Positions 1 through 64,000 of a stretch of 64,000 nt of DNA are shown here, in pieces (the first letter of the stretch is position 1; each line of letters opens with the position of its first letter). The position numbers and the translations under genes are program-made. Below the pieces are notes generated by a model. The model was given only the letters and a program-made list of their open reading frames with translations. It was not told the origin of the DNA and did not search any database. Source of the DNA: Fibrobacterota bacterium (GTDB lineage: Bacteria > Fibrobacterota > Fibrobacteria > UBA11236); assembly GCA_028287505.1 (NCBI GenBank), contig JAQBPN010000008.1, positions 1 through 64,000 of the forward strand, given 5' to 3'.

Positions 1-261
1 GTCAAGGTGCATTACGCCGGCCGCCTCACGGACGGCAAGGAGTTCGACAACTCCTACAAGCGCGGCCAGCCCATCGACTTCAAGGTCGGCACCGGCATGG
101 TCATCCCCGGATGGGATGAAGGCATCATGCTGATGCAGAAGGGCGAGAAGCGCACCCTGATCATCCCCTCCAACCTGGCGTACGGTCCCGACGGACGCCC
201 CCCGGTGATCCCCCAGAACGCGACCCTCATATTCGACGTGGAGCTGGTGGATTTCCAGTAA
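1..261 (+). CDS. FKBP-type peptidyl-prolyl cis-trans isomerase, C-terminal part
   Basis: These are the last 86 residues of an FKBP-fold peptidyl-prolyl isomerase, which speeds proline isomerisation during protein folding; the start lies before base 1. Visible landmarks of the family are the V-I-P-G-W-D segment at visible residues 34-39, which lines the proline/FK506 pocket, the conserved A-Y-G at 60-62, and the closing strand L-I-F-D-V-E-L just before TAA. Because the N-terminus is missing, I cannot say whether the protein carries a signal peptide, lipobox or dimerisation domain, so its compartment is unknown. The next gene follows after 30 bases on the same strand and could be cotranscribed. 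Confidence 0.9.
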
Positions 262-291
262 CCCAGGCGGCACCCCCGCAAGGAGCATGTG

Positions 292-1773
292 ATGAATCCG
301 TTTCGATCGGGACTGGCGGCGCTGGCCATTCTGGCCGCGTCCGCCCATGCGGACAAGCTCAAGGACCATCTCTCGGTCTTCTTCGAGATGGAACCGCAGG
401 ATTCGGTGGTGGCTCTGGAGCAGAAGTCCGCGACCCTGCTGATGATCACGGTGGCCGATCCCGCCACGGGGCAGACCCGCATGCTCAAGGAAGATGTGGG
501 CGCCAAGCCCATGGAAAAGCTCCTGACCGAGGCCAACGACATGGGCCTCAAGACCCTCCACTGGTCGCCGCCGGACGAGGAAGCCGGGCCCAAGGCCGCG
601 GCGCCGGCCTCCCCGGAGACCCCGGCGAAGATGGGTAACAAGCCGGTTACGGAAGCGGAGCCGGCCGCCCAGGTCCCCGTCAAGCCCCGGACCGCCCGCA
701 GCCTCAGCAGCGAGCGGAAGAACCGCATTCTGTACATCGGGACCCAGACCGCGCTCAGCACCTACGTCTACGGCGTGGCCATTCCCAATGCCTACAATAA
801 CGTGAGCACCAAAGCCCGCATCGCCACGCCCATGATCGTGGCGCCCTTCGCCTTCGGCGCAAACCTGTGGTTCGCCAAGAACCGTCCCTTCGAGGATGCG
901 CATCTCAAGGGGACCACCTACCTGAGCTTCGCCTCCCTGTATGCTTCCCACGCCCTCGCATTTTCCCTCATCGATTGGGATAGCGATCCCTATCGCTACG
1001 CCAGTTTCGCGTCCATGGTCGCCTATCCCATGGGCATCTGGGGCGGCTACGCCCTGGGAGACAAATACCTGGATCGGCCCGGGCGCATCGATACCCAGCA
1101 AAAGTTCGCGCTGGGGCTGGGGCTGGTGGGATTCTTCTCTCCCTTCCTCTATTTCAAGCACCCCACCTCCGGGCCGAATACGGAAGCGACCTTCCGGCTT
1201 GCCCTCGGGCAATCCGTGGCCATGGCCACGGCCGGCCATTTCATAGCCGATTCCTATCGGAGCGGGGAGAACATTCCCGATGGCGTGAACACGGGAATCG
1301 TCGATCACGCCGCTTTGGGCGCGGCCGCCGGATTCGAAATCGCCGCGCTTTCCGATGCCGAGGATTTCCGCCCCTGGGTGGGCGCTGCCCTGTTGGGGGG
1401 CACCTTGGGATTCGTGGAGGGTCTGTACTATTACCGGAACAGCTATGACAGCAAGGAACGGGGACTCTTCAACTCCTTTGGCGCCGGAGCGGGAACCCTG
1501 ATGGGAGCCGGCTTCGCCTTTCTTTTTTACGACGACAACAAATCCGACTATCGGAACAAAGTCCTCGTCTCCTCGTTGCTGGTGGGAGGCACCTGGCTGG
1601 GCTACTGCGTCACCAATCTGCTTACCGACGGCATGGAAGATCGCACCGGCCAACGCAAGCAAGACTGGACCGATCGCCTGGCCGTGAACCTGGTGCCCAT
1701 GCCTGAACCGGCCACCCGCGGAACGGATCTGTATCTGCGCTTCCGGGTGCCGGGAGTAACCTTCACTTTCTGA
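292..1773 (+). CDS. Exported/membrane protein of unknown function
   Basis: I do not recognise this 493-residue protein. Residues 1-20 form a signal peptide ending A-H-A. A soluble region (about 20-140) with a Pro/Ala-rich linker follows. From about 145 to 460 there are at least seven Gly/Ala/aromatic-rich hydrophobic stretches, so the C-terminal two thirds are probably membrane-embedded; helices are more likely than a barrel, but this is a judgement. The ATG at 292 was chosen over the GTG at 289 because AAGGAG at 280-285 sits six bases before it. The gene lies 30 bases downstream of the FKBP gene, so an operon is possible. No catalytic motif was seen. Confidence 0.75.
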   Translation: MNPFRSGLAALAILAASAHADKLKDHLSVFFEMEPQDSVVALEQKSATLLMITVADPATGQTRMLKEDVGAKPMEKLLTEANDMGLKTLHWSPPDEEAGPKAAAPASPETPAKMGNKPVTEAEPAAQVPVKPRTARSLSSERKNRILYIGTQTALSTYVYGVAIPNAYNNVSTKARIATPMIVAPFAFGANLWFAKNRPFEDAHLKGTTYLSFASLYASHALAFSLIDWDSDPYRYASFASMVAYPMGIWGGYALGDKYLDRPGRIDTQQKFALGLGLVGFFSPFLYFKHPTSGPNTEATFRLALGQSVAMATAGHFIADSYRSGENIPDGVNTGIVDHAALGAAAGFEIAALSDAEDFRPWVGAALLGGTLGFVEGLYYYRNSYDSKERGLFNSFGAGAGTLMGAGFAFLFYDDNKSDYRNKVLVSSLLVGGTWLGYCVTNLLTDGMEDRTGQRKQDWTDRLAVNLVPMPEPATRGTDLYLRFRVPGVTFTF

Positions 1774-1788
1774 TTGGGAATGGCCCGG

Positions 1789-1805
1789 CTTGCCCAAAGG
1801 GCAAG
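1789..1805. terminator. Seven-base-pair hairpin after the 292-1773 gene
   Basis: CTTGCCC and GGGCAAG are separated by AAA, 16 bases after the stop codon. No T-run follows, so this may be a weak or factor-dependent terminator or only an RNA-end stabiliser. Confidence 0.3.
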
Positions 1806-2012
1806 TCCGGATACGTCGAATCGGAAACATTCCGGCTACAGTAACCGGCCCATTTCATACACTTTCCGAAGATTCCGAAGGTCCGGAAACCCGCCCACAA
1901 ACGGCACGTGAATCCGGGGAAAGTATTCTATTATATGGAGATAGCTAGGGTGTAGCGGGGAACCCTGGGTGCGCATTTCGTCGATTATTTCAAGGATAGG
2001 GGTGAAAGGCAC

Positions 2013-3329
2013 ATGAAGCTGGTAGAAGTCATCCAGCCCACCCCGGACGTCATCCGTCTCTTCCTCGAACCGCGGTTGCAGGCCGGCAACTTCGTCCTCT
2101 CCCTCCTGACCTCCCTGGGGCAGGAAAAAGCCACCAATTTCAACAACGTCAATACCTACCTGGAATCCTCCCTGGGCGACTCCTTCCAGACCCTGGAGGA
2201 CATGGGGGATTTCCAGCTCCAGCTGGAACAGACCAGACCCAAGTCCTTCGACAAAGGCGTCGAAGCCGACTATGCCGATCTGAAAGCCAAGGCGCAGAGC
2301 AGCCTGGTGGAATTGCACCGCGCCAAGATCCGCTTGAACGATCTCAAGGTCGCCCTTTGCCGCTTCATCATCAATTACGAATCCCCCACCAAGACCGGTT
2401 CCCGCATCTATCATTCCGTGGAGGAATGGATGGACGCGGCCGCCCTGGCGGAAATGCGCCTCACGCGCGCCATGTCCCCCAACGTGGACCGGAACCTCCA
2501 GAAACTGCTGGCCCTTTTCATGACCTTCCGCTCCATCGTCTGCTCCTACGATGGGCCCGCCATGTACATCCGCCAGATCGAGAACTCGCTGGCCTCCCTC
2601 GACGCCATCTACGAGAAAATCCGCCTGGAGATGGAAGTACTCAAGGCGACGCGCAACCTGGTGGAGACCCGCCGGGAACTGTCCACCGCCAAAATCAACC
2701 TCACCAGCCTGCAGAACCAATTGCAGGACAAAGCCGCCAAGGACGAACAACTGGTCCGACTGATGGCCTTGCAGGAAAAGTCTTCCTTCCCGCAAATCTT
2801 CATCATCGGCGTTTGCCTGGTGGCCCTGTCCGGACTGGTCGGATACTATCTGATGCACAATCTGCACACGGGCAAGCGCGGCGAGGATGAGGTCATGTCC
2901 CAGCGTTCCTGCCGGGAAATCGAACGCCAGTTGGAAAAGTCCCCCCGCTACAAGAGCCAGGTGCTGATCTTCCGCAAGTTCGGCGAGCAGATATTCTTCC
3001 GGGCCAGTTCCGCCACCTGCGAGAAACTCTACCGCCTGGACTCCCTGCAAATCGGATCCCTGGGCGAAGTGCTCAAGGCGGACTACGAGGCCGGCAACCA
3101 GGCGGAAGCCTCCTACAACGGCAACCGCGTGCTGCAGGTGAAGGACGTGGGCATCAACAAGCTGGTGGTGAAACTGTCCAACCGCACCGCCAACAACGTC
3201 AACTACAAGGTGAAGGTGCTGGAACGCGCGACCAAGCTGCGCGCCATCCTGGAACCGGACAAGAACGGCCAGACGGAGGATTTGCTGATCGTGGATTTGA
3301 CCGTGAAGGCGGCCCCGGAAAAACTCTGA
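2013..3329 (+). CDS. Single-pass membrane protein with coiled coil, unknown function
   Basis: Unrecognised 438-residue protein. There is no signal peptide. Residues 1-190 are mostly helical and charged, about 190-255 look like a coiled coil rich in E, K, L and Q, and one clear transmembrane helix lies near 259-281 (F-P-Q-I-F-I-I-G-V onward). The remaining 155 residues form a separate, mainly beta-looking domain ending in a Val/Lys-rich stretch. Such a layout puts a large helical domain and a C-terminal domain on opposite sides of the inner membrane. The start ATG is preceded by the purine-rich stretch GGGGTGAAAGG. A long open frame on the opposite strand (1836-3050) is a shadow of the GC-rich codon pattern. 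A structural or signalling role is possible, but nothing here proves it. Confidence 0.7.
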   Translation: MKLVEVIQPTPDVIRLFLEPRLQAGNFVLSLLTSLGQEKATNFNNVNTYLESSLGDSFQTLEDMGDFQLQLEQTRPKSFDKGVEADYADLKAKAQSSLVELHRAKIRLNDLKVALCRFIINYESPTKTGSRIYHSVEEWMDAAALAEMRLTRAMSPNVDRNLQKLLALFMTFRSIVCSYDGPAMYIRQIENSLASLDAIYEKIRLEMEVLKATRNLVETRRELSTAKINLTSLQNQLQDKAAKDEQLVRLMALQEKSSFPQIFIIGVCLVALSGLVGYYLMHNLHTGKRGEDEVMSQRSCREIERQLEKSPRYKSQVLIFRKFGEQIFFRASSATCEKLYRLDSLQIGSLGEVLKADYEAGNQAEASYNGNRVLQVKDVGINKLVVKLSNRTANNVNYKVKVLERATKLRAILEPDKNGQTEDLLIVDLTVKAAPEKL

Positions 3330-3369
3330 CCAATCGCCGGGTCCGCGGCATTGCGCACCGGAGTGAAGC

Positions 3370-3768
3370 TTACTCCTGTTCCTGGGGCGTGCCCAGGACG
3401 CTCTCGATGGTTTCCCGCAGCGTTTTCAATTCATAAGGTTTGCCGATGACGGCCGTGAATCCGGCGGCGGATTTGGAAGCATCCTGATCCTGTTCCGAAT
3501 AGCCGCTGGAAAGGATGCCTTTGGCCTCCGGATCGATGCGGCGCAACTGCTCCATGGTCTTGAATCCGTCCATGCCGTCCGGAACCAGCCAATCGAGGAT
3601 GGCGGCGTCGAACGGCCGGCCCGAATCCTTGTGGGTCTGGTACAGCTGTACGGCGTCCTCGCCGTTGCGGGCCAGAATCGCCTCATACCCCAGGAATTCC
3701 AGCATTTTGCCGGCCACGGTCCGGACGAGATCCTCGTCGTCCATCACCAGAATCTTTCCCTTGGCCAA
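3370..3768 (-). CDS. Single-domain response regulator (REC)
   Basis: This 132-residue protein is a stand-alone receiver domain, the phospho-acceptor half of a two-component system. The acidic pocket D10-D11, the phospho-acceptor D59 (I-L-D-W), S87 at the Thr/Ser switch position and K110 in G-K-P are all present, so it should be phosphorylatable. There is no output domain. Stand-alone RECs act in phosphorelays or bind partner proteins. No histidine kinase gene is adjacent. The hybrid kinase at 8371-12288 and the kinase at 39961-41157 are possible but unproven donors. It is transcribed toward the 2013-3329 gene. Confidence 0.9.
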   Translation of the reverse strand: MAKGKILVMDDEDLVRTVAGKMLEFLGYEAILARNGEDAVQLYQTHKDSGRPFDAAILDWLVPDGMDGFKTMEQLRRIDPEAKGILSSGYSEQDQDASKSAAGFTAVIGKPYELKTLRETIESVLGTPQEQE

Positions 3769-3929
3769 CTTCCCGTCCTTTGCTCGTTATTCTCCTCAAT
3801 ATAATTTTCTCGGGCCCGAAAGCCCGTAATTGATGGGAATTCCCATTCTGTTGTCCAGATTAGTCCATTTTTTTGAATTTCCCCTTGTGGATTCCGGTGT
3901 CTCGGCCTATCCTTTGCACAGGCCCGGCC

Positions 3930-4784
3930 ATGGAATCCATATTCGCCTATACCGATTACCGCCGCTACCTGGCGGACTTTTTCGAAGAACGCAAGCGCCT
4001 TAACAAGCATTTTTCCCTCCGTATGCTGGCGGAACGCTCGGGGTTCAAGGCCCGCGACTACCTGATGCGCGTCATGCGCGGGGACCGGAACCTGTCCCTG
4101 GAGGGCGCCGCCAAGTTGTCTGGATTTTTCCGTTTTTCCGAAAAACAGAGCGAGTACTTCAACCTTTTGGTGCAGTTCAACCAGGCGCATACGACGTCGG
4201 AAAAAGAGCAATGCTTTCTGCGCATGTCCGAGATCCAGAAGTACGGAGCGCATCAGAAACTGCGCCAGGATCAATTCGAATATCTGACCGCCTGGTACCA
4301 TAGCGCTTTGCGATCCCTGCTGCCGGTTCTCGATCCCAAACTGCTGACGGGACCCGGCGTCCGTGAGGATTGGGAGAAAGTGGCGAAGCTCCTGGACCCG
4401 CCCATCACGGCCAAGCAGGCGCGCGATTCCGTGGACCTGCTGTTGCGCTTGGGGTTGCTGCAGAAGGACGCCAAAGGCAAATACGCGGTGACGGAAGCGG
4501 CCTTGTCCACCGGGGATGAAGTGGCTTCGCTGGGGGTGGCGGGATTCCACCGCGCCACCATGGAGTTGGCCAAGCGATCCATAGACCGCCATCCTCCCGC
4601 CGCCCGGGACATCAGCGGCATCACCATGAGCATTTCCCAGGACGGCTTCCGCCGCATCAAATCGGAACTGCGCGCCTTCCGCAAGAAGATCCTTTCCATC
4701 GCTTCCGCCGACATGGGCGAGGACATGGTATACCAATTGAACCTGCATATGATTCCGCTGACGCGGCACCATGGGGCTCCATGA
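3930..4784 (+). CDS. TIGR02147/DUF4423 family regulator-like protein
   Basis: This 284-residue protein matches the TIGR02147 family, which I know chiefly from Fibrobacter, where it occurs in many paralogues. Family hallmarks are the N-terminal block I-F-A-Y-T-D-Y-R-R-Y-L followed by an HTH-like stretch (L-A-E-R-S-G-F-K at about 34-41). The long DUF4423-type region follows, with the typical D-Q-F-E-Y-L-T-A-W-Y-H segment near residue 115. A regulatory role is inferred from the HTH-like part; no target is known. I placed the start at the ATG opening M-E-S-I-F, since the 19 preceding codons have no family character. The stop codon overlaps the start of the next gene (ATGA), so translation of the lipoprotein is probably coupled. 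Confidence 0.8.
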   Translation: MESIFAYTDYRRYLADFFEERKRLNKHFSLRMLAERSGFKARDYLMRVMRGDRNLSLEGAAKLSGFFRFSEKQSEYFNLLVQFNQAHTTSEKEQCFLRMSEIQKYGAHQKLRQDQFEYLTAWYHSALRSLLPVLDPKLLTGPGVREDWEKVAKLLDPPITAKQARDSVDLLLRLGLLQKDAKGKYAVTEAALSTGDEVASLGVAGFHRATMELAKRSIDRHPPAARDISGITMSISQDGFRRIKSELRAFRKKILSIASADMGEDMVYQLNLHMIPLTRHHGAP

Positions 4785-6685
4785 AACTCCGTTCACCTCA
4801 TTTCCGGCGCATCTTGCTCGGTCTGCTTGCCGGCGGCCTTGCGGTCACGTGGATTTCCTGCATGTCGGACGGGCCCTCGACGGAAACGGGCAATCCCAAC
4901 CTGGAAGGGACGCTCCGCGATGTCCAAGGCAATCCCGCGGCGGGGACGGTCAAGCTGTTCCGCGTGGCCGTGAAGGCCCCCGCGGATACGGTCGACAATT
5001 CCGCCCTTGTCCCGCCGGTCCTGATCAAAACCGCGGCCGCGGGCGCGGACGGAAGGTTCCGGTTCGATTCCCTCCCCGCGGCGAAATATGCCGTGGAAGG
5101 CGTCGACGCGGCGGGCAGGAACTTCGGCCTGGTCCCGGGACTGCAGGTCGCCGGCGCCAAGGACACCCTGCAACGGATTCTGATCCTGAAACTTCCGGCC
5201 CGCCTCCTGGGCACGGTCACGCGCGGGCCCAATGCCCTGCCCCCGGGAGTCGCCGGCAACGGCGGCATCGTGGTGCGCGTGGGCGGAGCCGACCGGTTCG
5301 CCTATTCGGACAGCGCCGGGTCCTTTGCCCTGGAAAACGTGCCGGAGGGCGTCTACCGTATCGCCTTCGCGGCCCCGGACGGGCACTACGAGCCCAAGTA
5401 CCTGGATTCCGTGCGGGCCGTTTCCGGGGACACTTTGCGGTTACCTCCGGTGGAACTGGACTGGAGCCGGTTCCAGCCCCCTCCCGCGGTTGCCGGGCTC
5501 TCCGTGCGGATCGATTCCGCGGCCGGAACCGTCCGCCTGGGCTGGCGGCCCGTGAAACTGGCCAACCTGGCCCATTATGAAGTGTCGCGCAAAGACAGCC
5601 TGGACGCGGCGAACGACAGGACCTGGACGGTGACGGACACTTTCTGCACGGACACGGTGAAGGCCCTGCCGGCGGGCCGCGCGCTCGTCTATCGGGTGGT
5701 GGCCGTCAATGCGTTGGGAAACCGCGGGCAGGCCGAGCCGTCCCACGATCTCCCGGTAACCGTGCCGGTACCCGCGGACACCTCCGCGGGCGGCCAGGGC
5801 GCCTTGGCCGGCGTGGTAACGTTCAACCGCTCTCCCTTGCCGGGCGCCCTGGTCTCTATCTACGCCGTCCCGGCGGCGCCCGGATCCCCGGATTCCCTGC
5901 CCCGTACCCTCAAGGCCGTGAACAGCGCCGTCACCGGCGCCGACGGCCGCTACCGCTTCGACAAAACGCCCGCCGGCCGCTATACGGTTACGGCGATGTC
6001 CGGCGACCTGGCGGCCATCCGCATGGGCGTGGAAGTCCGCGGCCTGATCGCGCTGTCGGATTCCCTGGAAGTGGCGGCCACCGGTTCCGTGGAAGGCCGG
6101 GCCACCCGTGATTCGCTCTGGGTCAGTACCGGCGCCAAAGGCGACGACTTCATCCACGCGGGGCTTGCCGGCACTCCATACGAGGCCTTCACCGATTATG
6201 CTCCCCAGGGAACCGGCGGCCTGTTCAGACTCAAGGGGATTCCGGAAGGGACTTATGCCTTGGTGATCCATGCCGGTCCCGAGGGGTATTTTCTGCCCGA
6301 TACCGTCCCGGGCATCCAGGTCCTGGCCGGAAGCATCACCACCTTGCCGGCGACCCTCAAGGCCCGTTACAACCCCAATGCTCCTCCTCCGAAAATCAAC
6401 AATCTGGTCATGACGGCCTATTCGCGCGCCTCGGTTTCCCTGGCCTGGCGACCGGTCACCGGATACCCTCTGCTCCAGGGTTATCGGGTCCTGCGATTGG
6501 ACGGTGCGTCCCGGGAAACGGCCCGCTCGACCGTTCTGACAAGCGCTTCCTATGCGGACGACGTTTCCGCCCTCGCGCCCGGGACCAGGGTCTTCTATGT
6601 GGTGAAAGTGGTGGGCCTATCGGGCCGGGAAGGCGAAAACGGCGGGGACGCGTCCGGGTTGCCGATCCCGTTCACGGTGCCTTGA
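4781..6685 (+). CDS. Surface/periplasmic lipoprotein with carboxypeptidase-regulatory and fibronectin III repeats
   Basis: 634 residues. The N-terminus has a signal peptide ending W-I-S-C at C27, a slightly atypical lipobox with Trp at -3. It is followed directly by T-E-T-G-N-P, a motif I associate with Fibrobacter lipoproteins encoded beside TIGR02147 genes. The body alternates CarboxypepD_reg-like beta-sandwiches (about 45-115, 120-225, 345-430, 435-530; typical G-A-D-G-R-F-R-F-D-S-L-P pattern) with fibronectin III-like domains (about 235-330 and 540-634). These are adhesive or structural folds and no enzyme active site was seen. It overlaps the upstream regulator gene by four bases, so the two proteins probably work together. 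Outer-membrane anchoring is inferred. Confidence 0.8.
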   Translation: MKLRSPHFRRILLGLLAGGLAVTWISCMSDGPSTETGNPNLEGTLRDVQGNPAAGTVKLFRVAVKAPADTVDNSALVPPVLIKTAAAGADGRFRFDSLPAAKYAVEGVDAAGRNFGLVPGLQVAGAKDTLQRILILKLPARLLGTVTRGPNALPPGVAGNGGIVVRVGGADRFAYSDSAGSFALENVPEGVYRIAFAAPDGHYEPKYLDSVRAVSGDTLRLPPVELDWSRFQPPPAVAGLSVRIDSAAGTVRLGWRPVKLANLAHYEVSRKDSLDAANDRTWTVTDTFCTDTVKALPAGRALVYRVVAVNALGNRGQAEPSHDLPVTVPVPADTSAGGQGALAGVVTFNRSPLPGALVSIYAVPAAPGSPDSLPRTLKAVNSAVTGADGRYRFDKTPAGRYTVTAMSGDLAAIRMGVEVRGLIALSDSLEVAATGSVEGRATRDSLWVSTGAKGDDFIHAGLAGTPYEAFTDYAPQGTGGLFRLKGIPEGTYALVIHAGPEGYFLPDTVPGIQVLAGSITTLPATLKARYNPNAPPPKINNLVMTAYSRASVSLAWRPVTGYPLLQGYRVLRLDGASRETARSTVLTSASYADDVSALAPGTRVFYVVKVVGLSGREGENGGDASGLPIPFTVP

Positions 6686-6717
6686 GAATCCTTTGATACC
6701 GCCAGGTTGGCGCCGGG

Positions 6718-7290
6718 TCAATGCCCCCGGAGCACGGCGGCCTGGGCGAACCCGGAAGCCAGGATCAACATCAGGATGAAGCCGGGCACGCGCACGAAAG
6801 CCCATGCCCATTTGCCCCAATTGGCGGCCGCGTAGATGGTCAGCAGCGAGTGCAGCACCAACCACCAAGGCAACTGGAAACTCAGGAGGCGGAAAGTCTC
6901 CGCCACGGTTTCCTTGTCCAGCTGCGGATTCATGGCCACCAGCTTGTCCAGGTCGAGATATTTGTTGGCCGCGTCGAGAAGCAGGGCGCGATGGAAAAAA
7001 TAGAACGCGATCAGCATGGCTGCCGCGAAGATGACGTTGATGACCGCCCCGTGGATCTTGAAGAAGAAATCATCCTGGGTGCGCAGGGACGCGATGACGA
7101 AAACCCCCAGGACGACAAAGGCCAGGAGACTCAGATAGTCCAGGGATCCGAAGGCGGCGACTGTGTATCCGGCCTCGACCGCGCCCAGGATCAGCGCGCC
7201 CCAAAGCGCCCGGCGCTTACCGGAGAACGTATCCATGACAAGGAACGCCAAGACGGGGAGAAATCCGAACCAGAGAAGGGATGAATTCAT
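6718..7290 (-). CDS. YciB/IspZ-like inner-membrane protein
   Basis: 190 residues with about five to six hydrophobic helices. The arrangement resembles the YciB (intracellular septation protein A) family: an N-terminal F-L-P-V-L-A-F helix, and a central D-D-F-F-F-K-I-H-G-A-V-I-N segment that matches the family's D-D-x-F-I-K-x-x-P-x-x-x-N signature in spacing. YciB is an inner-membrane protein linked to envelope synthesis; its biochemical activity is not known. The resemblance is by eye and somewhat remote. The gene converges on the lipoprotein gene, with 32 bases between the stops. An unrelated small membrane protein is the alternative. Confidence 0.55.
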   Translation of the reverse strand: MNSSLLWFGFLPVLAFLVMDTFSGKRRALWGALILGAVEAGYTVAAFGSLDYLSLLAFVVLGVFVIASLRTQDDFFFKIHGAVINVIFAAAMLIAFYFFHRALLLDAANKYLDLDKLVAMNPQLDKETVAETFRLLSFQLPWWLVLHSLLTIYAAANWGKWAWAFVRVPGFILMLILASGFAQAAVLRGH

Positions 7291-7499
7291 TTTTGTCGTA
7301 TTCCTGAGAGCGGACCAATATAGAAGTTAAACCCGCCCGGACGGTAACTGACCCCCCAATTCCACAAGTAACCGACCCGATCCAGGCACCCTGCGGTAAC
7401 CGCGGACGTGCTTCAGGGCAAAGTTGTTATTTTAATTCGCTGACGCCAATCCCTCCGACGGCCCGTAACACTGGCCCGGCGGGCCTCCCGGAGAATCCA

Positions 7500-8354
7500 A
7501 TGGTAAAGCCGTCCAAGACAATCAAGGATCCAGCGGGCTTGAAAAGCCCCATCGCCTCCATCGCCGATGTGCAGAATCTGGAGGATACCCGGCGCATCGA
7601 TATCGACAAGGTGGGCATCAAGTCCATCCGACATCCCGTCAAGGTGAAGGATCGCACCGGCGGCGAGCAGCATACCATCGCGAACTTCAACATGTACGTG
7701 TACCTGCCCCACAACTTCAAGGGCACGCACATGTCCCGCTTCGTCGAGATCCTGAATGCGAGGGAGACCGAGATTACGGTCGAATCCTTCAAGGGCATGC
7801 TGCCGGAGATGATCGAGAAGCTCAACTCCGACGCGGGCAACATCGAGATGACCTTTCCGTACTTCGTCAACAAGGCCGCGCCGGTTTCCGGCGTCAAGAG
7901 CCTGATGGATTACGATGTGACCTTTATCGGGGAAATCAACAAGGCCAAGGCGTCCATGACCCTGAAGGTGGTGGTGCCCGTGACCAGCCTCTGCCCCTGT
8001 TCCAAGAAGATCTCCGACTACGGCGCGCACAATCAGCGCTCCCACGTCACCGTGCAGGTGCGCATCGCCGAGGGCCCGCATTTCCTGTGGATCGAGGACA
8101 TCATCGATCTGGTCGAATCGGTGGCATCGTGCCAGCTATACGGTCTCTTGAAGCGCCCCGACGAGAAATACGTGACCGAACGCGCCTATGACAATCCCAA
8201 GTTCGTGGAGGACATGGTGCGGGATACGGCCCACCTCCTGAACCTGGACAAACGCATCACCCACTACGTGGTGGAATCGGAGAACTTCGAATCCATCCAC
8301 AACCACTCGGCGTATGCGATGATTGAACGGGACAAGACCAAGGCGCGCAAGTAA
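7500..8354 (+). CDS. folE2: GTP cyclohydrolase FolE2 (type IB)
   Basis: FolE2 converts GTP to 7,8-dihydroneopterin triphosphate, the first step of folate (and often queuosine) synthesis, in the cytoplasm. The 284-residue length is typical. The signature S-L-C-P-C-S-K with C165 and C167 is present, followed by G-A-H-N-Q-R-S, and the N-terminal region D-V-Q-N-L-E-D-T-R matches the family. FolE2 works with several metals and in many bacteria stands in for zinc-dependent FolE under zinc limitation. I looked for a Zur-like operator in the 209-base upstream gap and saw no convincing one. GGAG at 7490-7493 precedes the ATG. No other folate gene is adjacent. Confidence 0.93.
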
Positions 8355-8370
8355 GCGGCCCGTCCCTGAG

Positions 8371-11300
8371 CTAGGCGGACTGGGTCCCCGTCGCGGCGCC
8401 CTTTTCCGAAGCCTGGGCCGCGGCTTTCCCGGCGGCCGCGTCCTTTTCGGCCGAACCGTCCAGCACTTCCCTCACCTTGGCGGCTATGGCGGCCGGGCTG
8501 AAGGGTTTCCCGATGAAGGATGCCTGGGCCGTGTAGACTCCATGGCGGATGATGGCGTCTTCCGTGTACCCGGACATGAACAGCACCTTGGTATCCGGCC
8601 GCGCTTCCCGCAGCTTTTCCGCCAACACGCGTCCGCTGATGCCGCCCATCACCACGTCGGTCAGCAGCAGGTGGATATGCACGCCCTTGGCCTGCTTCTC
8701 CACCAGCTCCAGCGCCTGCTCGCCTCCCGGCGCTTCCAGCACTTTGTAGCCGCCCACTTCCAGCACGTCCCGCACCAGGCGGCGCACGGCGTCCTCGTCC
8801 TCCACCAGCAGGATGGTTTCCGTGCCCCCAAGGGATCGCAGGGCGCGCTCGCGCAAGCGGGTCCGTTCCGGCCTTTCCAGTTTGGAAGCCGCGGGCAGGT
8901 AGATGGAAAAGACCGTCCCTTTGTCGGGCTCGCTTTCCACCGTGATGCTTCCGTTGGCCTGTTTGATCGCCCCGTACACCGTGGACAACCCCAATCCGGT
9001 TCCCTTGTCCTTGGACTTGGTGGTGAAGAAAGGTTCGAACAGACGCGACTTGGTCTCCTCGTCCATTCCCGTGCCCGTGTCCACCACGCTGAGCAGCGCA
9101 TATTGACCGGGGGGGACTTCCGGAAAGGCCGCGCCGTGGTCATCCTCCTTGAACGTGCGGCTGCCGGTGATGAGCCGCAATTCGCCGCCGCCGGGCATGG
9201 CATCGCGCGCGTTCAGGACCAGGTTCAGGATCACCTGTTCCAACTGATTGGGATCCGCCACCACCTTGGGGACATTCGGATCCAGGCGGGATTTGAACTC
9301 GATGTTCTCGCCGATCAGGCGGCGCAGCATGGTCTCCATCCCCGAGACCACGAGATTCACGTCCAGGACCCGCGGGGCCAGAACCTGTTTGCGGCTGAAG
9401 GAAAGCAACTGGCTGGTCAGGGCCGCCGCGCGCCCGCCGGCTTTGCGGATCTCCTCGAGATGGTTTCGCCGCGCGTCGTCCTTGGGAAAGGTCATGAGCA
9501 GCAGATCGCTGAAACCGTTGATGGCGGTGAGCAGGTTGTTGAAATCGTGCGCTACGCCGCCGGCCAGCCTGCCCACGGCCTCCATCTTCTGGGACTGGCG
9601 CAGCTTCTCTTCACTGGCCTTGAGCGCCTCTTCCGCCCGCTTGCGGTCATTGATGTTGCGCACGATGCCTTCGAAATAGGCGATGCCGCCCCCGGCGCGC
9701 AGGATGGGCTGGGCGTTGACCTCGACCCATACCGGGGTCCCGTCCCTGCGCGGCAACTCCACGGAAAACGTATCCCCGCCGTCCGAAATCCCATGGAGGT
9801 CTCCGCCCGCGGGCAGCAGGCGCGGCTGCATGGTGCCCACCAGTTGTCCGCGATCCGCGTAACCCAGGAGGGACACCAGGGCGGGGTTGGCGTCCATCAT
9901 GGCGCCGTCCGGCCCGCAGCGGAAGATGCCGTCCAGGGAACGCTCGAACAGGGTCCGGTATTTCTCTTCCGATCGCCGCACGTCCCGGTAGAGGATCACG
10001 GAACCCAGGGCGTTGGAAATGAGCGAAGCGATGTCCTTGAACATGGTGAAGTCATCACCCTTCCACGGGGCGGCTTCCGGCGAGCGCAACAGGCAGAGGA
10101 TCCAGGGCCGCCCCAATTGCGGCCGCACGGTAATGACCTTGGCGGAGCCCACGCCCAGGGCATCCCTCCAATACCCGGCGTTCGGCAAAGGGAGATCGCG
10201 GCCGAATACGAGCGGATCGTCCGTGGCCTTGCAGGCGAGCGCGATGGCCCCGAATCCCGCTTCGGCGGGGATGGTTTCGATGCCGGCCGAAGCGGCCTGA
10301 GCGGCCCGGCGGGGATGATCGGCGGAAAAGGGGACGCGGAATACGGAATCCTCGGAATCCGAGAGATTGACCAGCCAGGCGCGTTCGCAATCGAATACGT
10401 CCAAAAGCCTGGCCATGGCCGCGGGGAGGGCGCTTTCCACGTCCAGGGTCCGCTCTATGGCGACGGAGATCCGGTTCATGCCCTCGAGGTATCGCACATG
10501 GTCGGCGACGGACTCCTGGGCGCGCCGCACTTCGGTCATGTCCTGCGCGATGCTGACCACCATTTCCACTTTGCCATCCGCGGAGAAAATGGGGGTGGAC
10601 TTCACCACAACCCAACGCTCCGTGCCGCTTTGTTTCAAGCGGAAGCGGAACATGGTGGGCGGAAAGTGCTTCCCCTGGGCCGCCACCCTTCCGGGCCTGC
10701 GCTCCGCCGGGACCATCCCGCCGGCTTCGTCCATCAGGACCGCGCGCGAGGATAGGGACGCCGCGCCGTCCTTGAGAAGCTCTTCCACGGATCCGTATTC
10801 CAGGATGCGGGCGGCCGCCCCGTTGGCGTAAACGAGCCGGCCTCCATCGCCCAGTTCCGTGACGAAAATCGCATCATCGACACCCGAGAGGACGATTTCC
10901 AGCTGATTCCGCGATTTCTGGATTTCCGTCTGCGCCTGCTTCATGGCGGTGATGTCGTTGAAAACATTGATGACCAGGCGGACCTTCCCCTCATCATCGA
11001 ATACGGGGGTGGCGTTGACCAAGGACCAACGTTCCTCGCCGGTCGCCTTGATACGGTAACAGAGGATCCGGGCGGAGACGGAGCGGCCCAGCAAAGCCAG
11101 GCGTCCCGGAATCTCTTCCAGGGACAGCGGCCTGAGGTCCTCGTCGAGCACCTCGAACCGCTCCATGATGCGCCGCGGATCCGTTTGCATCAGGGATTCC
11201 GCGTCCGGGAAAGCCAGGATGCGCGCGGCCGCATCATTGGCGTACACGAGGTTTCCCTTGGTATCCTGCGCCGTGCAGGCGCTTTCCATGGTGCGGAGCA

Positions 11301-12288
11301 TGACGTACAGTTCATCACGGCTGCGCTGCAATTCCATTTCCGCAGTCTTGATCCCGGTCACGTCCTGGTTGACGGTGATGGCGAGACGGACCTTCCCTTG
11401 CGCGTCGAAAAGGGGCGTGGCCTTGACGAAGGTCCACTTGGTCTCCCCGGTGGCCTTGATTCGGAGGCAGACCAGTTCGCCCGTGACCGCCTCACCGCGC
11501 AGGGCGCGCCGGCTGGGCAGACGGTCTTCCGGATAGGGCCGCAGGAATTCATCCAGCAATTCGAGGCGGGTGGAAATGTCCTCGGGTTTGGAGTCCATCA
11601 GTTCGCCGGTCTCGCGATAGCCCAGCAGGGTGGCGGCGGCAGCGTTTGCGAAAACGGTTTTACCTTCGCGATTGAAGACCAGGATTGGCGTGTCCAGGGT
11701 CTTGAGGATGCTGTCTATTTCATTGCGGAAGATGGAAAGCGCTTCCTCGGACCTGCCGGGTCCGCGCAAGGCGGCATCGTGGCCGCGACCGGCCGGATGT
11801 CCCGCCAGCGCATCCCTAAGGGTGGCGGCGAAGTCCCTGAGGGTTTCCGCCTCGGCGGCGGTCCATTGGCGGGGCACGCCATCCCAGAGAGCGAGCAGGC
11901 CCAGGATGCGGCCCTCTCCGTCTTCCACCGGGGCGCCGAGAAAAGCGGGCAAAAGATCCGTTGGAAATCCCCCCTGGGAAGTTCCCGTTTTCGCGGCCGC
12001 GGGGGTAACCGCCCCGGTTACCCCGAATGCCGTCTCCAGGAGCGATGGCCAATCCAGGGGCCACTCGGCCAATCCGGAAATTGAATCCGGCAATCCAAGG
12101 GTTCCCCGCGGCATGAATCCCTTTCCGCCCAAGAGCAGAAAGGCCGCCGCGGGAGCACGCAGGCTTCCCGAGGCCAGGCGAAGAAGCCTATGGATTTCCT
12201 CCGGAACGGGCCCATCGGACATACCGGTGGCTGCAAGGGCTTGCAACCTTTCCGGGTCCGCGATCCTGATCGAAAAGTCTGAAAGCAT
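8371..12288 (-). CDS. Multi-PAS/GAF hybrid histidine kinase
   Basis: A 1305-residue cytosolic hybrid sensor kinase with no membrane segment. Domains in order: GAF-like (about 20-165), three PAS domains (about 190-310, 325-445, 450-575), a second GAF (about 595-745), a fourth PAS (about 755-875), HisKA with H914 in V-A-H-D-F-N-N-L-L, an HATPase domain with N and G boxes (about 990-1110), and a C-terminal receiver with phospho-acceptor D1211 (L-L-T-D-V-V-M). The first three PAS domains are very alike, each followed by a K-A-T-G-E-x-x-W-type segment, so they probably arose by internal duplication. It probably senses soluble ligands or redox and feeds its own receiver. No partner regulator is adjacent; folE2 converges from the other side. 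Confidence 0.92.
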   Translation of the reverse strand: MLSDFSIRIADPERLQALAATGMSDGPVPEEIHRLLRLASGSLRAPAAAFLLLGGKGFMPRGTLGLPDSISGLAEWPLDWPSLLETAFGVTGAVTPAAAKTGTSQGGFPTDLLPAFLGAPVEDGEGRILGLLALWDGVPRQWTAAEAETLRDFAATLRDALAGHPAGRGHDAALRGPGRSEEALSIFRNEIDSILKTLDTPILVFNREGKTVFANAAAATLLGYRETGELMDSKPEDISTRLELLDEFLRPYPEDRLPSRRALRGEAVTGELVCLRIKATGETKWTFVKATPLFDAQGKVRLAITVNQDVTGIKTAEMELQRSRDELYVMLRTMESACTAQDTKGNLVYANDAAARILAFPDAESLMQTDPRRIMERFEVLDEDLRPLSLEEIPGRLALLGRSVSARILCYRIKATGEERWSLVNATPVFDDEGKVRLVINVFNDITAMKQAQTEIQKSRNQLEIVLSGVDDAIFVTELGDGGRLVYANGAAARILEYGSVEELLKDGAASLSSRAVLMDEAGGMVPAERRPGRVAAQGKHFPPTMFRFRLKQSGTERWVVVKSTPIFSADGKVEMVVSIAQDMTEVRRAQESVADHVRYLEGMNRISVAIERTLDVESALPAAMARLLDVFDCERAWLVNLSDSEDSVFRVPFSADHPRRAAQAASAGIETIPAEAGFGAIALACKATDDPLVFGRDLPLPNAGYWRDALGVGSAKVITVRPQLGRPWILCLLRSPEAAPWKGDDFTMFKDIASLISNALGSVILYRDVRRSEEKYRTLFERSLDGIFRCGPDGAMMDANPALVSLLGYADRGQLVGTMQPRLLPAGGDLHGISDGGDTFSVELPRRDGTPVWVEVNAQPILRAGGGIAYFEGIVRNINDRKRAEEALKASEEKLRQSQKMEAVGRLAGGVAHDFNNLLTAINGFSDLLLMTFPKDDARRNHLEEIRKAGGRAAALTSQLLSFSRKQVLAPRVLDVNLVVSGMETMLRRLIGENIEFKSRLDPNVPKVVADPNQLEQVILNLVLNARDAMPGGGELRLITGSRTFKEDDHGAAFPEVPPGQYALLSVVDTGTGMDEETKSRLFEPFFTTKSKDKGTGLGLSTVYGAIKQANGSITVESEPDKGTVFSIYLPAASKLERPERTRLRERALRSLGGTETILLVEDEDAVRRLVRDVLEVGGYKVLEAPGGEQALELVEKQAKGVHIHLLLTDVVMGGISGRVLAEKLREARPDTKVLFMSGYTEDAIIRHGVYTAQASFIGKPFSPAAIAAKVREVLDGSAEKDAAAGKAAAQASEKGAATGTQSA

Positions 12289-12520
12289 GGGTTCCCGGGA
12301 GCCCCGAAACGGCCGGTTCCGGGCTCAAAACAATATATGCAATTACCCCCGGCGCCATGGAAAAAAATGGCAAAGCTTACGGTTCTGGAGCACCCGCAAA
12401 CCGGGCCCGAGTTCCCGTTTCCTAGACAAAGGGTCCCGCCCTTAATATCTTCTGGGCCGTCTTGCAGGAAGCGCTCTGGTCAATCCAGGGATGTGGAAAA
12501 TCACCAAAGGCGATTCTCCT

Positions 12521-12785
12521 AAATTGAAGGTGCTTGGCGCCTTCAATCGCATAACGAGGAATTCCGTGCGAATCGGAAGCGAGCTCGTCGCTGTAAGCGG
12601 TACGAAACTTCCAAGGGGATTTCCGGTCCTACCGGAAATTTCCCGACCACTGGCCGCCCCGGAAAGGGAAGGCCGGGAAGGGGAAGGAGTAGGCTGAAGG
12701 ACGTGGCCGGAACCGGAGCTTCCAAAAAGCTTCGCGACCCCCGCCTCCTTCGAGACCCGCGAGCCAGAAGACTCACCTGTGAGAG
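12521..12785 (+). promoter_or_regulatory. Cobalamin riboswitch
   Basis: The leader of the btuB-like gene carries the cobalamin-riboswitch core. There is a GAAGGTGC...GGCGCCTTC hairpin at the start, a G-T-G-C-G-A-A-T core segment near 12565, C-T-G-T-A-A-G-C-G-G near 12591, G-A-C-C-A-C-T-G-G near 12646, and the near-invariant 3' element GAGCCAGAAGACTCACC at 12761-12777. Order and spacing fit the family, with a large GC-rich peripheral insert between the last two. It should bind a cobalamin and switch the terminator that follows. The exact 5' edge is an estimate. Confidence 0.88.
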
Positions 12786-12813
12786 ATCTGATTGGCCTTC
12801 GAAGCCGAGGTCG

Positions 12814-12861
12814 ACGGAACCACGCACCGGATTTCCCGTGCGTCTCCGTTTTCCTTTTTTT
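12814..12861 (+). terminator. Riboswitch-controlled intrinsic terminator
   Basis: A stem built from CGGA..ACGCAC and GTGCGT..TCCG is followed by TTTTCCTTTTTTT (12849-12861). It sits between the riboswitch aptamer and the ribosome-binding site of the btuB-like gene, 76 bases before the start codon. This is the expected place for a transcriptional expression platform that stops transcription when cobalamin is bound. Confidence 0.8.
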
Positions 12862-12937
12862 GCGCTGCGAAGGCATGTCCTCTCACCGAGGGGCGGCCGG
12901 CGAGATCCCGGAAGCCTCCGAAGGAGTTCCGGGCACG

Positions 12938-15037
12938 ATGCCGCATCCGCGGACCTGCCTTCATGCGCTTTCCGCTCAGCGGCCCCCCATCGGGAGCCCG
13001 CGTTGGGCCCCGCTGCGCGCCCTTTTCGCCTGCGCCCTGCTCGCCTTCACCCTGGGCCGGGGAGAAGAACGGAACGACACTCTGGAGCTCAAGCCTTCCA
13101 AGGCGGAAAAGCCGGTGCCTCCGCCTACCTCCGCCGCCAAGGTCGTCATCGTTCCCACCGATGTGGATCGGCAGTTGGGCAACCTGGGGGACATGCTCCA
13201 GCGCGCCGCGGGCCTGCACGTGGTGCGGACCGGCGGGATAGGCGATTACCTGGGGGTTTCCGTCTGGGGCTCTTCCGAATACCAGGTTAACGTGTACGTT
13301 AACGGCGTGCTCCGTAACCAGGCCAACGACCCTTCCCTGTTCCTGGGCGACTGGGACATGTCCCGGGTGGAGCGCATCGAGGTATACAAGGGCCTGGCGC
13401 CGGACGATCTGCCGGGCTCCCCCATGGGCGGCGCCATCAACATCATCACCCGGGATCATGCCGGCGGGCCGGCGTTGCGCGGGGCCCTGGGAGCCGGATC
13501 TTTCGGGAGCCTGCGCGCCAACGGCTCGGTGGAATACAAAAAGGAAAACTGGCGCGGCCGGTTCGAAGCCGCCCGCAACCAGGCCGACGGGGATTTCCCC
13601 TATTACGACGACAACGGGACCGAGTTCGCGCCCGGACGGCATCCGGACGGCGCGCCCCGCCTCTCGGCGGATGATCTGACGCGCAAAATCCGGCGCAACA
13701 ACGCCCACGCCTTTTCCGAACTCGCCGCGGATCTGTCCTTCAACCCCACGCCGGCCACGGAGACGGGCGCCCAGGTGGACGTTTCCGATCTGCACAAGCA
13801 GATCCCCGCGCCGGGCCCCAACATCGATTCCACCGTGACGGTTTCGGCCTTCCGCGAATCCCGGCGCGTTTTCCTGCGGGGATACGGCAAATGGTCCGGG
13901 ACGGACGCGGAGGGCTCCTTCGATCTTTCCGGAACCTACCTGGGCGACGCCTACGTGGACACGTCCAAGGGCGGCGGGTCGGTGGGGATCGGTTATGACG
14001 ACGATTTCAACGCGTACACGGATCTGTTGGCCGTGCTTTGGGGCAGGACCAAGGTAACCGGGGGGTTGACCCTGTCCGCGCTGGTCTCCTATGGGATATC
14101 CGGATACGTATACAGCGACAGGATCGCGGACCGGGAATATCCCGGGCTGTACCGGTATGCCGGAGAAGGGAAGCTCACGCCCACCTACGTGCTGGGCCGC
14201 CACAGCCTGCAGGCCATCCTGGCCGCCAACCTGACGATGGAAGAACAATACGGGGCCGCCGGCTCTCCGTTCCGGACCGCGGCTTCCGGCGAGGAGTGGA
14301 GCGATCATTGGTCCCTGCGCTTGGGATACCAATACCGGCTGCGCGAGGGACTCTGGTTTTCCGCCCAAGCGGGCGACGCCTATCGCGTGCCCACGTTCCT
14401 GGAACGGTTCGGGGACAGGGGCACGGTATTGGCCAACCCCGGCCTGCGTCCGGAGGGAGGCGCGAATGCATCGCTGGGAGCGCATGCGGAGTCGCGCCGG
14501 TATTCCCAAGACATCCAGGCTTTCGCCACCGAGGGCAGGCGCATCATCACCCTGGAGCAGAACTCCCAATTCGTCCTGGTATTCCGTAACACCGGAGCTA
14601 CCCGGATCCTGGGCCTGGAATCCCGGACCGCCGCCGCCCCCCGCCCATGGGCCCGCACGGAACTGGATTTGACCCTGATGCAGGCCGCGGACGTTTCCGG
14701 CGGCTCCGGATCCGGAGCCTACAAACTCATCCCCTACCGGCCGACCACGCAGGCCTCCCTGCGGCAAACCCTTACCCGCCGCGCCTGGACTCTGGCGGCC
14801 ACGGGATATTACCAAGGCCTGGCATACCCCAACCCGTCCAACCGGGCCAGCCTGTTCGATTCCTACAGCCATAACACGGAATGGCAATCGCGCTGCGATC
14901 TGGATCTGTCCTGGCGCGTAAAGCATCTCCTGCTCGCCGCGGGCGCGCACAATCTTTTCGACCAGCGCAATTTCGACTTCTTCAACTTCCCGCTGCCCGG
15001 CCTGAACTTCGCCTTCACCCTGCAGGCGGATTATTGA
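12938..15037 (+). CDS. btuB: BtuB-like TonB-dependent outer-membrane cobalamin receptor
   Basis: 699-residue TonB-dependent receptor, by context a corrinoid importer. After a signal peptide comes N-D-T-L-E-L-K, close to the BtuB TonB box (D-T-L-V-V). Then follow a plug domain with V-Y-V-N-G-V-L near residue 120, V-E-R-I-E-V-Y-K-G and G-G-A-I-N-I-I-T-R, and a long beta-barrel ending in an aromatic residue (A-D-Y). I placed the start at 12938 because AAGGAG lies at 12921-12926, eleven bases upstream. Upstream in-frame ATGs fall inside the riboswitch/terminator region and are not credible. The cobalamin riboswitch makes cobalamin the best substrate guess. The BtuG-like lipoprotein gene follows 59 bases on. 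Confidence 0.88.
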   Translation: MPHPRTCLHALSAQRPPIGSPRWAPLRALFACALLAFTLGRGEERNDTLELKPSKAEKPVPPPTSAAKVVIVPTDVDRQLGNLGDMLQRAAGLHVVRTGGIGDYLGVSVWGSSEYQVNVYVNGVLRNQANDPSLFLGDWDMSRVERIEVYKGLAPDDLPGSPMGGAINIITRDHAGGPALRGALGAGSFGSLRANGSVEYKKENWRGRFEAARNQADGDFPYYDDNGTEFAPGRHPDGAPRLSADDLTRKIRRNNAHAFSELAADLSFNPTPATETGAQVDVSDLHKQIPAPGPNIDSTVTVSAFRESRRVFLRGYGKWSGTDAEGSFDLSGTYLGDAYVDTSKGGGSVGIGYDDDFNAYTDLLAVLWGRTKVTGGLTLSALVSYGISGYVYSDRIADREYPGLYRYAGEGKLTPTYVLGRHSLQAILAANLTMEEQYGAAGSPFRTAASGEEWSDHWSLRLGYQYRLREGLWFSAQAGDAYRVPTFLERFGDRGTVLANPGLRPEGGANASLGAHAESRRYSQDIQAFATEGRRIITLEQNSQFVLVFRNTGATRILGLESRTAAAPRPWARTELDLTLMQAADVSGGSGSGAYKLIPYRPTTQASLRQTLTRRAWTLAATGYYQGLAYPNPSNRASLFDSYSHNTEWQSRCDLDLSWRVKHLLLAAGAHNLFDQRNFDFFNFPLPGLNFAFTLQADY

Positions 15038-15096
15038 GGCCGCGCGGCAGGCAAAGCGAATCCATGAAACCAATACCCGAACCGAAGGAATCCATC

Positions 15097-16254
15097 ATGA
15101 CCGACAACACATCCACCGTCCGAACGCGCGGCTCCGCCGCTCCCGGAAAATCCCGGCTTTCGAAAAAGTCCGCCGCATGGGCCGGAGCGGCCCTGCTCTG
15201 CCTGAGCGCGTGCACGACCTCGGACGAAAAGGACCCGGCGCCGGACACTGAAAAAGGCATTCTCTTCGCCTTGACCTCGGATTACAAGACGGGCAGTTAC
15301 TCCGTCGTCGGCATCGACAGCGCTTTCATCGCGAACCAGATCGCCCCCATCCATTCGGACGCGGTGGTGCGATACCTGGGAGGCAACGACATCTTCATCA
15401 TCAACCGGCTCCCCCGGAACAATCTGCAGATCGTGGACCGGCACAATCTGCACACCGTGCTGGAAGTCGGGTTCCCCTCGCTTTCCAATCCCCAGGACGT
15501 GGAACTCAATGACAGCCTGCTCTACGTGGCATTCTACGGCACCGACAAGATCGGCATCTACCATCAGGGCGAAGGCGCTCCCAAGGGCGAGATCGATCTG
15601 TCCGCCTATGCGGACTCCTCGGACAAGCTTCCGGAGACCTCGGATCTGCTCTTCGTGGGCGACACTCTCTACGCTTTGACCCAGAATCTGGATACCAAGA
15701 ACGGCTTCGTGCCTTTGACGGCGCACCTGCTCAAGATCGATATCACCACCCGGAAGGTGACCCAGGCATTGGAGCTTCCCTACGGCAATCCCGCGGGCAT
15801 GACCTACGACCCGGCCTCTGGCAAGCTCTACATCCCATGCCGCGGTCTTTACTCCAATCCCGATTACAGCGTCAAAGCCGACGGGGGCATCGTCGTCGTC
15901 GATCTGTCCAAGTTCACGATCGGGGATACCCTGGCCACGGAGGCCGACCTGGGAGGCAACGTGAACCAAGCCATCCTCTACAAAGGGAGCCTGTACATGG
16001 ACGTCGGCGCGGATGCGGCGGAGAAGATTGTCGCCATCTCCGTGGCCGATGGCATGGCCCGGGACATCGTGGACCTCAATCCCTACTCCGTGGGAGGAAT
16101 GGCCATCGACGCCAAGACTTCCACCCTTTACCTGGGGGACCGGAAAAAGGGCGCGGAACGGCTGCGCATCTTCGACGCCGATACGTTCCAGGAAAAAGAG
16201 GGCTCCAAGCTCGATTTGGGCATGCCCCCGGTCGACATGGTTGTGGTCCGCTGA
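15097..16254 (+). CDS. Beta-propeller surface lipoprotein, BtuG-like
   Basis: 385-residue lipoprotein: a basic N-terminus, a hydrophobic stretch and a clear lipobox L-S-A-C, followed by an acidic linker. The rest consists of repeated four-stranded units typical of YncE/SMP-30-like propellers, for example L-L-Y-V-A-F-Y-G, G-K-L-Y-I-P-C-R-G and S-T-L-Y-L-G-D-R, about seven in all. In Bacteroides, BtuG is a seven-bladed propeller lipoprotein that captures cobalamin on the cell surface and pairs with BtuB. Fold, lipid anchor and position behind a riboswitch-controlled btuB all fit that role. Homology to BtuG itself needs a search. The start follows AAGGA at 15085-15089. Confidence 0.75.
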   Translation: MTDNTSTVRTRGSAAPGKSRLSKKSAAWAGAALLCLSACTTSDEKDPAPDTEKGILFALTSDYKTGSYSVVGIDSAFIANQIAPIHSDAVVRYLGGNDIFIINRLPRNNLQIVDRHNLHTVLEVGFPSLSNPQDVELNDSLLYVAFYGTDKIGIYHQGEGAPKGEIDLSAYADSSDKLPETSDLLFVGDTLYALTQNLDTKNGFVPLTAHLLKIDITTRKVTQALELPYGNPAGMTYDPASGKLYIPCRGLYSNPDYSVKADGGIVVVDLSKFTIGDTLATEADLGGNVNQAILYKGSLYMDVGADAAEKIVAISVADGMARDIVDLNPYSVGGMAIDAKTSTLYLGDRKKGAERLRIFDADTFQEKEGSKLDLGMPPVDMVVVR

Positions 16255-16261
16255 TTCCCCT

Positions 16262-16305
16262 GACCCGGCCCCGGACCCACAGGTCCCGGGGCCGGGTCGT
16301 TTTCC
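16262..16305 (+). terminator. Strong intrinsic terminator of the btuB-btuG-like operon
   Basis: A stem of about 16 base pairs (GACCCGGCCCCG... paired with ...CGGGGCCGGGTC, one bulged G) with a five-base loop is followed by GTTTTCCTT. It lies seven bases after the lipoprotein stop codon and closes the unit. Confidence 0.85.
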
Positions 16306-16365
16306 TTACCCCATTTTATCCTTTCCCCCTTTTCCGGCCGTCCCACCGCGGGTTACAATGGACCC

Positions 16366-18198
16366 ATGCTCCGCTTTTCCTGGGAATGGGATTTACTCGC
16401 CGGCCCCGAGGCTCTGTGGCCCCTGGTCTCGGATTCCGATCGCTTCAACCGCGACACCGGCGTTCCCAAGCTGGTCCGCAAGGGCGAGGATCCGGAGCGG
16501 GTGATTTCCTTCCGCAGATTCGGCTTTCTGGTATCCTGGACCGAGGATCCCTTCGAATGGTCGAGCCCGCGCCGCTTCGGAGTATTGCGCCACTATCTGA
16601 CCGGACCCTTGCGGGAGATGAAGGTTTCCGTCCACCTGGATGCGCTGCCCTCCGGCGGCACGCGCCTCCGCTATGAAACCAGCCTCAAGCCGCGCCATGC
16701 GTTGCTGGCATGGCCGCTCGCCTTGGGCTTCCGCCTGGCAATCAAACGCCGCTTCACCTCCGTATTCCGTTCCTACGACCGCGCCGCCCTGCGATCCGCA
16801 GCGCCCATCACCGCTCCGGCCGAGCGCACCTTCGCGCCTTCGGGCAAGGCCCGGTTGGCCGCGCGCTTCAAGGACCTGATGGGGGCGGGCGCGGAACCGC
16901 TCCTGGCCGCGCGCCTCCGCCTGCTGTTGGAAGAATCCGACGACGCCGACCTGGTCCGCATCCGTCCTTACGTGCTGGCCGCCCGGTGGCAGGCCTCCCG
17001 CAGGGACACCCTGGAGATATGCCTGCTGGCCGCCCGGGCCGGACTGCTCGATTTCCGTTGGGACCTGCTGTGCCCGTCCTGCCGCGGGGCCAAATTCACG
17101 GCCTCCCGCTTGCGGGACGTCAAAGGCCCCATCCACTGCAGCTCCTGCAATATCGATTTCCGCGCGGCCTTCGACCGTTCCGTGGAAGTCACCTTCGCGG
17201 CCAACCGCTCCATCCGTCCGGCCGAAGCGGCCGAGTATTGCGTGGGCAGTCCGCAGCGCACCCCGCACATCTATTTCAGGCATACCCTGGAACCGCGCAC
17301 CGCCACCACTCTGGATCTTTCCCTGGCTCCCGGCAGGTACCGCCTGCGTTCCCCCTCCTTCGAAGGCGCCTGGCACATCCGGGTGGCCGGCCCGGACAAA
17401 GACGGGGAAGGAGGAGAGACCCACGTCCATGCGGAACCTCCCGTCCACGGATGGCCCAAGGGAGAAGCCGACTGGAACGCGAGGCCGCGCCTGTCCCTGG
17501 CCAACCCCACCGATCGCCGCTTGGTCTTCGCCCTGGAGCGCAATGCCTGGGCGGATGATGCGGCCACGGCCGCGGAAGTGACCGCCTTGCAAAGCTTCCG
17601 GGATCTGTTCGCGGACGAAGCCCTGCGGCCCGGTGAGGAGATCTCGGTGGGCAGTCTGGCTTTCCTGTTCACGGATCTGCGCGGCTCCACGCGATTGTAC
17701 CGGGACGCCGGGGACGCCAAAGCGTTCGGGTTGGTGATGGAGCACTTCGACATCCTGAAATCGGTCATCGCCGAAGAAGGCGGCGGCGTGGTGAAAACCA
17801 TCGGCGACGCCGTGATGGCGGTATTCCCGCGGCCCCAGGCCGCCGTGCGCGCGGGCCTGGAGGCCCATCGCCGCCTGAAGGAATCGCAACCGTCCCTGGT
17901 CCTCAAGGCCGGCGTCCACTGCGGTTCGTGCATCGCCGTCAACCAGAACGATCGGCTGGATTACTTCGGTTCCACCCTGAATCTGTCCGCGCGCCTGCTG
18001 GGCTTCTGCGCCGGCGGCGACCTGGTGGTCACCCGCGACGTGGGCGAAGATCCGGAAACGGCCGCCTGGTTGGCGGAAAACGCCGCGGCCTGCACGGTCG
18101 AGGAACTCTCGGCCCCCATTCGCGGATTCGAACAGGATGCCTTCGCCTTGATGCGGATCACTCCGGCGGAATCCGCGGTCCCCATCCATACCCTTTGA
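16366..18198 (+). CDS. SRPBCC / zinc-ribbon / class III adenylate cyclase fusion
   Basis: 610 residues. The N-terminal 150 or so residues look like an SRPBCC (START-like) lipid- or ligand-binding fold (W-E-W-D-L-L-A-G-P-E start, central basic strands). The middle (about 170-400) resembles DUF5939-type regions of bacterial cyclases. It includes a four-cysteine ribbon with C236-x2-C239 and C258-x2-C261, which probably binds zinc. The C-terminal domain is a class III nucleotide cyclase: metal-binding D437 in F-T-D-L-R-G-S-T and D481 in G-D-A-V-M-A are present, as is the dimer-interface N-x-S-A-R-L. It should make cAMP (or cGMP) in the cytoplasm, gated by the N-terminal domains. No Shine-Dalgarno is obvious. 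Confidence 0.85.
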   Translation: MLRFSWEWDLLAGPEALWPLVSDSDRFNRDTGVPKLVRKGEDPERVISFRRFGFLVSWTEDPFEWSSPRRFGVLRHYLTGPLREMKVSVHLDALPSGGTRLRYETSLKPRHALLAWPLALGFRLAIKRRFTSVFRSYDRAALRSAAPITAPAERTFAPSGKARLAARFKDLMGAGAEPLLAARLRLLLEESDDADLVRIRPYVLAARWQASRRDTLEICLLAARAGLLDFRWDLLCPSCRGAKFTASRLRDVKGPIHCSSCNIDFRAAFDRSVEVTFAANRSIRPAEAAEYCVGSPQRTPHIYFRHTLEPRTATTLDLSLAPGRYRLRSPSFEGAWHIRVAGPDKDGEGGETHVHAEPPVHGWPKGEADWNARPRLSLANPTDRRLVFALERNAWADDAATAAEVTALQSFRDLFADEALRPGEEISVGSLAFLFTDLRGSTRLYRDAGDAKAFGLVMEHFDILKSVIAEEGGGVVKTIGDAVMAVFPRPQAAVRAGLEAHRRLKESQPSLVLKAGVHCGSCIAVNQNDRLDYFGSTLNLSARLLGFCAGGDLVVTRDVGEDPETAAWLAENAAACTVEELSAPIRGFEQDAFALMRITPAESAVPIHTL

Positions 18199-18368
18199 AT
18201 GGTCGGGCCCGACCCGGTCCGCTTTTCCATGAGCTAGCGGTCCGGAACGAAAAAAACCGTTTCCCGTCCCAAATTTCGAAAGACTTTTATTTGACGATTG
18301 TCTTATGATAAGATCGATTAGGGGAATGGCACCCTGGATTCACCGTCCGGGAATGCCAGATAATCATT

Positions 18369-20183
18369 ATGGGGAACCGCGCTCTGCGCAACGTTCTTAG
18401 GTCTACCGTCCTCACCGCCTTCTACCTCTTTTGCCCAAAAACTACGCATGCCGCCGAGGATTATTCCGCGTGGCCCTACAAGACGGACGTGGTTCTGAAC
18501 ACCTCCGCGACCGGCGCGAATGTGGCCTCCACGGTCAACAACTTCCCCGTATTGGTGCGCCTCACCTCCTCCAACTTTCCCTTTTCCCAGGCCCTGGGAA
18601 ACGGCCGGGACATCCGCTTCTCCAAAGCGGACGGCTCTCCGCTCGCCTATGAGATAGAGCGGTGGGATTCCACGCGCGCCCTCGCGGAAATCTGGGTGAA
18701 GGTCGACGTCATCGCCGGGAACACGGCGGGCCAGATCGTGAAAATGCTTTGGGGAAATCCTTCCGCGCCCGACAGCTCCAATGCCGGAGCGGTTTTCCGC
18801 GCGGCGGACAATTTCGTGGCCGCATGGCACCTGAACGGATCGGGAACGGCTTCCAGGCCCAATGCGGTGTCGGGAGGCAATGCCGCCGTACCCGTGGCTT
18901 ACGACGGAGATGAGAACAGGACCGGCATGATTGCGGGAGCGGACAGCCTGGACGGCGCGGCTGCGGGCGACTACCTGGACGTGGGCGACGGTTATTCCGA
19001 GTTCACCGCGGGCTTCACCTATTCCGTCTGGGTCTACCCCACTGCGATGAAGCGATATTCACATGTGCTCGACCTGGGGAACGGCATCGGGAGCGACAAT
19101 ATCATCGTGAACCGGGTGGATACCAGCAACGATCTGGGATTCCACAATTGGAACGGCACGACCGCTTATGCAAAGCAGGTCGCCAATCAATGGGCCCTGA
19201 ACCAATGGCAATATATCACCGTGACCATGGCGGGCAGGAACGTGCGCATGTATAAGAACGGGGCCCAGATCCTGGCGGATACCATGCCGGGCGCCATTAC
19301 CGGCGTGGCGCGCACCACCAACTTCCTGGGAAAATCGAACTGGACCCTGGACGAATATTTCCAGGGCAAGATCGATGAACCCGAACTGTCCAAGACGGCG
19401 CGCAGCGCGGACTGGATCAAGCTGGCCTACCAGAACCAGCGCTCGGCGCAAACCCTGGCCACCGTCCTCAAGCCCACTTTGTGCGCCGCCAAAATCGCCC
19501 TGCCGGCCGATACGACCATCGCGGAAGGCGAGACCCTGACCCTGGAGGCCACGGTCGAATGCGCCACCGATTTCTCCTGGTCCGTGGTCTCGGGCCCCGC
19601 TCCCCGCATCCTGGATCCGGAGACGAAGTCCCTGGTGGTGCGTATTCCCCGCGTGCAGGCGGATACCGCCATGGTCTACCGCCTGACGGCCAACTATGCG
19701 GACTCCGCGCGCGTCCGTGACGTACGCGTTACCATCAGGGAAGCCATTCCGGATCCCGCGTTCACCATGCCGGCCCCCGGCACCTGGAGCGGCAAGGACT
19801 CCCTGGCGTACCGGCCCGTCATTTCCAATCTCGCCGCCATCAAGGCCAGCCGGGACTCCGTCCTGCACTGGGCGTGGTCCTTCACCGGCCCCGCCGTGGA
19901 AACCGGCTCCCTCCCCGACGGCGTAATGCTCATGGGCGCCGAATCCGACGGCAAACTGCAAATCCGCCTGTGCCTGGACAACGGCTCCTTGCCCGTCTGC
20001 AAGTCCGCGGACCTCAACGTATCGGCCGCCACCGCCACGCTCGATTCCCGGGCGGATGGGGAAACGGGCCGGTTACGACACGGCCAGGGCACCGTAGACT
20101 GGGGCCGCGACGCCATGGGGCGCGCTTCCACTCCGGTCGATCCGCGCTTCCGCAATTGGATTCCGCGCTTCCGCGAAAAATAA
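18369..20183 (+). CDS. Secreted DUF2341-LamG surface protein with shared C-terminal module
   Basis: 604 residues with a signal peptide ending T-H-A. A DUF2341-like domain (about 35-140) contains the typical F-P-V-L-V-R-L, D-I-R-F and Y-E-I-E-R-W-D pieces. A LamG/concanavalin-like domain (about 150-355) carries T-Y-S-V-W-V-Y-P and N-G-A-Q-I. Residues about 370-562 form a module found in three other proteins of this window, with V-S-G-P-A-P-R-I-L-D-P, I-P-D-P and L-C-L-D-N-G-S-L-P-V-C. DUF2341-LamG proteins are extracellular and often sugar-binding or adhesive; no catalytic site is seen. A close paralogue follows 111 bases downstream. The start has no clear Shine-Dalgarno, so it is provisional. 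Confidence 0.82.
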   Translation: MGNRALRNVLRSTVLTAFYLFCPKTTHAAEDYSAWPYKTDVVLNTSATGANVASTVNNFPVLVRLTSSNFPFSQALGNGRDIRFSKADGSPLAYEIERWDSTRALAEIWVKVDVIAGNTAGQIVKMLWGNPSAPDSSNAGAVFRAADNFVAAWHLNGSGTASRPNAVSGGNAAVPVAYDGDENRTGMIAGADSLDGAAAGDYLDVGDGYSEFTAGFTYSVWVYPTAMKRYSHVLDLGNGIGSDNIIVNRVDTSNDLGFHNWNGTTAYAKQVANQWALNQWQYITVTMAGRNVRMYKNGAQILADTMPGAITGVARTTNFLGKSNWTLDEYFQGKIDEPELSKTARSADWIKLAYQNQRSAQTLATVLKPTLCAAKIALPADTTIAEGETLTLEATVECATDFSWSVVSGPAPRILDPETKSLVVRIPRVQADTAMVYRLTANYADSARVRDVRVTIREAIPDPAFTMPAPGTWSGKDSLAYRPVISNLAAIKASRDSVLHWAWSFTGPAVETGSLPDGVMLMGAESDGKLQIRLCLDNGSLPVCKSADLNVSAATATLDSRADGETGRLRHGQGTVDWGRDAMGRASTPVDPRFRNWIPRFREK

Positions 20184-20294
20184 ATCCCGCCCGCTCCCAA
20201 AATCCTACAACGATTTCCCTTGCGGGCACCTTATCGTTATGGCCGGGGGGCATGATGGTACCAGGCGATTGTCTGGAAACGTCATGATGATCAC

Positions 20295-22097
20295 GTGGAA
20301 AACAAACCGACCGTCCGATCCGGCTTTCGCGGACTTCTCTTCGGCACCGCGGCCGCGGCCATCAACATCGCCGGCGCGGCGGAAAACTACTCCGCCTGGG
20401 GCCGATCCGCCGACCTGATCATGGATACCTCGCCCGCTGGCGCGAACGTTCCCGGGCAGGTCATCAACTTCCCCATGCTGGTCCGCCTCACCTCCGCCGA
20501 TTTCCCGTTCTCGGAAGCGCGCGGCAAGGGACAGGACATCCGCTTCGCCAAGGTGGACGGCACGCCGCTGGACTACGAGATCGAGCGCTGGGATTCCGCC
20601 CAGGCCCGGGCGGAAGTCTGGGTGAAAGTGGACCTCATCGCCGGGAACAAGGCGGGCCAAATCGTGAAAATGTTCTGGGGCAACGCTACCGCCGCCGACA
20701 GTTCGGACGGCAAGGCGGTCTTTTCCACCAACCAAATCGGCGTCTGGCACATGGGCGGTACCGGGACCGGCGCTCGCGCCAATTCCGCCGCGGGCCCGGC
20801 GGCCGTTCCGTCCAACTACGACGGCGACGAATCCCGTACCGGCATCATCGGCTTCGCGGACAGCCTGGACGGCAAGGATCCGGGGGACTATCTGGACATC
20901 GGGGACGGCTATCAGGATTTCTCCGCCGGCTTCACGTTCTCGGTCTGGGCCTATCCCACCGCGGCCGGCAAGTACGCCCGCTTTTTCGAATTGGGGAACG
21001 GCGAGAATGCGGACAATATCATGCTCACCCGCGACAGTACCACCGACAACATCCGCTTCGACAATTACATCTCCGGCTCCCCCATGAGCAAGCTCCAGAC
21101 CGGGGCCGCCATCTCCCTGAACCAATGGCAGCATTTCGCCGTGACGGTTTCGGGCGGCAACGTGAAAATCTTCAAGAACGGCGTCATCATCGCTTCCGGC
21201 GCGATGGGCAACGCATTCTCGGGAAACCAGCGCACCTCCAACTTCATCGGGAAATCCGGCTGGGCCTGGGATGCCTACTTCCAGGGCATGCTGGACGAAC
21301 CGGAAATCACCAAGGTGGGCCGCAGCGACAATTGGATCAAGCTCTGCTACCAGAACCAGAAAAGCGGCCAGGCCTTCGTCGTCTTCAAGCCGACCTCCGT
21401 ATGCGTCTCGAATTTCAAGGGCCCGGCCGACATGATCGCCGACGAGGGGGCCACCGTGAGATTGGACGGCACCGCCGATTGCACGGCGAGCCTATCCTGG
21501 ACCGCCCTGTCCGGTCCCGCTCCGCGCATTCTCGATCCCGAATCCCGGACCCTGATCGTGACCCTGCCGCGCGTGGCCGCGGACACGGCAATCGTCTACC
21601 GCTTCGCCGCCGCCTATGGGGATTCCACCTTCCACGACGACGTGACCGTCCGCGTCCGCAACGCCATACCGGACCCGGTCTTCACCCTTCCCGCCAATCC
21701 GATCTGGAACGGCGCGGATACCATGGCCTTCCGGCCTTCCATCGCCAACATGGCGCAGATGACGGCCGCCGGCAACGCGGCCCTGCATTGGACGTGGACC
21801 TTGAAAGGCATGGAGGCGGATACGGCCTGGCTCAGGGATGGCTTGCTCTTGAAGAAGGCCCTGGCGGAAGGCAGACTGGAAGTGGGTCTGTGCCTGGACA
21901 ACTCCGGGTCCCCGGTTTGCAAGTCCGCGACCGTAACGGTTTCCAATGCGGCCGGCGGAGCCTCTTCCATCCTCCGCGCCGAAACCCAGGCGTCCCGCTT
22001 CCGCGCGCCCATGCATTCCTGGCACGACGCCAACGGGCGCCTCAGCCGCGCCAGGCCATCCAACCGCTTCGCAGCAGAAGCCAGGCAAGCGCCATGA
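20295..22097 (+). CDS. Secreted DUF2341-LamG surface protein, tandem paralogue
   Basis: 600 residues, colinear with the gene just upstream: signal peptide (ending near A-G-A-A), DUF2341-like domain (F-P-M-L-V-R-L, D-I-R-F, Y-E-I-E-R-W-D), LamG domain (T-F-S-V-W-A-Y-P, N-G-V-I-I) and the shared C-terminal module at about 368-550 (L-S-G-P-A-P-R-I-L-D-P, I-P-D-P, C-L-D-N-S-G-S-P-V-C). The pair is an evident tandem duplication. The start is a GTG; nearby ATGs at 20284 and 20287 are out of frame and the ribosome-binding site is poor, so the start is uncertain. The 3' end overlaps the convergent cbiB gene by 56 bases. Confidence 0.8.
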   Translation: MENKPTVRSGFRGLLFGTAAAAINIAGAAENYSAWGRSADLIMDTSPAGANVPGQVINFPMLVRLTSADFPFSEARGKGQDIRFAKVDGTPLDYEIERWDSAQARAEVWVKVDLIAGNKAGQIVKMFWGNATAADSSDGKAVFSTNQIGVWHMGGTGTGARANSAAGPAAVPSNYDGDESRTGIIGFADSLDGKDPGDYLDIGDGYQDFSAGFTFSVWAYPTAAGKYARFFELGNGENADNIMLTRDSTTDNIRFDNYISGSPMSKLQTGAAISLNQWQHFAVTVSGGNVKIFKNGVIIASGAMGNAFSGNQRTSNFIGKSGWAWDAYFQGMLDEPEITKVGRSDNWIKLCYQNQKSGQAFVVFKPTSVCVSNFKGPADMIADEGATVRLDGTADCTASLSWTALSGPAPRILDPESRTLIVTLPRVAADTAIVYRFAAAYGDSTFHDDVTVRVRNAIPDPVFTLPANPIWNGADTMAFRPSIANMAQMTAAGNAALHWTWTLKGMEADTAWLRDGLLLKKALAEGRLEVGLCLDNSGSPVCKSATVTVSNAAGGASSILRAETQASRFRAPMHSWHDANGRLSRARPSNRFAAEARQAP

Positions 22098-23091
22098 ACA
22101 AGGCCGTGGTCCCGTAGGCCAGCCTGATCATGCGATCGACGTCCCGCGTCGATCCGCCTTCGGGCGCGTTTTCCGGTCCGATCCACAACTCGTTGACCAA
22201 CATTCCATGCTTGTAAATCGGACCCGCCAGGCGGATATCCAGGGCGCCGGCCGCGGCGGTTTCGCTCCAGCCCTTGTTGGGGCCGGGAAGCAGGGCATGC
22301 TGGCCCAAGGATGTAGCCCAGGCCTTGCGCGCCGAATAACCGGGCGCGATCGCCGACCAGGCCGTAATGAGAAGCAGGCACAGGCGGGCGGGCAGGTAGT
22401 TCATGACATCGTCCAGCCGCGCGCCGAACCAGCCGAAATGGAGATAGCGTTCGTCCTTGTAGCCCACCATGGAATCCATGGTGCTGGCGATCTTGAAAAC
22501 GATCAGGCCGGGCAGGCCCAGCAATGCGAACCAGAACAGCGGGCTGAGCACCCCATCCACCAGGCTTTCCGCCAGGCTTTCCACGGCCGCCCGGTTGCAG
22601 GCCGCCGCATCCATCCGGTCCGTGTCGCGCCCCACCAGCATGCCCGCGGCCCGTCGCGCCGCGCCGACGTCCCCGCTCGCCGCGGCCTTGGCGATGCGCT
22701 TCCCGTGGACGATCAAATCCCCGAGCGCCAACAGACTGTATCCCAGGTAGACTTCCCATAGCCAGTCCAGGGTCCATCCCAACGCGGGCATTCCCAGGGC
22801 TTCGCCCGCCGCGCGCAATCCGGCCGCCGCGGCCCAGGCCCCGCCGCCGCATACCGCGGCCGTAATAAGGAACAACAGGAATCCGCCGAAGCGGCCGTCC
22901 AGGCCCGCCTTGCGCAGGAAGGCCTCCCCCGCGGCCAGTACCCTGCCGGTTACCCGGACGGGATGCCAGGCGTATTGGGGATCGCCAAGGACCATGTCCA
23001 ATCCCAGGCAGATGCCCAGGAAGACGAGGGGATCTCGGAGGAGCCCCCCCGGGCTTATGAGCGCCGGCCAACCCTGGCCGGTTATTTCCAT
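22042..23091 (-). CDS. cbiB: Adenosylcobinamide-phosphate synthase CbiB/CobD
   Basis: CbiB attaches aminopropanol (or its phosphate) to adenosylcobyric acid in the inner membrane, giving adenosylcobinamide (phosphate). The 349-residue protein has the family's multi-helix layout and its signatures: G-D-P-Q-Y-A-W-H-P-V-R near residue 40, V-G-R-D-T-D-R-M-D near 150, V-E-S-L-A-E-S-L-V-D-G near 170, and K-I-A-S-T-M-D-S-M-V-G-Y near 205. It overlaps the end of cbiZ by ten bases, so the two are cotranslated: CbiZ supplies cobyric acid and CbiB uses it. The N-terminus is slightly longer than usual. Confidence 0.93.
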   Translation of the reverse strand: MEITGQGWPALISPGGLLRDPLVFLGICLGLDMVLGDPQYAWHPVRVTGRVLAAGEAFLRKAGLDGRFGGFLLFLITAAVCGGGAWAAAAGLRAAGEALGMPALGWTLDWLWEVYLGYSLLALGDLIVHGKRIAKAAASGDVGAARRAAGMLVGRDTDRMDAAACNRAAVESLAESLVDGVLSPLFWFALLGLPGLIVFKIASTMDSMVGYKDERYLHFGWFGARLDDVMNYLPARLCLLLITAWSAIAPGYSARKAWATSLGQHALLPGPNKGWSETAAAGALDIRLAGPIYKHGMLVNELWIGPENAPEGGSTRDVDRMIRLAYGTTALFMALAWLLLRSGWMAWRG

Positions 23092-24227
23092 TTTTCCCGC
23101 CAGCCCAGGGCCAGAGCCTTGGCAGCCAAAGCCGGGACGTCCAGATCATCGGCCGCCAACGCGGCCCGGAACGCCGGAAAGGCTTCCGTCCTTGCGGCCA
23201 GGCCGGCCGCCATCATGGCCGCCTGGTTGGCCAGCAGTTCCCGTCCCGAGGATTCCGGCAGGGTTCCGAAGGCGATGCGGTCGCGCACCGCCGCCAGAGC
23301 GTAAGCGGCGCCGGCGACCAAAGGTTCATGGAGCACCGCCTGGAAATTCGCCTGCAGCAAGGCGCGATCCTTCTCCTCCAGATGCGCGCCCGCCGCCTCC
23401 AGCAGACGCGCCTCGTCGGTACCGAAGCGGCCCAAGGCGTGGATCAGATTGCGCGTGCGGGATGGATCGAGGCCGTTCTGCCAGCGCAGCGCCTCCTTGG
23501 TGGCTTCAATCACCGAGCGGGCCAGGATCTCCCCCAGCTTGGAATGTTTTCCGGTCCAGGTCTTGGGTTTGCGCGCTCCGTCCAGCGGAGCCGCCAGGCA
23601 GAACTGATCGGTGCCGGTGCCGGTGGCCAGATGGGGCGAATAGCGGCTGGACACGGCAAGCTCCAGCAGGGCCGCGGTCTTGGCTTCCGTCATGGTGGCC
23701 ACTGCGCGCGCCAGGGCGTTGGGCAGGAGCGGCCAGTTGAAAATCAGCATGGTGTTGATGGTCCCGGGCAGGGCATGCAGGGGTTTCCAGGCGCCCGAAG
23801 ACTCGTGCCAGGTGGCCGGATCCCCGGCCCGGCCCGCGTTGCCCTGGACGCCGGCGGTGACCACGGCCCAGACCACCGTGTCCTCGAAGGACTCTTCGCG
23901 TACGGCCGCATACTGCATGTTGGCGGCCGTGCCCATCATGGCGGTGGCTTCGGGAGGGACGCCGGCCTCCGCGCAGGCGGCGCGATGGTAGGCTTCCTGG
24001 CCCTGTCCTTCCAGGGATTCATGGCGGCCCATGTGCCCCTTGCCTTCGCAGCTCTGGTGGTTCAGCAGGTAACGCACAAGTTCCGTCTGCCCCCCGTTCA
24101 CGTGGGAGGTGGAAAGCGTAAGATGGGGTTTTTTGAGATGGGCGGACAGGAACCGGCCCCGGCGGCGCAGGGAGAATGCGTCCGTTTCCAGCAGCTTGAT
24201 GGAGTCTTCGACGGCGGTATTGGACAT
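23082..24227 (-). CDS. cbiZ: Adenosylcobinamide amidohydrolase CbiZ
   Basis: CbiZ cleaves the aminopropanol side chain from adenosylcobinamide, giving adenosylcobyric acid, a salvage reaction first known from archaea. Family features are visible: the N-terminal strand with S-T-S-H-V-N-G-G, the block G-T-A-A-N-M-Q-Y, V-T-A-G-V-Q-G-N-A-G-R-A-G-D-P, P-G-T-I-N-T-M-L, M-T-E-A-K-T-A-A-L and G-T-G-T-D-Q-F-C. At 381 residues it is longer than the minimal family (about 220 residues) because of a C-terminal helical extension of about 150 residues. The start at 24227 (M-S-N-T-A) was chosen because longer versions run into the divergent gene at 24273 and lack family sequence. It overlaps cbiB by ten bases. 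Confidence 0.9.
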   Translation of the reverse strand: MSNTAVEDSIKLLETDAFSLRRRGRFLSAHLKKPHLTLSTSHVNGGQTELVRYLLNHQSCEGKGHMGRHESLEGQGQEAYHRAACAEAGVPPEATAMMGTAANMQYAAVREESFEDTVVWAVVTAGVQGNAGRAGDPATWHESSGAWKPLHALPGTINTMLIFNWPLLPNALARAVATMTEAKTAALLELAVSSRYSPHLATGTGTDQFCLAAPLDGARKPKTWTGKHSKLGEILARSVIEATKEALRWQNGLDPSRTRNLIHALGRFGTDEARLLEAAGAHLEEKDRALLQANFQAVLHEPLVAGAAYALAAVRDRIAFGTLPESSGRELLANQAAMMAAGLAARTEAFPAFRAALAADDLDVPALAAKALALGWREKWK

Positions 24228-24272
24228 GGCCGAAAAGTAGCACCAAACCGGGGCAGGCGGTAGAATAGGGCC

Positions 24273-25043
24273 ATGAGGCTTCTGGCCGCGGCCGCCGCAT
24301 GCGTATTCCTTTCCTGCCAGGCGCCCTGGCAACCGGGCGATCGAGCCTGCGCGGACACCGCCAGGCTCGATTTTCCGGTCGATCTGGCTGCGTTCGCCGG
24401 CAAAGGGTCCTTATGGCCGTTCGGCGTCCATGGAGGCGCCCACCCCGAGGGTCATCCCGGCATCGACTTCCTCCTGGACAGCGCCGACGCCCGGGGGGAC
24501 ATCGCCGTCAAAGCCTCCTTTTCCGCCGAGATCATCTCCATCACCCCGGAGACGGATTATCCGGGCAGTTCCTGCATCGTGATGGACTCCGCCTGCGTGG
24601 AGGTGAACCTGTGCCACGTGCGCCTGGATCCGGACCTGAAGGAAGGCGGAAAGGTGGCCAGGGGCCGGCGATTGGGAACCGTGGGGCTGATCGAAAGCGA
24701 AGGCCGCTATGCGCTGCACTTCGGCGCCTACTCCGGCGTGGACGCGAATCTGGCCTGTCCGGCGGACTTCCTGGATCCGGACAGCGTGCGCTGCCGTCTG
24801 GGGGTGGCGGCGGGCGGCAAAGCCCCAGCCGACTGCGGTTACGCTCCGGGTACGGTAACCTTGATGGGACGTTCGGATTATGGGGAACGATCCCCGCGCA
24901 CCCTTTCCGTCACATGCGCGGACGGCGCCACGGAAGCCTTCGAGCTGCCGGAGGAAAACGCCCTGTGCAACCAGCGCCTCTCCCCCGCGGATCGCGCGCG
25001 CATGGAAACCTGCCTGGGTTCGGCCTGCGCCGGCGTGTGGTAG
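24273..25043 (+). CDS. M23-like (LytM fold) lipoprotein, probably inactive
   Basis: 256 residues with a short lipobox signal (V-F-L-S-C, C15). The middle resembles an M23 peptidase. H61-P-G-I-D65 matches the first zinc motif, N-L-C-H-V-R-L near 113-119 matches the segment with the next histidine, and Y-A-L-H150-F-G lies where active enzymes have H-x-H. Here A148 replaces the first histidine of that pair. The protein is therefore probably a degenerate, binding-only LytM domain, or an active enzyme with altered ligation. Eight or more cysteines suggest disulfides. It is divergent from cbiZ, with 45 bases between the two starts. Confidence 0.7.
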   Translation: MRLLAAAAACVFLSCQAPWQPGDRACADTARLDFPVDLAAFAGKGSLWPFGVHGGAHPEGHPGIDFLLDSADARGDIAVKASFSAEIISITPETDYPGSSCIVMDSACVEVNLCHVRLDPDLKEGGKVARGRRLGTVGLIESEGRYALHFGAYSGVDANLACPADFLDPDSVRCRLGVAAGGKAPADCGYAPGTVTLMGRSDYGERSPRTLSVTCADGATEAFELPEENALCNQRLSPADRARMETCLGSACAGVW

Positions 25044-25076
25044 GGCCGCTCCGCCCCGTCGGCCGCTCCGGAAGAA

Positions 25077-25856
25077 CTAGCCGGAACCGGAAGAAGATTG
25101 CATCAAGGCGAAGAACCCGCCTTGCGGATCGGTCAGAAGCGCCACGGTTCCCAATCCGGGAATGGGCGTAGGCGGCATCACGCAGGTTCCGCCCAGGCGC
25201 AGGGCCTTCCCTACCGAGGCGCCGCAATCTTCGGTCTGGAAGTAAACGCGCCAATGGGAGGCCGCGTCGATGCGTTCCTCGGCCATGCGGATCATGCCCG
25301 CCACGGGATGGCCGCCCTTCAGGAAAAGCGCATAGGATCCGGGCTCGAGAGTGTGCGACTCCCAGTCCAGCCAATCGCCGTAGAATCGCTTGGCGGTATC
25401 GACTTCCCGCGTCACCAGTTCCGACCAGGCCAAGGCGCCCGGCAATCCCAGCACCTCCGCGCCGATGTGGCCATCCGCCTGCCAGATCCCGATGTGGGCG
25501 CCGGTGGCGTCACGCAGCAACGCGAAGCGTCCCGCGCCGGGAACGTCGGAAGGCGCCACCGCCATGCGCGCCCCGCGGTCGCAGGCCCGGCGCGCCGCGA
25601 CGTCCACGTCCGGTACCGAAACATGGATGCGCCAACGCGCCGGAAGCAATCCGTCTTCGTGCCCGGTCTGATATAGGGCGGCCGCGTCACAGCCCTGCAA
25701 TCGGGCCATGGTGTAAAAGGAACCTCCGCCTATGGGAAGATCCTCCAATTCCCATCCGAACAGGCCGCGATAGAATCGCTTGGCGCCTTCGGCATCCCGA
25801 GTGCCCAGTTCCGCCCAGCATACGGTGCCCGCCGCATGCTTTTCCACGATGCCCAT
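25077..25856 (-). CDS. Two-domain VOC (glyoxalase/dioxygenase superfamily) protein
   Basis: 259 residues made of two tandem vicinal-oxygen-chelate domains. Each starts with a typical strand-helix unit (V-C-W-A-E-L-G-T-R-D then A-K-R-F-Y; and L-A-W-S-E-L-V-T-R then A-K-R-F-Y) and ends with a strand carrying D-A-T-G or D-P-Q-G. VOC proteins of this length occur as small dioxygenases, glyoxalases and resistance proteins; the substrate cannot be told from sequence. The start at 25856 is preceded by GGGAG six to seven bases upstream. Longer in-frame starts extend into a region with no family sequence. Confidence 0.85.
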   Translation of the reverse strand: MGIVEKHAAGTVCWAELGTRDAEGAKRFYRGLFGWELEDLPIGGGSFYTMARLQGCDAAALYQTGHEDGLLPARWRIHVSVPDVDVAARRACDRGARMAVAPSDVPGAGRFALLRDATGAHIGIWQADGHIGAEVLGLPGALAWSELVTREVDTAKRFYGDWLDWESHTLEPGSYALFLKGGHPVAGMIRMAEERIDAASHWRVYFQTEDCGASVGKALRLGGTCVMPPTPIPGLGTVALLTDPQGGFFALMQSSSGSG

Positions 25857-26183
25857 TTTCATCTCCCTGCAACGCCCTAAGCTAATACGGCCCTCCGGAT
25901 TGCGCTCCGGGGGGGATTCACCCGCCGGGAAAACCGGAGCCCGCGACCACGGAGCCATTCCGTTTTGAGCGGTTTGTACGTCCGCGTCGGACACCCATAT
26001 GGCTGGAACTATGAAAAGTGGTTTGTTTTGGTTTTTTGAGTCTTGGGTTTCCTTGAATTCCGGCCATTTTGGCCCCTGTGGGATGAAATTCCCCAAGTTT
26101 TAAACTTCGGTGCCGCATTATCTTATAATCCGAGGGGAGTCGCGGCTTACGATGCGCGGCACCATGGGGAAAGCGAAATACGA

Positions 26184-26684
26184 ATGAAACCCGGCTCAGT
26201 CTTGGGTGTCCTGGTGGTCCTGGGGGCCATGGTTCTAGCTCCGGCCCAGAATCTGGGTCTGGGTACGGGCTCGCGCGCGGCCACGCCGGAGGATTCCAGC
26301 GGCGGCGATTTCAGGATCGACAAACAGGATGAGCCCCCCGCTCCCCGCAAGACCCAGATCAACAAACGTCTCGGCCTGACCGCGCGGCGGACCGGCCCTT
26401 TCGATCCCAAAGTGTTCGAAGCGCGCGGCCGGGAGTTGCAGGGGCAATTCTACGAAATCGGCACGCCGGCCAATCCCAAACTGCGCGGCGACGAACCCGC
26501 GACGACGGCTCCTGGCGCGACGATGTCCCAACGGAAGGACGGCTCGAAGCAATGGCTTTTCTGGGTGGGCGCGGCCGGAGTGGCGGGCGTGTCCGGGATC
26601 GCCGTCGGATATCTTCTCATGAGCAATGCCCATCCGGCCTCGGCTCCGCCCGACATCCCCCTCACGCTGGACGACGGACCGTAA
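26184..26684 (+). CDS. Exported protein with C-terminal membrane anchor, unknown function
   Basis: 166 residues. A signal peptide (residues 1-23) is followed by a charged, Pro-rich middle. A single hydrophobic helix lies near 125-147, starting W-L-F-W-V-G-A-A-G, and a short acidic tail follows. It is not recognised. The layout, tail-anchor sequence and position directly before a lipoprotein gene match the pair at 53733-55662, so the two pairs look like copies of one module. The lipoprotein gene begins five bases after this stop. Confidence 0.65.
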   Translation: MKPGSVLGVLVVLGAMVLAPAQNLGLGTGSRAATPEDSSGGDFRIDKQDEPPAPRKTQINKRLGLTARRTGPFDPKVFEARGRELQGQFYEIGTPANPKLRGDEPATTAPGATMSQRKDGSKQWLFWVGAAGVAGVSGIAVGYLLMSNAHPASAPPDIPLTLDDGP

Positions 26685-26689
26685 CGCGC

Positions 26690-27667
26690 ATGTCAACACG
26701 GATACCCAAGATCCTTTTCGCGGCCGCGGGCCTCGCGTTTTCGCTCTTCCTGGGAAGCTGCCAGACGACGGATCCGCCCCCGGCCGAGACCGTCCTGTGG
26801 GTCAAGCTTAACGACTCCCTGAGCCGGTACGATCTGGTGGTGGTGCAAATCCTGGACCGCCAGACCAAAGAGGTGGTGGCCACCTTGTGGAACGCCCGCT
26901 TGCCCGCACCCAACAAGGACATCCCGGGCTATTCGCTCAGGTCCCTGGCCAGCCAGCCCTTCATCGTGAAGGTCTCCGGATATCTGGGGCGGCAACTGGC
27001 CCTGGAAACCGTCATCACCTACGAGGGCGGCGGGATAAAACACGTTTTGCACACCGACCTGCCTCCCGTCCAGCCCGTCAACGGATTGCTCAAAATGACC
27101 CCTTCCATCGGCTCCATGTCCCCATTGTTCGTCAAGGACACGCTGAACTACAAGGTGACCGTTCCCGCCGGCATCACGGCGCTGAGCTTCAACGTGGTCG
27201 CGGAAAATCCCGCGGCCGCGATTTCCTTCGACGGGAAGCCCGTGGCTTCCGGCGCATCCTCCCAACCCATCGCCATCGGTAACACGCCGGATACCATCGA
27301 GGTCAAGGTGACCGACATGTCCACGGGAACCGCCGCCACGCGGACCTACACCCTGGTGTTGTTCCCCACTTTGCCGCCCGGCCTGAACCTTACCAGCATC
27401 AGACCCAGCGCGGGTACGCTCTTCCCCGAATTCACGCCGCAAGCGCAGGTGTATACGCTCACCCTGCCCCCCGGGGTCGATACGGTCTCGTTCTTCCTCA
27501 CCCCTTCCGATCCCCAGACGATGACCATGAAGATCAAGGACATCGCCATCTTCACGGGCGCCAAGTCGACGGTATACAAGATCGATGCGAGCAGCACCCT
27601 GGCCATTCCCATCGAGGTTTTCCGCGGCGATGAAGCCAGCTTCTACCAGGTGACGATCACCCATTAG
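26690..27667 (+). CDS. Lipoprotein with two cadherin-like beta-sandwich domains
   Basis: 325 residues. The signal peptide ends in a good lipobox (F-L-G-S-C, C24) followed by a Q-T-T-D-P-P linker. Residues about 30-130 form an unassigned beta-rich domain. The last two thirds contain two cadherin-like beta-sandwich repeats (PF12733 type), with I-G-S-M-S-P-L-F and A-G-T-L-F-P-E-F marking the starts and L-N-Y-K-V-T-V-P and V-Y-T-L-T-L-P the second strands. Such domains usually serve in cell-surface proteins. It is encoded five bases after the anchored exported protein and is followed by a small barrel-protein gene. Confidence 0.8.
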   Translation: MSTRIPKILFAAAGLAFSLFLGSCQTTDPPPAETVLWVKLNDSLSRYDLVVVQILDRQTKEVVATLWNARLPAPNKDIPGYSLRSLASQPFIVKVSGYLGRQLALETVITYEGGGIKHVLHTDLPPVQPVNGLLKMTPSIGSMSPLFVKDTLNYKVTVPAGITALSFNVVAENPAAAISFDGKPVASGASSQPIAIGNTPDTIEVKVTDMSTGTAATRTYTLVLFPTLPPGLNLTSIRPSAGTLFPEFTPQAQVYTLTLPPGVDTVSFFLTPSDPQTMTMKIKDIAIFTGAKSTVYKIDASSTLAIPIEVFRGDEASFYQVTITH

Positions 27668-27806
27668 TCCCGCGCCGCCGCATGCGCGGCGTTGGTAACA
27701 TTCCCGACACCCCCCCTTTTCCACCCCGGTTGCCACTAGTGCTTTCCCCTTTTGCGGCCGATGGGATTAATGGTTATTCAGGATAACACCTTAAAGGAGG
27801 GTCCTC

Positions 27807-28511
27807 ATGCGAAACCGCATGCGCCATTTCGCTTTCCTGTCCGTTATCGCGGCGTGCCTGGCGCAACCCAGAGCGCAAAACCAGACCAACGTCACCGTGG
27901 AAGGAGACCAAGCCGACAAGGCCAAGGACACGGTGAAAGTGGTGCCGGAAGGCTACAAGGTCGTGCCCGACGGGAACGGCGGCACCGTCGCGGTTCCCGA
28001 CCAGGCTTACACGCCTCCGGATACGGCATCGGAAGTGGGCGCCATTCCCAAGGACCAGACCAAGGTCCTGCAGAACCGGAAAGAGGCCAAGCGGTTCACG
28101 GGAGCGGGATTCGGCCCGGCCGGTTTCGGCAACATCGATGAGAGGATGCCCGCATACGATGTGTACGTGGGACGCTTCTGGGAAGTGAACCGCTTCGCCG
28201 CCATCAAGGCCCTGGGCGAAGTGGCCTCCGATTTCAACAACGCAACCCTCAGCAGCCTGCAGTTGGGCGCCAACATGTACGCCTCGCCCACCGCATTCTC
28301 GCCCTATATCGGAGGGGATCTGGGCCTGGGCTACGGCATGGTGCCCGGCGACAGGAACTTCGGGTTCAACGTGGGAGCATCGGTGGGGGCCCTCTTGTTC
28401 CGGACGTCCAACGCCCAGATGAACCTGGAAGGCGCCGCCCAGATGATGCTGTCGCAACTGGATGACAAAAACACGTCCCTGTATACGGCCCGCCTGGGCG
28501 TGCTGTTCTGA
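27807..28511 (+). CDS. Small outer-membrane beta-barrel protein
   Basis: 234 residues with a signal peptide ending near A-Q-P-R-A-Q. Residues 25-95 are an acidic, Pro/Val-rich linker. The remaining 140 or so residues show alternating-residue strands of an eight-strand-like barrel (for example Y-D-V-Y-V-G-R-F-W, L-G-L-G-Y-G-M-V) and end in a phenylalanine preceded by alternating hydrophobics, the usual barrel-assembly signal. A strong AAGGAGG lies six bases before the ATG. No specific family was recognised. It has its own terminator, so it may be expressed separately from the lipoprotein pair upstream. Confidence 0.75.
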   Translation: MRNRMRHFAFLSVIAACLAQPRAQNQTNVTVEGDQADKAKDTVKVVPEGYKVVPDGNGGTVAVPDQAYTPPDTASEVGAIPKDQTKVLQNRKEAKRFTGAGFGPAGFGNIDERMPAYDVYVGRFWEVNRFAAIKALGEVASDFNNATLSSLQLGANMYASPTAFSPYIGGDLGLGYGMVPGDRNFGFNVGASVGALLFRTSNAQMNLEGAAQMMLSQLDDKNTSLYTARLGVLF

Positions 28512-28546
28512 AGCCCGCGGGTTGACGCTGCCCGCCGCTTCCGAAG

Positions 28547-28574
28547 GAGTCCCCGTGTGAACGGGGGCTCTTTT
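28547..28574 (+). terminator. Intrinsic terminator of the small barrel gene
   Basis: GAGTCCCCGT and ACGGGGGCTC pair (one G-T wobble) around a four-base loop and are followed by TTTTCC. Confidence 0.85.
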
Positions 28575-28591
28575 CCGTTTCCTTGGTCCCC

Positions 28592-28760
28592 GACGAGCGT
28601 CGAGCTTGCCTTCGCAAATTACTTAACGAGGAGCCTAACAGAGCAATGGAAAGCAACGAGCGTGGAGTTTGCCTTCGCAAACTCCTGAGCGAGGAGCCTA
28701 ACGTCCTTTGCATGCGACGAGCGTGGAGTTTGCCTTCGCAAACTCCTGAGCGAGGAGCCT
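28592..28760. repeat. Three tandem copies of a 48-base palindromic repeat
   Basis: Copies lie at about 28592-28639, 28655-28702 and 28716-28760. Each contains CGAGCGT, an inverted repeat GGAGTTTG...CAAACTCC with a short loop (diverged in copy 1), then GAGGAGCCTA. The spacers (about 15 and 13 bases) differ in sequence. Copy 3 runs into the stop codon of the methyltransferase gene on the other strand. This looks like an intergenic REP-type element and not a CRISPR. Confidence 0.8.
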
Positions 28761-29964
28761 ATATCGCGTCGAATACCGCCACGCATTCCACGTGGCGCGT
28801 ATGCGGGAACATGTCGATGGGGGCGAGCGAAGCCAACCGGTAACGGCCCGCCATCGCGCGCGCGTCCCGGGCCAGGGTGGCCGGGTTGCAGGAAACATAC
28901 ACGATACGTGAGGGCGCCAAGGCGGCCAGGGCGTCCCGCACCGCGGGCTCCATGCCTTTGCGGGGCGGATCCAGGATGACGGCGTCCGCGCCGGAGATGG
29001 CGTCGGCGGGGAGCCCCGCGTCCCCAAGGTAACGTTCGGGTTTCGCAAGGGCGTCGGCCACGTCGGCCGCCAGGAAACGGACGTTGGCGATCCCGTTGTC
29101 CGCGGCGGCCTGGGCGGCGGATTCCACCGAGGCGGGATTCTCTTCGATGCCGAGCACGGATCCCGCGCGGCCCGAGGCCCACAGGGCGATGGATCCGATT
29201 CCGGAGTATAGGTCCAGGACGGCCGCGCCTTCGGGAATGCCGGCGGCGGCCAAATCGTAGAGGCGGGGAGTCTGGAAGGGATTGACCTGGAAAAAGGTGG
29301 AGACGCCCACGGGAAAGAAGAACGGCCCCAGCTTTTCCCGCAACCGCGGCCGGCCCCACCACAGTTTCTCCTCGCCGCCCAGCACCACATTGGTGCGTTC
29401 GGCGTTCAGGCTTTGCACCACGCCCACCAGTTCGCCCCCGCCGTCCGCCCCGGAAAGGGCTTCGCGGCAGCGCTGCAGCAAATCCGGAAGCAGATCGCGG
29501 GGTCCCGGGCCGGATCCGTTGGTCACCAGGCCCATCAGGATTTCTCCCGTGCCCGCCCCTTTGCGCAACAGCAGATGCCGCAGCCAGCCGATGCCGGTAT
29601 CTTCGCGGTAGACGGGCACTTTGCGGGCGATGGCCCATTCGCGCACGGCCCAGGCGATCCGGGACAGGCCCGGATCCTGCACCAGGCATTCGCTTTGGTC
29701 CACCACTACGTGGGATCCGGCCGCGTAACAGCCCAAGGTCACTTCCAGGATCGCGCCGCGGCGTTCCAGCCCGAAGGGCAATTGCACCTTATGCCGATAC
29801 CCCTCCGTGCGCGGGCTGGGCAGGACCGGATCGATCCGCAGCCCTTTCCAATCGGAGAAATGCAGGCGCAGTTCTTCCTCCTTGCGGAGCAGTTGCGCCG
29901 GGTACTCCTGGTCCAGGGTCTGGCAGCCGCCGCAGTCGGGAAAATGGAGGCAATGGGAAGGCAT
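28759..29964 (-). CDS. rlmD: 23S rRNA (uracil-C5)-methyltransferase, RlmD/RumA type
   Basis: 401-residue TrmA-family SAM-dependent RNA methyltransferase. An N-terminal Fe-S cluster motif is formed by C5, C11 and C14 (C-L-H-F-P-D-C-G-G-C), with a later C in S-E-C-L-V-Q. The SAM-binding site is V-L-D-L-Y-S-G-I-G-S near residue 240, followed by D-P-P-R-K-G and the catalytic C359 in V-S-C-N-P. The Fe-S cysteines favour RlmD (U1939) over TrmA, but related RlmC-type specificity cannot be excluded. Start 29964 was chosen because the next 100 upstream codons lack family sequence and cross a hairpin. There is no TRAM domain. Confidence 0.88.
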   Translation of the reverse strand: MPSHCLHFPDCGGCQTLDQEYPAQLLRKEEELRLHFSDWKGLRIDPVLPSPRTEGYRHKVQLPFGLERRGAILEVTLGCYAAGSHVVVDQSECLVQDPGLSRIAWAVREWAIARKVPVYREDTGIGWLRHLLLRKGAGTGEILMGLVTNGSGPGPRDLLPDLLQRCREALSGADGGGELVGVVQSLNAERTNVVLGGEEKLWWGRPRLREKLGPFFFPVGVSTFFQVNPFQTPRLYDLAAAGIPEGAAVLDLYSGIGSIALWASGRAGSVLGIEENPASVESAAQAAADNGIANVRFLAADVADALAKPERYLGDAGLPADAISGADAVILDPPRKGMEPAVRDALAALAPSRIVYVSCNPATLARDARAMAGRYRLASLAPIDMFPHTRHVECVAVFDAI

Positions 29965-30011
29965 AGTCTTTGTGTCGGGTATGAAAATGCAAAACCCGGG
30001 CCGCAACGGCA

Positions 30012-30038
30012 ATGCGCCCTCCTTGGGGGAGGGCGCAT
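30012..30038 (-). terminator. Perfect 11-bp hairpin after the fibro-slime gene
   Basis: ATGCGCCCTCC and GGAGGGCGCAT pair perfectly around a five-base loop, between the end of the fibro-slime gene and the start of the methyltransferase gene. There is no long T-run, so termination may be partial or the hairpin may stabilise the mRNA end. Confidence 0.6.
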
Positions 30039-30100
30039 AAATGAAGGAGCGAGGAGGGTGGGGACACCGGAAACCGCGCCAGTAAAGGCGCGGCGGGGAT

Positions 30101-31183
30101 TCAGCGGACCAGGACGAGGCCGGAAGCGGACGGGCCGGAATCGGCCAGGCGCCAGAAATAGACCCCCGGAGCGGTGACATGGCCCGATGCATCCAGGCGA
30201 TCCCAACCTTCCGCGCCGGAGGCGCCGGAAGACGCGGCCAAGGTGCGGACAAGGCGTCCCGAGCGATCATAGATGGCCACGGGCCCTTTCCGGGAAACGG
30301 ACTTCAGGGAGGCCATGGTCTTGATGCCGGCCTCGACCGGAGTTCCGATGGCGAGATTGGTGGTGATGGTGCAGCTGGAGGAAGCGGTATGGCGTTCCGC
30401 GAAGTAGAAGTCGAAGGAATAGGTCTTCCCGCTCTCCAGGCCGAGCATGTCCTTGAGGGAGTCCAGATTGACCGAGGCGCTTTGCAACTGGTGCACGCCG
30501 CCCAGATCCACCACGCGCTTCCCATTGAGGAAGAGCCAGATATCGTCATCGCCCTCGATGGAAACCATCTGGCCCTGGCCCGCGGTGTAGGTGAAATCCG
30601 TGTGCAGCTCCATGGTGAACCCGTAGTCATGCGTGCTCAGGTCGACGCCGTTCTCCGTGACGCCGGTCTGCAGGTTTCCGAAGGTGCCCTCCGCGGGATT
30701 GACCCGGGTAAAGGCCTTGCCGTCGTCGATGGGGAAGAAGTTCTTGTCCCCGAATTGGTAGGTGCCCTTGGCCTCGTCCCAGGTGAACCGCATCTCCACC
30801 AGAAAGGCGCGATTGATCCCGGGCCGGTCCGAGAACCATTCGGCAAAGCGGGCGGGCGGATCGTAGCACTTGGCCAAAGTGGATGGCATGGAATCCATGA
30901 GCGCCGGGGTGAGGTTGTCCCCGGGAAAGGCGCCGCCGTCCGCCGGGCCGTTCACGTTCAGATCCGGTTTCACGGAGTTGACGCCCAGCTCCTGGGCGCT
31001 GCAGCCATTCTGATTGTTGAAATGGGGGTGGGCGCCCGCCGTGTCGCTGGGACTGATTTCCTTGAAGTCCCGAACCTTGGCCGTTACGGCCACCTGCGCG
31101 GGATGGGTTTGCGCCGTTGCGGCGGATACGCTGAACAAAAGGGCGCAGCATGTCGGTACCATTGAAGGCATACTTCTTTTCAT
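30101..31183 (-). CDS. Fibro-slime domain protein with C-terminal FlgD/T9SS-like tail
   Basis: 360-residue secreted protein. After a signal peptide (ending A-T-A-Q), residues about 30-270 match the fibro-slime domain (TIGR02148), a PA14-like fold known from Fibrobacter, Myxococcus and Dictyostelium. The hallmark is G-D-D-D-I-W-L-F-L-N-G-K near 208-219, then V-D-L-G-G-V-H. The last 70 residues form a FlgD-Ig or type IX sorting-like tail with I-Y-D-R-S-G-R-L and G-V-Y-F-W-R-L. The domain is thought to act in extracellular matrix or substrate attachment. It may leave the cell through a type IX-like route, but no secretion gene is in this window. GGAG lies about nine bases before the ATG. Confidence 0.88.
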   Translation of the reverse strand: MKRSMPSMVPTCCALLFSVSAATAQTHPAQVAVTAKVRDFKEISPSDTAGAHPHFNNQNGCSAQELGVNSVKPDLNVNGPADGGAFPGDNLTPALMDSMPSTLAKCYDPPARFAEWFSDRPGINRAFLVEMRFTWDEAKGTYQFGDKNFFPIDDGKAFTRVNPAEGTFGNLQTGVTENGVDLSTHDYGFTMELHTDFTYTAGQGQMVSIEGDDDIWLFLNGKRVVDLGGVHQLQSASVNLDSLKDMLGLESGKTYSFDFYFAERHTASSSCTITTNLAIGTPVEAGIKTMASLKSVSRKGPVAIYDRSGRLVRTLAASSGASGAEGWDRLDASGHVTAPGVYFWRLADSGPSASGLVLVR

Positions 31184-31354
31184 TGGAATTCACTCCGTTT
31201 GCGGGAGGTCTTACAAGGCCTCACCTGATTGATTGGCGCGGGACGATGGGCGCCGAAATTCCCCGTCTCCCACAAGCGAAAATAAATTCCGCGATCCGGG
31301 CAATGGAAATATTCGTGGGAAAAATCCGACGGCAGCCGGTTCTTTAGAGGAATT

Positions 31355-33310
31355 TCAGGATTTGCGCGCGGTGTCGAGGACGGTTCTCACCTTGGCGGCG
31401 AGTTGCGCCGGCGAGAACGGTTTTTCCAGGAAGGCGTCCGCGGGCACGATGATATCGCGATCGGCGAGGCTTTCCAGGGAATGTCCGGAAATGAAAATCG
31501 TGCGCAGTCCGGGCTTGATGCTTTGCAGGCTTTCCGCCAGTTCGTGGCCGCCTTCGCCGCGCAGCATCACGTCGGTGACCACCAGGTCCACCGTGTCCGG
31601 CCTTTCCTCCACCAGGTCCATGGCCTCGGCGGCGGAGGAGGCTTCCAAAACGGCGAATCCGTAACGGCCGAGAATGGTCATGATCATTTCGCGCAGGCTG
31701 GGCTCATCTTCGACCACCAACACCGTTTCCCGGTTGGGCTGGGGTTTCCACTCCGCATCCTGGACGGGGGAATCCGGACTCTCCGGCCCGGCCAAGGCTG
31801 CGTCCCGCGCCAGGAAAATCCTGAAGCGGCTGCCCTCACCGGGAGTGCTGGTCACGCTGATGCCGCCGCCCGCCTGGCTGACCATGCCATACACGGTGGC
31901 CAACCCCAGGCCGGTGCCGCGGCCCCCGCGCTTGGTGGTATAGAACGGTTCGAAAAGGCATTCCAGGATCTCCGGCCCCATGCCGATGCCGGTATCCTCC
32001 ACGCTGATGGACACGTGCGTTCCCTGGCCGGAGGCCAGATGGGTGAATACGTCGGAAGCCTCCACCTCCACCACTTTCGTCGCCAGGGTCAGTACCCCTC
32101 CGTCGGCCATGGCATCGCGCGCATTCACGCAAAGGTTGAGGATCAACTGTTCCAATTGTCCCGGCTCCATGCGCACCGTGGCGTCGGCCGCGCCCGGCTT
32201 GATGAGGAATTCGATCCCGGAGCCGATCAATCTTTCCAGCATGGGCTCCATCTCCCGGATGGCGGCGTCCACGCGCACGGGCCTGGCTTCCGCGCCTTCG
32301 GATCGGCTGAAGGACATCAGGCTGCGCGTCATGGCGGCGGCCGTTTCCCCGGCCCGGCGGATGGCCTTCAGGCCTGACGCGATGGGGCCTTCGGCCCCGG
32401 GCAAGGTCAGCAGATGTTCGCTGTACCCGTTGATGGCGGTAAGCAGGTTGTTGAAATCGTGGGCGACTCCGCCCGCCAGGCGCCCCAAGGCTTCCATCTT
32501 GCGGGATTGCCGGACGTGTTCGGAATGGGTCAGTCCGCCGCTTTCCGGGCTTTCATCGGCGCTATCGGCGGCCGTTTCCTTTTCGTCCATCGAGGCCAGG
32601 TACAGGGCCACCGCGGGCGCATCGTTGAGCACGGCGCCGGTTATGAAAACGCGGCAGCGTATGAAATCGGCGCCCGGCCGGACCAGGCCGGCGGAGAATC
32701 GCGTTTCCTGGATTTCGCCGGCGCCGGCATCCAGGGCCTTTTCCAACAGGGGCCGCGAGGACGCGGGAAAGAAATCGAGGACGGATTGCCGGGTAAGGTC
32801 GCTTTCCGTGCGGCCCAGGATTTCCAGGGCGGCGGGATTGGCCATGATGACGCGCCGGCCGGCGGCGAGTAGGATGCCGATGGGAGCCGAGTCGAACAGG
32901 GCGCGGAAGCGCCGGGCTTCGGCGCGGCTGCGGAGCACAGCCTGGCGCAGGGCCTGGGCCAACGCGCCTCCGTCCAGTCCGTCCATGTCCAGGCAGGCTT
33001 GCGCCCCTTCGGAGATGATGGTTTCCGCGAACGCGGGGTTTTCCCCGCGGTAAAGGGCCACCACGGGCACGCCCGGAAGCAGTGCGGAGGCCCGGCGATA
33101 GGATTCGATGCCTTTGGAGTCGGGAAGGGTAAGGTCGATGAGGACAAGGCTGAAACCGCCCGATGCGCGCGCCTGGGAGGCCAGGATTCCCGCCTTGGCC
33201 ATGCGATCCGCATGGGTGAGGGTAAAGCCGGTTTGAGCGGACAAAAGGGCCCGCGCGATTCCGCCGCGACTTTCAATCAAAAGGATGCTCAGGTTTTCCG
33301 GCATCGTCAT
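31355..33310 (-). CDS. Hybrid histidine kinase with degenerate N-terminal receiver
   Basis: 651 residues. Order: receiver-like domain (about 5-125), PAS (about 135-245), HisKA with H284 in V-A-H-D-F-N-N-L-L, HATPase (about 340-480), receiver with D580 (V-V-T-D-V-M-L). The N-terminal receiver keeps its phospho-acceptor (L-I-D-L-T-L-P) but lacks the paired acids and the conserved lysine (D-M-D-G replaces the K-x-x region), so it may be a binding-only domain. The kinase core is close to that of the 8371-12288 kinase. No membrane helix is seen, so it is cytosolic. No partner gene is adjacent. Confidence 0.9.
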   Translation of the reverse strand: MTMPENLSILLIESRGGIARALLSAQTGFTLTHADRMAKAGILASQARASGGFSLVLIDLTLPDSKGIESYRRASALLPGVPVVALYRGENPAFAETIISEGAQACLDMDGLDGGALAQALRQAVLRSRAEARRFRALFDSAPIGILLAAGRRVIMANPAALEILGRTESDLTRQSVLDFFPASSRPLLEKALDAGAGEIQETRFSAGLVRPGADFIRCRVFITGAVLNDAPAVALYLASMDEKETAADSADESPESGGLTHSEHVRQSRKMEALGRLAGGVAHDFNNLLTAINGYSEHLLTLPGAEGPIASGLKAIRRAGETAAAMTRSLMSFSRSEGAEARPVRVDAAIREMEPMLERLIGSGIEFLIKPGAADATVRMEPGQLEQLILNLCVNARDAMADGGVLTLATKVVEVEASDVFTHLASGQGTHVSISVEDTGIGMGPEILECLFEPFYTTKRGGRGTGLGLATVYGMVSQAGGGISVTSTPGEGSRFRIFLARDAALAGPESPDSPVQDAEWKPQPNRETVLVVEDEPSLREMIMTILGRYGFAVLEASSAAEAMDLVEERPDTVDLVVTDVMLRGEGGHELAESLQSIKPGLRTIFISGHSLESLADRDIIVPADAFLEKPFSPAQLAAKVRTVLDTARKS

Positions 33311-33421
33311 AAACGCTCCTGGGGACGGTCTCTGCTCCCGCCCGTGGGAAACACGTCTGGCAACATTACCATAGAACGGAAAGCCGCTTCAACGCAAAAG
33401 CAGGGGTTCGGGAGGCCGTTT

Positions 33422-36016
33422 TCAGGGCCAAGGGTGCCGGGGATAGCGGCGCTTCAGCTCTTTTTTCACTTCGGGATAGGTGTTTTTCCAGAAACTGGAT
33501 AAATCCGAGGTTTTCTGCACCGTGCGGTAGTTGGGGGCCAGAATGTCGTACACCACCTCCACCTTGCCTTCCAGGATGGCGGTTCTGCCTTCCATGCCCA
33601 CGAAGTCCCCCAGCCGGGCCGAGAGTTCCGGCGGCGCGTTTTCGAAATAGGTGAGCTTCCCCATGCGGCCGCCCATCAGTTTGAGGGAAGTGGGGGCGGC
33701 CTTGTCGACGAAGGAGGCCAGCGAGCCCCCCAGGTAGTCCCGTAGCGCGCGGGTTACGGATACCCCTTCCAGGTCGCGGACGGAGGATCGTCCCTCGCAG
33801 ATTTCATGATAGATGAGGCGCCAATCGTCCTCGTCCAGCTTGGGAAGCCCGTACTCCGGAAAGATCTTGGCGGTGATGCGGATGCGCTGCACCATCTGCT
33901 TCGCCTCATCGTCGAAGTTGGCCAGTTCGATTTCCCCCGAGACGAGCTTTTCCACCAAAAGGCGCTCGGACTCTTCCGGACTCAGTACGCCGTCCTTCAA
34001 GGTCTTGCGCTCCAGGGCCAGACCGCGGAACAGCAGATGCTCCTCCTGGGTGACGCGGCCCCGCCCCTCGTCCCAGCCGCCCACCTTGGTCCATACGCAT
34101 TCGTCCGGGAACGCCGCCCGCACCCAGGCGGGCTCGCAGGGAAGCAGCATGGGAATGCCCACTTGGCGGTTCTGGTTGGCCCCGCCCGTCTCATGCAATT
34201 CCAACGCCAGGATCACGGCCGCGCCCGCGGGAACTTGTCCGGCTTCCACCACGCCCCTGCGCCCGTCCGCCAGGATGAAACTCTGCGACTTCTCCGCGCG
34301 CACGGCGATGCGGTCCTGGAAAGGGATGATCCAGCAGCGCGTGGCCGCGGCGCGCAGCAAGTCTTCCTCCTGCTGCGGCGTCGGCTTCTGGGTGGAGGCC
34401 GGGCTCCGGACCGGGGCCGCGCGGAGCCCGCCCTGGGCCGAAAGCCCGCCCGACGGCGCCTTCTCCAAAAGACGCAGCAACTGTTTGTAGGACTCGCGCG
34501 TTTCGCGATCGAAGCGCCGCGCTTCCACGTCCGTGGCCAGGTCGAGTCCCAGGGCGAAGAGATCCGCCGGGGCGCCCTTGGCGCGCCGGTTCTGGGATTC
34601 CAGGACGGCGGCCATGGCCGCGGCCTGCGGGCCCACGCCCGCCTGCTTGGCGTCCAAGAGGACCCGGGCCAGTACGGGATGGGCCGGGAACCGGACCAGC
34701 GTGCGCCCGATATCCGTGATGCGGCTGCCCCCCGCGGATTGGGTATCCGGCGCGTTACCCTGGGATGCGCCGGAAGGCAGGATGGCGCCGATGCGCTCCA
34801 GGGATTTTTCGGCCTTGTCCCACAGGGGCCGGGAAGGCGGCGTAAGCCAGGGGATCAGCATGGTCCCGTCCGCCGCCGCGGACTTCCTGATGCGCCCGAA
34901 GCGATCGGCCAGGGAATGCAGGGACAATACCATGTCGGTGGGTTCCACGCGCAGGATCTCCGGATCCAAGGCGGCCGGCATGGCCCGCTCGCGATCCGCG
35001 GACCACAGGCGCACGCAGACGCCGGGCGCGGTGCGGCCCGCACGCCCGGCCCGCTGACGGGCGTTCTGCAGGCTGATGGATCCCAGGTACAAGGTGTTCA
35101 TGTCCCGCTGCGGGCTGTAGGCGGCGATGCGGGCCTGGCCGGAATCGATGACCACGGTGACGCCGGGGATGGTGAGCGAGGTTTCGGCCACGTTGGTGGA
35201 GACGATCACGCAGGCGCCGGACTGGGGGGCGCGCAAGGTGCGTTGCTGGGCCTCCATGTCCATGGACCCGTGCAGCTCGAAAAGACCCAGGCCATGCTGG
35301 CGGCAGAGCGGATCGAATGCCTCCAGGGTGCGGCGGATCTCCCCTTGCCCGGGCATGAAGATCAGCACCGATCCGGACAGGCCTTGGGACAGGAGGCGCT
35401 TGAAGGCGCGCAGGGCCTGCAGATGCATGGGCTCCTGGGTCATGGGAGGTTGGTGGGAGATTTCCACGGGAAAGGTTTCCGCGGCCACCTCGATGAGCGG
35501 GGCCGGATCCAGATAGGCCTTGAGGCCTTCCAGCTCCAGGGTGGCGGACATCACCACCATGGCCAGGTCCGGTCGCGCTTCCGCGCGCAGGCGTTTGATC
35601 CAGGCCAGGGTGGCGTCCGCTTCCAGGGTGCGCTCGTGGAACTCATCCAACAGCACGGTCCCGATCCCGTCCAGGAGCGGATCCCCGAGCAGTTGCTGGA
35701 AAAATACGCCATAGGTCTGATAGAGGATGCGCGTGTCCTCCTTGGATTTGCCTTCGAAGCGCACCTGGTAGCCCACCGTGCCGCCCACCGCTTCGCCCAT
35801 CTCCTCGGCCACGCGCAAGGCCAGGTTGCGGGCCGCGATGCGGCGGGGCTGGAGCACCAGGATCTTGCCCGGTCTGTCCAACAGATACCTCGGAACCTGC
35901 GTGGACTTGCCCGTACCCGGCGGCGCGCACAGGATCAGGACGCGATCCTTTTGGACGGCGTCGACGATGGCCTGCCGATGGGCGAGGATGGGAAGGGCGG
36001 CGGGTTCCTTGGACAT
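33422..36016 (-). CDS. hrpB: ATP-dependent RNA helicase HrpB
   Basis: 864-residue DExH helicase of the HrpB family, close to the usual length of 800-850. Walker A G-T-G-K-S-T lies at 34-39, the D-E-F-H box near 122-125, the S-A-T motif near 157, and motif VI as Q-R-A-G-R-A-G-R near 328. The helicase-associated HA2 region and the long HrpB-specific C-terminal domain follow. It would unwind RNA in the cytoplasm; the physiological substrate of HrpB proteins is not settled. It stands alone, divergent from motA. Long open frames on the other strand are shadows. Confidence 0.95.
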   Translation of the reverse strand: MSKEPAALPILAHRQAIVDAVQKDRVLILCAPPGTGKSTQVPRYLLDRPGKILVLQPRRIAARNLALRVAEEMGEAVGGTVGYQVRFEGKSKEDTRILYQTYGVFFQQLLGDPLLDGIGTVLLDEFHERTLEADATLAWIKRLRAEARPDLAMVVMSATLELEGLKAYLDPAPLIEVAAETFPVEISHQPPMTQEPMHLQALRAFKRLLSQGLSGSVLIFMPGQGEIRRTLEAFDPLCRQHGLGLFELHGSMDMEAQQRTLRAPQSGACVIVSTNVAETSLTIPGVTVVIDSGQARIAAYSPQRDMNTLYLGSISLQNARQRAGRAGRTAPGVCVRLWSADRERAMPAALDPEILRVEPTDMVLSLHSLADRFGRIRKSAAADGTMLIPWLTPPSRPLWDKAEKSLERIGAILPSGASQGNAPDTQSAGGSRITDIGRTLVRFPAHPVLARVLLDAKQAGVGPQAAAMAAVLESQNRRAKGAPADLFALGLDLATDVEARRFDRETRESYKQLLRLLEKAPSGGLSAQGGLRAAPVRSPASTQKPTPQQEEDLLRAAATRCWIIPFQDRIAVRAEKSQSFILADGRRGVVEAGQVPAGAAVILALELHETGGANQNRQVGIPMLLPCEPAWVRAAFPDECVWTKVGGWDEGRGRVTQEEHLLFRGLALERKTLKDGVLSPEESERLLVEKLVSGEIELANFDDEAKQMVQRIRITAKIFPEYGLPKLDEDDWRLIYHEICEGRSSVRDLEGVSVTRALRDYLGGSLASFVDKAAPTSLKLMGGRMGKLTYFENAPPELSARLGDFVGMEGRTAILEGKVEVVYDILAPNYRTVQKTSDLSSFWKNTYPEVKKELKRRYPRHPWP

Positions 36017-36261
36017 ATCCTCTAAGTTCTTAAAACCTTGGATTCATGCCAAGGCTTGCCCGGCTTGCGGCCCCGCGTCCCGGATTGGAAGCATTACTTG
36101 AAGTTTTACTCCAACTTGATTGTCGATATCGCCGGTGCCCGGGGCCGCAAAGGGCCGCCCGGCAACGGATTGGCACCCGCGTTGTGGTTGTAATGGGCCG
36201 GAGGATATTGCGATAATGAACCCGGCATACAGGTACGCGCGCAACCCATGGAAATGAAATC

Positions 36262-37035
36262 GTGGACATAACAACAATCCTAGGCCCCGTGGTCGCATTC
36301 GGCATGATCCTGACGGCCGTGGTTCTTGAAGGCGGCGAAATCAGCTCCCTGGTCCAGCCCACCGCTTTCATGATCGTGGGAGGCGGCACCCTGGGCGCCG
36401 TGCTGGCCAGCTTTCCCCTCGAACATATCATCCAGACCCTCAAGGCTCTCAAGGTCGTGATCAGCCCTCCCAAATCCGATCATGAGAAAGTCATCGCGGA
36501 ACTGACCGAGCTGTGCCAGTTCGCCCGCAAGAACGGCATCATGGCCTTGGAGTCCAAGGCCAAGGCCCACACCGACCCGTTCACCCGTAAAGGCCTCACC
36601 CTGGTGGTGGACGGCATCGATCCCGCCATGCTCCTCAGCATCATGGAAACCGAGCTGGAAACCTTCGAAGAGCATTCCAAGATTCCCATTCCCGTCTTCG
36701 AAGCCGTGGGCGGGTACTCCCCCACCATCGGCATCATCGGCGCCGTGCTGGGCCTCATCCATGTGATGTCCAACCTGGACGATCCTTCCAAGTTGGGCGG
36801 CGGCATCGCCGTCGCATTCGTGGCCACCATCTACGGCCTGGCCATCGCCAACATCATCGCCCTGCCCATCGCCAGCAAATACAAGATGCGCGTGCTGGCC
36901 ATGGTGCATGAGAAGAACATGATCCTCCAGGGCCTGGTGGCGCTGCAGAACGGTGAAAATCCGCATTTCCTGAGCCAGCGCCTGCGGGCCTTCCTGGCCG
37001 GCGGCGGGCACGGAGCCAAAGAAGGCGCCCACTAG
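36262..37035 (+). CDS. motA: Motor stator protein MotA
   Basis: 257-residue inner-membrane stator subunit that, with MotB, forms the ion channel driving flagellar rotation or, in some bacteria, other movement. Four helices are visible. The conserved P-T-I-G-I-I-G-A-V-L-G-L near 155 is the proton-path helix, and the cytoplasmic loop carries several charged residues. The start is GTG; the upstream ATGs at 36248 and 36254 are out of frame. motB follows after nine bases. No other flagellar gene is in the window, so whether it powers flagella is open. Confidence 0.94.
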   Translation: MDITTILGPVVAFGMILTAVVLEGGEISSLVQPTAFMIVGGGTLGAVLASFPLEHIIQTLKALKVVISPPKSDHEKVIAELTELCQFARKNGIMALESKAKAHTDPFTRKGLTLVVDGIDPAMLLSIMETELETFEEHSKIPIPVFEAVGGYSPTIGIIGAVLGLIHVMSNLDDPSKLGGGIAVAFVATIYGLAIANIIALPIASKYKMRVLAMVHEKNMILQGLVALQNGENPHFLSQRLRAFLAGGGHGAKEGAH

Positions 37036-37044
37036 GTCGAACCC

Positions 37045-37845
37045 ATGGCCAGAAAACACAAACACCCGGAGCACGTCAACCACGAACGCTGGCTCGTTTC
37101 GTACGCGGATTTCATCACCCTGCTCTTCGCTACGTTCACGGCGCTGTACGCGCTCAGCAAGGCGGATCAGAGCAAGGCCAAGGCGGTCGCGGAGGGCTTG
37201 CGCGAGGCCTTCGGCGTCAGCGGCGCCAAGATGGTCAACATGGAAGCCCTGGACATCAACGGCATCCCCTCGGACAAATCCAGGCTCCCCACCGGCGACG
37301 GCAACCAGAACGCTCCCCCCGCGGCCACCAAGGAAGCGGGCAAGCAGGAATTCGAGGAGATCAAGAAGCAGGTGGAAGAGTATCTCATGACCAAAGGGAT
37401 GCTGGACAAGGTCTCCGTCGATCAGACCGAACGGGGTCTGGTGGTGAGCCTCAAGGAAGGCGGATTCTTCGAATCCGGGAACGCGGACGTGAAGGAATCG
37501 GCCTACAAGGTCCTGGAAGAAATCGCGAAAAAGATCACCCAGTACCGCAATCCGGTGCGCATCGAAGGCCACACGGACAACGTGCCCATCCACTCGCGCA
37601 CTTACCCCACCAATTGGGAATTGTCTTCGGCCCGCGCCACCAACATGGTGCGCATATTGACGGAGCGGTTCAAGGTGCCTGCCGGGAAGATTTCCGCGTC
37701 CGGATACGGCGAGTCCCGACCCAAGACCTCCAACGACACCCCATCGGGCCGCGCCCGCAACCGGCGCGTGGATATCGTGATTCTCTCCTCGACCGGCGAG
37801 CAGTCGGAACCGGAGACGATCATGGACGACAACGGCGGACCTTGA
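37045..37845 (+). CDS. motB: Motor stator protein MotB (OmpA-like peptidoglycan binding)
   Basis: 266 residues. The single membrane helix contains the ion-binding D22 in S-Y-A-D22-F-I-T-L-L-F. After a linker and plug region comes an OmpA/MotB peptidoglycan-binding domain (about 130-250) with I-E-G-H-T-D-N-V-P, L-S-S-A-R-A and N-R-R-V-D-I. It anchors MotA to the cell wall. Y20 in the helix matches both proton- and sodium-type motors, so the coupling ion is not decided. It is cotranscribed with motA. Confidence 0.95.
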   Translation: MARKHKHPEHVNHERWLVSYADFITLLFATFTALYALSKADQSKAKAVAEGLREAFGVSGAKMVNMEALDINGIPSDKSRLPTGDGNQNAPPAATKEAGKQEFEEIKKQVEEYLMTKGMLDKVSVDQTERGLVVSLKEGGFFESGNADVKESAYKVLEEIAKKITQYRNPVRIEGHTDNVPIHSRTYPTNWELSSARATNMVRILTERFKVPAGKISASGYGESRPKTSNDTPSGRARNRRVDIVILSSTGEQSEPETIMDDNGGP

Positions 37846-37860
37846 GGCCCTGGCGGGCCT
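37845..37860. terminator. Short inverted repeat between convergent motB and 37859 genes
   Basis: AGGCCC, loop TGGC, GGGCCT. It spans the 13-base gap between the two stop codons. With no T-run, it is at most a weak shared terminator. Confidence 0.3.
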
Positions 37861-39355
37861 AGCGGACTTGATTCCGTTCCCGCAGGCGCGCTTCGCGGCG
37901 TTCCTGCGCCAGCACCGTTTCCTGCTTGAGGGCTTCCAGCTTCAACGGCTTCGCCAGGTAGGCATCCATGCCCGAGGCCATGCACTTTTCCCGGGTACCC
38001 GGCATGACATTGGCGGTCATGGCCGCTATCCACGCCCGCGCGCCGGTTTTCGCTTCGATGGCCCGGATGGCCAGCGCGGCGTCGAACCCGTCCATCACGG
38101 GCATCTGGCAGTCCATGAGGACCAGATCGTATCCGTTCCGGTGATACGCGGCCACGGCTTCCTTGCCGTTGGGAGCGATGTCCGCGGTACATCCGAATTT
38201 TTCCAGGTATCCCATCACGATGATCTGATTGACGGGATTGTCCTCCACCACCAGGATCCGCAGGGGTAAGGGATCCTTTTTCCGCCGGTCCTTGCCGTCG
38301 AACGGGATTTTCTCCTTCGCTTTCCTGGGGCCGGGTTCGTGCCGCAAATCCTCCGGCAGCGCCCCCGGCGGATCGTCCTCGAACACGTCGGCCTTTCCCT
38401 GCAGTTCGAAAATCCGCTCCACCGACGAACGCATCATGCCCAGATAGCGGCGCTGGCCTTCGTCCAGGGTCGTCCGGCTCAGCAATCCCGCCATGCGCGT
38501 CAGCCCATGCATGGGAATGCGCATCTTCCGGTACAGGCCGGTCAAGCGACTGCGTTGTTTCTCCACTTCCAGACCCGCGAGTTCCACCCGCTTGCGTTCC
38601 GTCACGTCCTTGCCGAACATGGCCATGCCGGTGACCTTCTTGCCGGTGGTGATGGGATGGAAGGAAATCTCCATGGTCCCCTTGCCTCCCGGCCATTCCA
38701 GCTCGTGTTCCTGGACGAAGCGATCCCCTTTGCGGGTCCGGCGCGCCGCATCCTTCCAGAGGGTCTGGGTCTCCGGAGCCAGACTTTCCAGCAGGCAGGA
38801 GCCTTCCACCATGGGCTGCCCCGTCATCTTGAGGGACAGCAGGCTGGCGGCGGAATTGAAGACCAGGATGTTGAAGTCCAGATCCATGGACCAGATGGCA
38901 TCCGTGGTGTTTTCGATGAGGCCGTGCAGGTTGGCCTGATCGCGGCGGATGCGGGCTTCCGCGGCGCGGAGGGCGGCGGTTTCGCGGAAGGAATTGAGGG
39001 TGCGCATCACCATGGGAATGAAGCGGGACATGTTCGACTTGAGCACGTAATCGGCCGCGCCGTTCTTGAGCGATTCGATGGCCAGTTCTTCGCCCAGCAT
39101 TCCGGACAGAAAGATGAAAGGAACGGTGGGACATTCGCGCCGGCAGAGGGAAAGCGCCTTGAGTCCGTCGCCGCCGGGAATGTTGTGATCGGACAGGATC
39201 AGGTCGTAGGGCTCGTCGTGCAGGGCGGCCTCGAAGGCTTCCCAATTCTCGGCGCGCCGGATGCGGAAGCGCATGCCTTGGGACTTGAGCAATTCTTCCA
39301 CCATGTCCGCGAAGAAAGGATCATCTTCGAGGTGGAGAATACGGAGTTCTTGCAT
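37859..39355 (-). CDS. REC-PAS-REC protein with a dead, ATPase-less kinase remnant
   Basis: 498 residues. An N-terminal receiver (E-D-D acidic pocket, phospho-acceptor in L-S-D-H-N-I, K in V-L-K-S) is followed by a PAS domain (about 130-255). A helical segment clearly derives from HisKA: R-K-M-R-I-P-M-H-G-L where active kinases read S-H-E-I-R-T-P-M-N-G. The catalytic H-E is replaced by R-K. The HATPase domain is absent; a short basic linker leads straight to a second intact receiver (V-E-D-N, D in L-M-D-C-Q-M-P, K in L-A-K-P). It cannot autophosphorylate and may act as a two-site phosphate sink or relay adaptor. Start 39355 (M-Q-E-L) was chosen because family sequence begins there. Confidence 0.85.
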   Translation of the reverse strand: MQELRILHLEDDPFFADMVEELLKSQGMRFRIRRAENWEAFEAALHDEPYDLILSDHNIPGGDGLKALSLCRRECPTVPFIFLSGMLGEELAIESLKNGAADYVLKSNMSRFIPMVMRTLNSFRETAALRAAEARIRRDQANLHGLIENTTDAIWSMDLDFNILVFNSAASLLSLKMTGQPMVEGSCLLESLAPETQTLWKDAARRTRKGDRFVQEHELEWPGGKGTMEISFHPITTGKKVTGMAMFGKDVTERKRVELAGLEVEKQRSRLTGLYRKMRIPMHGLTRMAGLLSRTTLDEGQRRYLGMMRSSVERIFELQGKADVFEDDPPGALPEDLRHEPGPRKAKEKIPFDGKDRRKKDPLPLRILVVEDNPVNQIIVMGYLEKFGCTADIAPNGKEAVAAYHRNGYDLVLMDCQMPVMDGFDAALAIRAIEAKTGARAWIAAMTANVMPGTREKCMASGMDAYLAKPLKLEALKQETVLAQERREARLRERNQVR

Positions 39356-39473
39356 ATTACGGCGTTCGATTCGGAAATTATAAGCACCGGGAGAGCGGGC
39401 GCGGTACCCGATCACCCCCCTGATACGCACAGAATGTACGCGGAGGTTCAAAAAACCGAAGGTAAAATAAGGG

Positions 39474-39926
39474 TTATTGCCGGACGGACCCGGGAGGCGG
39501 ATTGTTCACCAGGGCCCAAAAGGTGCCCAATTGGCTGATGGCGGTCACGAAATCCGGAAAATGCACGGGTTTAACCACATAAGCGTTCACGCCCAACTTG
39601 TAACTCTCCACCAGGTCCTGCTCCTCCTTGGAAGTGGTCAGCATGACGATAGGGATGGATTTCAAATCCGGATCCGCTTTGACCTTGCGCAGCACGTCCA
39701 GACCGTTCACTTTGGGCATCTTCAGATCCAAGAGCACCAGGATGGGATTTCCCTCCGGGCGGCCTTGGAACCGGCCTTCGCGGTACAGATACTCCAGCGC
39801 TTCTTCGCCATCGCGCACCACTTGCACGCTGTTCGCGAGATTGTTTCCCTTGAACGCTTCCAGGGTGAGTTCCACGTCGAGTTCATTGTCCTCGACCAAA
39901 AGCACCGACTTCAACGCATTGATCAT
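39474..39926 (-). CDS. Rcp1-type single-domain response regulator
   Basis: 150 residues, a stand-alone receiver of the Rcp1 class: V-E-D-N near residue 11, phospho-acceptor in L-L-D-L-K-M-P near 66, T in M-L-T-T-S, and K in V-V-K-P-V near 118. Rcp1-type regulators are usually encoded beside phytochrome-like or PAS-containing kinases, and such a kinase gene lies 34 bases upstream. GGGAGG precedes the ATG at 39926; a longer reading frame upstream overlaps the kinase and lacks receiver sequence. Confidence 0.92.
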   Translation of the reverse strand: MINALKSVLLVEDNELDVELTLEAFKGNNLANSVQVVRDGEEALEYLYREGRFQGRPEGNPILVLLDLKMPKVNGLDVLRKVKADPDLKSIPIVMLTTSKEEQDLVESYKLGVNAYVVKPVHFPDFVTAISQLGTFWALVNNPPPGSVRQ

Positions 39927-39960
39927 GCATCCTCCCAATCGTTGTGGACCTTGGAAAACC

Positions 39961-41157
39961 TCATGGCGCAGGCTTCGGAACCGGCGGAGCCGGCAAGGTG
40001 AAAGAGAAAGTCGCGCCCCGCCCCACGGCGCCCTCCGCCCAGACCGTGCCGCCATGGCGATGGACTATCCGCCGCACATTTGCCAGGCCGATGCCGGTGC
40101 CTTCGAATTCCGCGGCGCCATGCAAACGCTGGAAGATCCCGAAAAGCTTTTCGTAGTACTTCATCTCGAATCCCGCGCCGTTGTCCCGCACAAAGTAGGT
40201 GTTTTTGCCCTCATCCTCCGCCAGCGCGCCGATCTCGATGCGGGCCGGCTGCCGGCCCAGGGTGAACTTGACGGCGTTGGCGAGGAGATTGGCCATCACC
40301 TGGCGTATCATGGAAAGATCCCCCACCGCATCGGGAAGTTCTCCCACCGTCCACTCCACCTCCCGGCCCTGGAGATCCGGATCCAGGTCATGGATAACCT
40401 GGGCCGTCAGCTCGGCCATGCTGAAGCGCAGGCTGAGCCGTTCTTGGCGGTTCACGCGGGAGAAGGAAAGCAGGTCGGTGATAAGGCTGTCCATGCGCTT
40501 GGCCGAATCCGAGATGATGCCCAGGTAGCGCCGGCCCTGATCGTCCAGGGACGCGGCGGATTTCTTGAGCAGCAATTCCAGGAAACCGCCGATATGGCGC
40601 AAAGGCGCGCGCAGATCATGGGAAACCGAATAGGAGAAAGCCTCCAACTCGTGGATCGCCTCCTCCAATTCTCCGGTGCGCTCCTTGATTTTGGCTTCCA
40701 GTTCCGCGTTCAGGCGGAGGACCTCCGCTTGCGCCTTGACGCGATCGGTCACGTTCAAGGCCATGCTCACCAGCCCGTTGAATTCGCCCTTGCCGTCGAA
40801 AATGGGGGAAACATAGGCTTCCAGATAGACCCCTGTCCGCTCTCCCAGCCAACGATGGGTGTGGCCCTGCTTGGCTTTTTCCAGACTCGCCAGCAATTCG
40901 GGATTATCCTTGAGGACCTCCCGGGCATCCAATCCCACCAGTTGGTTTTCCTTCATGCCCCGTTCCCCCAAGGCTCCGCCCATCAGCAATCTGAAACGGA
41001 ACTCCTTGTCATAGACGGAAAGGATCAAAGGGGCGTGTTGCACGGCCAGGCGCAGCAACTCGAGTTGGGAATCGGGCAATTCGGGACCCGGCATGCGACC
41101 GGGAGTTTCGGCGGAGGCCTCTTGGCGCCCCGGTTTTTCTGCTTCTTCCGCCATCAT
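39961..41157 (-). CDS. PAS-containing histidine kinase, partner of the Rcp1-type regulator
   Basis: 398 residues, no membrane helix. A PAS domain (about 30-140) precedes a coiled linker, HisKA with H180 in S-V-S-H-D-L-R-A-P-L-R-H, and an HATPase domain (about 285-390) with D-N-G-A-G-F and G-x-G-I-G-L-A. The S-Y-S-V-S-H-D-L-R-A-P-L signature is that of the phytochrome-like group that phosphorylates Rcp1-type receivers, and the downstream gene encodes one. Start 41157 is the first of two adjacent ATGs; the longer open frame runs into the giant surface-protein gene. Confidence 0.92.
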   Translation of the reverse strand: MMAEEAEKPGRQEASAETPGRMPGPELPDSQLELLRLAVQHAPLILSVYDKEFRFRLLMGGALGERGMKENQLVGLDAREVLKDNPELLASLEKAKQGHTHRWLGERTGVYLEAYVSPIFDGKGEFNGLVSMALNVTDRVKAQAEVLRLNAELEAKIKERTGELEEAIHELEAFSYSVSHDLRAPLRHIGGFLELLLKKSAASLDDQGRRYLGIISDSAKRMDSLITDLLSFSRVNRQERLSLRFSMAELTAQVIHDLDPDLQGREVEWTVGELPDAVGDLSMIRQVMANLLANAVKFTLGRQPARIEIGALAEDEGKNTYFVRDNGAGFEMKYYEKLFGIFQRLHGAAEFEGTGIGLANVRRIVHRHGGTVWAEGAVGRGATFSFTLPAPPVPKPAP

Positions 41158-41210
41158 TTCCGTCCGGATCGGGCGGCTGGTTGATGGCGCCGATCCAGAC
41201 CTAGATATAG

Positions 41211-44200
41211 TTAATGCGGAATTCCCGGAGTCAGGATTTCCAGCTTTGCGCGGCGTCCCAGGAGCGACTTGGCGGCGCCCTGCGGTAATTCGGAAATCTC
41301 GCCGGGGTTGCCGCGGCCTTCCCACAACAAACGCCCTTGCCAGTTCCATATCCGCACCCTTCCCTTTGCGTTCCAGATCAGACTCCGCCCGCTTAAAGTG
41401 ATGGGACCAAGCCCCCCGGACCGATTGAATGCGAGCCCGGAAGAGAGCCGGGAAACGGTGACGGCCGAAACGGCGCAATGCACGGCGCCGCCGTTGTCCA
41501 GGCACAGCGTCACTTCCAGAATCCCATCCTGGACCGGCTCCGAAAGCGCCAGGGAATCGCCGGCCTGCGCCGTGTCCGCCATGTCGACCGAAAGGAACCA
41601 TTGATAATGGAACGGGGGCGCGTAGGGCGACAGCTTCAACGCGGCGGCATTGGTCACCACCGGCCTGACGATGAACGCGGCCGCGCCGTTCCAATTGCTT
41701 TGCACCGGCAAGGTGATGAGAGGATCGGGAATGACCCCGCGGACCTTGACCACCACGTCCTTGGAAACGGTATTGGTCCCGTAGTCCGCGGTGAAGCGGT
41801 AGACAATCACGGTATCGGCCGGCACGCGCGGCGCGATGAAGGCCAGAACGTCCACCTCCGGGTCCAGGAGCTTGGGCGCCGGGCCCGACACCACGCTCCA
41901 GAAATATCCCTGGGAGCATGCGGCCTTGCCTTTGATCTGGGCGGGCTGGCCTTCGTCCACGCTCAGGGTTTCCGGCGTCACGCTGAAGACGCTGTCGCAG
42001 ACCACCACGGAGAGTTTGGCCTCGCGGCTGGTGTCCTTGCCGAAAGCATTCGTGACGATGACGGAGAAGAGGGCGCCGTCGTCCTTCAGTTTGATCGAAT
42101 CGAGGGAGAGGACGGAGTCGGCGGAAAGGGTGGCCGTGTCGCCCTTGCGATGCCAGTTGAAGGCCAGGGGCTGCGCGCCGACGGCCCCCACCGAAAAGAC
42201 CGCCCGCTTGCCGAGTCCCGCCGCGAAATCCGCGGGTTCGCGCGTGATCAATGCGCTCTCCGCCACAATCAGCTTGGCCCCTCGCGTGGTGTCGCTTCCG
42301 AATGGATTGGACACGACGCAGTAGTAGATCGACCCGCCGTCCGCCAAAGCGGCCGCGGCCAGCGTAAGGACCGTGTCGGTCGAGACCACGGCGGGGTCGC
42401 CCTGTTTGCGCCAGGCATAGGCCAAGGGCCCCGTGCCCTTCGATCCCACCGAGAACCGGGCCGTCCGCCCCGCGGCGACCGCGGTGTCATTGGGCTCGCG
42501 CGTCACCAGGGCGGGTTCGTTGACGGTGAGTCTGGCCTGGCGCGTGGTGGCGTTGCCGTACGCGTTGGCGACGATGCAATAGTAGAGAGCGCCATTGTCC
42601 GCAGGGGTGACGGCTCCCAGGCTGAGGACGGAATCGGATCCGACGGGATTGGCCACGCCCACCCTGTGCCATTGGAATCCCAACGGGGCCTTGCCCTTGG
42701 CCGATACCGAGAAGGAGGCCGGACTTCCGGCCAGCACCGCCGTGTCCACGGGCTCGCGCGCAAGCGAAGCCGGGACGTTGACGGTAAGCTTGGCATCGCG
42801 CGTGGGAGCGGAGCCGAAAGCATTGCTTACCGTGCAATAGTATAGGGCCCCATCGTCCGATGCCGCGGGCGCGTTCACGGAGAATACCGAGTCCGTGGAA
42901 AGGGTGGCGGTATCCCCGCGCTTCCGCCACGCATAGGTCAGGGTGGGAGCGCCGCTAGCCGAGACGGAGAACCCGGCCTTCACTCCGGCCAGCACGATGG
43001 AGTCCTTGGGTTCCCGGACGATGGCGGGAGGCGTCGTATTGGGCGGAAAGGTCCAGCGCGTGTTGCCCAGGCCGTCCGTGCAGTTGGCCGTGGCGGTTCC
43101 CGTCTGCGGGCCCGTGACCGCGCTCTTGGCGATGACGGCGAAGTCCGCGTTCAAGGCGCCGCCCGCATAGATGTTCCAGTTGGCGGCCGGATTCAGGTTC
43201 AGGAGATTGCCGGCCTGCCCCGTCAGGCTGATGGAGCCGTCCGCATGCACGTCCCGGCCGCCCAGGCCCGCAAGGCTGGCGGAGGTTCCGTTGGTGACGG
43301 TGATGGCCCCGGTAACGCTCAGATTGGATCCGTTGAAGTTCACTGTTCCGGCTGATTGCGAAAAGCTCAGGCCGTTCAGGGCGGCGCCCAGGGTCATGGT
43401 GCCCGTGCCGATATGGCGCACACTCCCCAGGCTTCCATTGGTGATGGTCAGGATCTGGTTGGCGGGCGCGGCCCCCGCCAGATCCAATTGGGATTTGCCC
43501 GCCTCTCCCGCGTTGGCGAAGGATAGGGCCACGTTGCCCTTGGCGGTCCAAGTGCCGTTTCCCATCAGGAATTGCAGGGAGTTGGCTCCGGCTGGGGGTC
43601 CGTTGTCCACGCGCGCCAGGTCCCCGTCCACGGAAACATTGGTGTTCCCGGTCTTGAAGTCCAGGATTCCCTGCAGCCCCGCCGAGGTCTTCTCATCGCG
43701 GAATATCAGGCTTCCTTTCACCTGCAAGGTTCCGGCCGCCACCACGATGGAGGCGGGAAAAGTGGAAGGCTGGTTCCACAGATACAGATTGGGAAAGGCC
43801 GCATTGCCGGGATTGAACTGCACCGTCCTCGCCCCGGAAGGCGAAGCCACGCTGCGGATCTGAACGCTCCCGCCGGCGGGCATGGACGTGATTCCCGAGA
43901 AGTTCGCGTCGCCGGTGAAGATGAGCGTGTCCGATGCGCCCATGGCGCTGAAGCTTCCGCCCGAGGAGACCAGGCCGGCGAATTCATTGGTCCTGCTTCC
44001 GAGATCGAACACCCCCGCCTGCATGTTCAAGACTCCGGCGACCAGGGGACTGGTTTTGATTTGCAGGGTGCCGCTTCCCGATTTGGAAAGGTTGGGATGG
44101 ACCGCGCCGGGCCTGGGGGCCAGCGTCTGGAGGCCCGTGCCGTTGAAGGCCAAGGTGCCGGTGCCCGCGATCAGGTTGACCTGATTGGAGAAATCCGCGT

Positions 44201-45182
44201 TGCCGGAAAGGGTCAGGGTGGACGAGCCGAACGAGAAGGCGCCGGGATACCCGGTCATGTCCAGGCTCTGCGCGCCGAAGGAAGCGGTCAGATTCGCATC
44301 CGCATCGGCCGTAGCCGAAGTCCCGTTGAAGGAAAGGTTGAGGTTGTTGGCCTGGATGTCGCCTCCGGCCTGGAAATCGTCGAATACCACCGTGGTCGCA
44401 GCGGTAGGGCTGTGGGAGGTGGCGAAGAGGCCGATCTGCGAATTGGCGGCCGTGCCTTGTGGCACCGCGGTCCTCAGCAGGGTCCAGGCATTGTTGAGCG
44501 CTGTCTTGTAGTATCCGGAGAAGACGCCGCCTTTCTTCACGGCGCGGAGCCAGACGGGAAAGACGGGCGTCAAAGGCGTCGCGCCGGCGCCTTCGGGAAA
44601 TTCGAATTCCCCGATGTTCCCGGTGGAATCGAACTGGACCTTGATGCCGTTCTGGGGTGTCACGACCACGGCGAAACACCCGCCCGCGGCGGGATTGGTG
44701 AAATCGTTGTAGACCAGGATTCCCGCCTTGGCCCATTCGAAGGAGTTGCTCTGGGAGACCACCTTGACGGAAACATCGAAGTTACCCGTGATGTCGTTGC
44801 GCCACACCGCCGTATACTGGTTGTCCTGGAACCAGATGTCCGCGCCCTTTCCGGAGAGGGTCAATTGATCGGCCGCGGCGGTCAGGCTCATGCTGCCCGT
44901 GGCCGCATCGTTGTCATTGTCGCGGAAGGTCCAATTGGATCCCAGCGCATCGCTGGTGAAATCGTCGTCCAGGGCGGATTTGGGCCAAGCGCCTCCGCCG
45001 GCCTGCTGGGAAGTCCAGTTATAGGACTTCTGGACATCCCCGGCGCCGCTCAGCAGCGGCGCGGACGGATTCCAATACCAGGTCTGGGCCTGCGCGCTGG
45101 CGCCCAGGATCAGCGCAAGCGCGCCGACGCGGCGGAACAATCGGTTGAATCCGGAAAAAATCGAATACGAATGCTGGAACAT
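41211..45182 (-). CDS. Giant secreted surface protein with DUF1349-like, beta-solenoid and four Ig-like domains
   Basis: 1323 residues. A signal peptide ends A-S-A-Q-A-Q. The next 280 or so residues resemble a DUF1349/concanavalin-like domain (F-D-V-S-V-K-V, W-A-K-A-G-I-L-V, V-F-D-D-F). A long Gly/Asn-rich region (about 290-720) looks like a beta-solenoid and ends N-T-R-W-T-F. Four Ig-like repeats follow (about 725-1055), each with R-E-P-x-D at its start and Y-Y-C near its end. Then comes the shared C-terminal module (about 1060-1247) and a FlgD-like tail with W-N-W-Q-G-R-L-L-W. It is probably cell-surface adhesive. Start 45182 is preceded by GGAGTGGGAAG. A paralogue lies at 46404-49604. Confidence 0.82.
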   Translation of the reverse strand: MFQHSYSIFSGFNRLFRRVGALALILGASAQAQTWYWNPSAPLLSGAGDVQKSYNWTSQQAGGGAWPKSALDDDFTSDALGSNWTFRDNDNDAATGSMSLTAAADQLTLSGKGADIWFQDNQYTAVWRNDITGNFDVSVKVVSQSNSFEWAKAGILVYNDFTNPAAGGCFAVVVTPQNGIKVQFDSTGNIGEFEFPEGAGATPLTPVFPVWLRAVKKGGVFSGYYKTALNNAWTLLRTAVPQGTAANSQIGLFATSHSPTAATTVVFDDFQAGGDIQANNLNLSFNGTSATADADANLTASFGAQSLDMTGYPGAFSFGSSTLTLSGNADFSNQVNLIAGTGTLAFNGTGLQTLAPRPGAVHPNLSKSGSGTLQIKTSPLVAGVLNMQAGVFDLGSRTNEFAGLVSSGGSFSAMGASDTLIFTGDANFSGITSMPAGGSVQIRSVASPSGARTVQFNPGNAAFPNLYLWNQPSTFPASIVVAAGTLQVKGSLIFRDEKTSAGLQGILDFKTGNTNVSVDGDLARVDNGPPAGANSLQFLMGNGTWTAKGNVALSFANAGEAGKSQLDLAGAAPANQILTITNGSLGSVRHIGTGTMTLGAALNGLSFSQSAGTVNFNGSNLSVTGAITVTNGTSASLAGLGGRDVHADGSISLTGQAGNLLNLNPAANWNIYAGGALNADFAVIAKSAVTGPQTGTATANCTDGLGNTRWTFPPNTTPPAIVREPKDSIVLAGVKAGFSVSASGAPTLTYAWRKRGDTATLSTDSVFSVNAPAASDDGALYYCTVSNAFGSAPTRDAKLTVNVPASLAREPVDTAVLAGSPASFSVSAKGKAPLGFQWHRVGVANPVGSDSVLSLGAVTPADNGALYYCIVANAYGNATTRQARLTVNEPALVTREPNDTAVAAGRTARFSVGSKGTGPLAYAWRKQGDPAVVSTDTVLTLAAAALADGGSIYYCVVSNPFGSDTTRGAKLIVAESALITREPADFAAGLGKRAVFSVGAVGAQPLAFNWHRKGDTATLSADSVLSLDSIKLKDDGALFSVIVTNAFGKDTSREAKLSVVVCDSVFSVTPETLSVDEGQPAQIKGKAACSQGYFWSVVSGPAPKLLDPEVDVLAFIAPRVPADTVIVYRFTADYGTNTVSKDVVVKVRGVIPDPLITLPVQSNWNGAAAFIVRPVVTNAAALKLSPYAPPFHYQWFLSVDMADTAQAGDSLALSEPVQDGILEVTLCLDNGGAVHCAVSAVTVSRLSSGLAFNRSGGLGPITLSGRSLIWNAKGRVRIWNWQGRLLWEGRGNPGEISELPQGAAKSLLGRRAKLEILTPGIPH

Positions 45183-45456
45183 CTTCCCACTCCAAAACCC
45201 CCTCGCTCTAGTTTTTCCCGCCTTGCATTCCATGGTCCGGTTGCCGTGGACGGGATCCGCCTTCGCCTGAGAACCGCGCCTCCCCATTCCCTAGGGAAAA
45301 CGCCGTCCACGCCATTCACCGCATCTGCCCATGCCGCGATATCCTAGCGCGGACAAATAATAATTACGCGAACCCGGCTTTAAGCCGAAAGATTCCCCCC
45401 GATCCGGGGTCAATGCCTTAAAATCCTATATTTTCGGTGTGTCCGGACTTTTTCGA

Positions 45457-46407
45457 ATGCCATCCGTCATGTTGTTTATCGCCTCCTGTTTGTGGGGCGT
45501 TTGCATCCCCATCATGAAAGCCCTGGGAACCGAGCAATCCATATTGGCCCCGCTTGCCGGTTCCATGGGAGGTTCGGCGGCATCCTTGTGCGTCCGGTTC
45601 GGCATGGCCGCAGCGGTAGTTCTGCTGGTATCGCGCCGCTCCCCCTTCGGAATCCGCCCCGCCGAATGGAAACATGGATCCATCCTGGGAGGCGTCACCG
45701 CCGTCAGCATGTTTCTCCAAGTGGACGGCCTAAACTATACGAACGCCTCCACGGCCGGCTTTCTCATCGCCCTCTATTGCGTGCTGGTTCCCTTGTTCAC
45801 CTGGGCGGTGGGCAGGCGCCGGATGACCCCGGTGCTGTTCCTTTGCTGCGCATTGGTGGTGGCGGGCATGGCGGCCCTGACCGGTTTCGACCCGCGCACC
45901 GTGTCCCTGGGCCGCGGAGAATGGGAAAACCTGGGAGCCGCCTGCCTGTTCGCCGGACAGATTCTATGGGTGGACCGGGTGCCGCGGAATCAGGTGGATC
46001 CTTCCCGGCTTACCTTCGTCCTGTGCGCGTCCGTGTCCATGGCCTGTCTGGCGGCCCTGGTCTTCCTTCCGGGCGGCCTGCCGGCATTGTTCCAGGCCCA
46101 TGCCTCCGCGCGCGCGGCGTGGCTCACCCTGTTCCTGGCGTTGCTGGGCACCACCCTGCCGTTCCTGATCATGAACCGCTTCCAATCCATGGTGGGCCCG
46201 GTGGCGGCCGGATTCATCTACTGCATCGAGCCGTTGACGGCGGCGTTGGGCGCGTTCTTCCTGCCCGAGCTGTTGGTGCGGAATCCGGCCCTATATGCGA
46301 ATGAAGCGGTCACCATCCGCCTGGCCATCGGCGGAGCCCTGATCCTGGCCGCCAATCTGCTGCTGCTCCGGGATCGGGCGGACCCGGTTTCCCAGGCGCC
46401 CGACTAG
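45457..46407 (+). CDS. EamA/DMT-family membrane transporter
   Basis: 316 residues with about ten hydrophobic helices in two EamA repeats, the layout of drug/metabolite exporters in the inner membrane. The N-terminal W-G-V-C-I-P-I-M-K, the helix-2/3 pattern, and the second-repeat L-L-G-T-T-L-P-F and I-Y-C-I-E-P-L-T-A-A segments are typical. The substrate cannot be told. The ATG at 45457 is preferred over the GTG at 45439. It sits between two convergent/divergent giant surface-protein genes, and its TAG stop overlaps the TAG of the convergent gene within the same CTAG. Confidence 0.9.
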   Translation: MPSVMLFIASCLWGVCIPIMKALGTEQSILAPLAGSMGGSAASLCVRFGMAAAVVLLVSRRSPFGIRPAEWKHGSILGGVTAVSMFLQVDGLNYTNASTAGFLIALYCVLVPLFTWAVGRRRMTPVLFLCCALVVAGMAALTGFDPRTVSLGRGEWENLGAACLFAGQILWVDRVPRNQVDPSRLTFVLCASVSMACLAALVFLPGGLPALFQAHASARAAWLTLFLALLGTTLPFLIMNRFQSMVGPVAAGFIYCIEPLTAALGAFFLPELLVRNPALYANEAVTIRLAIGGALILAANLLLLRDRADPVSQAPD

Positions 46408-49400
46408 CGTTTTTTCGCGGGCGTCAGGAATTCCATCCGGGCCGCGCGCACGGCCATGGAGCGCTCCGCGGCCGCCGGCAGTTGCGCCGAAAAGCCTTGG
46501 ACTCCCCAGCTCTGCCAAAGCACCCGACCTTGCCAATCCACAACGCGCGCCAGGCCCGGAGCGTTCCAGACCAGGCGGCTTCCCGCCAGCCACACGGGTC
46601 CCGCGCGCAGCCGTCCGCGCAACACGGATGAGGACAGGCGATTGATTTCCAGGACGGTCTTGGCGCAAGAGGGCGAACCTCCGTTGTCCGCGCAAAGGGT
46701 TACCTCCACGTTACCATCCTCGATGGGGTTCAGCAGGACCAGGGAATCGCCGCCGGCGGTGGTGTCCACGATCATGGGGCTGACCGCCCATAGGTAACGC
46801 AGGGGATACGTAGGGAACTTGGCGAGCGCGGCCTGGTTGCCGATCACGGATTTCACGACCCTGTATGCCGTGCCGTCCCAGGACGGCTGGGCCGCCAGGC
46901 TGACGGCGGGATCGGGAATGCTGTCCTTGACGGTGACGGTCACGGTCTTGCTTTCCCAATTGGACCCGAAGCGCGCGTTGAATTGCAGCACCAGGAGGGA
47001 GTCGCCTTTCACGCGCGGGGCGGTGAACACCAGGGTGTCGACCTGCGGATCCAGGAGCCTGGGGATGGGACCGGAAACCGGGACCCAGACCACTTCCGAA
47101 GCGCAACCCGTCTTTCCCTTCAACGTCACCTTGCTTCCTTCCACGGCGGTGAGATTCCCCGGGGGCGCATAGGCGCTGTCGCAGGCCCGCACGGAAAGCA
47201 GCGCCTGGACGGAGGTGTCTTTACCCAACGCATTGGAAACCACGCAGAAGAAATGGCTGTTGTCCTGCGCTTCGGTGACGGTGTCCAAAAGCAGCAAAGT
47301 GTCGCGGGACAGCACCAGGGTATCTCCCTGGCGTCTCCATTCGTAGGCCAAAGGCGAGGATCCGCCCGCATGCAGGGAGAAGCTCACCTTCCAACCGGGT
47401 TTGGCGATGACATCGGTGGGCTCGCGGGTGATGGTGGGCGGCTGGGGAGGAACCCAGAACTCCCAGTTCTTGTTGCCCAGACTGTTCACGCAGCCTTTGC
47501 TCGCCACGCCTTTGCTTCCGCCGCTGGCGTCGCTGTTGGCGATATCGGCGGAGTCGGCGGTCAGGGTTCCGGTCACTTTGAGAATCCAGGCGGCGGTGGG
47601 TTTCAGCCCCAGGAGTTCGGTCATGCTTTTCCCGGCGAAAGAGGCGTTGCCTTCCACGGTCAAGGTGCGTCCCTGGAGATTGAGCAGAGTGCCCGCGACC
47701 CCGTTCTCGACCTTCAGGTTCCCTTTAAGGGCGAGATTGAAGCCGTTGAAATCGAATGCGCCGCCGTCAGCCTGGCGGAAGTGGGTGGCGGAGAGCGTCG
47801 TTCCCAGCCGAAGGGTTCCCGCGCTTGCATGTTCGACGGAAAACAAGGCGCCGCCTCCGACCGAAAGGGTCTGGATTCCGGAAGCCTTGGTGAAACGGAA
47901 TGCCGCGCTGTCCCCGCTGCCGCCGCCGGCCAGGGAGAAGCTGGTGTTTCCGTCGATGGACCAGATGCCGTTGCCCAACCGGATCACCTGCTTGTTGGAG
48001 CCTGAGCCGTCCTGCACCTGCAGAAAGTCCCCACCGGAGGTAACCGAAGGGTTTTGGGTATGGAAGTCCAGCACGCCATCGAAGCCCGTGGCCGCGCCAT
48101 GGTTCCGGAACACCAATCCGTTGGCGGCCGTCAGGGATCCGGGTCCCGTCACCAAGGTCACGCCTCCGGTTCCGGTGGCCCAAGTCGACAAGGTCACCTT
48201 CGGAAAGGTTTTTCCGCCCGGGTTGAAGTAGGACGTCACGGCGCTGCCCATGGATTTGATCATCACGTTGCCCAAAGGCAGGTTGACCGCGCTCAGCCCC
48301 GAGAAATCCGCATCTCCGGTCACGATCAGGCTGTCGTCCGCTCCCAGACCTTCCAGGCTTCCGCCCGTAGAGACGAAGCCGCCCAGATCCGCGCCATTGT
48401 TGTTGAAGTCCAAGGCCCCCGCTTCCACGCGCAAGGACGGGGCGGAAAGGACTCCGCCCGACAGGACCAGCTTGCCGGCGCCCGTTTTGCGGAGGGGAGG
48501 CAGGGCGCCGTTGGTTTTGGTCAGGAAGGTGGCGGATCCCGCATCGCCGGTGAAAACGATTTTGCCGGTTCCGGCGTTGACGGGCATGGAGGCGTTGAAG
48601 CGCAGATCCCGGGCCACGCTCAGGGTCCAGGAGTTGAAGAGGAAGGTTCCCGTGTAGCCGGTGAAATCCATGGACCCGGCTGGGAAGTCTCCGGCCATGG
48701 ACGCGGAATTGTTGGCGAGGGTGCCGGTCCCATCGAAACGCAAATCCAGGTTCGGGGAGGCGATGTCCCCGCTGCCCCGGAAATCATCGAAGGTGGCGGT
48801 GGTGGTCTGGGGTGTCTTGCCCACGCTGTCCACCGAGGTCGTGAACAGACCCACGTCCGAATCGATGGTGGAATTGAGGCCAACGGTCGTTGTCGCGGCG
48901 CCGACCTGGGTCCAGGCCACGGTGGTATCCGTGCGGTACCAAGCCGATATCTGGGTGGCGCCGCGGACCAGGCGCAGCCATACGGGCATAGGCACGACGA
49001 GGTGGGATGTGTAAATGGTCTTGGTGATCTGTCCCGACGCGGTGCCGGCATCGGTGTATTCGAAGATGACGCCGTTCATCGGCGTGCGCGCCACCAGGGC
49101 CACGCCTCCCTGGTTCATGTTGTCCAGATTGTTCGCGATGATGATTCCGGCCTTGGTCCAATCGCTGACCGCCACTTCCCCTTCAAGTTTCACCGTCACG
49201 TCGAAGACACCTTTGGTCACATCGAAGACACCCTTGATGTCCTTGCGGTGGACGGCCGTGAAGAATCGCCAGGGATTGTTGGGGTCCTTCGCGGTGAGGT
49301 CTTTGCCTTGCCCGGAGATCAGCAATTTGCCTTCGGGGGAGATTTCAGCCTTTCCGGAATTCGCGACACCGTCCGAGTCGAGAAATGTCCACGCGGGTTT

Positions 49401-49604
49401 CGGGTCGGGGACCGGCCCGTCGAAATTATCATCATTGGTGCTGGCGGGAGGATTGCCCTGGCCGTTCTGGAGTGAGCTCCAGTTGTAGGCCTTCGAAAGA
49501 CTTCCGGTTCCCGACATGGCCGGATCCCGGTTCCAGTAATACGTCTGCGCATGCGCCAAAACAGCGCTTAGCAGGAAAGCGGAAACCGCAGATATGAATT
49601 TCAT
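46404..49604 (-). CDS. Giant secreted surface protein with one Ig-like domain, paralogue of 41211-45182
   Basis: 1066 residues. A signal peptide ends A-H-A-Q and is followed by Y-Y-W-N, as in the paralogue (W-Y-W-N). The order is the same: DUF1349-like domain (with a seven-residue tandem duplication, G-V-F-D-V-T-K), beta-solenoid region ending N-K-N-W-E-F, a single Ig-like domain (about 720-805) against four in the paralogue, the shared C-terminal module (about 806-990) with V-S-G-P-I-P-R-L-L-D-P and C-A-D-N-G-G-S-P-S-C, and the W-Q-G-R-V-L-W tail. It is likely surface-exposed and adhesive; no enzyme motif was seen. It shares overlapping stop codons with the EamA gene. Confidence 0.82.
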   Translation of the reverse strand: MKFISAVSAFLLSAVLAHAQTYYWNRDPAMSGTGSLSKAYNWSSLQNGQGNPPASTNDDNFDGPVPDPKPAWTFLDSDGVANSGKAEISPEGKLLISGQGKDLTAKDPNNPWRFFTAVHRKDIKGVFDVTKGVFDVTVKLEGEVAVSDWTKAGIIIANNLDNMNQGGVALVARTPMNGVIFEYTDAGTASGQITKTIYTSHLVVPMPVWLRLVRGATQISAWYRTDTTVAWTQVGAATTTVGLNSTIDSDVGLFTTSVDSVGKTPQTTTATFDDFRGSGDIASPNLDLRFDGTGTLANNSASMAGDFPAGSMDFTGYTGTFLFNSWTLSVARDLRFNASMPVNAGTGKIVFTGDAGSATFLTKTNGALPPLRKTGAGKLVLSGGVLSAPSLRVEAGALDFNNNGADLGGFVSTGGSLEGLGADDSLIVTGDADFSGLSAVNLPLGNVMIKSMGSAVTSYFNPGGKTFPKVTLSTWATGTGGVTLVTGPGSLTAANGLVFRNHGAATGFDGVLDFHTQNPSVTSGGDFLQVQDGSGSNKQVIRLGNGIWSIDGNTSFSLAGGGSGDSAAFRFTKASGIQTLSVGGGALFSVEHASAGTLRLGTTLSATHFRQADGGAFDFNGFNLALKGNLKVENGVAGTLLNLQGRTLTVEGNASFAGKSMTELLGLKPTAAWILKVTGTLTADSADIANSDASGGSKGVASKGCVNSLGNKNWEFWVPPQPPTITREPTDVIAKPGWKVSFSLHAGGSSPLAYEWRRQGDTLVLSRDTLLLLDTVTEAQDNSHFFCVVSNALGKDTSVQALLSVRACDSAYAPPGNLTAVEGSKVTLKGKTGCASEVVWVPVSGPIPRLLDPQVDTLVFTAPRVKGDSLLVLQFNARFGSNWESKTVTVTVKDSIPDPAVSLAAQPSWDGTAYRVVKSVIGNQAALAKFPTYPLRYLWAVSPMIVDTTAGGDSLVLLNPIEDGNVEVTLCADNGGSPSCAKTVLEINRLSSSVLRGRLRAGPVWLAGSRLVWNAPGLARVVDWQGRVLWQSWGVQGFSAQLPAAAERSMAVRAARMEFLTPAKKR

Positions 49605-49886
49605 GAATACCCGATCCAAATAAAAAGGGAAACCCGAGTCCTGATTGGATTCAGGACCATCACCCGGCAACGAGATTTTCCCCCTCAAGACTATCCGTCC
49701 GAGCAACAAAATAGGTATGCGGAGGTCCGGACACCAAGAAAAAACGACGGAACCCGGATTCCCGTTTTTGCCAAAGAACTGTATTCCGCCAATAATCACA
49801 AAACTTCTTGCAAATAATCCCTCGACCGGGTTTTTAGTATTTGTGGTTAAAGTCCCGACATGGGACCGTGAACTGCAGGAGGAATC

Positions 49887-50567
49887 ATGATTCGACTCAA
49901 AAAATACCCAGCACTACTTTTGATTTTGGGAATGTTCGCCGGCTGCGCCAATATGAACAAGGCCGGAAACGGCGCCCTGATCGGAGCCGGGTCCGGCGGA
50001 GTGATTGGCGGCCTCATCGGCCGGGCCACGGGAAACACCGCGGCCGGAGCCATCATCGGCGCGGCGGTGGGCGGCACGGCGGGAGCCGCGATTGGCCATT
50101 ATATGGACAAACAGGCCGCGGAACTGCAACGGGATCTCAAGGATGCGAAAGTGGAGCGCGTGGGCGAAGGCATCAAGATCACCTTCAACTCCGGCATCCT
50201 TTTCGACGTGGACTCGGACAAGTTGCGGACCGAAGCCAAGACAAACCTCAAGAATCTGGCCACCGTACTGAACAAATACGACGACACGGAGATCATGGTC
50301 CAGGGCCATACCGATAATACCGGGTCCGACGATCACAACCTCAAGCTGTCCCAGGAACGCGCCAGCTCGGTGGGCCATCTGCTGATGAGCGACGGAGTCA
50401 AATCCGGCCGCATCACGGAGTCCGGCCTGGGCGAACAACATCCCGTGGCCGACAACGGTTCGGTGAGCGGGCGCCAGGCCAATCGCCGGGTGGAAGTGGC
50501 CATCTGGGCCAACGACAAGCTGAAGAAGGCTGCGACCGACGGTAAGGTGGTAGCCGCCGCCGAGTAG
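49887..50567 (+). CDS. OmpA-family lipoprotein (YiaD-like)
   Basis: 226 residues. The lipobox is F-A-G-C (C20). A Gly-rich glycine-zipper region (about 28-72) of the kind that inserts in membranes follows, then an OmpA-like peptidoglycan-binding domain (about 95-210) with the motif V-Q-G-H-T-D-N-T-G, L-S-Q-E-R-A-S and N-R-R-V-E-V. It links the outer membrane to the cell wall. AGGAGG precedes the ATG. It is divergent from the giant surface-protein gene across a 282-base gap. Confidence 0.92.
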   Translation: MIRLKKYPALLLILGMFAGCANMNKAGNGALIGAGSGGVIGGLIGRATGNTAAGAIIGAAVGGTAGAAIGHYMDKQAAELQRDLKDAKVERVGEGIKITFNSGILFDVDSDKLRTEAKTNLKNLATVLNKYDDTEIMVQGHTDNTGSDDHNLKLSQERASSVGHLLMSDGVKSGRITESGLGEQHPVADNGSVSGRQANRRVEVAIWANDKLKKAATDGKVVAAAE

Positions 50568-50760
50568 TCTTTGGTGATGTCTGCGGGGTCTTCAGGGAAG
50601 AGAATACCCGGGCCCCCGCGGGCGCGCCTCGCCGGGGACCCTGGCCTTATCGTCTCCGGAGAATGCGGAGACGAACTGCGGACCTTCGGGGGGTGGGGCG
50701 GACACGGGCGACGGGAATAGAGGGGCGCAAACTTCTTTTTTATGAGCGGGTGGGTCGCTT

Positions 50761-50880
50761 TTCTTTTTTCCGCCTTCCATTTTTCTTCCCTCCCTTTTTC
50801 CCCTTCACCTTTCCTTCTCCCCTCTTTCTTCTCGCTCCCCTATCCTTCTTTCCCTTGTTAATTCTCTCTACCCATTCCCC
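50761..50880 (+). repeat. Polypyrimidine tract
   Basis: Only 10 of 120 bases on this strand are purines. The tract is irregular, not a simple repeat. Its neighbours are GC-rich with mixed strands, so the skew is local. Confidence 0.85.
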
Positions 50881-50964
50881 ATACCCCGTTTACAGTGTCC
50901 AGGGCTTGGACATGCGAATCTCGCTGAAAGCCTTGAAATACGGGTGTTTTGTTGGGTTTTCGGA

Positions 50965-50983
50965 TTGGCCCGGTTCTTGATTT
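50965..50983 (+). promoter_or_regulatory. Promoter-like element shared with the 55895 gene
   Basis: TTGGCCCG, four bases, TTGATTTAG. The same element (TTGGCCCG-N4-TTGATT) occurs before the related gene at 55895. TTG at 50977 lies 47 bases before the ATG, against 46 in the other case. The GG-N10-GA spacing recalls sigma-54 sites (GG-N10-GC), with A in place of C. Confidence 0.6.
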
Positions 50984-51023
50984 AGTCTCCTTGCGGGCAT
51001 ACACCCAGCGAAAGGAGGTTCAT

Positions 51024-51737
51024 ATGTCCATTCAAACCATTCCCTATCAGGCCCCGGAGGGTCCGGAAAGGTCCGGGTCGGCCCGGGTTCCCACAACGGT
51101 GTTGGGAGCCATTGCCGGTGTCGGGCTTCTCTTGCTTCTTCCGGGGCAGGCGAGGGCGGACGGGAATTCATACGGCCACGCCGAGATTACCCTCGGGTTT
51201 CCCCACGGTCAGGTGACGGTGGGAAAGACCTGGGACGACAATCCCCGGCGTGTCGTGGTGGAGGAAGTCACCCACAAGTACCCGGCCGAAGACGATTTCG
51301 ACGATGAGGACGACCAATACGATGGAGACGCGGACGAACCCGACCAAGTCATCATCGAGAAGCGCCATCATCATCGGCACGTCAAGAAGGTGACCGTCAT
51401 CGAGCGCTATGAGGAGCCGGTCCTTTGCGACCGCGAGGTCCAGGTGGTCCGCAAGGTCTACGTGGACCCTCCCTCCTGCGAGCGCCACGATGTGGTCGTC
51501 TATGGCCGGGCTCCCGAACGCGTGATCTATGCGCCCTCGCGCACCGTGATCGTCGCGCCGGGGAGAGGCTATGGATACCGCGGCGATGATCGCGGTTACC
51601 ACGGGGATCGTGGAGGATTCCATGGAAGCGACCATGTAATCCAAAACGGGAACCGCGGGCCCCGGAATCTCTTTCCGGAGGATCAAGGCCGGCCCGTCCG
51701 GACGCGCGGAGTCCAGCAACATCTGGTCTCCCGCTGA
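51024..51737 (+). CDS. Secreted Val/His-rich protein, related to 55895-56422
   Basis: 237 residues, unrecognised. An N-terminal signal peptide (ending A-R-A) is followed by I-T-L-G-F-P-H-G-Q-V-T-V-G-K-T-W-D. The next blocks include V-V-V-E-E-V, an acidic D/E stretch (about 95-115), a cluster R-H-H-H-R-H, and basic V-I-Y-A-P-S-R-T-V-I-V repeats, with a Gly/Tyr/Arg-rich tail. The protein at 55895 shares G-x-I/V-T-V-G-x-x-W and the V-V-V-E strings, and the same promoter element. The His and Asp clusters could bind metal; this is only a suggestion. Strong AAAGGAGG is at 51011-51018. Part of this sequence is low-complexity. Confidence 0.65.
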   Translation: MSIQTIPYQAPEGPERSGSARVPTTVLGAIAGVGLLLLLPGQARADGNSYGHAEITLGFPHGQVTVGKTWDDNPRRVVVEEVTHKYPAEDDFDDEDDQYDGDADEPDQVIIEKRHHHRHVKKVTVIERYEEPVLCDREVQVVRKVYVDPPSCERHDVVVYGRAPERVIYAPSRTVIVAPGRGYGYRGDDRGYHGDRGGFHGSDHVIQNGNRGPRNLFPEDQGRPVRTRGVQQHLVSR

Positions 51738-51847
51738 TTGAATCCCGGGGCGGCGCTTCCGGCCGCGGAGGCCCGCCCCTACCCTTGCGACCGCGGCACG
51801 GCATTGGCGAACACAGACAGGGCGTTTGAGAAAAAAGGATGGATACC

Positions 51848-53065
51848 ATGGAAACGATCGATATGAAAAAAGGAATGCGGAGCCCGGAAACCGGGCCCGG
51901 ACGCAAAGCCGGCGGAATCATATCCGCCATGCTGCTCACGGCCGCGCTGGGCACGGCGGGCGCGCAGGTGACTGGAGAACTGGTCTCCTTGGGCAAGAAG
52001 ACGGGAGTGGGCGCGCGTGCCATCAGTCTGGGCGAAGCGTTCACCGCCGTCGCCGACGATTATTCGGCGCTGTACTATAATCCCGCGGGCATGACCCAAT
52101 TGACGCGCTCCGAAGTGGGCGTCAACCTGAGCTACGGCATGTTCCAGAACAACGTCACCTTCGACAATGGGACGCCCCATGCGACCAGCCTGGAAGCCAC
52201 CAAGCTGAACGCGCTCAGCATGGTGCTGACCGACGGCGGCCGTTGGGCCCTTGGATTGGGCTACTACACGCCGGTTTCCTTCGACGATCCCCTCTTCTAT
52301 CAGGCCCATGGCAGCGCGTACGCCTACAACGCGTCCGGCCAGATGGATCATTACCGCATGGCGCTGGCCTACCTGGTGAACGAACAGGTGAGCCTGGGAT
52401 TCGCCGTCAGCGCCGTGACCGGCCGGGAGCAGCTGGAAATCCAAGATGGGATTACGGCCCGCTATCTGGAGGAATACACCGGATACAATGTGGAACCGTC
52501 CTTCCTCATCCACCTGTCCGACATGTTCAGCGTGGGCGGATCGGCCGTGGTGGTGGAACAGTTGGAACTGACCGATACCTACCAGGAAAAAGGCGGCAGC
52601 CCTCTGGAGTCCCTCTACGATATCCAACATCCCTTCCAGGCCAAATTGGGATTCGCCTTCCAATCCGGCCTCACCCAGGTGTCCGCGGACTGGCATGGCG
52701 ATTTCTGGAGCAGCTATGCGTATCGCAACGCCGGCGCGGCCTTCTTCAACCACGATCTGAACTACCCCAACAAACACACGTTCAACATAGGCCTGGAACA
52801 GCATCTGGACCGGCACGGACCGGTGCTGCGCCTGGGCTACACCTGGGAAAACCAGGACGATGAGCGGCCCCAGCCCGATCAACGCGATCCCTACCGTGTC
52901 AGCGCGGGCATAGGGTTCATGCCCTCCAAACGCGTAGGCCTGGACTTCGCGTATCAATACGGCGGCAGCCGCACCGCGCAGAACTCCACCCCGGATGGGC
53001 CCCAGGACCTGCGCATCGACGGAGAGGACCACCAGGTGATGGCGGCCCTGCGCTACCGCTGGTAA
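51848..53065 (+). CDS. FadL/OMPP1-like outer-membrane protein
   Basis: 405 residues. After a basic N-terminus and signal peptide (ending G-A-Q), the sequence G-A-R-A-I-S-L-G-E-A-F-T-A and Y-Y-N-P-A-G-M marks the FadL/TodX or UPF0164-type family of beta-barrels, which import hydrophobic molecules or act as general outer-membrane proteins. Alternating-residue strands run to the end (A-L-R-Y-R-W), which has the usual aromatic terminus. ATG 51848 is chosen because AAAGGA lies eight bases upstream; ATG 51839 is in frame and possible. The small secreted-protein gene follows after 14 bases. Confidence 0.85.
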   Translation: METIDMKKGMRSPETGPGRKAGGIISAMLLTAALGTAGAQVTGELVSLGKKTGVGARAISLGEAFTAVADDYSALYYNPAGMTQLTRSEVGVNLSYGMFQNNVTFDNGTPHATSLEATKLNALSMVLTDGGRWALGLGYYTPVSFDDPLFYQAHGSAYAYNASGQMDHYRMALAYLVNEQVSLGFAVSAVTGREQLEIQDGITARYLEEYTGYNVEPSFLIHLSDMFSVGGSAVVVEQLELTDTYQEKGGSPLESLYDIQHPFQAKLGFAFQSGLTQVSADWHGDFWSSYAYRNAGAAFFNHDLNYPNKHTFNIGLEQHLDRHGPVLRLGYTWENQDDERPQPDQRDPYRVSAGIGFMPSKRVGLDFAYQYGGSRTAQNSTPDGPQDLRIDGEDHQVMAALRYRW

Positions 53066-53079
53066 TCCGGGGTGATGAA

Positions 53080-53646
53080 ATGAAAGCGATGCTGTTCGGA
53101 CTACTGGCCACGGTCGCCGTCCTGGGATGGCCCCGGGCGGCCAAGGCGCAGGGGTTGCTGATATACGGCGGAGAGAAATCGGATGTCTTCCTCGGTTGCA
53201 TGGATTGTTGCGAAAAGGACGAAGCGTCCATCTGGAGCAAGTCGGGCGCACATGGTTATGGATTCTCCAAGGACTCGTCCATTTGGAACGGCTTCGGAAA
53301 ATATGGCGGCACCTTCGGCGACTATTCCCCGTTCAACCGCTGGTCCAAGTTCCCTCCCGCCCTTTTCGACCCGCAGGGGAATTTCCTGGGCTATCTGACC
53401 CTGAACGAAAACCAACCCCAACGCACGAGGGTAAGACTCGCGCGTATCATTCTCGCATTTTGGGAAAGCATCGGACGGGATGTGCCGGGATTCTATGACA
53501 TCTATTTCGAATCGGATGCGATTCCGATGAGAAGCGCCGAAGGGCCCCTGAGCCCGCGGAGGCCGCTGCCAGGGGCCTGGAGCCGGGACCTGCGGGATTC
53601 GCAGCGGTCATGGCAGGGCGCTTCTCCTCCAGGAAGCAGGCGATAA
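53080..53646 (+). CDS. Small secreted protein of a conserved family of unknown function
   Basis: 188 residues with a signal peptide (ending A-K-A-Q). The core (about 25-110) has a pattern I recall from uncharacterised proteins in several phyla: F-L-G-C-M-D-C, D-E-A-S-I-W, G-x-Y-G-x-x-x-x-x-x-S-I-W-N, S-P-F-N, P-P-A-L-F-D, G-N-F-L-G-Y-L-T-L-N. No function is known for that pattern. The last 40 residues are Arg/Pro-rich and may be a poorly conserved tail. Two CxxC-like cysteines could bind metal or form disulfides. It is 14 bases behind the FadL-like gene, so the two are probably cotranscribed. Confidence 0.65.
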   Translation: MKAMLFGLLATVAVLGWPRAAKAQGLLIYGGEKSDVFLGCMDCCEKDEASIWSKSGAHGYGFSKDSSIWNGFGKYGGTFGDYSPFNRWSKFPPALFDPQGNFLGYLTLNENQPQRTRVRLARIILAFWESIGRDVPGFYDIYFESDAIPMRSAEGPLSPRRPLPGAWSRDLRDSQRSWQGASPPGSRR

Positions 53647-53732
53647 CCCCGAAGGCGCAGCAAAGACTTCCGCCCAATCGGCCCGCAAGTGTATAATCAG
53701 GGCCATGCCCTTGATATGTAGATTTTGGCGTA

Positions 53733-54386
53733 ATGGCTGATCCACGGTTCACCGCTCATTGGTACGGTCCGATAATCCTGGTCCTGGCTATCCAGGGTCT
53801 TATCGGGGCCGGAGCGCTTTCCAACCCTCTCCCGCCCGTCAAAAAGCTTCCCCGCAAACAACTTGAATCCGTGTATCGGAACGGCGATCTGGACTCGGTG
53901 GTGATCTACGTCAAGATGGGGCGGCCCCGCGTCGTCTTCCTGGATCGGAGCGATAGCAGCTTGGCATTCAAATACCTGGGCGTCATCTATGCCGCTGATT
54001 CCAAGACCCGGGAAAAAGGCCGCTATTACTTCAACCAACTTCTGAGATTGGATAACCAGGCTTCCATCACGGATCTGTTGCCGGGCGAGAGCGCCCGCTC
54101 GGTGTTCAAGGAAGTGCGCGAGGAATTCTTCGAGCTCAACCCCAACCTCGCGCAGCCCGCGAACGCAGCGCCGCCTCCCGTGGCCGCGGCCCCGCCTATC
54201 GCCGCCGAGGAGGACAGCGAAACCCCGCAGGCCCTCACGCCTTTCCCCGTTCCCGTTGCCCCAAAAAAGCAGTCCCACACCTGGATGTGGGTGACGGGAG
54301 GCGTGGTCGGCGTAGTGGCTGCCGGCGCGGGCGCCGCCATCTTTCTGATTGATCCCGCGCCGAAGAATTACAAACTCCATGACTGA
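53733..54386 (+). CDS. Exported protein with C-terminal membrane anchor, unknown function
   Basis: 217 residues: an N-terminal hydrophobic signal, a helical TPR-like region (about 35-130) with Y-N/F-Q and L-G-V-I-Y-A-A-D pieces, a Pro/Ala-rich linker, and a C-terminal helix starting W-M-W-V-T-G-G-V-V-G. It resembles the 26184-26684 protein in layout and in the tail anchor (K-x-x-S-x-x-W-x-x-W/V-x-G). The following lipoprotein gene overlaps it by eight bases, so the pair is translationally coupled. Not recognised beyond this. A link to the FadL-like gene cluster upstream is possible, but 86 bases separate them. Confidence 0.65.
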   Translation: MADPRFTAHWYGPIILVLAIQGLIGAGALSNPLPPVKKLPRKQLESVYRNGDLDSVVIYVKMGRPRVVFLDRSDSSLAFKYLGVIYAADSKTREKGRYYFNQLLRLDNQASITDLLPGESARSVFKEVREEFFELNPNLAQPANAAPPPVAAAPPIAAEEDSETPQALTPFPVPVAPKKQSHTWMWVTGGVVGVVAAGAGAAIFLIDPAPKNYKLHD

Positions 54387-55662
54387 ATCCGCTTCCGCCT
54401 CCGGGCTGCGCCGAACCCTGCCCATCCCGACCTTCCCGGCCACTTTGATCCTGGCCGCCCTGCTCATGGCCGCCTGCGTGTTCGACAAACCCGTCGATGA
54501 AGTTCAATTGGACCTGACGCGGGTTCCCGCCAAAGTGGACAGCATGCGGGTGATGGCGGTGGATCCGCTGGATACGTCCAAGGTCCTCGCCGTCGTCTAT
54601 GCCGCGCACTGGCAACCCGGAAAAACCTTGCGCTTCTCCTTGGGCGACGCCTCGGGCAAGGACTGGCTGTTGCGGGCCGAAGGGTACCAGGGCGAATACC
54701 TGATCTACCTGTCGCTCATTTCCTCCGGGACGAACGGCCGCGACTCGGCCGTCCTGGTGCCTGTCAACCGGGGCCTGCCCGCCGTATTCTTCAAGGGCGT
54801 GCAGCGGGACAATGACTCGGTCCGTTTCTCAACCGCCTTCCGTTCCTCGCCGAACGGCGTTCACTGGCACTTCAATATCGGCCCCGACACCGTGGGCAAC
54901 AGCCGCATTCTCATGCTTACCACTCCGGGGGCGGTTGTGGCCGCCGCCCTGCTCAAACCCGGTTCCTTGCTGACGGTGGATTTGCATCTCGCAGACCACA
55001 CGCCCTTGCCCGTCCAGGAGCCCGATACCATGCTGGCGGACGAAGCCCTGGCTCCGGCCGGATCCCAGGTGCATATCACGGAAGCCTACCGCGAGGGCGA
55101 TTCGGTGCACCTGCTGCTTACCTATGTGAATTTCCAAGCGCCCGACGTGGACGAACCCAAGCCGGGCCGAGGATTCCCGATCGTGCTCGATAAGTCCACC
55201 TTCACGTCCCTGCCCGAGTTCAAGGTCCAGGACGGCGATCCCACCCACTTGGCGGGGCCCGCCTCGGCGCTTTCCAAGGTGAAGTTCCTGTTGGTCGCCC
55301 TGACTTACGCGAACCATATGCGGATCCGCCCCATGGTCTGGGATACCATCGAGTCGACCATCGCCTTGAAGACCCGTGAGGCCCGCCCCTCGGTCCATAT
55401 CGACTCCCAAACCGTCAACGGCGACATCCTTACTTTATTCCTGACCCGGACGAATTTCGAGGGCTTCCATCTCCACATCTATCGGGACTTCATTACTTGG
55501 CCGAGCCCGCCGCTCTACCAGACATGCTATACAAGCGTCTGCCAAGTGGGCGCCAACATCTGGAAAGGCGCCGGCAAGGTGATTGTCGTGGCCCAACGGG
55601 AGTCGACCCATGACGTCCTGCGGCCCTTGGTCAGCGATACGCTTCTCATCCCCCCTCCATAA
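54379..55662 (+). CDS. Lipoprotein of unknown function, partner of the anchored protein
   Basis: 427 residues. The signal peptide ends in a lipobox (L-L-M-A-A-C). The rest is beta-rich and hydrophilic with many D-S-V, V-D-L and D-T-x-L patterns, without a domain I can name. It resembles the lipoproteins of this window in its D-S-V-x-x-L-L periodicity. Its start overlaps the upstream gene's stop, which matches the tight spacing of the 26184/26690 pair. It is probably in the outer membrane or on the surface. Confidence 0.7.
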   Translation: MTESASASGLRRTLPIPTFPATLILAALLMAACVFDKPVDEVQLDLTRVPAKVDSMRVMAVDPLDTSKVLAVVYAAHWQPGKTLRFSLGDASGKDWLLRAEGYQGEYLIYLSLISSGTNGRDSAVLVPVNRGLPAVFFKGVQRDNDSVRFSTAFRSSPNGVHWHFNIGPDTVGNSRILMLTTPGAVVAAALLKPGSLLTVDLHLADHTPLPVQEPDTMLADEALAPAGSQVHITEAYREGDSVHLLLTYVNFQAPDVDEPKPGRGFPIVLDKSTFTSLPEFKVQDGDPTHLAGPASALSKVKFLLVALTYANHMRIRPMVWDTIESTIALKTREARPSVHIDSQTVNGDILTLFLTRTNFEGFHLHIYRDFITWPSPPLYQTCYTSVCQVGANIWKGAGKVIVVAQRESTHDVLRPLVSDTLLIPPP

Positions 55663-55836
55663 GGGCGCCCCGCTCCCGGGGGATCCACCTCCTACAACCA
55701 AATCGTAGACACCTCTCTCCAAACGTCCGTCCACACCCTGGACGGGAGCGGCCTTCCCACCGGGAGCTTTCCCCCCGATTCCCGTCTCCAAGCCTGAATC
55801 CATCGCAATTTGCCCATCCAGACCGCGCGGCGCGCC

Positions 55837-55857
55837 TTGGCCCGAAGTTTGATTAAT
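55837..55857 (+). promoter_or_regulatory. Promoter-like element shared with the 51024 gene
   Basis: TTGGCCCG, four bases, TTGATTAAT. Identical in the fixed parts to the element before 51024, and at nearly the same distance (46 bases from TTG to the start codon). See that entry for the sigma-54-like spacing. Confidence 0.6.
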
Positions 55858-55894
55858 ACCCTCTGCAGACACAAACCCTTTCAGGAGGCGAACC

Positions 55895-56422
55895 ATGAAA
55901 TACTCGAACGACAAACAATCCTTCAAATCGAAAACCCTGGGCCTGGTATTGGCCGCCGCCCTCATCCCGGCCGGCCTTGCCGTCGCCAACGATGGCTACC
56001 GTTCTTCCCCCGCCGTGGTGAGGAGCAACGTTTCCGGCCATGTGGAAGTGGTCCACCAGGTTCCCGGCGGCGTCATCACCGTGGGCGCGGACTGGGGCAA
56101 GCAACGCCCGGCTCCCCAGGTGGTGGTGGTCGAGAATCGCCGCCAGGTGGTGGTGGTGGAGAAGAAACACGGCCGCGGCCATGCGTATGGCCATCGCGAC
56201 CGCGAAGTGACCATCGTCCGCGAGGCGCCGCGCCGCAACGTCACCGTCATCCGCGAGGAACCCCGCCGGCAGGTCACCATCATCAAGACCGAGCCCTCTT
56301 GCCCCAAGACGGTCGTCATCGAAAAGCGTTCCGACGACCATGACTATGACAGGCATGACGGCCGCTATGACCGGCAGGACAATCGGGACGGGCACCAGCG
56401 GAATGTTTACGTCCGCAAGTGA
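55895..56422 (+). CDS. Secreted Val/Arg-rich protein, related to 51024-51737
   Basis: 175 residues with a signal peptide (ending V-A-N). The body is made of V-E-V, V-V-V-V-E, V-T-I-V-R-E and V-I-R-E strings, alternately basic and hydrophobic, suggesting beta strands. G-V-I-T-V-G-A-D-W is shared with the 51024 protein. The last 40 residues are D/R/H-rich (D-D-H-D-Y-D-R-H-D). An AGGAGG lies just upstream of the ATG. Function is not known; metal or nucleic-acid binding by the His/Arg/Asp tail is only a guess. A strong terminator follows. Confidence 0.65.
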   Translation: MKYSNDKQSFKSKTLGLVLAAALIPAGLAVANDGYRSSPAVVRSNVSGHVEVVHQVPGGVITVGADWGKQRPAPQVVVVENRRQVVVVEKKHGRGHAYGHRDREVTIVREAPRRNVTVIREEPRRQVTIIKTEPSCPKTVVIEKRSDDHDYDRHDGRYDRQDNRDGHQRNVYVRK

Positions 56423-56488
56423 ATACGGGCCCAATCGGCGGGACGGCTCGCCGAACGTGGACCGATATCCTTCGCACTGCCCCTCCCT

Positions 56489-56523
56489 CCCCCGGTCCGG
56501 ATCGCCCGGCCGGGGGCTTTTTG
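56489..56523 (+). terminator. Intrinsic terminator of the 55895 gene
   Basis: CCCCCGG and CCGGGGG pair around a GC-rich loop, followed by CTTTTTG. It lies just before the sensor-kinase gene and separates it from the gene upstream. Confidence 0.85.
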
Positions 56524-56542
56524 TTATACTTCGACCGGGGTC

Positions 56543-59134
56543 ATGCTTCGACGGGGTGCTACCCCGCGGAGCCGCATCCCAGGGAACGCGCGCTGCGCGG
56601 ACAAGGCCTTGATCGCTCTCTCATCCCTACCGCATAAAGCCCTCCGGGGCCTATCGAAACGGAGCCGGCTCCCGGCCCTCGCCTGCGCCATCCTGTGCCT
56701 GGCCGCCGCGGTCGCGCATGCCAGGTCCCCCATCCCGGACATACGCGACAGCTACGGCGTGGCCCTGGCCGATTATGATCAGGACGGATTGCTGGACGTC
56801 TACATGGTGGGCTTCCGCACCTTGAACCGTCTGCTCATCAACAACGGCGACGGCACCTTCCGGGACAAGTCCATACCCGCGGGCGTGGGCGGCAACCTCA
56901 TGCCCCAGGGCATCCGCAATCTGGAACTGGGAGCCAGCGCCGCCGACTTCGACAATGACGGCGCCGTGGACCTGCTCATCTGCGGCTGGGGCGAAGCATT
57001 GGATCTCCTGAAGAACCGCAAGGACGGCACCTTCTATTCCGTGACCAAGCGCGCCGGCCTGCTGCGGAACGCGGACGCCAACATGGCCGTCTGGGGAGAC
57101 CTGGACAAGGACGGCTACCTGGATCTGCTCCTCACCAACGAGGCTGGCCCGGTGCGCCTGTACCGGAACGATCACGGTCTGCGTTTCCTCCCCATCGCCC
57201 TGGACAGCATAGGTATCGCCGCGGATACGGGGTCCCAGGGAGCCTTGTGGTGCGATCTCGATCTGGACGGGGATCTGGACCTGATCCTGACGGGCTGGCA
57301 TCATCCCCTGCGCATCTATGAGCAGGTTTCACCCTTCCGGTTCAAGGAGGTCGACCTGGGCCTGGCCATCCCGCCCGGCACCCGCTGCAATGCCGTGCTG
57401 CCCGGAGACTTCGACAACGACGGCGATCCGGATCTGCTCATCACGGTGCGCCAGGGCCCCAATCTGCTCCTGGTCAATCAGGCCGATCCCGAGCGGACGT
57501 CCGGACATCCCGCCGATTGGCGCCCGGAAACCAAGCCCATCCGCTTCCGGGAACGATCCTATGCCTTGGGCCTCACCGACACCCTGGACAGTTACGGCGG
57601 CGCCTTCGGGGATTATGACGGCGACGGCGACTTGGATCTGTTCCTGACCACGCGCACCCTGAACTATTACTACGAGAATACCGGCGGCGCCTTCCAGCGC
57701 CGCGATCTGGACGAGGTCGGCATCGAAGACGACTCCTCCACCTACAACACGGGATTCATGTACGGCGACCTGACGCCCTCGCCCGGCGAGGAAATGGTCA
57801 TCGTGTCCCGGGACAGCGCCTCCGCCATCCAGGACGGACCCGTGCCCAAATTCCGCCGGCTCAAAGTATTCCTGCACGGGGTGCAATCCAATGTCGGAGG
57901 CGTTGGCGGCGAACTCAGCATCTGGGGCCGGACACCCGCCGCCGCTCCCGGCGGCGCAAGCGCGGAAGATTGGACGCTGACGCAAAGCGCCCAGATCCAC
58001 GACGGCGAAGGCTACCTGAGTTCCTACGTAGGGCCGGCTTCCTTCTACCTGCCCGACTCCGGGAATTCCCAACGCCTGCGCGTGCGCTTCCCCAACGGCA
58101 AGGTGGTGCTCCGGAAGATCAATCCGGCCGACACCTCCATCGAGATATGGGAAGGCGGCTTCATCGCCGCCGCGTGGGAACAGGGCGGCCGCGCCGCCTA
58201 CTACACCCTCCGCGACCCCATGCGCCGCAAAACCATCCTCCTGTACATCCTCGGCATCACCGCGTCGTTCGTATTGCTGCGCGCCGTGCTCAAAGCCATG
58301 GCCGCCAACATCGCGCGCAAGCGGTATACCCGCGAACTCGTGGACAAGAACCGGGAACTGCAGGAGCTGATCGGGGAAGTCAACCGCACCCAGCAGCAGC
58401 TCATCCACAGCGAAAAGCTGGCGGCGCTGGGCCAACTCGTGGCCGGCATCGCCCATGAGCTCAACAACCCCATCGGATTCATCTATGCCAACCTGTTCCA
58501 GATCCGCAAGTACCTGGACGGCATCGATCCGGACACCTTGGACGCCAAAGCCCGCGCCAATCTGGAGAAAATCGATCAGGCTCTGCGCGAAAGCCAGGAC
58601 GGATCCATCCGCATCCGCGATATCGTCCAGAACCTGCGCGGCCTCTCCCGGGCGGGCACCGGCGGTCCCGGCACCGTCCTCCGCAAACAGCCCTGCGACG
58701 TCAACCGCCTGATCGAGAAAAGCCTGCTGCTGGCCCAGACCACCTTCAGCAAGAACGTGGGCCTGGAAAAGGACTACGGCCAAGTGCCCTTCGTGGACGT
58801 GGACGAAACCCAGATCCAACAGGTCTTCCTGAACATCCTCGTGAACGCGGGCCAGGCCCTGGGGGAAACGGGGAGCATCCGCATCCGCACCCGCGCCGAA
58901 AACGGCGAGGCCGTGATCTCCATCTCCGACACCGGCCCGGGCATCAAGCCGGAAAACCTGAAACATATCTTCGAACCCTTTTTCACCACCAAACCGGTGG
59001 GACAGGGCATAGGCCTGGGGCTGCATATCTGTTATCAAATCATCCGCGCCCATCAGGGCGATATCCTGGCGCGCTCGGCGGATGGCCGGGGCGCCGAATT
59101 CTTGGTAACCTTACCCCTGATGACGCCCAGATAG
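56543..59134 (+). CDS. Histidine kinase with FG-GAP/VCBS propeller and UnbV-like sensor
   Basis: 863 residues. A basic leader and signal/anchor helix (about 40-60) precede at least five FG-GAP/VCBS-type repeats (about 65-400) with calcium-loop motifs D-Y-D-Q-D-G, D-F-D-N-D-G, D-L-D-K-D-G, D-L-D-L-D-G-D and D-Y-D-G-D-G-D. Residues about 460-560 resemble the ASPIC/UnbV region (L-R-V-R-F-P-N-G-K-V). A membrane helix lies near 570-590. The rest is cytoplasmic HisKA with H638 in G-I-A-H-E-L-N-N-P, and HATPase with D-T-G-P-G-I and G-x-G-I-G-L-G. So a periplasmic seven-bladed-like propeller appears to control a kinase. The NtrC-type regulator follows after eight bases. The ATG start is provisional; a TTG at 56609 would shorten the leader. 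Confidence 0.82.
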   Translation: MLRRGATPRSRIPGNARCADKALIALSSLPHKALRGLSKRSRLPALACAILCLAAAVAHARSPIPDIRDSYGVALADYDQDGLLDVYMVGFRTLNRLLINNGDGTFRDKSIPAGVGGNLMPQGIRNLELGASAADFDNDGAVDLLICGWGEALDLLKNRKDGTFYSVTKRAGLLRNADANMAVWGDLDKDGYLDLLLTNEAGPVRLYRNDHGLRFLPIALDSIGIAADTGSQGALWCDLDLDGDLDLILTGWHHPLRIYEQVSPFRFKEVDLGLAIPPGTRCNAVLPGDFDNDGDPDLLITVRQGPNLLLVNQADPERTSGHPADWRPETKPIRFRERSYALGLTDTLDSYGGAFGDYDGDGDLDLFLTTRTLNYYYENTGGAFQRRDLDEVGIEDDSSTYNTGFMYGDLTPSPGEEMVIVSRDSASAIQDGPVPKFRRLKVFLHGVQSNVGGVGGELSIWGRTPAAAPGGASAEDWTLTQSAQIHDGEGYLSSYVGPASFYLPDSGNSQRLRVRFPNGKVVLRKINPADTSIEIWEGGFIAAAWEQGGRAAYYTLRDPMRRKTILLYILGITASFVLLRAVLKAMAANIARKRYTRELVDKNRELQELIGEVNRTQQQLIHSEKLAALGQLVAGIAHELNNPIGFIYANLFQIRKYLDGIDPDTLDAKARANLEKIDQALRESQDGSIRIRDIVQNLRGLSRAGTGGPGTVLRKQPCDVNRLIEKSLLLAQTTFSKNVGLEKDYGQVPFVDVDETQIQQVFLNILVNAGQALGETGSIRIRTRAENGEAVISISDTGPGIKPENLKHIFEPFFTTKPVGQGIGLGLHICYQIIRAHQGDILARSADGRGAEFLVTLPLMTPR

Positions 59135-59142
59135 GACAGCAC

Positions 59143-60663
59143 ATGGACGCGAAAAAACCCATCATCCTCATCGTCGACGACGAACCCGCCATCGTCAGCA
59201 GCATCATCCGCTCCCTGGAAGATGACTACGAATGCCTGGGCGCGCCCAATGCCGCCGAGGCCCGCAAGCTTTTCAGCACGCATGCCATCACCTGCGTGCT
59301 CAGCGATCAACGCATGCCCGGCGAGCCCGGCTCGGAATTCCTGGCCTGGGTCAAGCAGACCCATCCGGACACCATGCGCATCCTCATCACCGGCTTCTCC
59401 GATTTCGAATCCGTGGTGGCCGCCGTGAACAAGGGCCAGATCTACCACTTCCTCCACAAGCCCTGGGAACCGATCCAATTGGAAGTGGTGATCCGCCAAG
59501 CCGTCCAGGTCCACCAGCTCACCGATGAGAACCAGCGCCTGCAGGCCGAACTCAAGGCCCGCAACCAAGTCCTGGAGCGCGAGAACCTGACCCTCAAGGC
59601 GGATACCATCCAGGAAGCCGCCGCCTTCCGCGATCTCATCGGCCTCAGCGCCCCCATGCAACGCCTCAAGGCCAAACTCCAGGCCCTGCTGCAATCGCAA
59701 AGCACCGTGCTCATCACCGGCGAATCCGGTACCGGCAAGGAACTGGTGGCCCGCGCCCTCCACTTCGCCGGCGCCCGCAAGGACAAGGCATTCGTGGCCC
59801 AGAACTGCGCCGCCCTGCCGGACTCGATCCTGGAAAGCGAACTGTTCGGCCACGTGAAGGGCGCATTCACCCACGCCGTCGAGACCCGCATCGGCATCAT
59901 CGAAAGCGCAAATGGCGGCACCCTCTTCCTGGACGAAGTGGGCGATATGTCCCTGTCCATGCAGGCCAAGCTCCTGCGCTTCCTCCAGGAAGGCGTCATC
60001 ACCCAAGTGGGCGGCCGCGTGGAAAAGCGCGTCGACATCCGCGTCATCTGCGCCACCCACCGGGATCTGGAAGCCATGGTCAAGGACAAGACGTTCCGCG
60101 AAGACCTCTACTATCGCTTGGCCGTGGTGCCCCTGCGCACGCCCGCCCTGCGCGAACGCCGCGACGATATCCCCATCCTAGCCGAACATTTCCTCCGCAA
60201 GAAGGCCCTGAAGTTCGGCAAGAAGACGCCCCGCCTGGCCCCGGAAACCATCGCCCGACTTTCCGCCCACAACTTCCCCGGCAACGTGCGCGAACTGGAA
60301 AACGCCCTGGAATATTCCCTGAACATGATCGGCGACCGGGACACGGTCCTTCCCGAGGATCTGCCCGATCGGTTCCAGGGCGCAACCTCGTCCCCGGCCT
60401 CCTGGACCGCCGGCGCGGGTGCGGCGAGCCTCTCCGGCGCAAGCCCAAGCAACGCCGAATCGGCAAGCCTGGGGGCGGAAGGCGCCGCCAATCTACCCAA
60501 AGATCTTCTCCTGGACGAGGCCGTGATGTCCCTGGAAGTGGAATGGATCAACCGGGCCATGCAGGCCACGGGCGGGAACATTTCCCAGGCGGCCAAGGTG
60601 TTGGGCCTCAGCCGCCAGGGGCTTCACAATAAGCTGGCGAAGTACGGAATACGGGGCGAGTAA
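59143..60663 (+). CDS. NtrC-family response regulator (REC-AAA-HTH)
   Basis: 506 residues. The receiver has the acidic pocket V-D-D-E and D55 in L-S-D-Q-R-M-P, and a lysine in L-H-K-P-W. The AAA+ domain (about 165-395) has Walker A G-E-S-G-T-G-K-E, Walker B-like L-F-L-D-E-V-G-D and an arginine finger region. The loop that normally reads G-A-F-T-G-A to contact sigma-54 reads G-A-F-T-H-A (240-245, H244). A Fis-type HTH closes the protein (S-Q-A-A-K-V-L-G-L-S-R-Q-G). It should be phosphorylated by the kinase encoded eight bases upstream. The altered loop leaves sigma-54 dependence uncertain. Confidence 0.92.
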   Translation: MDAKKPIILIVDDEPAIVSSIIRSLEDDYECLGAPNAAEARKLFSTHAITCVLSDQRMPGEPGSEFLAWVKQTHPDTMRILITGFSDFESVVAAVNKGQIYHFLHKPWEPIQLEVVIRQAVQVHQLTDENQRLQAELKARNQVLERENLTLKADTIQEAAAFRDLIGLSAPMQRLKAKLQALLQSQSTVLITGESGTGKELVARALHFAGARKDKAFVAQNCAALPDSILESELFGHVKGAFTHAVETRIGIIESANGGTLFLDEVGDMSLSMQAKLLRFLQEGVITQVGGRVEKRVDIRVICATHRDLEAMVKDKTFREDLYYRLAVVPLRTPALRERRDDIPILAEHFLRKKALKFGKKTPRLAPETIARLSAHNFPGNVRELENALEYSLNMIGDRDTVLPEDLPDRFQGATSSPASWTAGAGAASLSGASPSNAESASLGAEGAANLPKDLLLDEAVMSLEVEWINRAMQATGGNISQAAKVLGLSRQGLHNKLAKYGIRGE

Positions 60664-60673
60664 CTTTTCCGAA

Positions 60674-61027
60674 TCAAGGGTTGACTTGAATAACAAAGAT
60701 TTGATTGCCCGGATTAAAACCGCAACTAGCACCAGGAGAATTACCGTTTGAATCGTATTTGACATTGATCGGCATACCCGATGCAAGCGCCAACCCAATT
60801 TGGGATGCCCACTGGGTCGCACTCTGAGACGAGTTCAGAAAGTAATACGCTTTTGTATCACCCGTTAAATAAAAATAGGTAACAGACGCCCCGCTACCAC
60901 CCCCGCAACCATCAGTGGACATCGATTGAACGGTTAGCGGAACTGTAAGCCAGCCAACCGTAGCCATAGTTTTTGTCGAAATAATACCTAGAAGAACAAC
61001 CATGATTCCGATTTTCGATAATTTCAT
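60674..61027 (-). CDS. Small secreted protein of unknown function
   Basis: 117 residues, a signal peptide (ending near T-M-A) followed by a compact domain with two cysteines (D-G-C-G-G-G-S and A-S-C-G-F-N) that may form a disulfide. A-W/Y-Y-F-L and I-N-V-K-Y-D strands suggest a small beta-sandwich. The family is unknown to me. Start 61027 follows GGAG with a seven-base spacer. It lies at the border where composition changes, convergent with the NtrC-type gene, with ten bases between them. Confidence 0.6.
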   Translation of the reverse strand: MKLSKIGIMVVLLGIISTKTMATVGWLTVPLTVQSMSTDGCGGGSGASVTYFYLTGDTKAYYFLNSSQSATQWASQIGLALASGMPINVKYDSNGNSPGASCGFNPGNQIFVIQVNP

Positions 61028-61104
61028 TTTCAGCTCCATCTGGTTAAATGGTTTAATTGCATATCAAACCAGTCTATTGAATCAACCCATTTTTGAGGAT
61101 TGAT

Positions 61105-61134
61105 TTGACAGCCTTCATAAGGCTAATTTTGGAT
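61105..61134 (+). promoter_or_regulatory. Possible promoter with internal inverted repeat
   Basis: TTGACA (61105-61110) and, 18 bases on, TTGGAT. The spacer starts with the inverted repeat GCCTT-CAT-AAGGC. This would be a repressor-regulated promoter for the XRE remnant; the -10 is poor. Confidence 0.35.
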
Positions 61135-61173
61135 AAATTTACATTGGGGCTTTAGAACAAGAGAGATTGTTGA

Positions 61174-61528
61174 ATCGATTTTGCGCCCATATGGGCGCAC
61201 GTCGCAAAGGATCTCCATGAGTTGCGGAGGAAGGCCAGACTGACCCAAGCCCAACTTTTCAAGGGCCTTGGGGGTCTCAAACAGCAAGTGAGCGCGAGCT
61301 ATTAGAAGGTGTTATCTAACCAGAGGCGGCCTAGCAGCGAGTCTTGATCAAGGCCTTGGGATTTCGATTGCGGAGCTATTCCAAGAGGAGATGCCGGCAG
61401 GGGGAGAACGGTCGGGATATTCAGGTGCAGGAGGTTTTCAGGAAGCTGAAGCCAGAGGAACAAAGACCATTCTCGAGCACATACCGGCAGCACTAATACC
61501 GATCCTAACCACTTCAAAAGCTGTATGA
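61174..61528 (+). pseudogene. Frameshifted XRE-family (Cro/CI-like) regulator
   Basis: Frame 1 reads A-K-D-L-H-E-L-R-R-K-A-R-L-T-Q-A-Q-L, then Q-Q-V-S and a stop at 61303: an HTH_3 domain start. Another frame continues with G-L-G-I-S-I-A-E-L-F-Q-E-E, the usual region after the HTH. A third has V-F-R-K-L-K-P-E-E-Q-R, followed in the second frame by T-I-L-E-H-I. The pieces in order make one regulator broken by at least two frameshifts and no open frame remains. It overlaps the end of the opposite-strand gene at 61514 by 15 bases. Sequencing error is an alternative. Confidence 0.65.
61182..61199. promoter_or_regulatory. 18-bp perfect palindrome
   Basis: TGCGCCCATATGGGCGCA is its own reverse complement. 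It sits at the 5' edge of the XRE remnant, where operators for such autoregulators are found. Confidence 0.55.
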
Positions 61529-61942
61529 GGTCCCGAAAATAGGAATGATGAAAAGGAGACGACTTGGACTTAACTGAAAACGCAGATAGTTGATCCCATA
61601 ATATAGCCTGAATCCCCTGGCTTCTCCGATATCATGCCGATCAAAGACCCCGATGCAGATTCTATCAGCTTCCTCCCAGAACATTCCATATGTAAAATCC
61701 GCCATAATCAAATGTCGAGGATTTAATTGCCACATACCCAAGGCGAACTGGGCACTGTAATCCTGCCACGCAAAATGTTTGGCAATAGTGAATTCTGCGC
61801 GGTCACCTAAGATCTGAAAACCAAATCCAGCCCTTCCGAATTTGTCTCCTATACCTGTAGTTACTCCATATTCCAAAGCGTGAACCGTTGTGGAACGCCC
61901 CATGAAAAAAGAAGTCAGTACTGCTAAAAAAAATACCCTCAT
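61514..61942 (-). CDS. Probable small outer-membrane/secreted protein
   Basis: 142 residues. A signal peptide (M-R-V-F-F-L-A-V-L, ending near V-H-A) is followed by alternating-hydrophobic strands such as F-R-L-Y-Y-G-I and a terminal S-F-like aromatic end, consistent with a small barrel. The family is unknown. Start 61942 fits the signal peptide; an upstream in-frame TTG at 61978 overlaps the stop of the previous gene and would add 12 residues. It may be cotranscribed with the candidate immunity gene and the toxin gene upstream. Confidence 0.55.
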   Translation of the reverse strand: MRVFFLAVLTSFFMGRSTTVHALEYGVTTGIGDKFGRAGFGFQILGDRAEFTIAKHFAWQDYSAQFALGMWQLNPRHLIMADFTYGMFWEEADRICIGVFDRHDIGEARGFRLYYGINYLRFQLSPSRLLFIIPIFGTSYSF

Positions 61943-61967
61943 TTTGCCCCAGCTAGACCCAATAAGG

Positions 61968-62315
61968 CTATTCTTCAAGACGCTTTAGGATTCTGTTAAC
62001 CTTTTTTAAGTCAAAGGGGGCCTCCGGATCGGTTCTTTGCGTTGCATCAGTTTGGAAAACATGCAATTGTTTCAGGGCGGAGCGTATCTTAAAGTGGTCA
62101 ATCATAGCAAGCGCGTCAAACTTCTTTTTCTCATTTTTTGAATTTATCCACTCAATAAGAACTTGATCTGCTTGTACTTTTTCCTCCGAATCAAATTCTT
62201 TATACAATTTCATAAGCTCCACCAACGCACCTTGCGAAGCTTTCTGAGCCATTGCCCGGGCATCAGTTGCCTCCCACCATTTCTCCATTTTTTCTCGAAA
62301 ATCTTTGCTTGTCAT
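61968..62315 (-). CDS. Candidate immunity protein of the RHS toxin
   Basis: 115 residues, cytosolic, all-helical by eye and highly charged (W-W-E-A-T near the start, K-K-K-F-D-A-L-A-M-I near 70). No known family was recognised. It starts ten bases after the RHS gene's stop, on the same strand. A small gene directly downstream of a polymorphic-toxin gene usually encodes its immunity protein, so that is the inferred role. The helix-loop pattern K-K-K-F-D-A-L-A-M-I-D-H-F-K-I-R-S-A-L could be a HEAT-like repeat. Confidence 0.6.
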   Translation of the reverse strand: MTSKDFREKMEKWWEATDARAMAQKASQGALVELMKLYKEFDSEEKVQADQVLIEWINSKNEKKKFDALAMIDHFKIRSALKQLHVFQTDATQRTDPEAPFDLKKVNRILKRLEE

Positions 62316-62325
62316 CGTAGCCCTA

Positions 62326-64000
62326 TCAATATTGTATGACCTTTATGAACTCTGCTGGTATCGAATATGGAAATTGCATTTCATAACCACCACCAGGCAT
62401 TCCGAATTGACCGCTAACACGAGTTACATTTGGAATTTCGAGCCCAGATACTCGAAGTCCTTGAACATCGATTTCCAACATGACGTTGCGCGCTCCTCCT
62501 GCGGGATTCAAAGCAAGTTCAATACTAGCTTGAAGTGGTTTTAGCCCAGCTGTCGGCGTTGCAAAAGAACCTGGTCGCAATCCTGTCTGAGTTATAGATT
62601 CAGCAAATTCATCTGTAGTAAAATGAAATGCCTTGGTTCCAACAGCTTCCTCTGAGGCAAAAACTCCACTACCGCTCAACAACGGCCCAAATCCCCCCAA
62701 AGCAATCATATAGGCGATCGCCATTTGGCGCCTGTAAGCTGCGGACGGACCGAAACTCAATGGGTAATCCCCATCTAGTGGTCCAGCGCCTGCAAAAACA
62801 TTGTCCCCCGGTCGAGACTCATGTGACACATGGTAGTCAAAAACGGCTTTGCCTCCTGCTTTGTCTCTTTGTATTTCTTTTTCCCGTTTCTTCTCCGGAT
62901 CCGTCAGAGCAATAGGAATGATCGGCCGTCCATGCCCATTGTTTACGCTCCCCCATGATTTACCTCCACTTGAGACCGAAACACTAACACCAATACCCGA
63001 ATTATAAGAATCATCAATACCATCTCCATCCTGATCACCACACTCACTGGAACCACAACCGCCAAAAACAGCCCGGTACATTGAATGAAATGTATTGTCA
63101 TCATCCGGAGTACCTTTCGCCCATTGATCAACCGCATCTTTGGCTTCGCCGGATTTCCGATAAATCAAATCCCCCGCATCGGATATCCCCTTCCCCACAT
63201 CTTCCCAGCAGTCGCCATCGAAGGGATTCCAACATTCCCCGTTGTACTCCAAGCCATTTATCGGATTGCCTGGACCAAAAGTATAGGGGTTAAAGAACTG
63301 ACCCCTGGGATCCGGACTCATGAACATCCCCAACTCTGGATCGTGCCACCTGGCCCCAAAAGCATAAAGCCCAGTAAGCAGTTCCAATTCTTTGCCTTGA
63401 TATTTTTGCGTTACGGGGTCCGCCGTATTGATCTTCAGGTCCTTATTGGACCCATACGCCAAATAGTCCTGCGCCCTCCCATTTGCATACCCACCCCGGT
63501 CATCCACTGTGGCCATGGTGGAGCCTTGATGATTCTTGACAACAAAATCATATTTCCCATCAGGACGGATGCGTCCAATCTGCGAACTCTGCCCAAACAG
63601 GCTAACCGTTGCGCTTGTCGTCTTGATCTTTCCAACCTGATTGTACTCCTCCCTCCACTCTTTGATCATCCCGGGACCCATATAAACATAATTTACGCTT
63701 CGTAGTTTGAAATTGAAACTGAGATTGGGCTTGCTCTCCACTTCAACCCGGGAAACCCGGTTTCCATCCGCATCGTAAAAGTTATAAAGAGTTGTTCTCG
63801 GATAGCTTACTTTGAAATACTGCGGCAAACCTCTTGCGTCATAGATGCAGCATCGAAAAATCCCTTTAGCAACGGCGCTATCCACAGAAAAGGAAACCGG
63901 CAGACCGTCCCAACCATAGTCCACATTCATTTTCTTGGACTTGTCCCAAATCAGAGCCCCGTTGGTGTCATAAACAAAAGAACCTGAAGAGGACATGTCC
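62326..64000 (-). CDS. RHS polymorphic toxin, C-terminal part (5' end outside window)
   Basis: At least 556 residues; the start lies past base 64,000. YD-type repeats (Y-D-T-N-G, Y-D-A-R-G, Y-D-A-D-G-N-R-V) end in the RHS core signature, with Y-A-F-G-A-R-W-H-D-P-E-L-G-M-F-M-S-P-D-P and F-G-P-G-N-P-I-N-G-L. After that the sequence changes to a variable region of about 290 residues. The last 100 residues (H-F-T-T-D-E-F onward, G-L-R-P-G-S, E near the end in G-G-G-Y-E-M-Q-F) resemble small ADP-ribosyltransferase-like polymorphic toxins. RHS proteins deliver such tips to rival cells. The exact toxin class needs a profile search. Composition is AT-rich. Confidence 0.8.
   Translation of the reverse strand, partial: DMSSSGSFVYDTNGALIWDKSKKMNVDYGWDGLPVSFSVDSAVAKGIFRCCIYDARGLPQYFKVSYPRTTLYNFYDADGNRVSRVEVESKPNLSFNFKLRSVNYVYMGPGMIKEWREEYNQVGKIKTTSATVSLFGQSSQIGRIRPDGKYDFVVKNHQGSTMATVDDRGGYANGRAQDYLAYGSNKDLKINTADPVTQKYQGKELELLTGLYAFGARWHDPELGMFMSPDPRGQFFNPYTFGPGNPINGLEYNGECWNPFDGDCWEDVGKGISDAGDLIYRKSGEAKDAVDQWAKGTPDDDNTFHSMYRAVFGGCGSSECGDQDGDGIDDSYNSGIGVSVSVSSGGKSWGSVNNGHGRPIIPIALTDPEKKREKEIQRDKAGGKAVFDYHVSHESRPGDNVFAGAGPLDGDYPLSFGPSAAYRRQMAIAYMIALGGFGPLLSGSGVFASEEAVGTKAFHFTTDEFAESITQTGLRPGSFATPTAGLKPLQASIELALNPAGGARNVMLEIDVQGLRVSGLEIPNVTRVSGQFGMPGGGYEMQFPYSIPAEFIKVIQY

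Follow-up and report, generated by a model that had tools for sequence, protein, structure and literature searches.

Known B12 uptake systems and the Fibrobacterota locus

The BtuB2G2, BtuB1G1 and BtuB3G3 systems of Bacteroides thetaiotaomicron are alike in having a cobalamin riboswitch, BtuB and then a propeller lipoprotein. The BtuG trait has been described as exclusive to Bacteroidetes (PMC6143338, PMC10404256), and the survey of PMC6143338 covered human gut genomes by means of BlastP with E 1e-10. BtuB from E. coli is also a riboswitch-controlled TonB-dependent B12 transporter, although its system works without a propeller lid, unlike the unit described below. The XusAB pair of Bacteroides likewise consists of a TonB-dependent transporter and a propeller lipoprotein cap, and its substrate is an iron-siderophore (xenosiderophore). 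Proteins of the YncE and YVTN type (3vgz, 1l0q) are beta-propellers too, with repeats similar to those of the propeller described below.

The window analysed here, a stretch of DNA of 64,000 nucleotides from a Fibrobacterota genome, contains the following features.

12511-12794, + strand: cobalamin riboswitch aptamer, RF00174
12807-12861, + strand: terminator-like hairpin (12807-12856) and T7 run (12855-12861), a possible transcriptional off-switch
12907-12933, + strand: hairpin CCCGGAAGCCTCCGAAGGAGTTCCGGG over the Shine-Dalgarno AGGAG (12922-12926), -15.2 kcal/mol
12938-15037, + strand: BtuB-type TonB-dependent transporter, 699 aa, ATG start, Plug domain PF07715
15097-16254, + strand: BtuG-like beta-propeller lipoprotein, 385 aa, lipobox LSA|C, Cys39
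~16261-16304, + strand: intrinsic terminator closing the unit, a GC-rich hairpin (~16261-16299) and then GTTTTCC

The preliminary description, made from the sequence alone, had proposed a complete cobalamin-controlled unit, and each of its parts, namely the aptamer, the leader hairpin with its T run, BtuB, the propeller lipoprotein and the end hairpin, was located. With cmscan, the aptamer scored 61.2 bits, well over the gathering score of 31.5 (E 1.1e-12), and was found to begin about 10 nt upstream of where it had been placed. Its alignment to RF00174 spans the full model (1-189), with the conserved core present and two long peripheral stem insertions. It is the single match in the window and the sole match in the 6.07 Mb assembly (98.7% complete genome). 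The hairpin that closes the unit folds at -37.1 kcal/mol, with a z of -5.62 versus shuffles, in agreement with the end terminator that had been proposed.

As for the surroundings, a hybrid histidine kinase of 1305 aa, which combines several PAS domains with GAF, HisKA, HATPase and receiver domains, is encoded on the minus strand (8371-12288) and diverges from the unit. Directly 3' of the unit lies the gene for a protein of 610 aa that carries DUF5939 together with a class III guanylate/adenylate cyclase domain (16366-18198, + strand), and further on that for a protein of 604 aa containing DUF2341 and a domain of LamG-like lectin fold (18369-20183).

Control by the leader RNA

A switch terminator had been proposed between the aptamer and the btuB start codon, and a hairpin of -24.0 kcal/mol followed by TTTTTGCG does occupy this position (12807-12856). 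The hairpin at 12807-12861 was not among the sites given by a simple consensus terminator scan, whose terminator-like sites were no more numerous than in shuffles. When leaders from the same genus were compared, the hairpin recurred; its U-rich tail was shorter in G001, G002 and G003, whereas such a tail was not found in G004 and G005. Most Fibrobacteraceae have the start codon no more than about 60 nt from the aptamer end, which leaves little or no space for a terminator. Moreover, the Shine-Dalgarno AGGAG is covered by the second leader hairpin, with a pairing probability of 0.76 in the local fold, and this hairpin is identical in G002 and has variant forms in G004 and G001. The consensus that RNAalifold derived from seven leaders of the genus was poor, and the long-range pairings seen by eye are not put forward as supported by covariation.

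Because the U-run is not present in all relatives, the spacing in Fibrobacteraceae is short and the Shine-Dalgarno is held in a hairpin, the switching mechanism that we infer, and favour with low confidence, is translational control by hiding of the ribosome-binding site, termination being possible in this lineage. That transcription termination at 12807-12861 acts in place of ribosome-site hiding is a tentative alternative, which bears on regulation only and is separate from the question of the proteins. The stable hairpin with its T7 run and the U-rich tails of three relatives speak for termination, while the two relatives without such a tail, the scant terminator space in most Fibrobacteraceae and the Shine-Dalgarno hairpin seen here and in three relatives make it somewhat improbable. 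The proposed switch terminator thus exists as a hairpin with a T7 run, but some close relatives lack the U-run, and it is probably not a conserved control element.

In Fibrobacter loci such as L035, L041 and L089, the aptamer stops a few bases 5' of btuB. Loci of this type repeatedly have a sequence like GATGCGAANGACATC around the start codon, and this sequence could fold into a small hairpin over the ATG.

The transporter groups with BtuB

The first in-frame start codon of the transporter reading frame is GTG 12779, but an AGGAG is present 11 nt 5' of ATG 12938, and this ATG was taken as the start. Compared with PDB, the transporter family profile gave as best match BtuB1 of B. thetaiotaomicron (8blw_A, E 1.2e-43) over the full length. 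In the Foldseek ranking, BtuB from E. coli and BtuB3 from B. thetaiotaomicron lead, and XusA is found among, not above, the BtuB chains. Taken as a single sequence, the transporter reached 71 bits against the TIGR01779 equivalog, far short of the cut-off of 599.7. By profile and by fold, it groups with B12 transporters, in accordance with the BtuB assignment first made from the sequence and with its plug domain.

The aptamer, btuB and the propeller gene are linked across the phylum

The suggestion that related genomes might carry btuB next to a propeller lipoprotein gene was followed up in the class and in the phylum. A single-sequence search with the propeller found it in 41 of 61 class genomes, each best match lying near an aptamer. 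When the DNA flanking the aptamers was searched with profiles, each of the 61 genomes proved to have a propeller behind an aptamer; as these class-level profiles derive from frames close to aptamers, the count tells what adjoins aptamers and is not that of a blind search. In 59 of the 61, the aptamer, the transporter and the propeller form one unit. The propeller gene of the other two (G045 and G057) directly follows a short aptamer of its own, and in G045 btuB lies behind a second aptamer. Genome-wide, the propeller family profile found members in 163 of the 168 genomes of the phylum. The order aptamer, BtuB, propeller was also observed at all 14 loci examined from other classes, which were drawn from genomes with the best propeller and an aptamer on the same contig. 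Three Bacteroidales loci used as positive controls all showed aptamer, BtuB and BtuG in this order. This linkage is the strongest evidence obtained.

Two further observations were made on these genomes. In G167, from outside the class, the cobalamin aptamer and btuB lie about 3 kb apart, with other sequence between them (L167, 329-3481). In other Fibrobacteraceae (L118, L119, L120), weak and short RF00174 matches lie 5' of frames resembling MetE, the B12-independent methionine synthase.

The propeller lipoprotein resembles BtuG in its predicted fold

The lipoprotein is encoded in a single copy in the genome, and the only named relative found, a Fibrobacteria MAG, is 66% identical across the whole propeller. 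Searches of PDB, Pfam and NCBIfam with the single sequence returned nothing useful, the Pfam and NCBIfam matches being sub-threshold, and BLASTP against Phocaeicola BtuG detected zero similarity. The relationships of the propeller emerged solely from a 57-member family profile and from the fold. With the profile, BtuG chains in PDB were weak matches (E 0.004-0.01) and came behind the archaeal YVTN surface protein 1l0q; this rank, the lack of pairwise similarity to BtuG and the readiness with which beta-propellers are confused with one another count against a BtuBG-type reading. Profile-profile comparison of the family with Bacteroidales BtuG gave 97.9%. Moreover, 6 of the 57 members matched the Pfam family DUF5074 (best E 9e-7), which real Bacteroidales BtuG proteins also match. 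Judged from sequence, the relation to BtuG is remote.

The AlphaFold2 model is a beta-propeller (pLDDT 94, pTM 0.92), and Foldseek placed Bacteroides BtuG chains at ranks 1-14 of its 1928 PDB matches, with a best E of 1.6e-16 and a TM of 0.73-0.83 by either length. The structures of BtuG2, BtuG3 and 3dsm, a homologue from B. uniformis, superpose on the model with TM values of about this range; the compared proteins come from different phyla and are 12-15% identical in structural alignment. Rank 15 was 1l0q (TM 0.69/0.62) and rank 16 BtuG1, followed by XusB and by YncE (TM about 0.61/0.65). The likeness to BtuG noted in the preliminary description thus holds at the level of the predicted fold, which groups with BtuG ahead of YVTN and YncE. 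Neither outcome that would have spoken against that description, a lack of RF00174 matches or a grouping of the propeller with unrelated SMP-30/YVTN proteins, was observed.

Does the propeller face the outside of the cell? Among 61 family members, 47 have a strict lipobox and most others have one recognised by eye. At least two acidic residues in the ten after the lipid-anchored Cys were found in 42 of the 47, a count for which Fibrobacterota offer no defined export signal as yardstick. A canonical signal of the Bacteroidota type was not demonstrated, a point of difference from BtuG of B. thetaiotaomicron and one that counts against a BtuBG-type reading. The propeller could instead belong to the B12 regulon while facing the periplasm as a lipoprotein, acting for instance as a scaffold or carrier, and BtuB would then work by itself at the surface, as it does in E. 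coli. Export of lipoproteins to the surface is not an established trait of Fibrobacterota, which leaves room for such an arrangement; yet the fold is specific for BtuG, whose known role is that of an extracellular lid, and the propeller keeps a fixed adjacency to btuB. We consider the periplasmic arrangement unlikely. It is very improbable that the protein is a generic YVTN/YncE-type propeller left behind btuB by history and serving another function: the top rank of 1l0q in the sequence-profile search and the sub-threshold Pfam and NCBIfam matches agree with this idea, but the BtuG chains stand above 1l0q and YncE by fold, the linkage is class-wide and two genomes have the propeller under its own cobalamin aptamer, and the idea was dropped. 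A siderophore-type pair like XusAB, to which the presence of XusA and XusB among the fold matches might point, was discarded as scarcely credible, since a cobalamin aptamer is present in all class genomes, XusB ranks below BtuG and XusA does not rank above the BtuB chains.

A probable BtuBG-type uptake unit and the B12 economy of the host

The reading that we retain, with a probability of roughly 0.8, is that of a BtuBG-type, cobalamin-repressed outer-membrane B12 uptake unit. Since the genome belongs to Fibrobacterota, synteny, regulation and predicted fold support such a unit outside Bacteroidota, as the preliminary description had suggested. From the BtuBG papers (PMC6143338, PMC10404256), we infer by analogy that the propeller would bind corrinoid, would be exposed at the surface and would form a complex with BtuB. 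Under cobalamin limitation, synthesis of BtuB and the propeller lipoprotein would be permitted by the leader RNA. The propeller, as a lipid-anchored lid like Bacteroides BtuG, would catch corrinoid and hand it to BtuB, and TonB-driven transport would deliver it to a BtuFCD importer whose genes lie at another site in the genome. Once cobalamin is bound, the aptamer would fold and expression would be turned off, most likely via ribosome-site hiding and possibly with termination as well.

The host genome encodes a cobalamin-dependent MetH activation domain, and no CbiC was found in this 98.7% complete genome. One FecCD permease is encoded on another contig with btuD-like and btuF-like neighbours; btuFCD is thus unlinked to the unit, which, together with the two genomes whose propeller aptamer lies apart from btuB, differs from BtuBG in B. 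thetaiotaomicron. The host BtuF shares 28% identity with a BtuF from Prevotella whose gene lies beside a btuG. The presence of MetH and btuFCD and the absence of CbiC give the profile of an obligate cobalamin importer.

Implications for lid-type B12 uptake

Fibrobacterota include rumen cellulose degraders. An open-access literature search found no paper that names BtuG together with Fibrobacter. Because BLASTP detects no similarity to BtuG here, the BlastP survey of PMC6143338 would be blind to the Fibrobacterota family, and our results are in this respect consistent with the published statements of exclusivity. Lid-type B12 uptake nevertheless does not seem to be confined to Bacteroidota, and a phylum-wide BtuBG-like unit in Fibrobacterota would overturn its exclusivity to Bacteroidetes. 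We see about an even chance that lid-capped TonB-dependent B12 transport is ancestral in Fibrobacterota, perhaps from a common ancestor with Bacteroidota, in which case Fibrobacterota would also possess a surface-lipoprotein route. The Fibrobacterota propellers are a family far diverged from BtuG and would be useful for defining the corrinoid site. Finally, a BtuBG-like unit, if true, bears on whether Fibrobacterota export lipoproteins to the cell surface.
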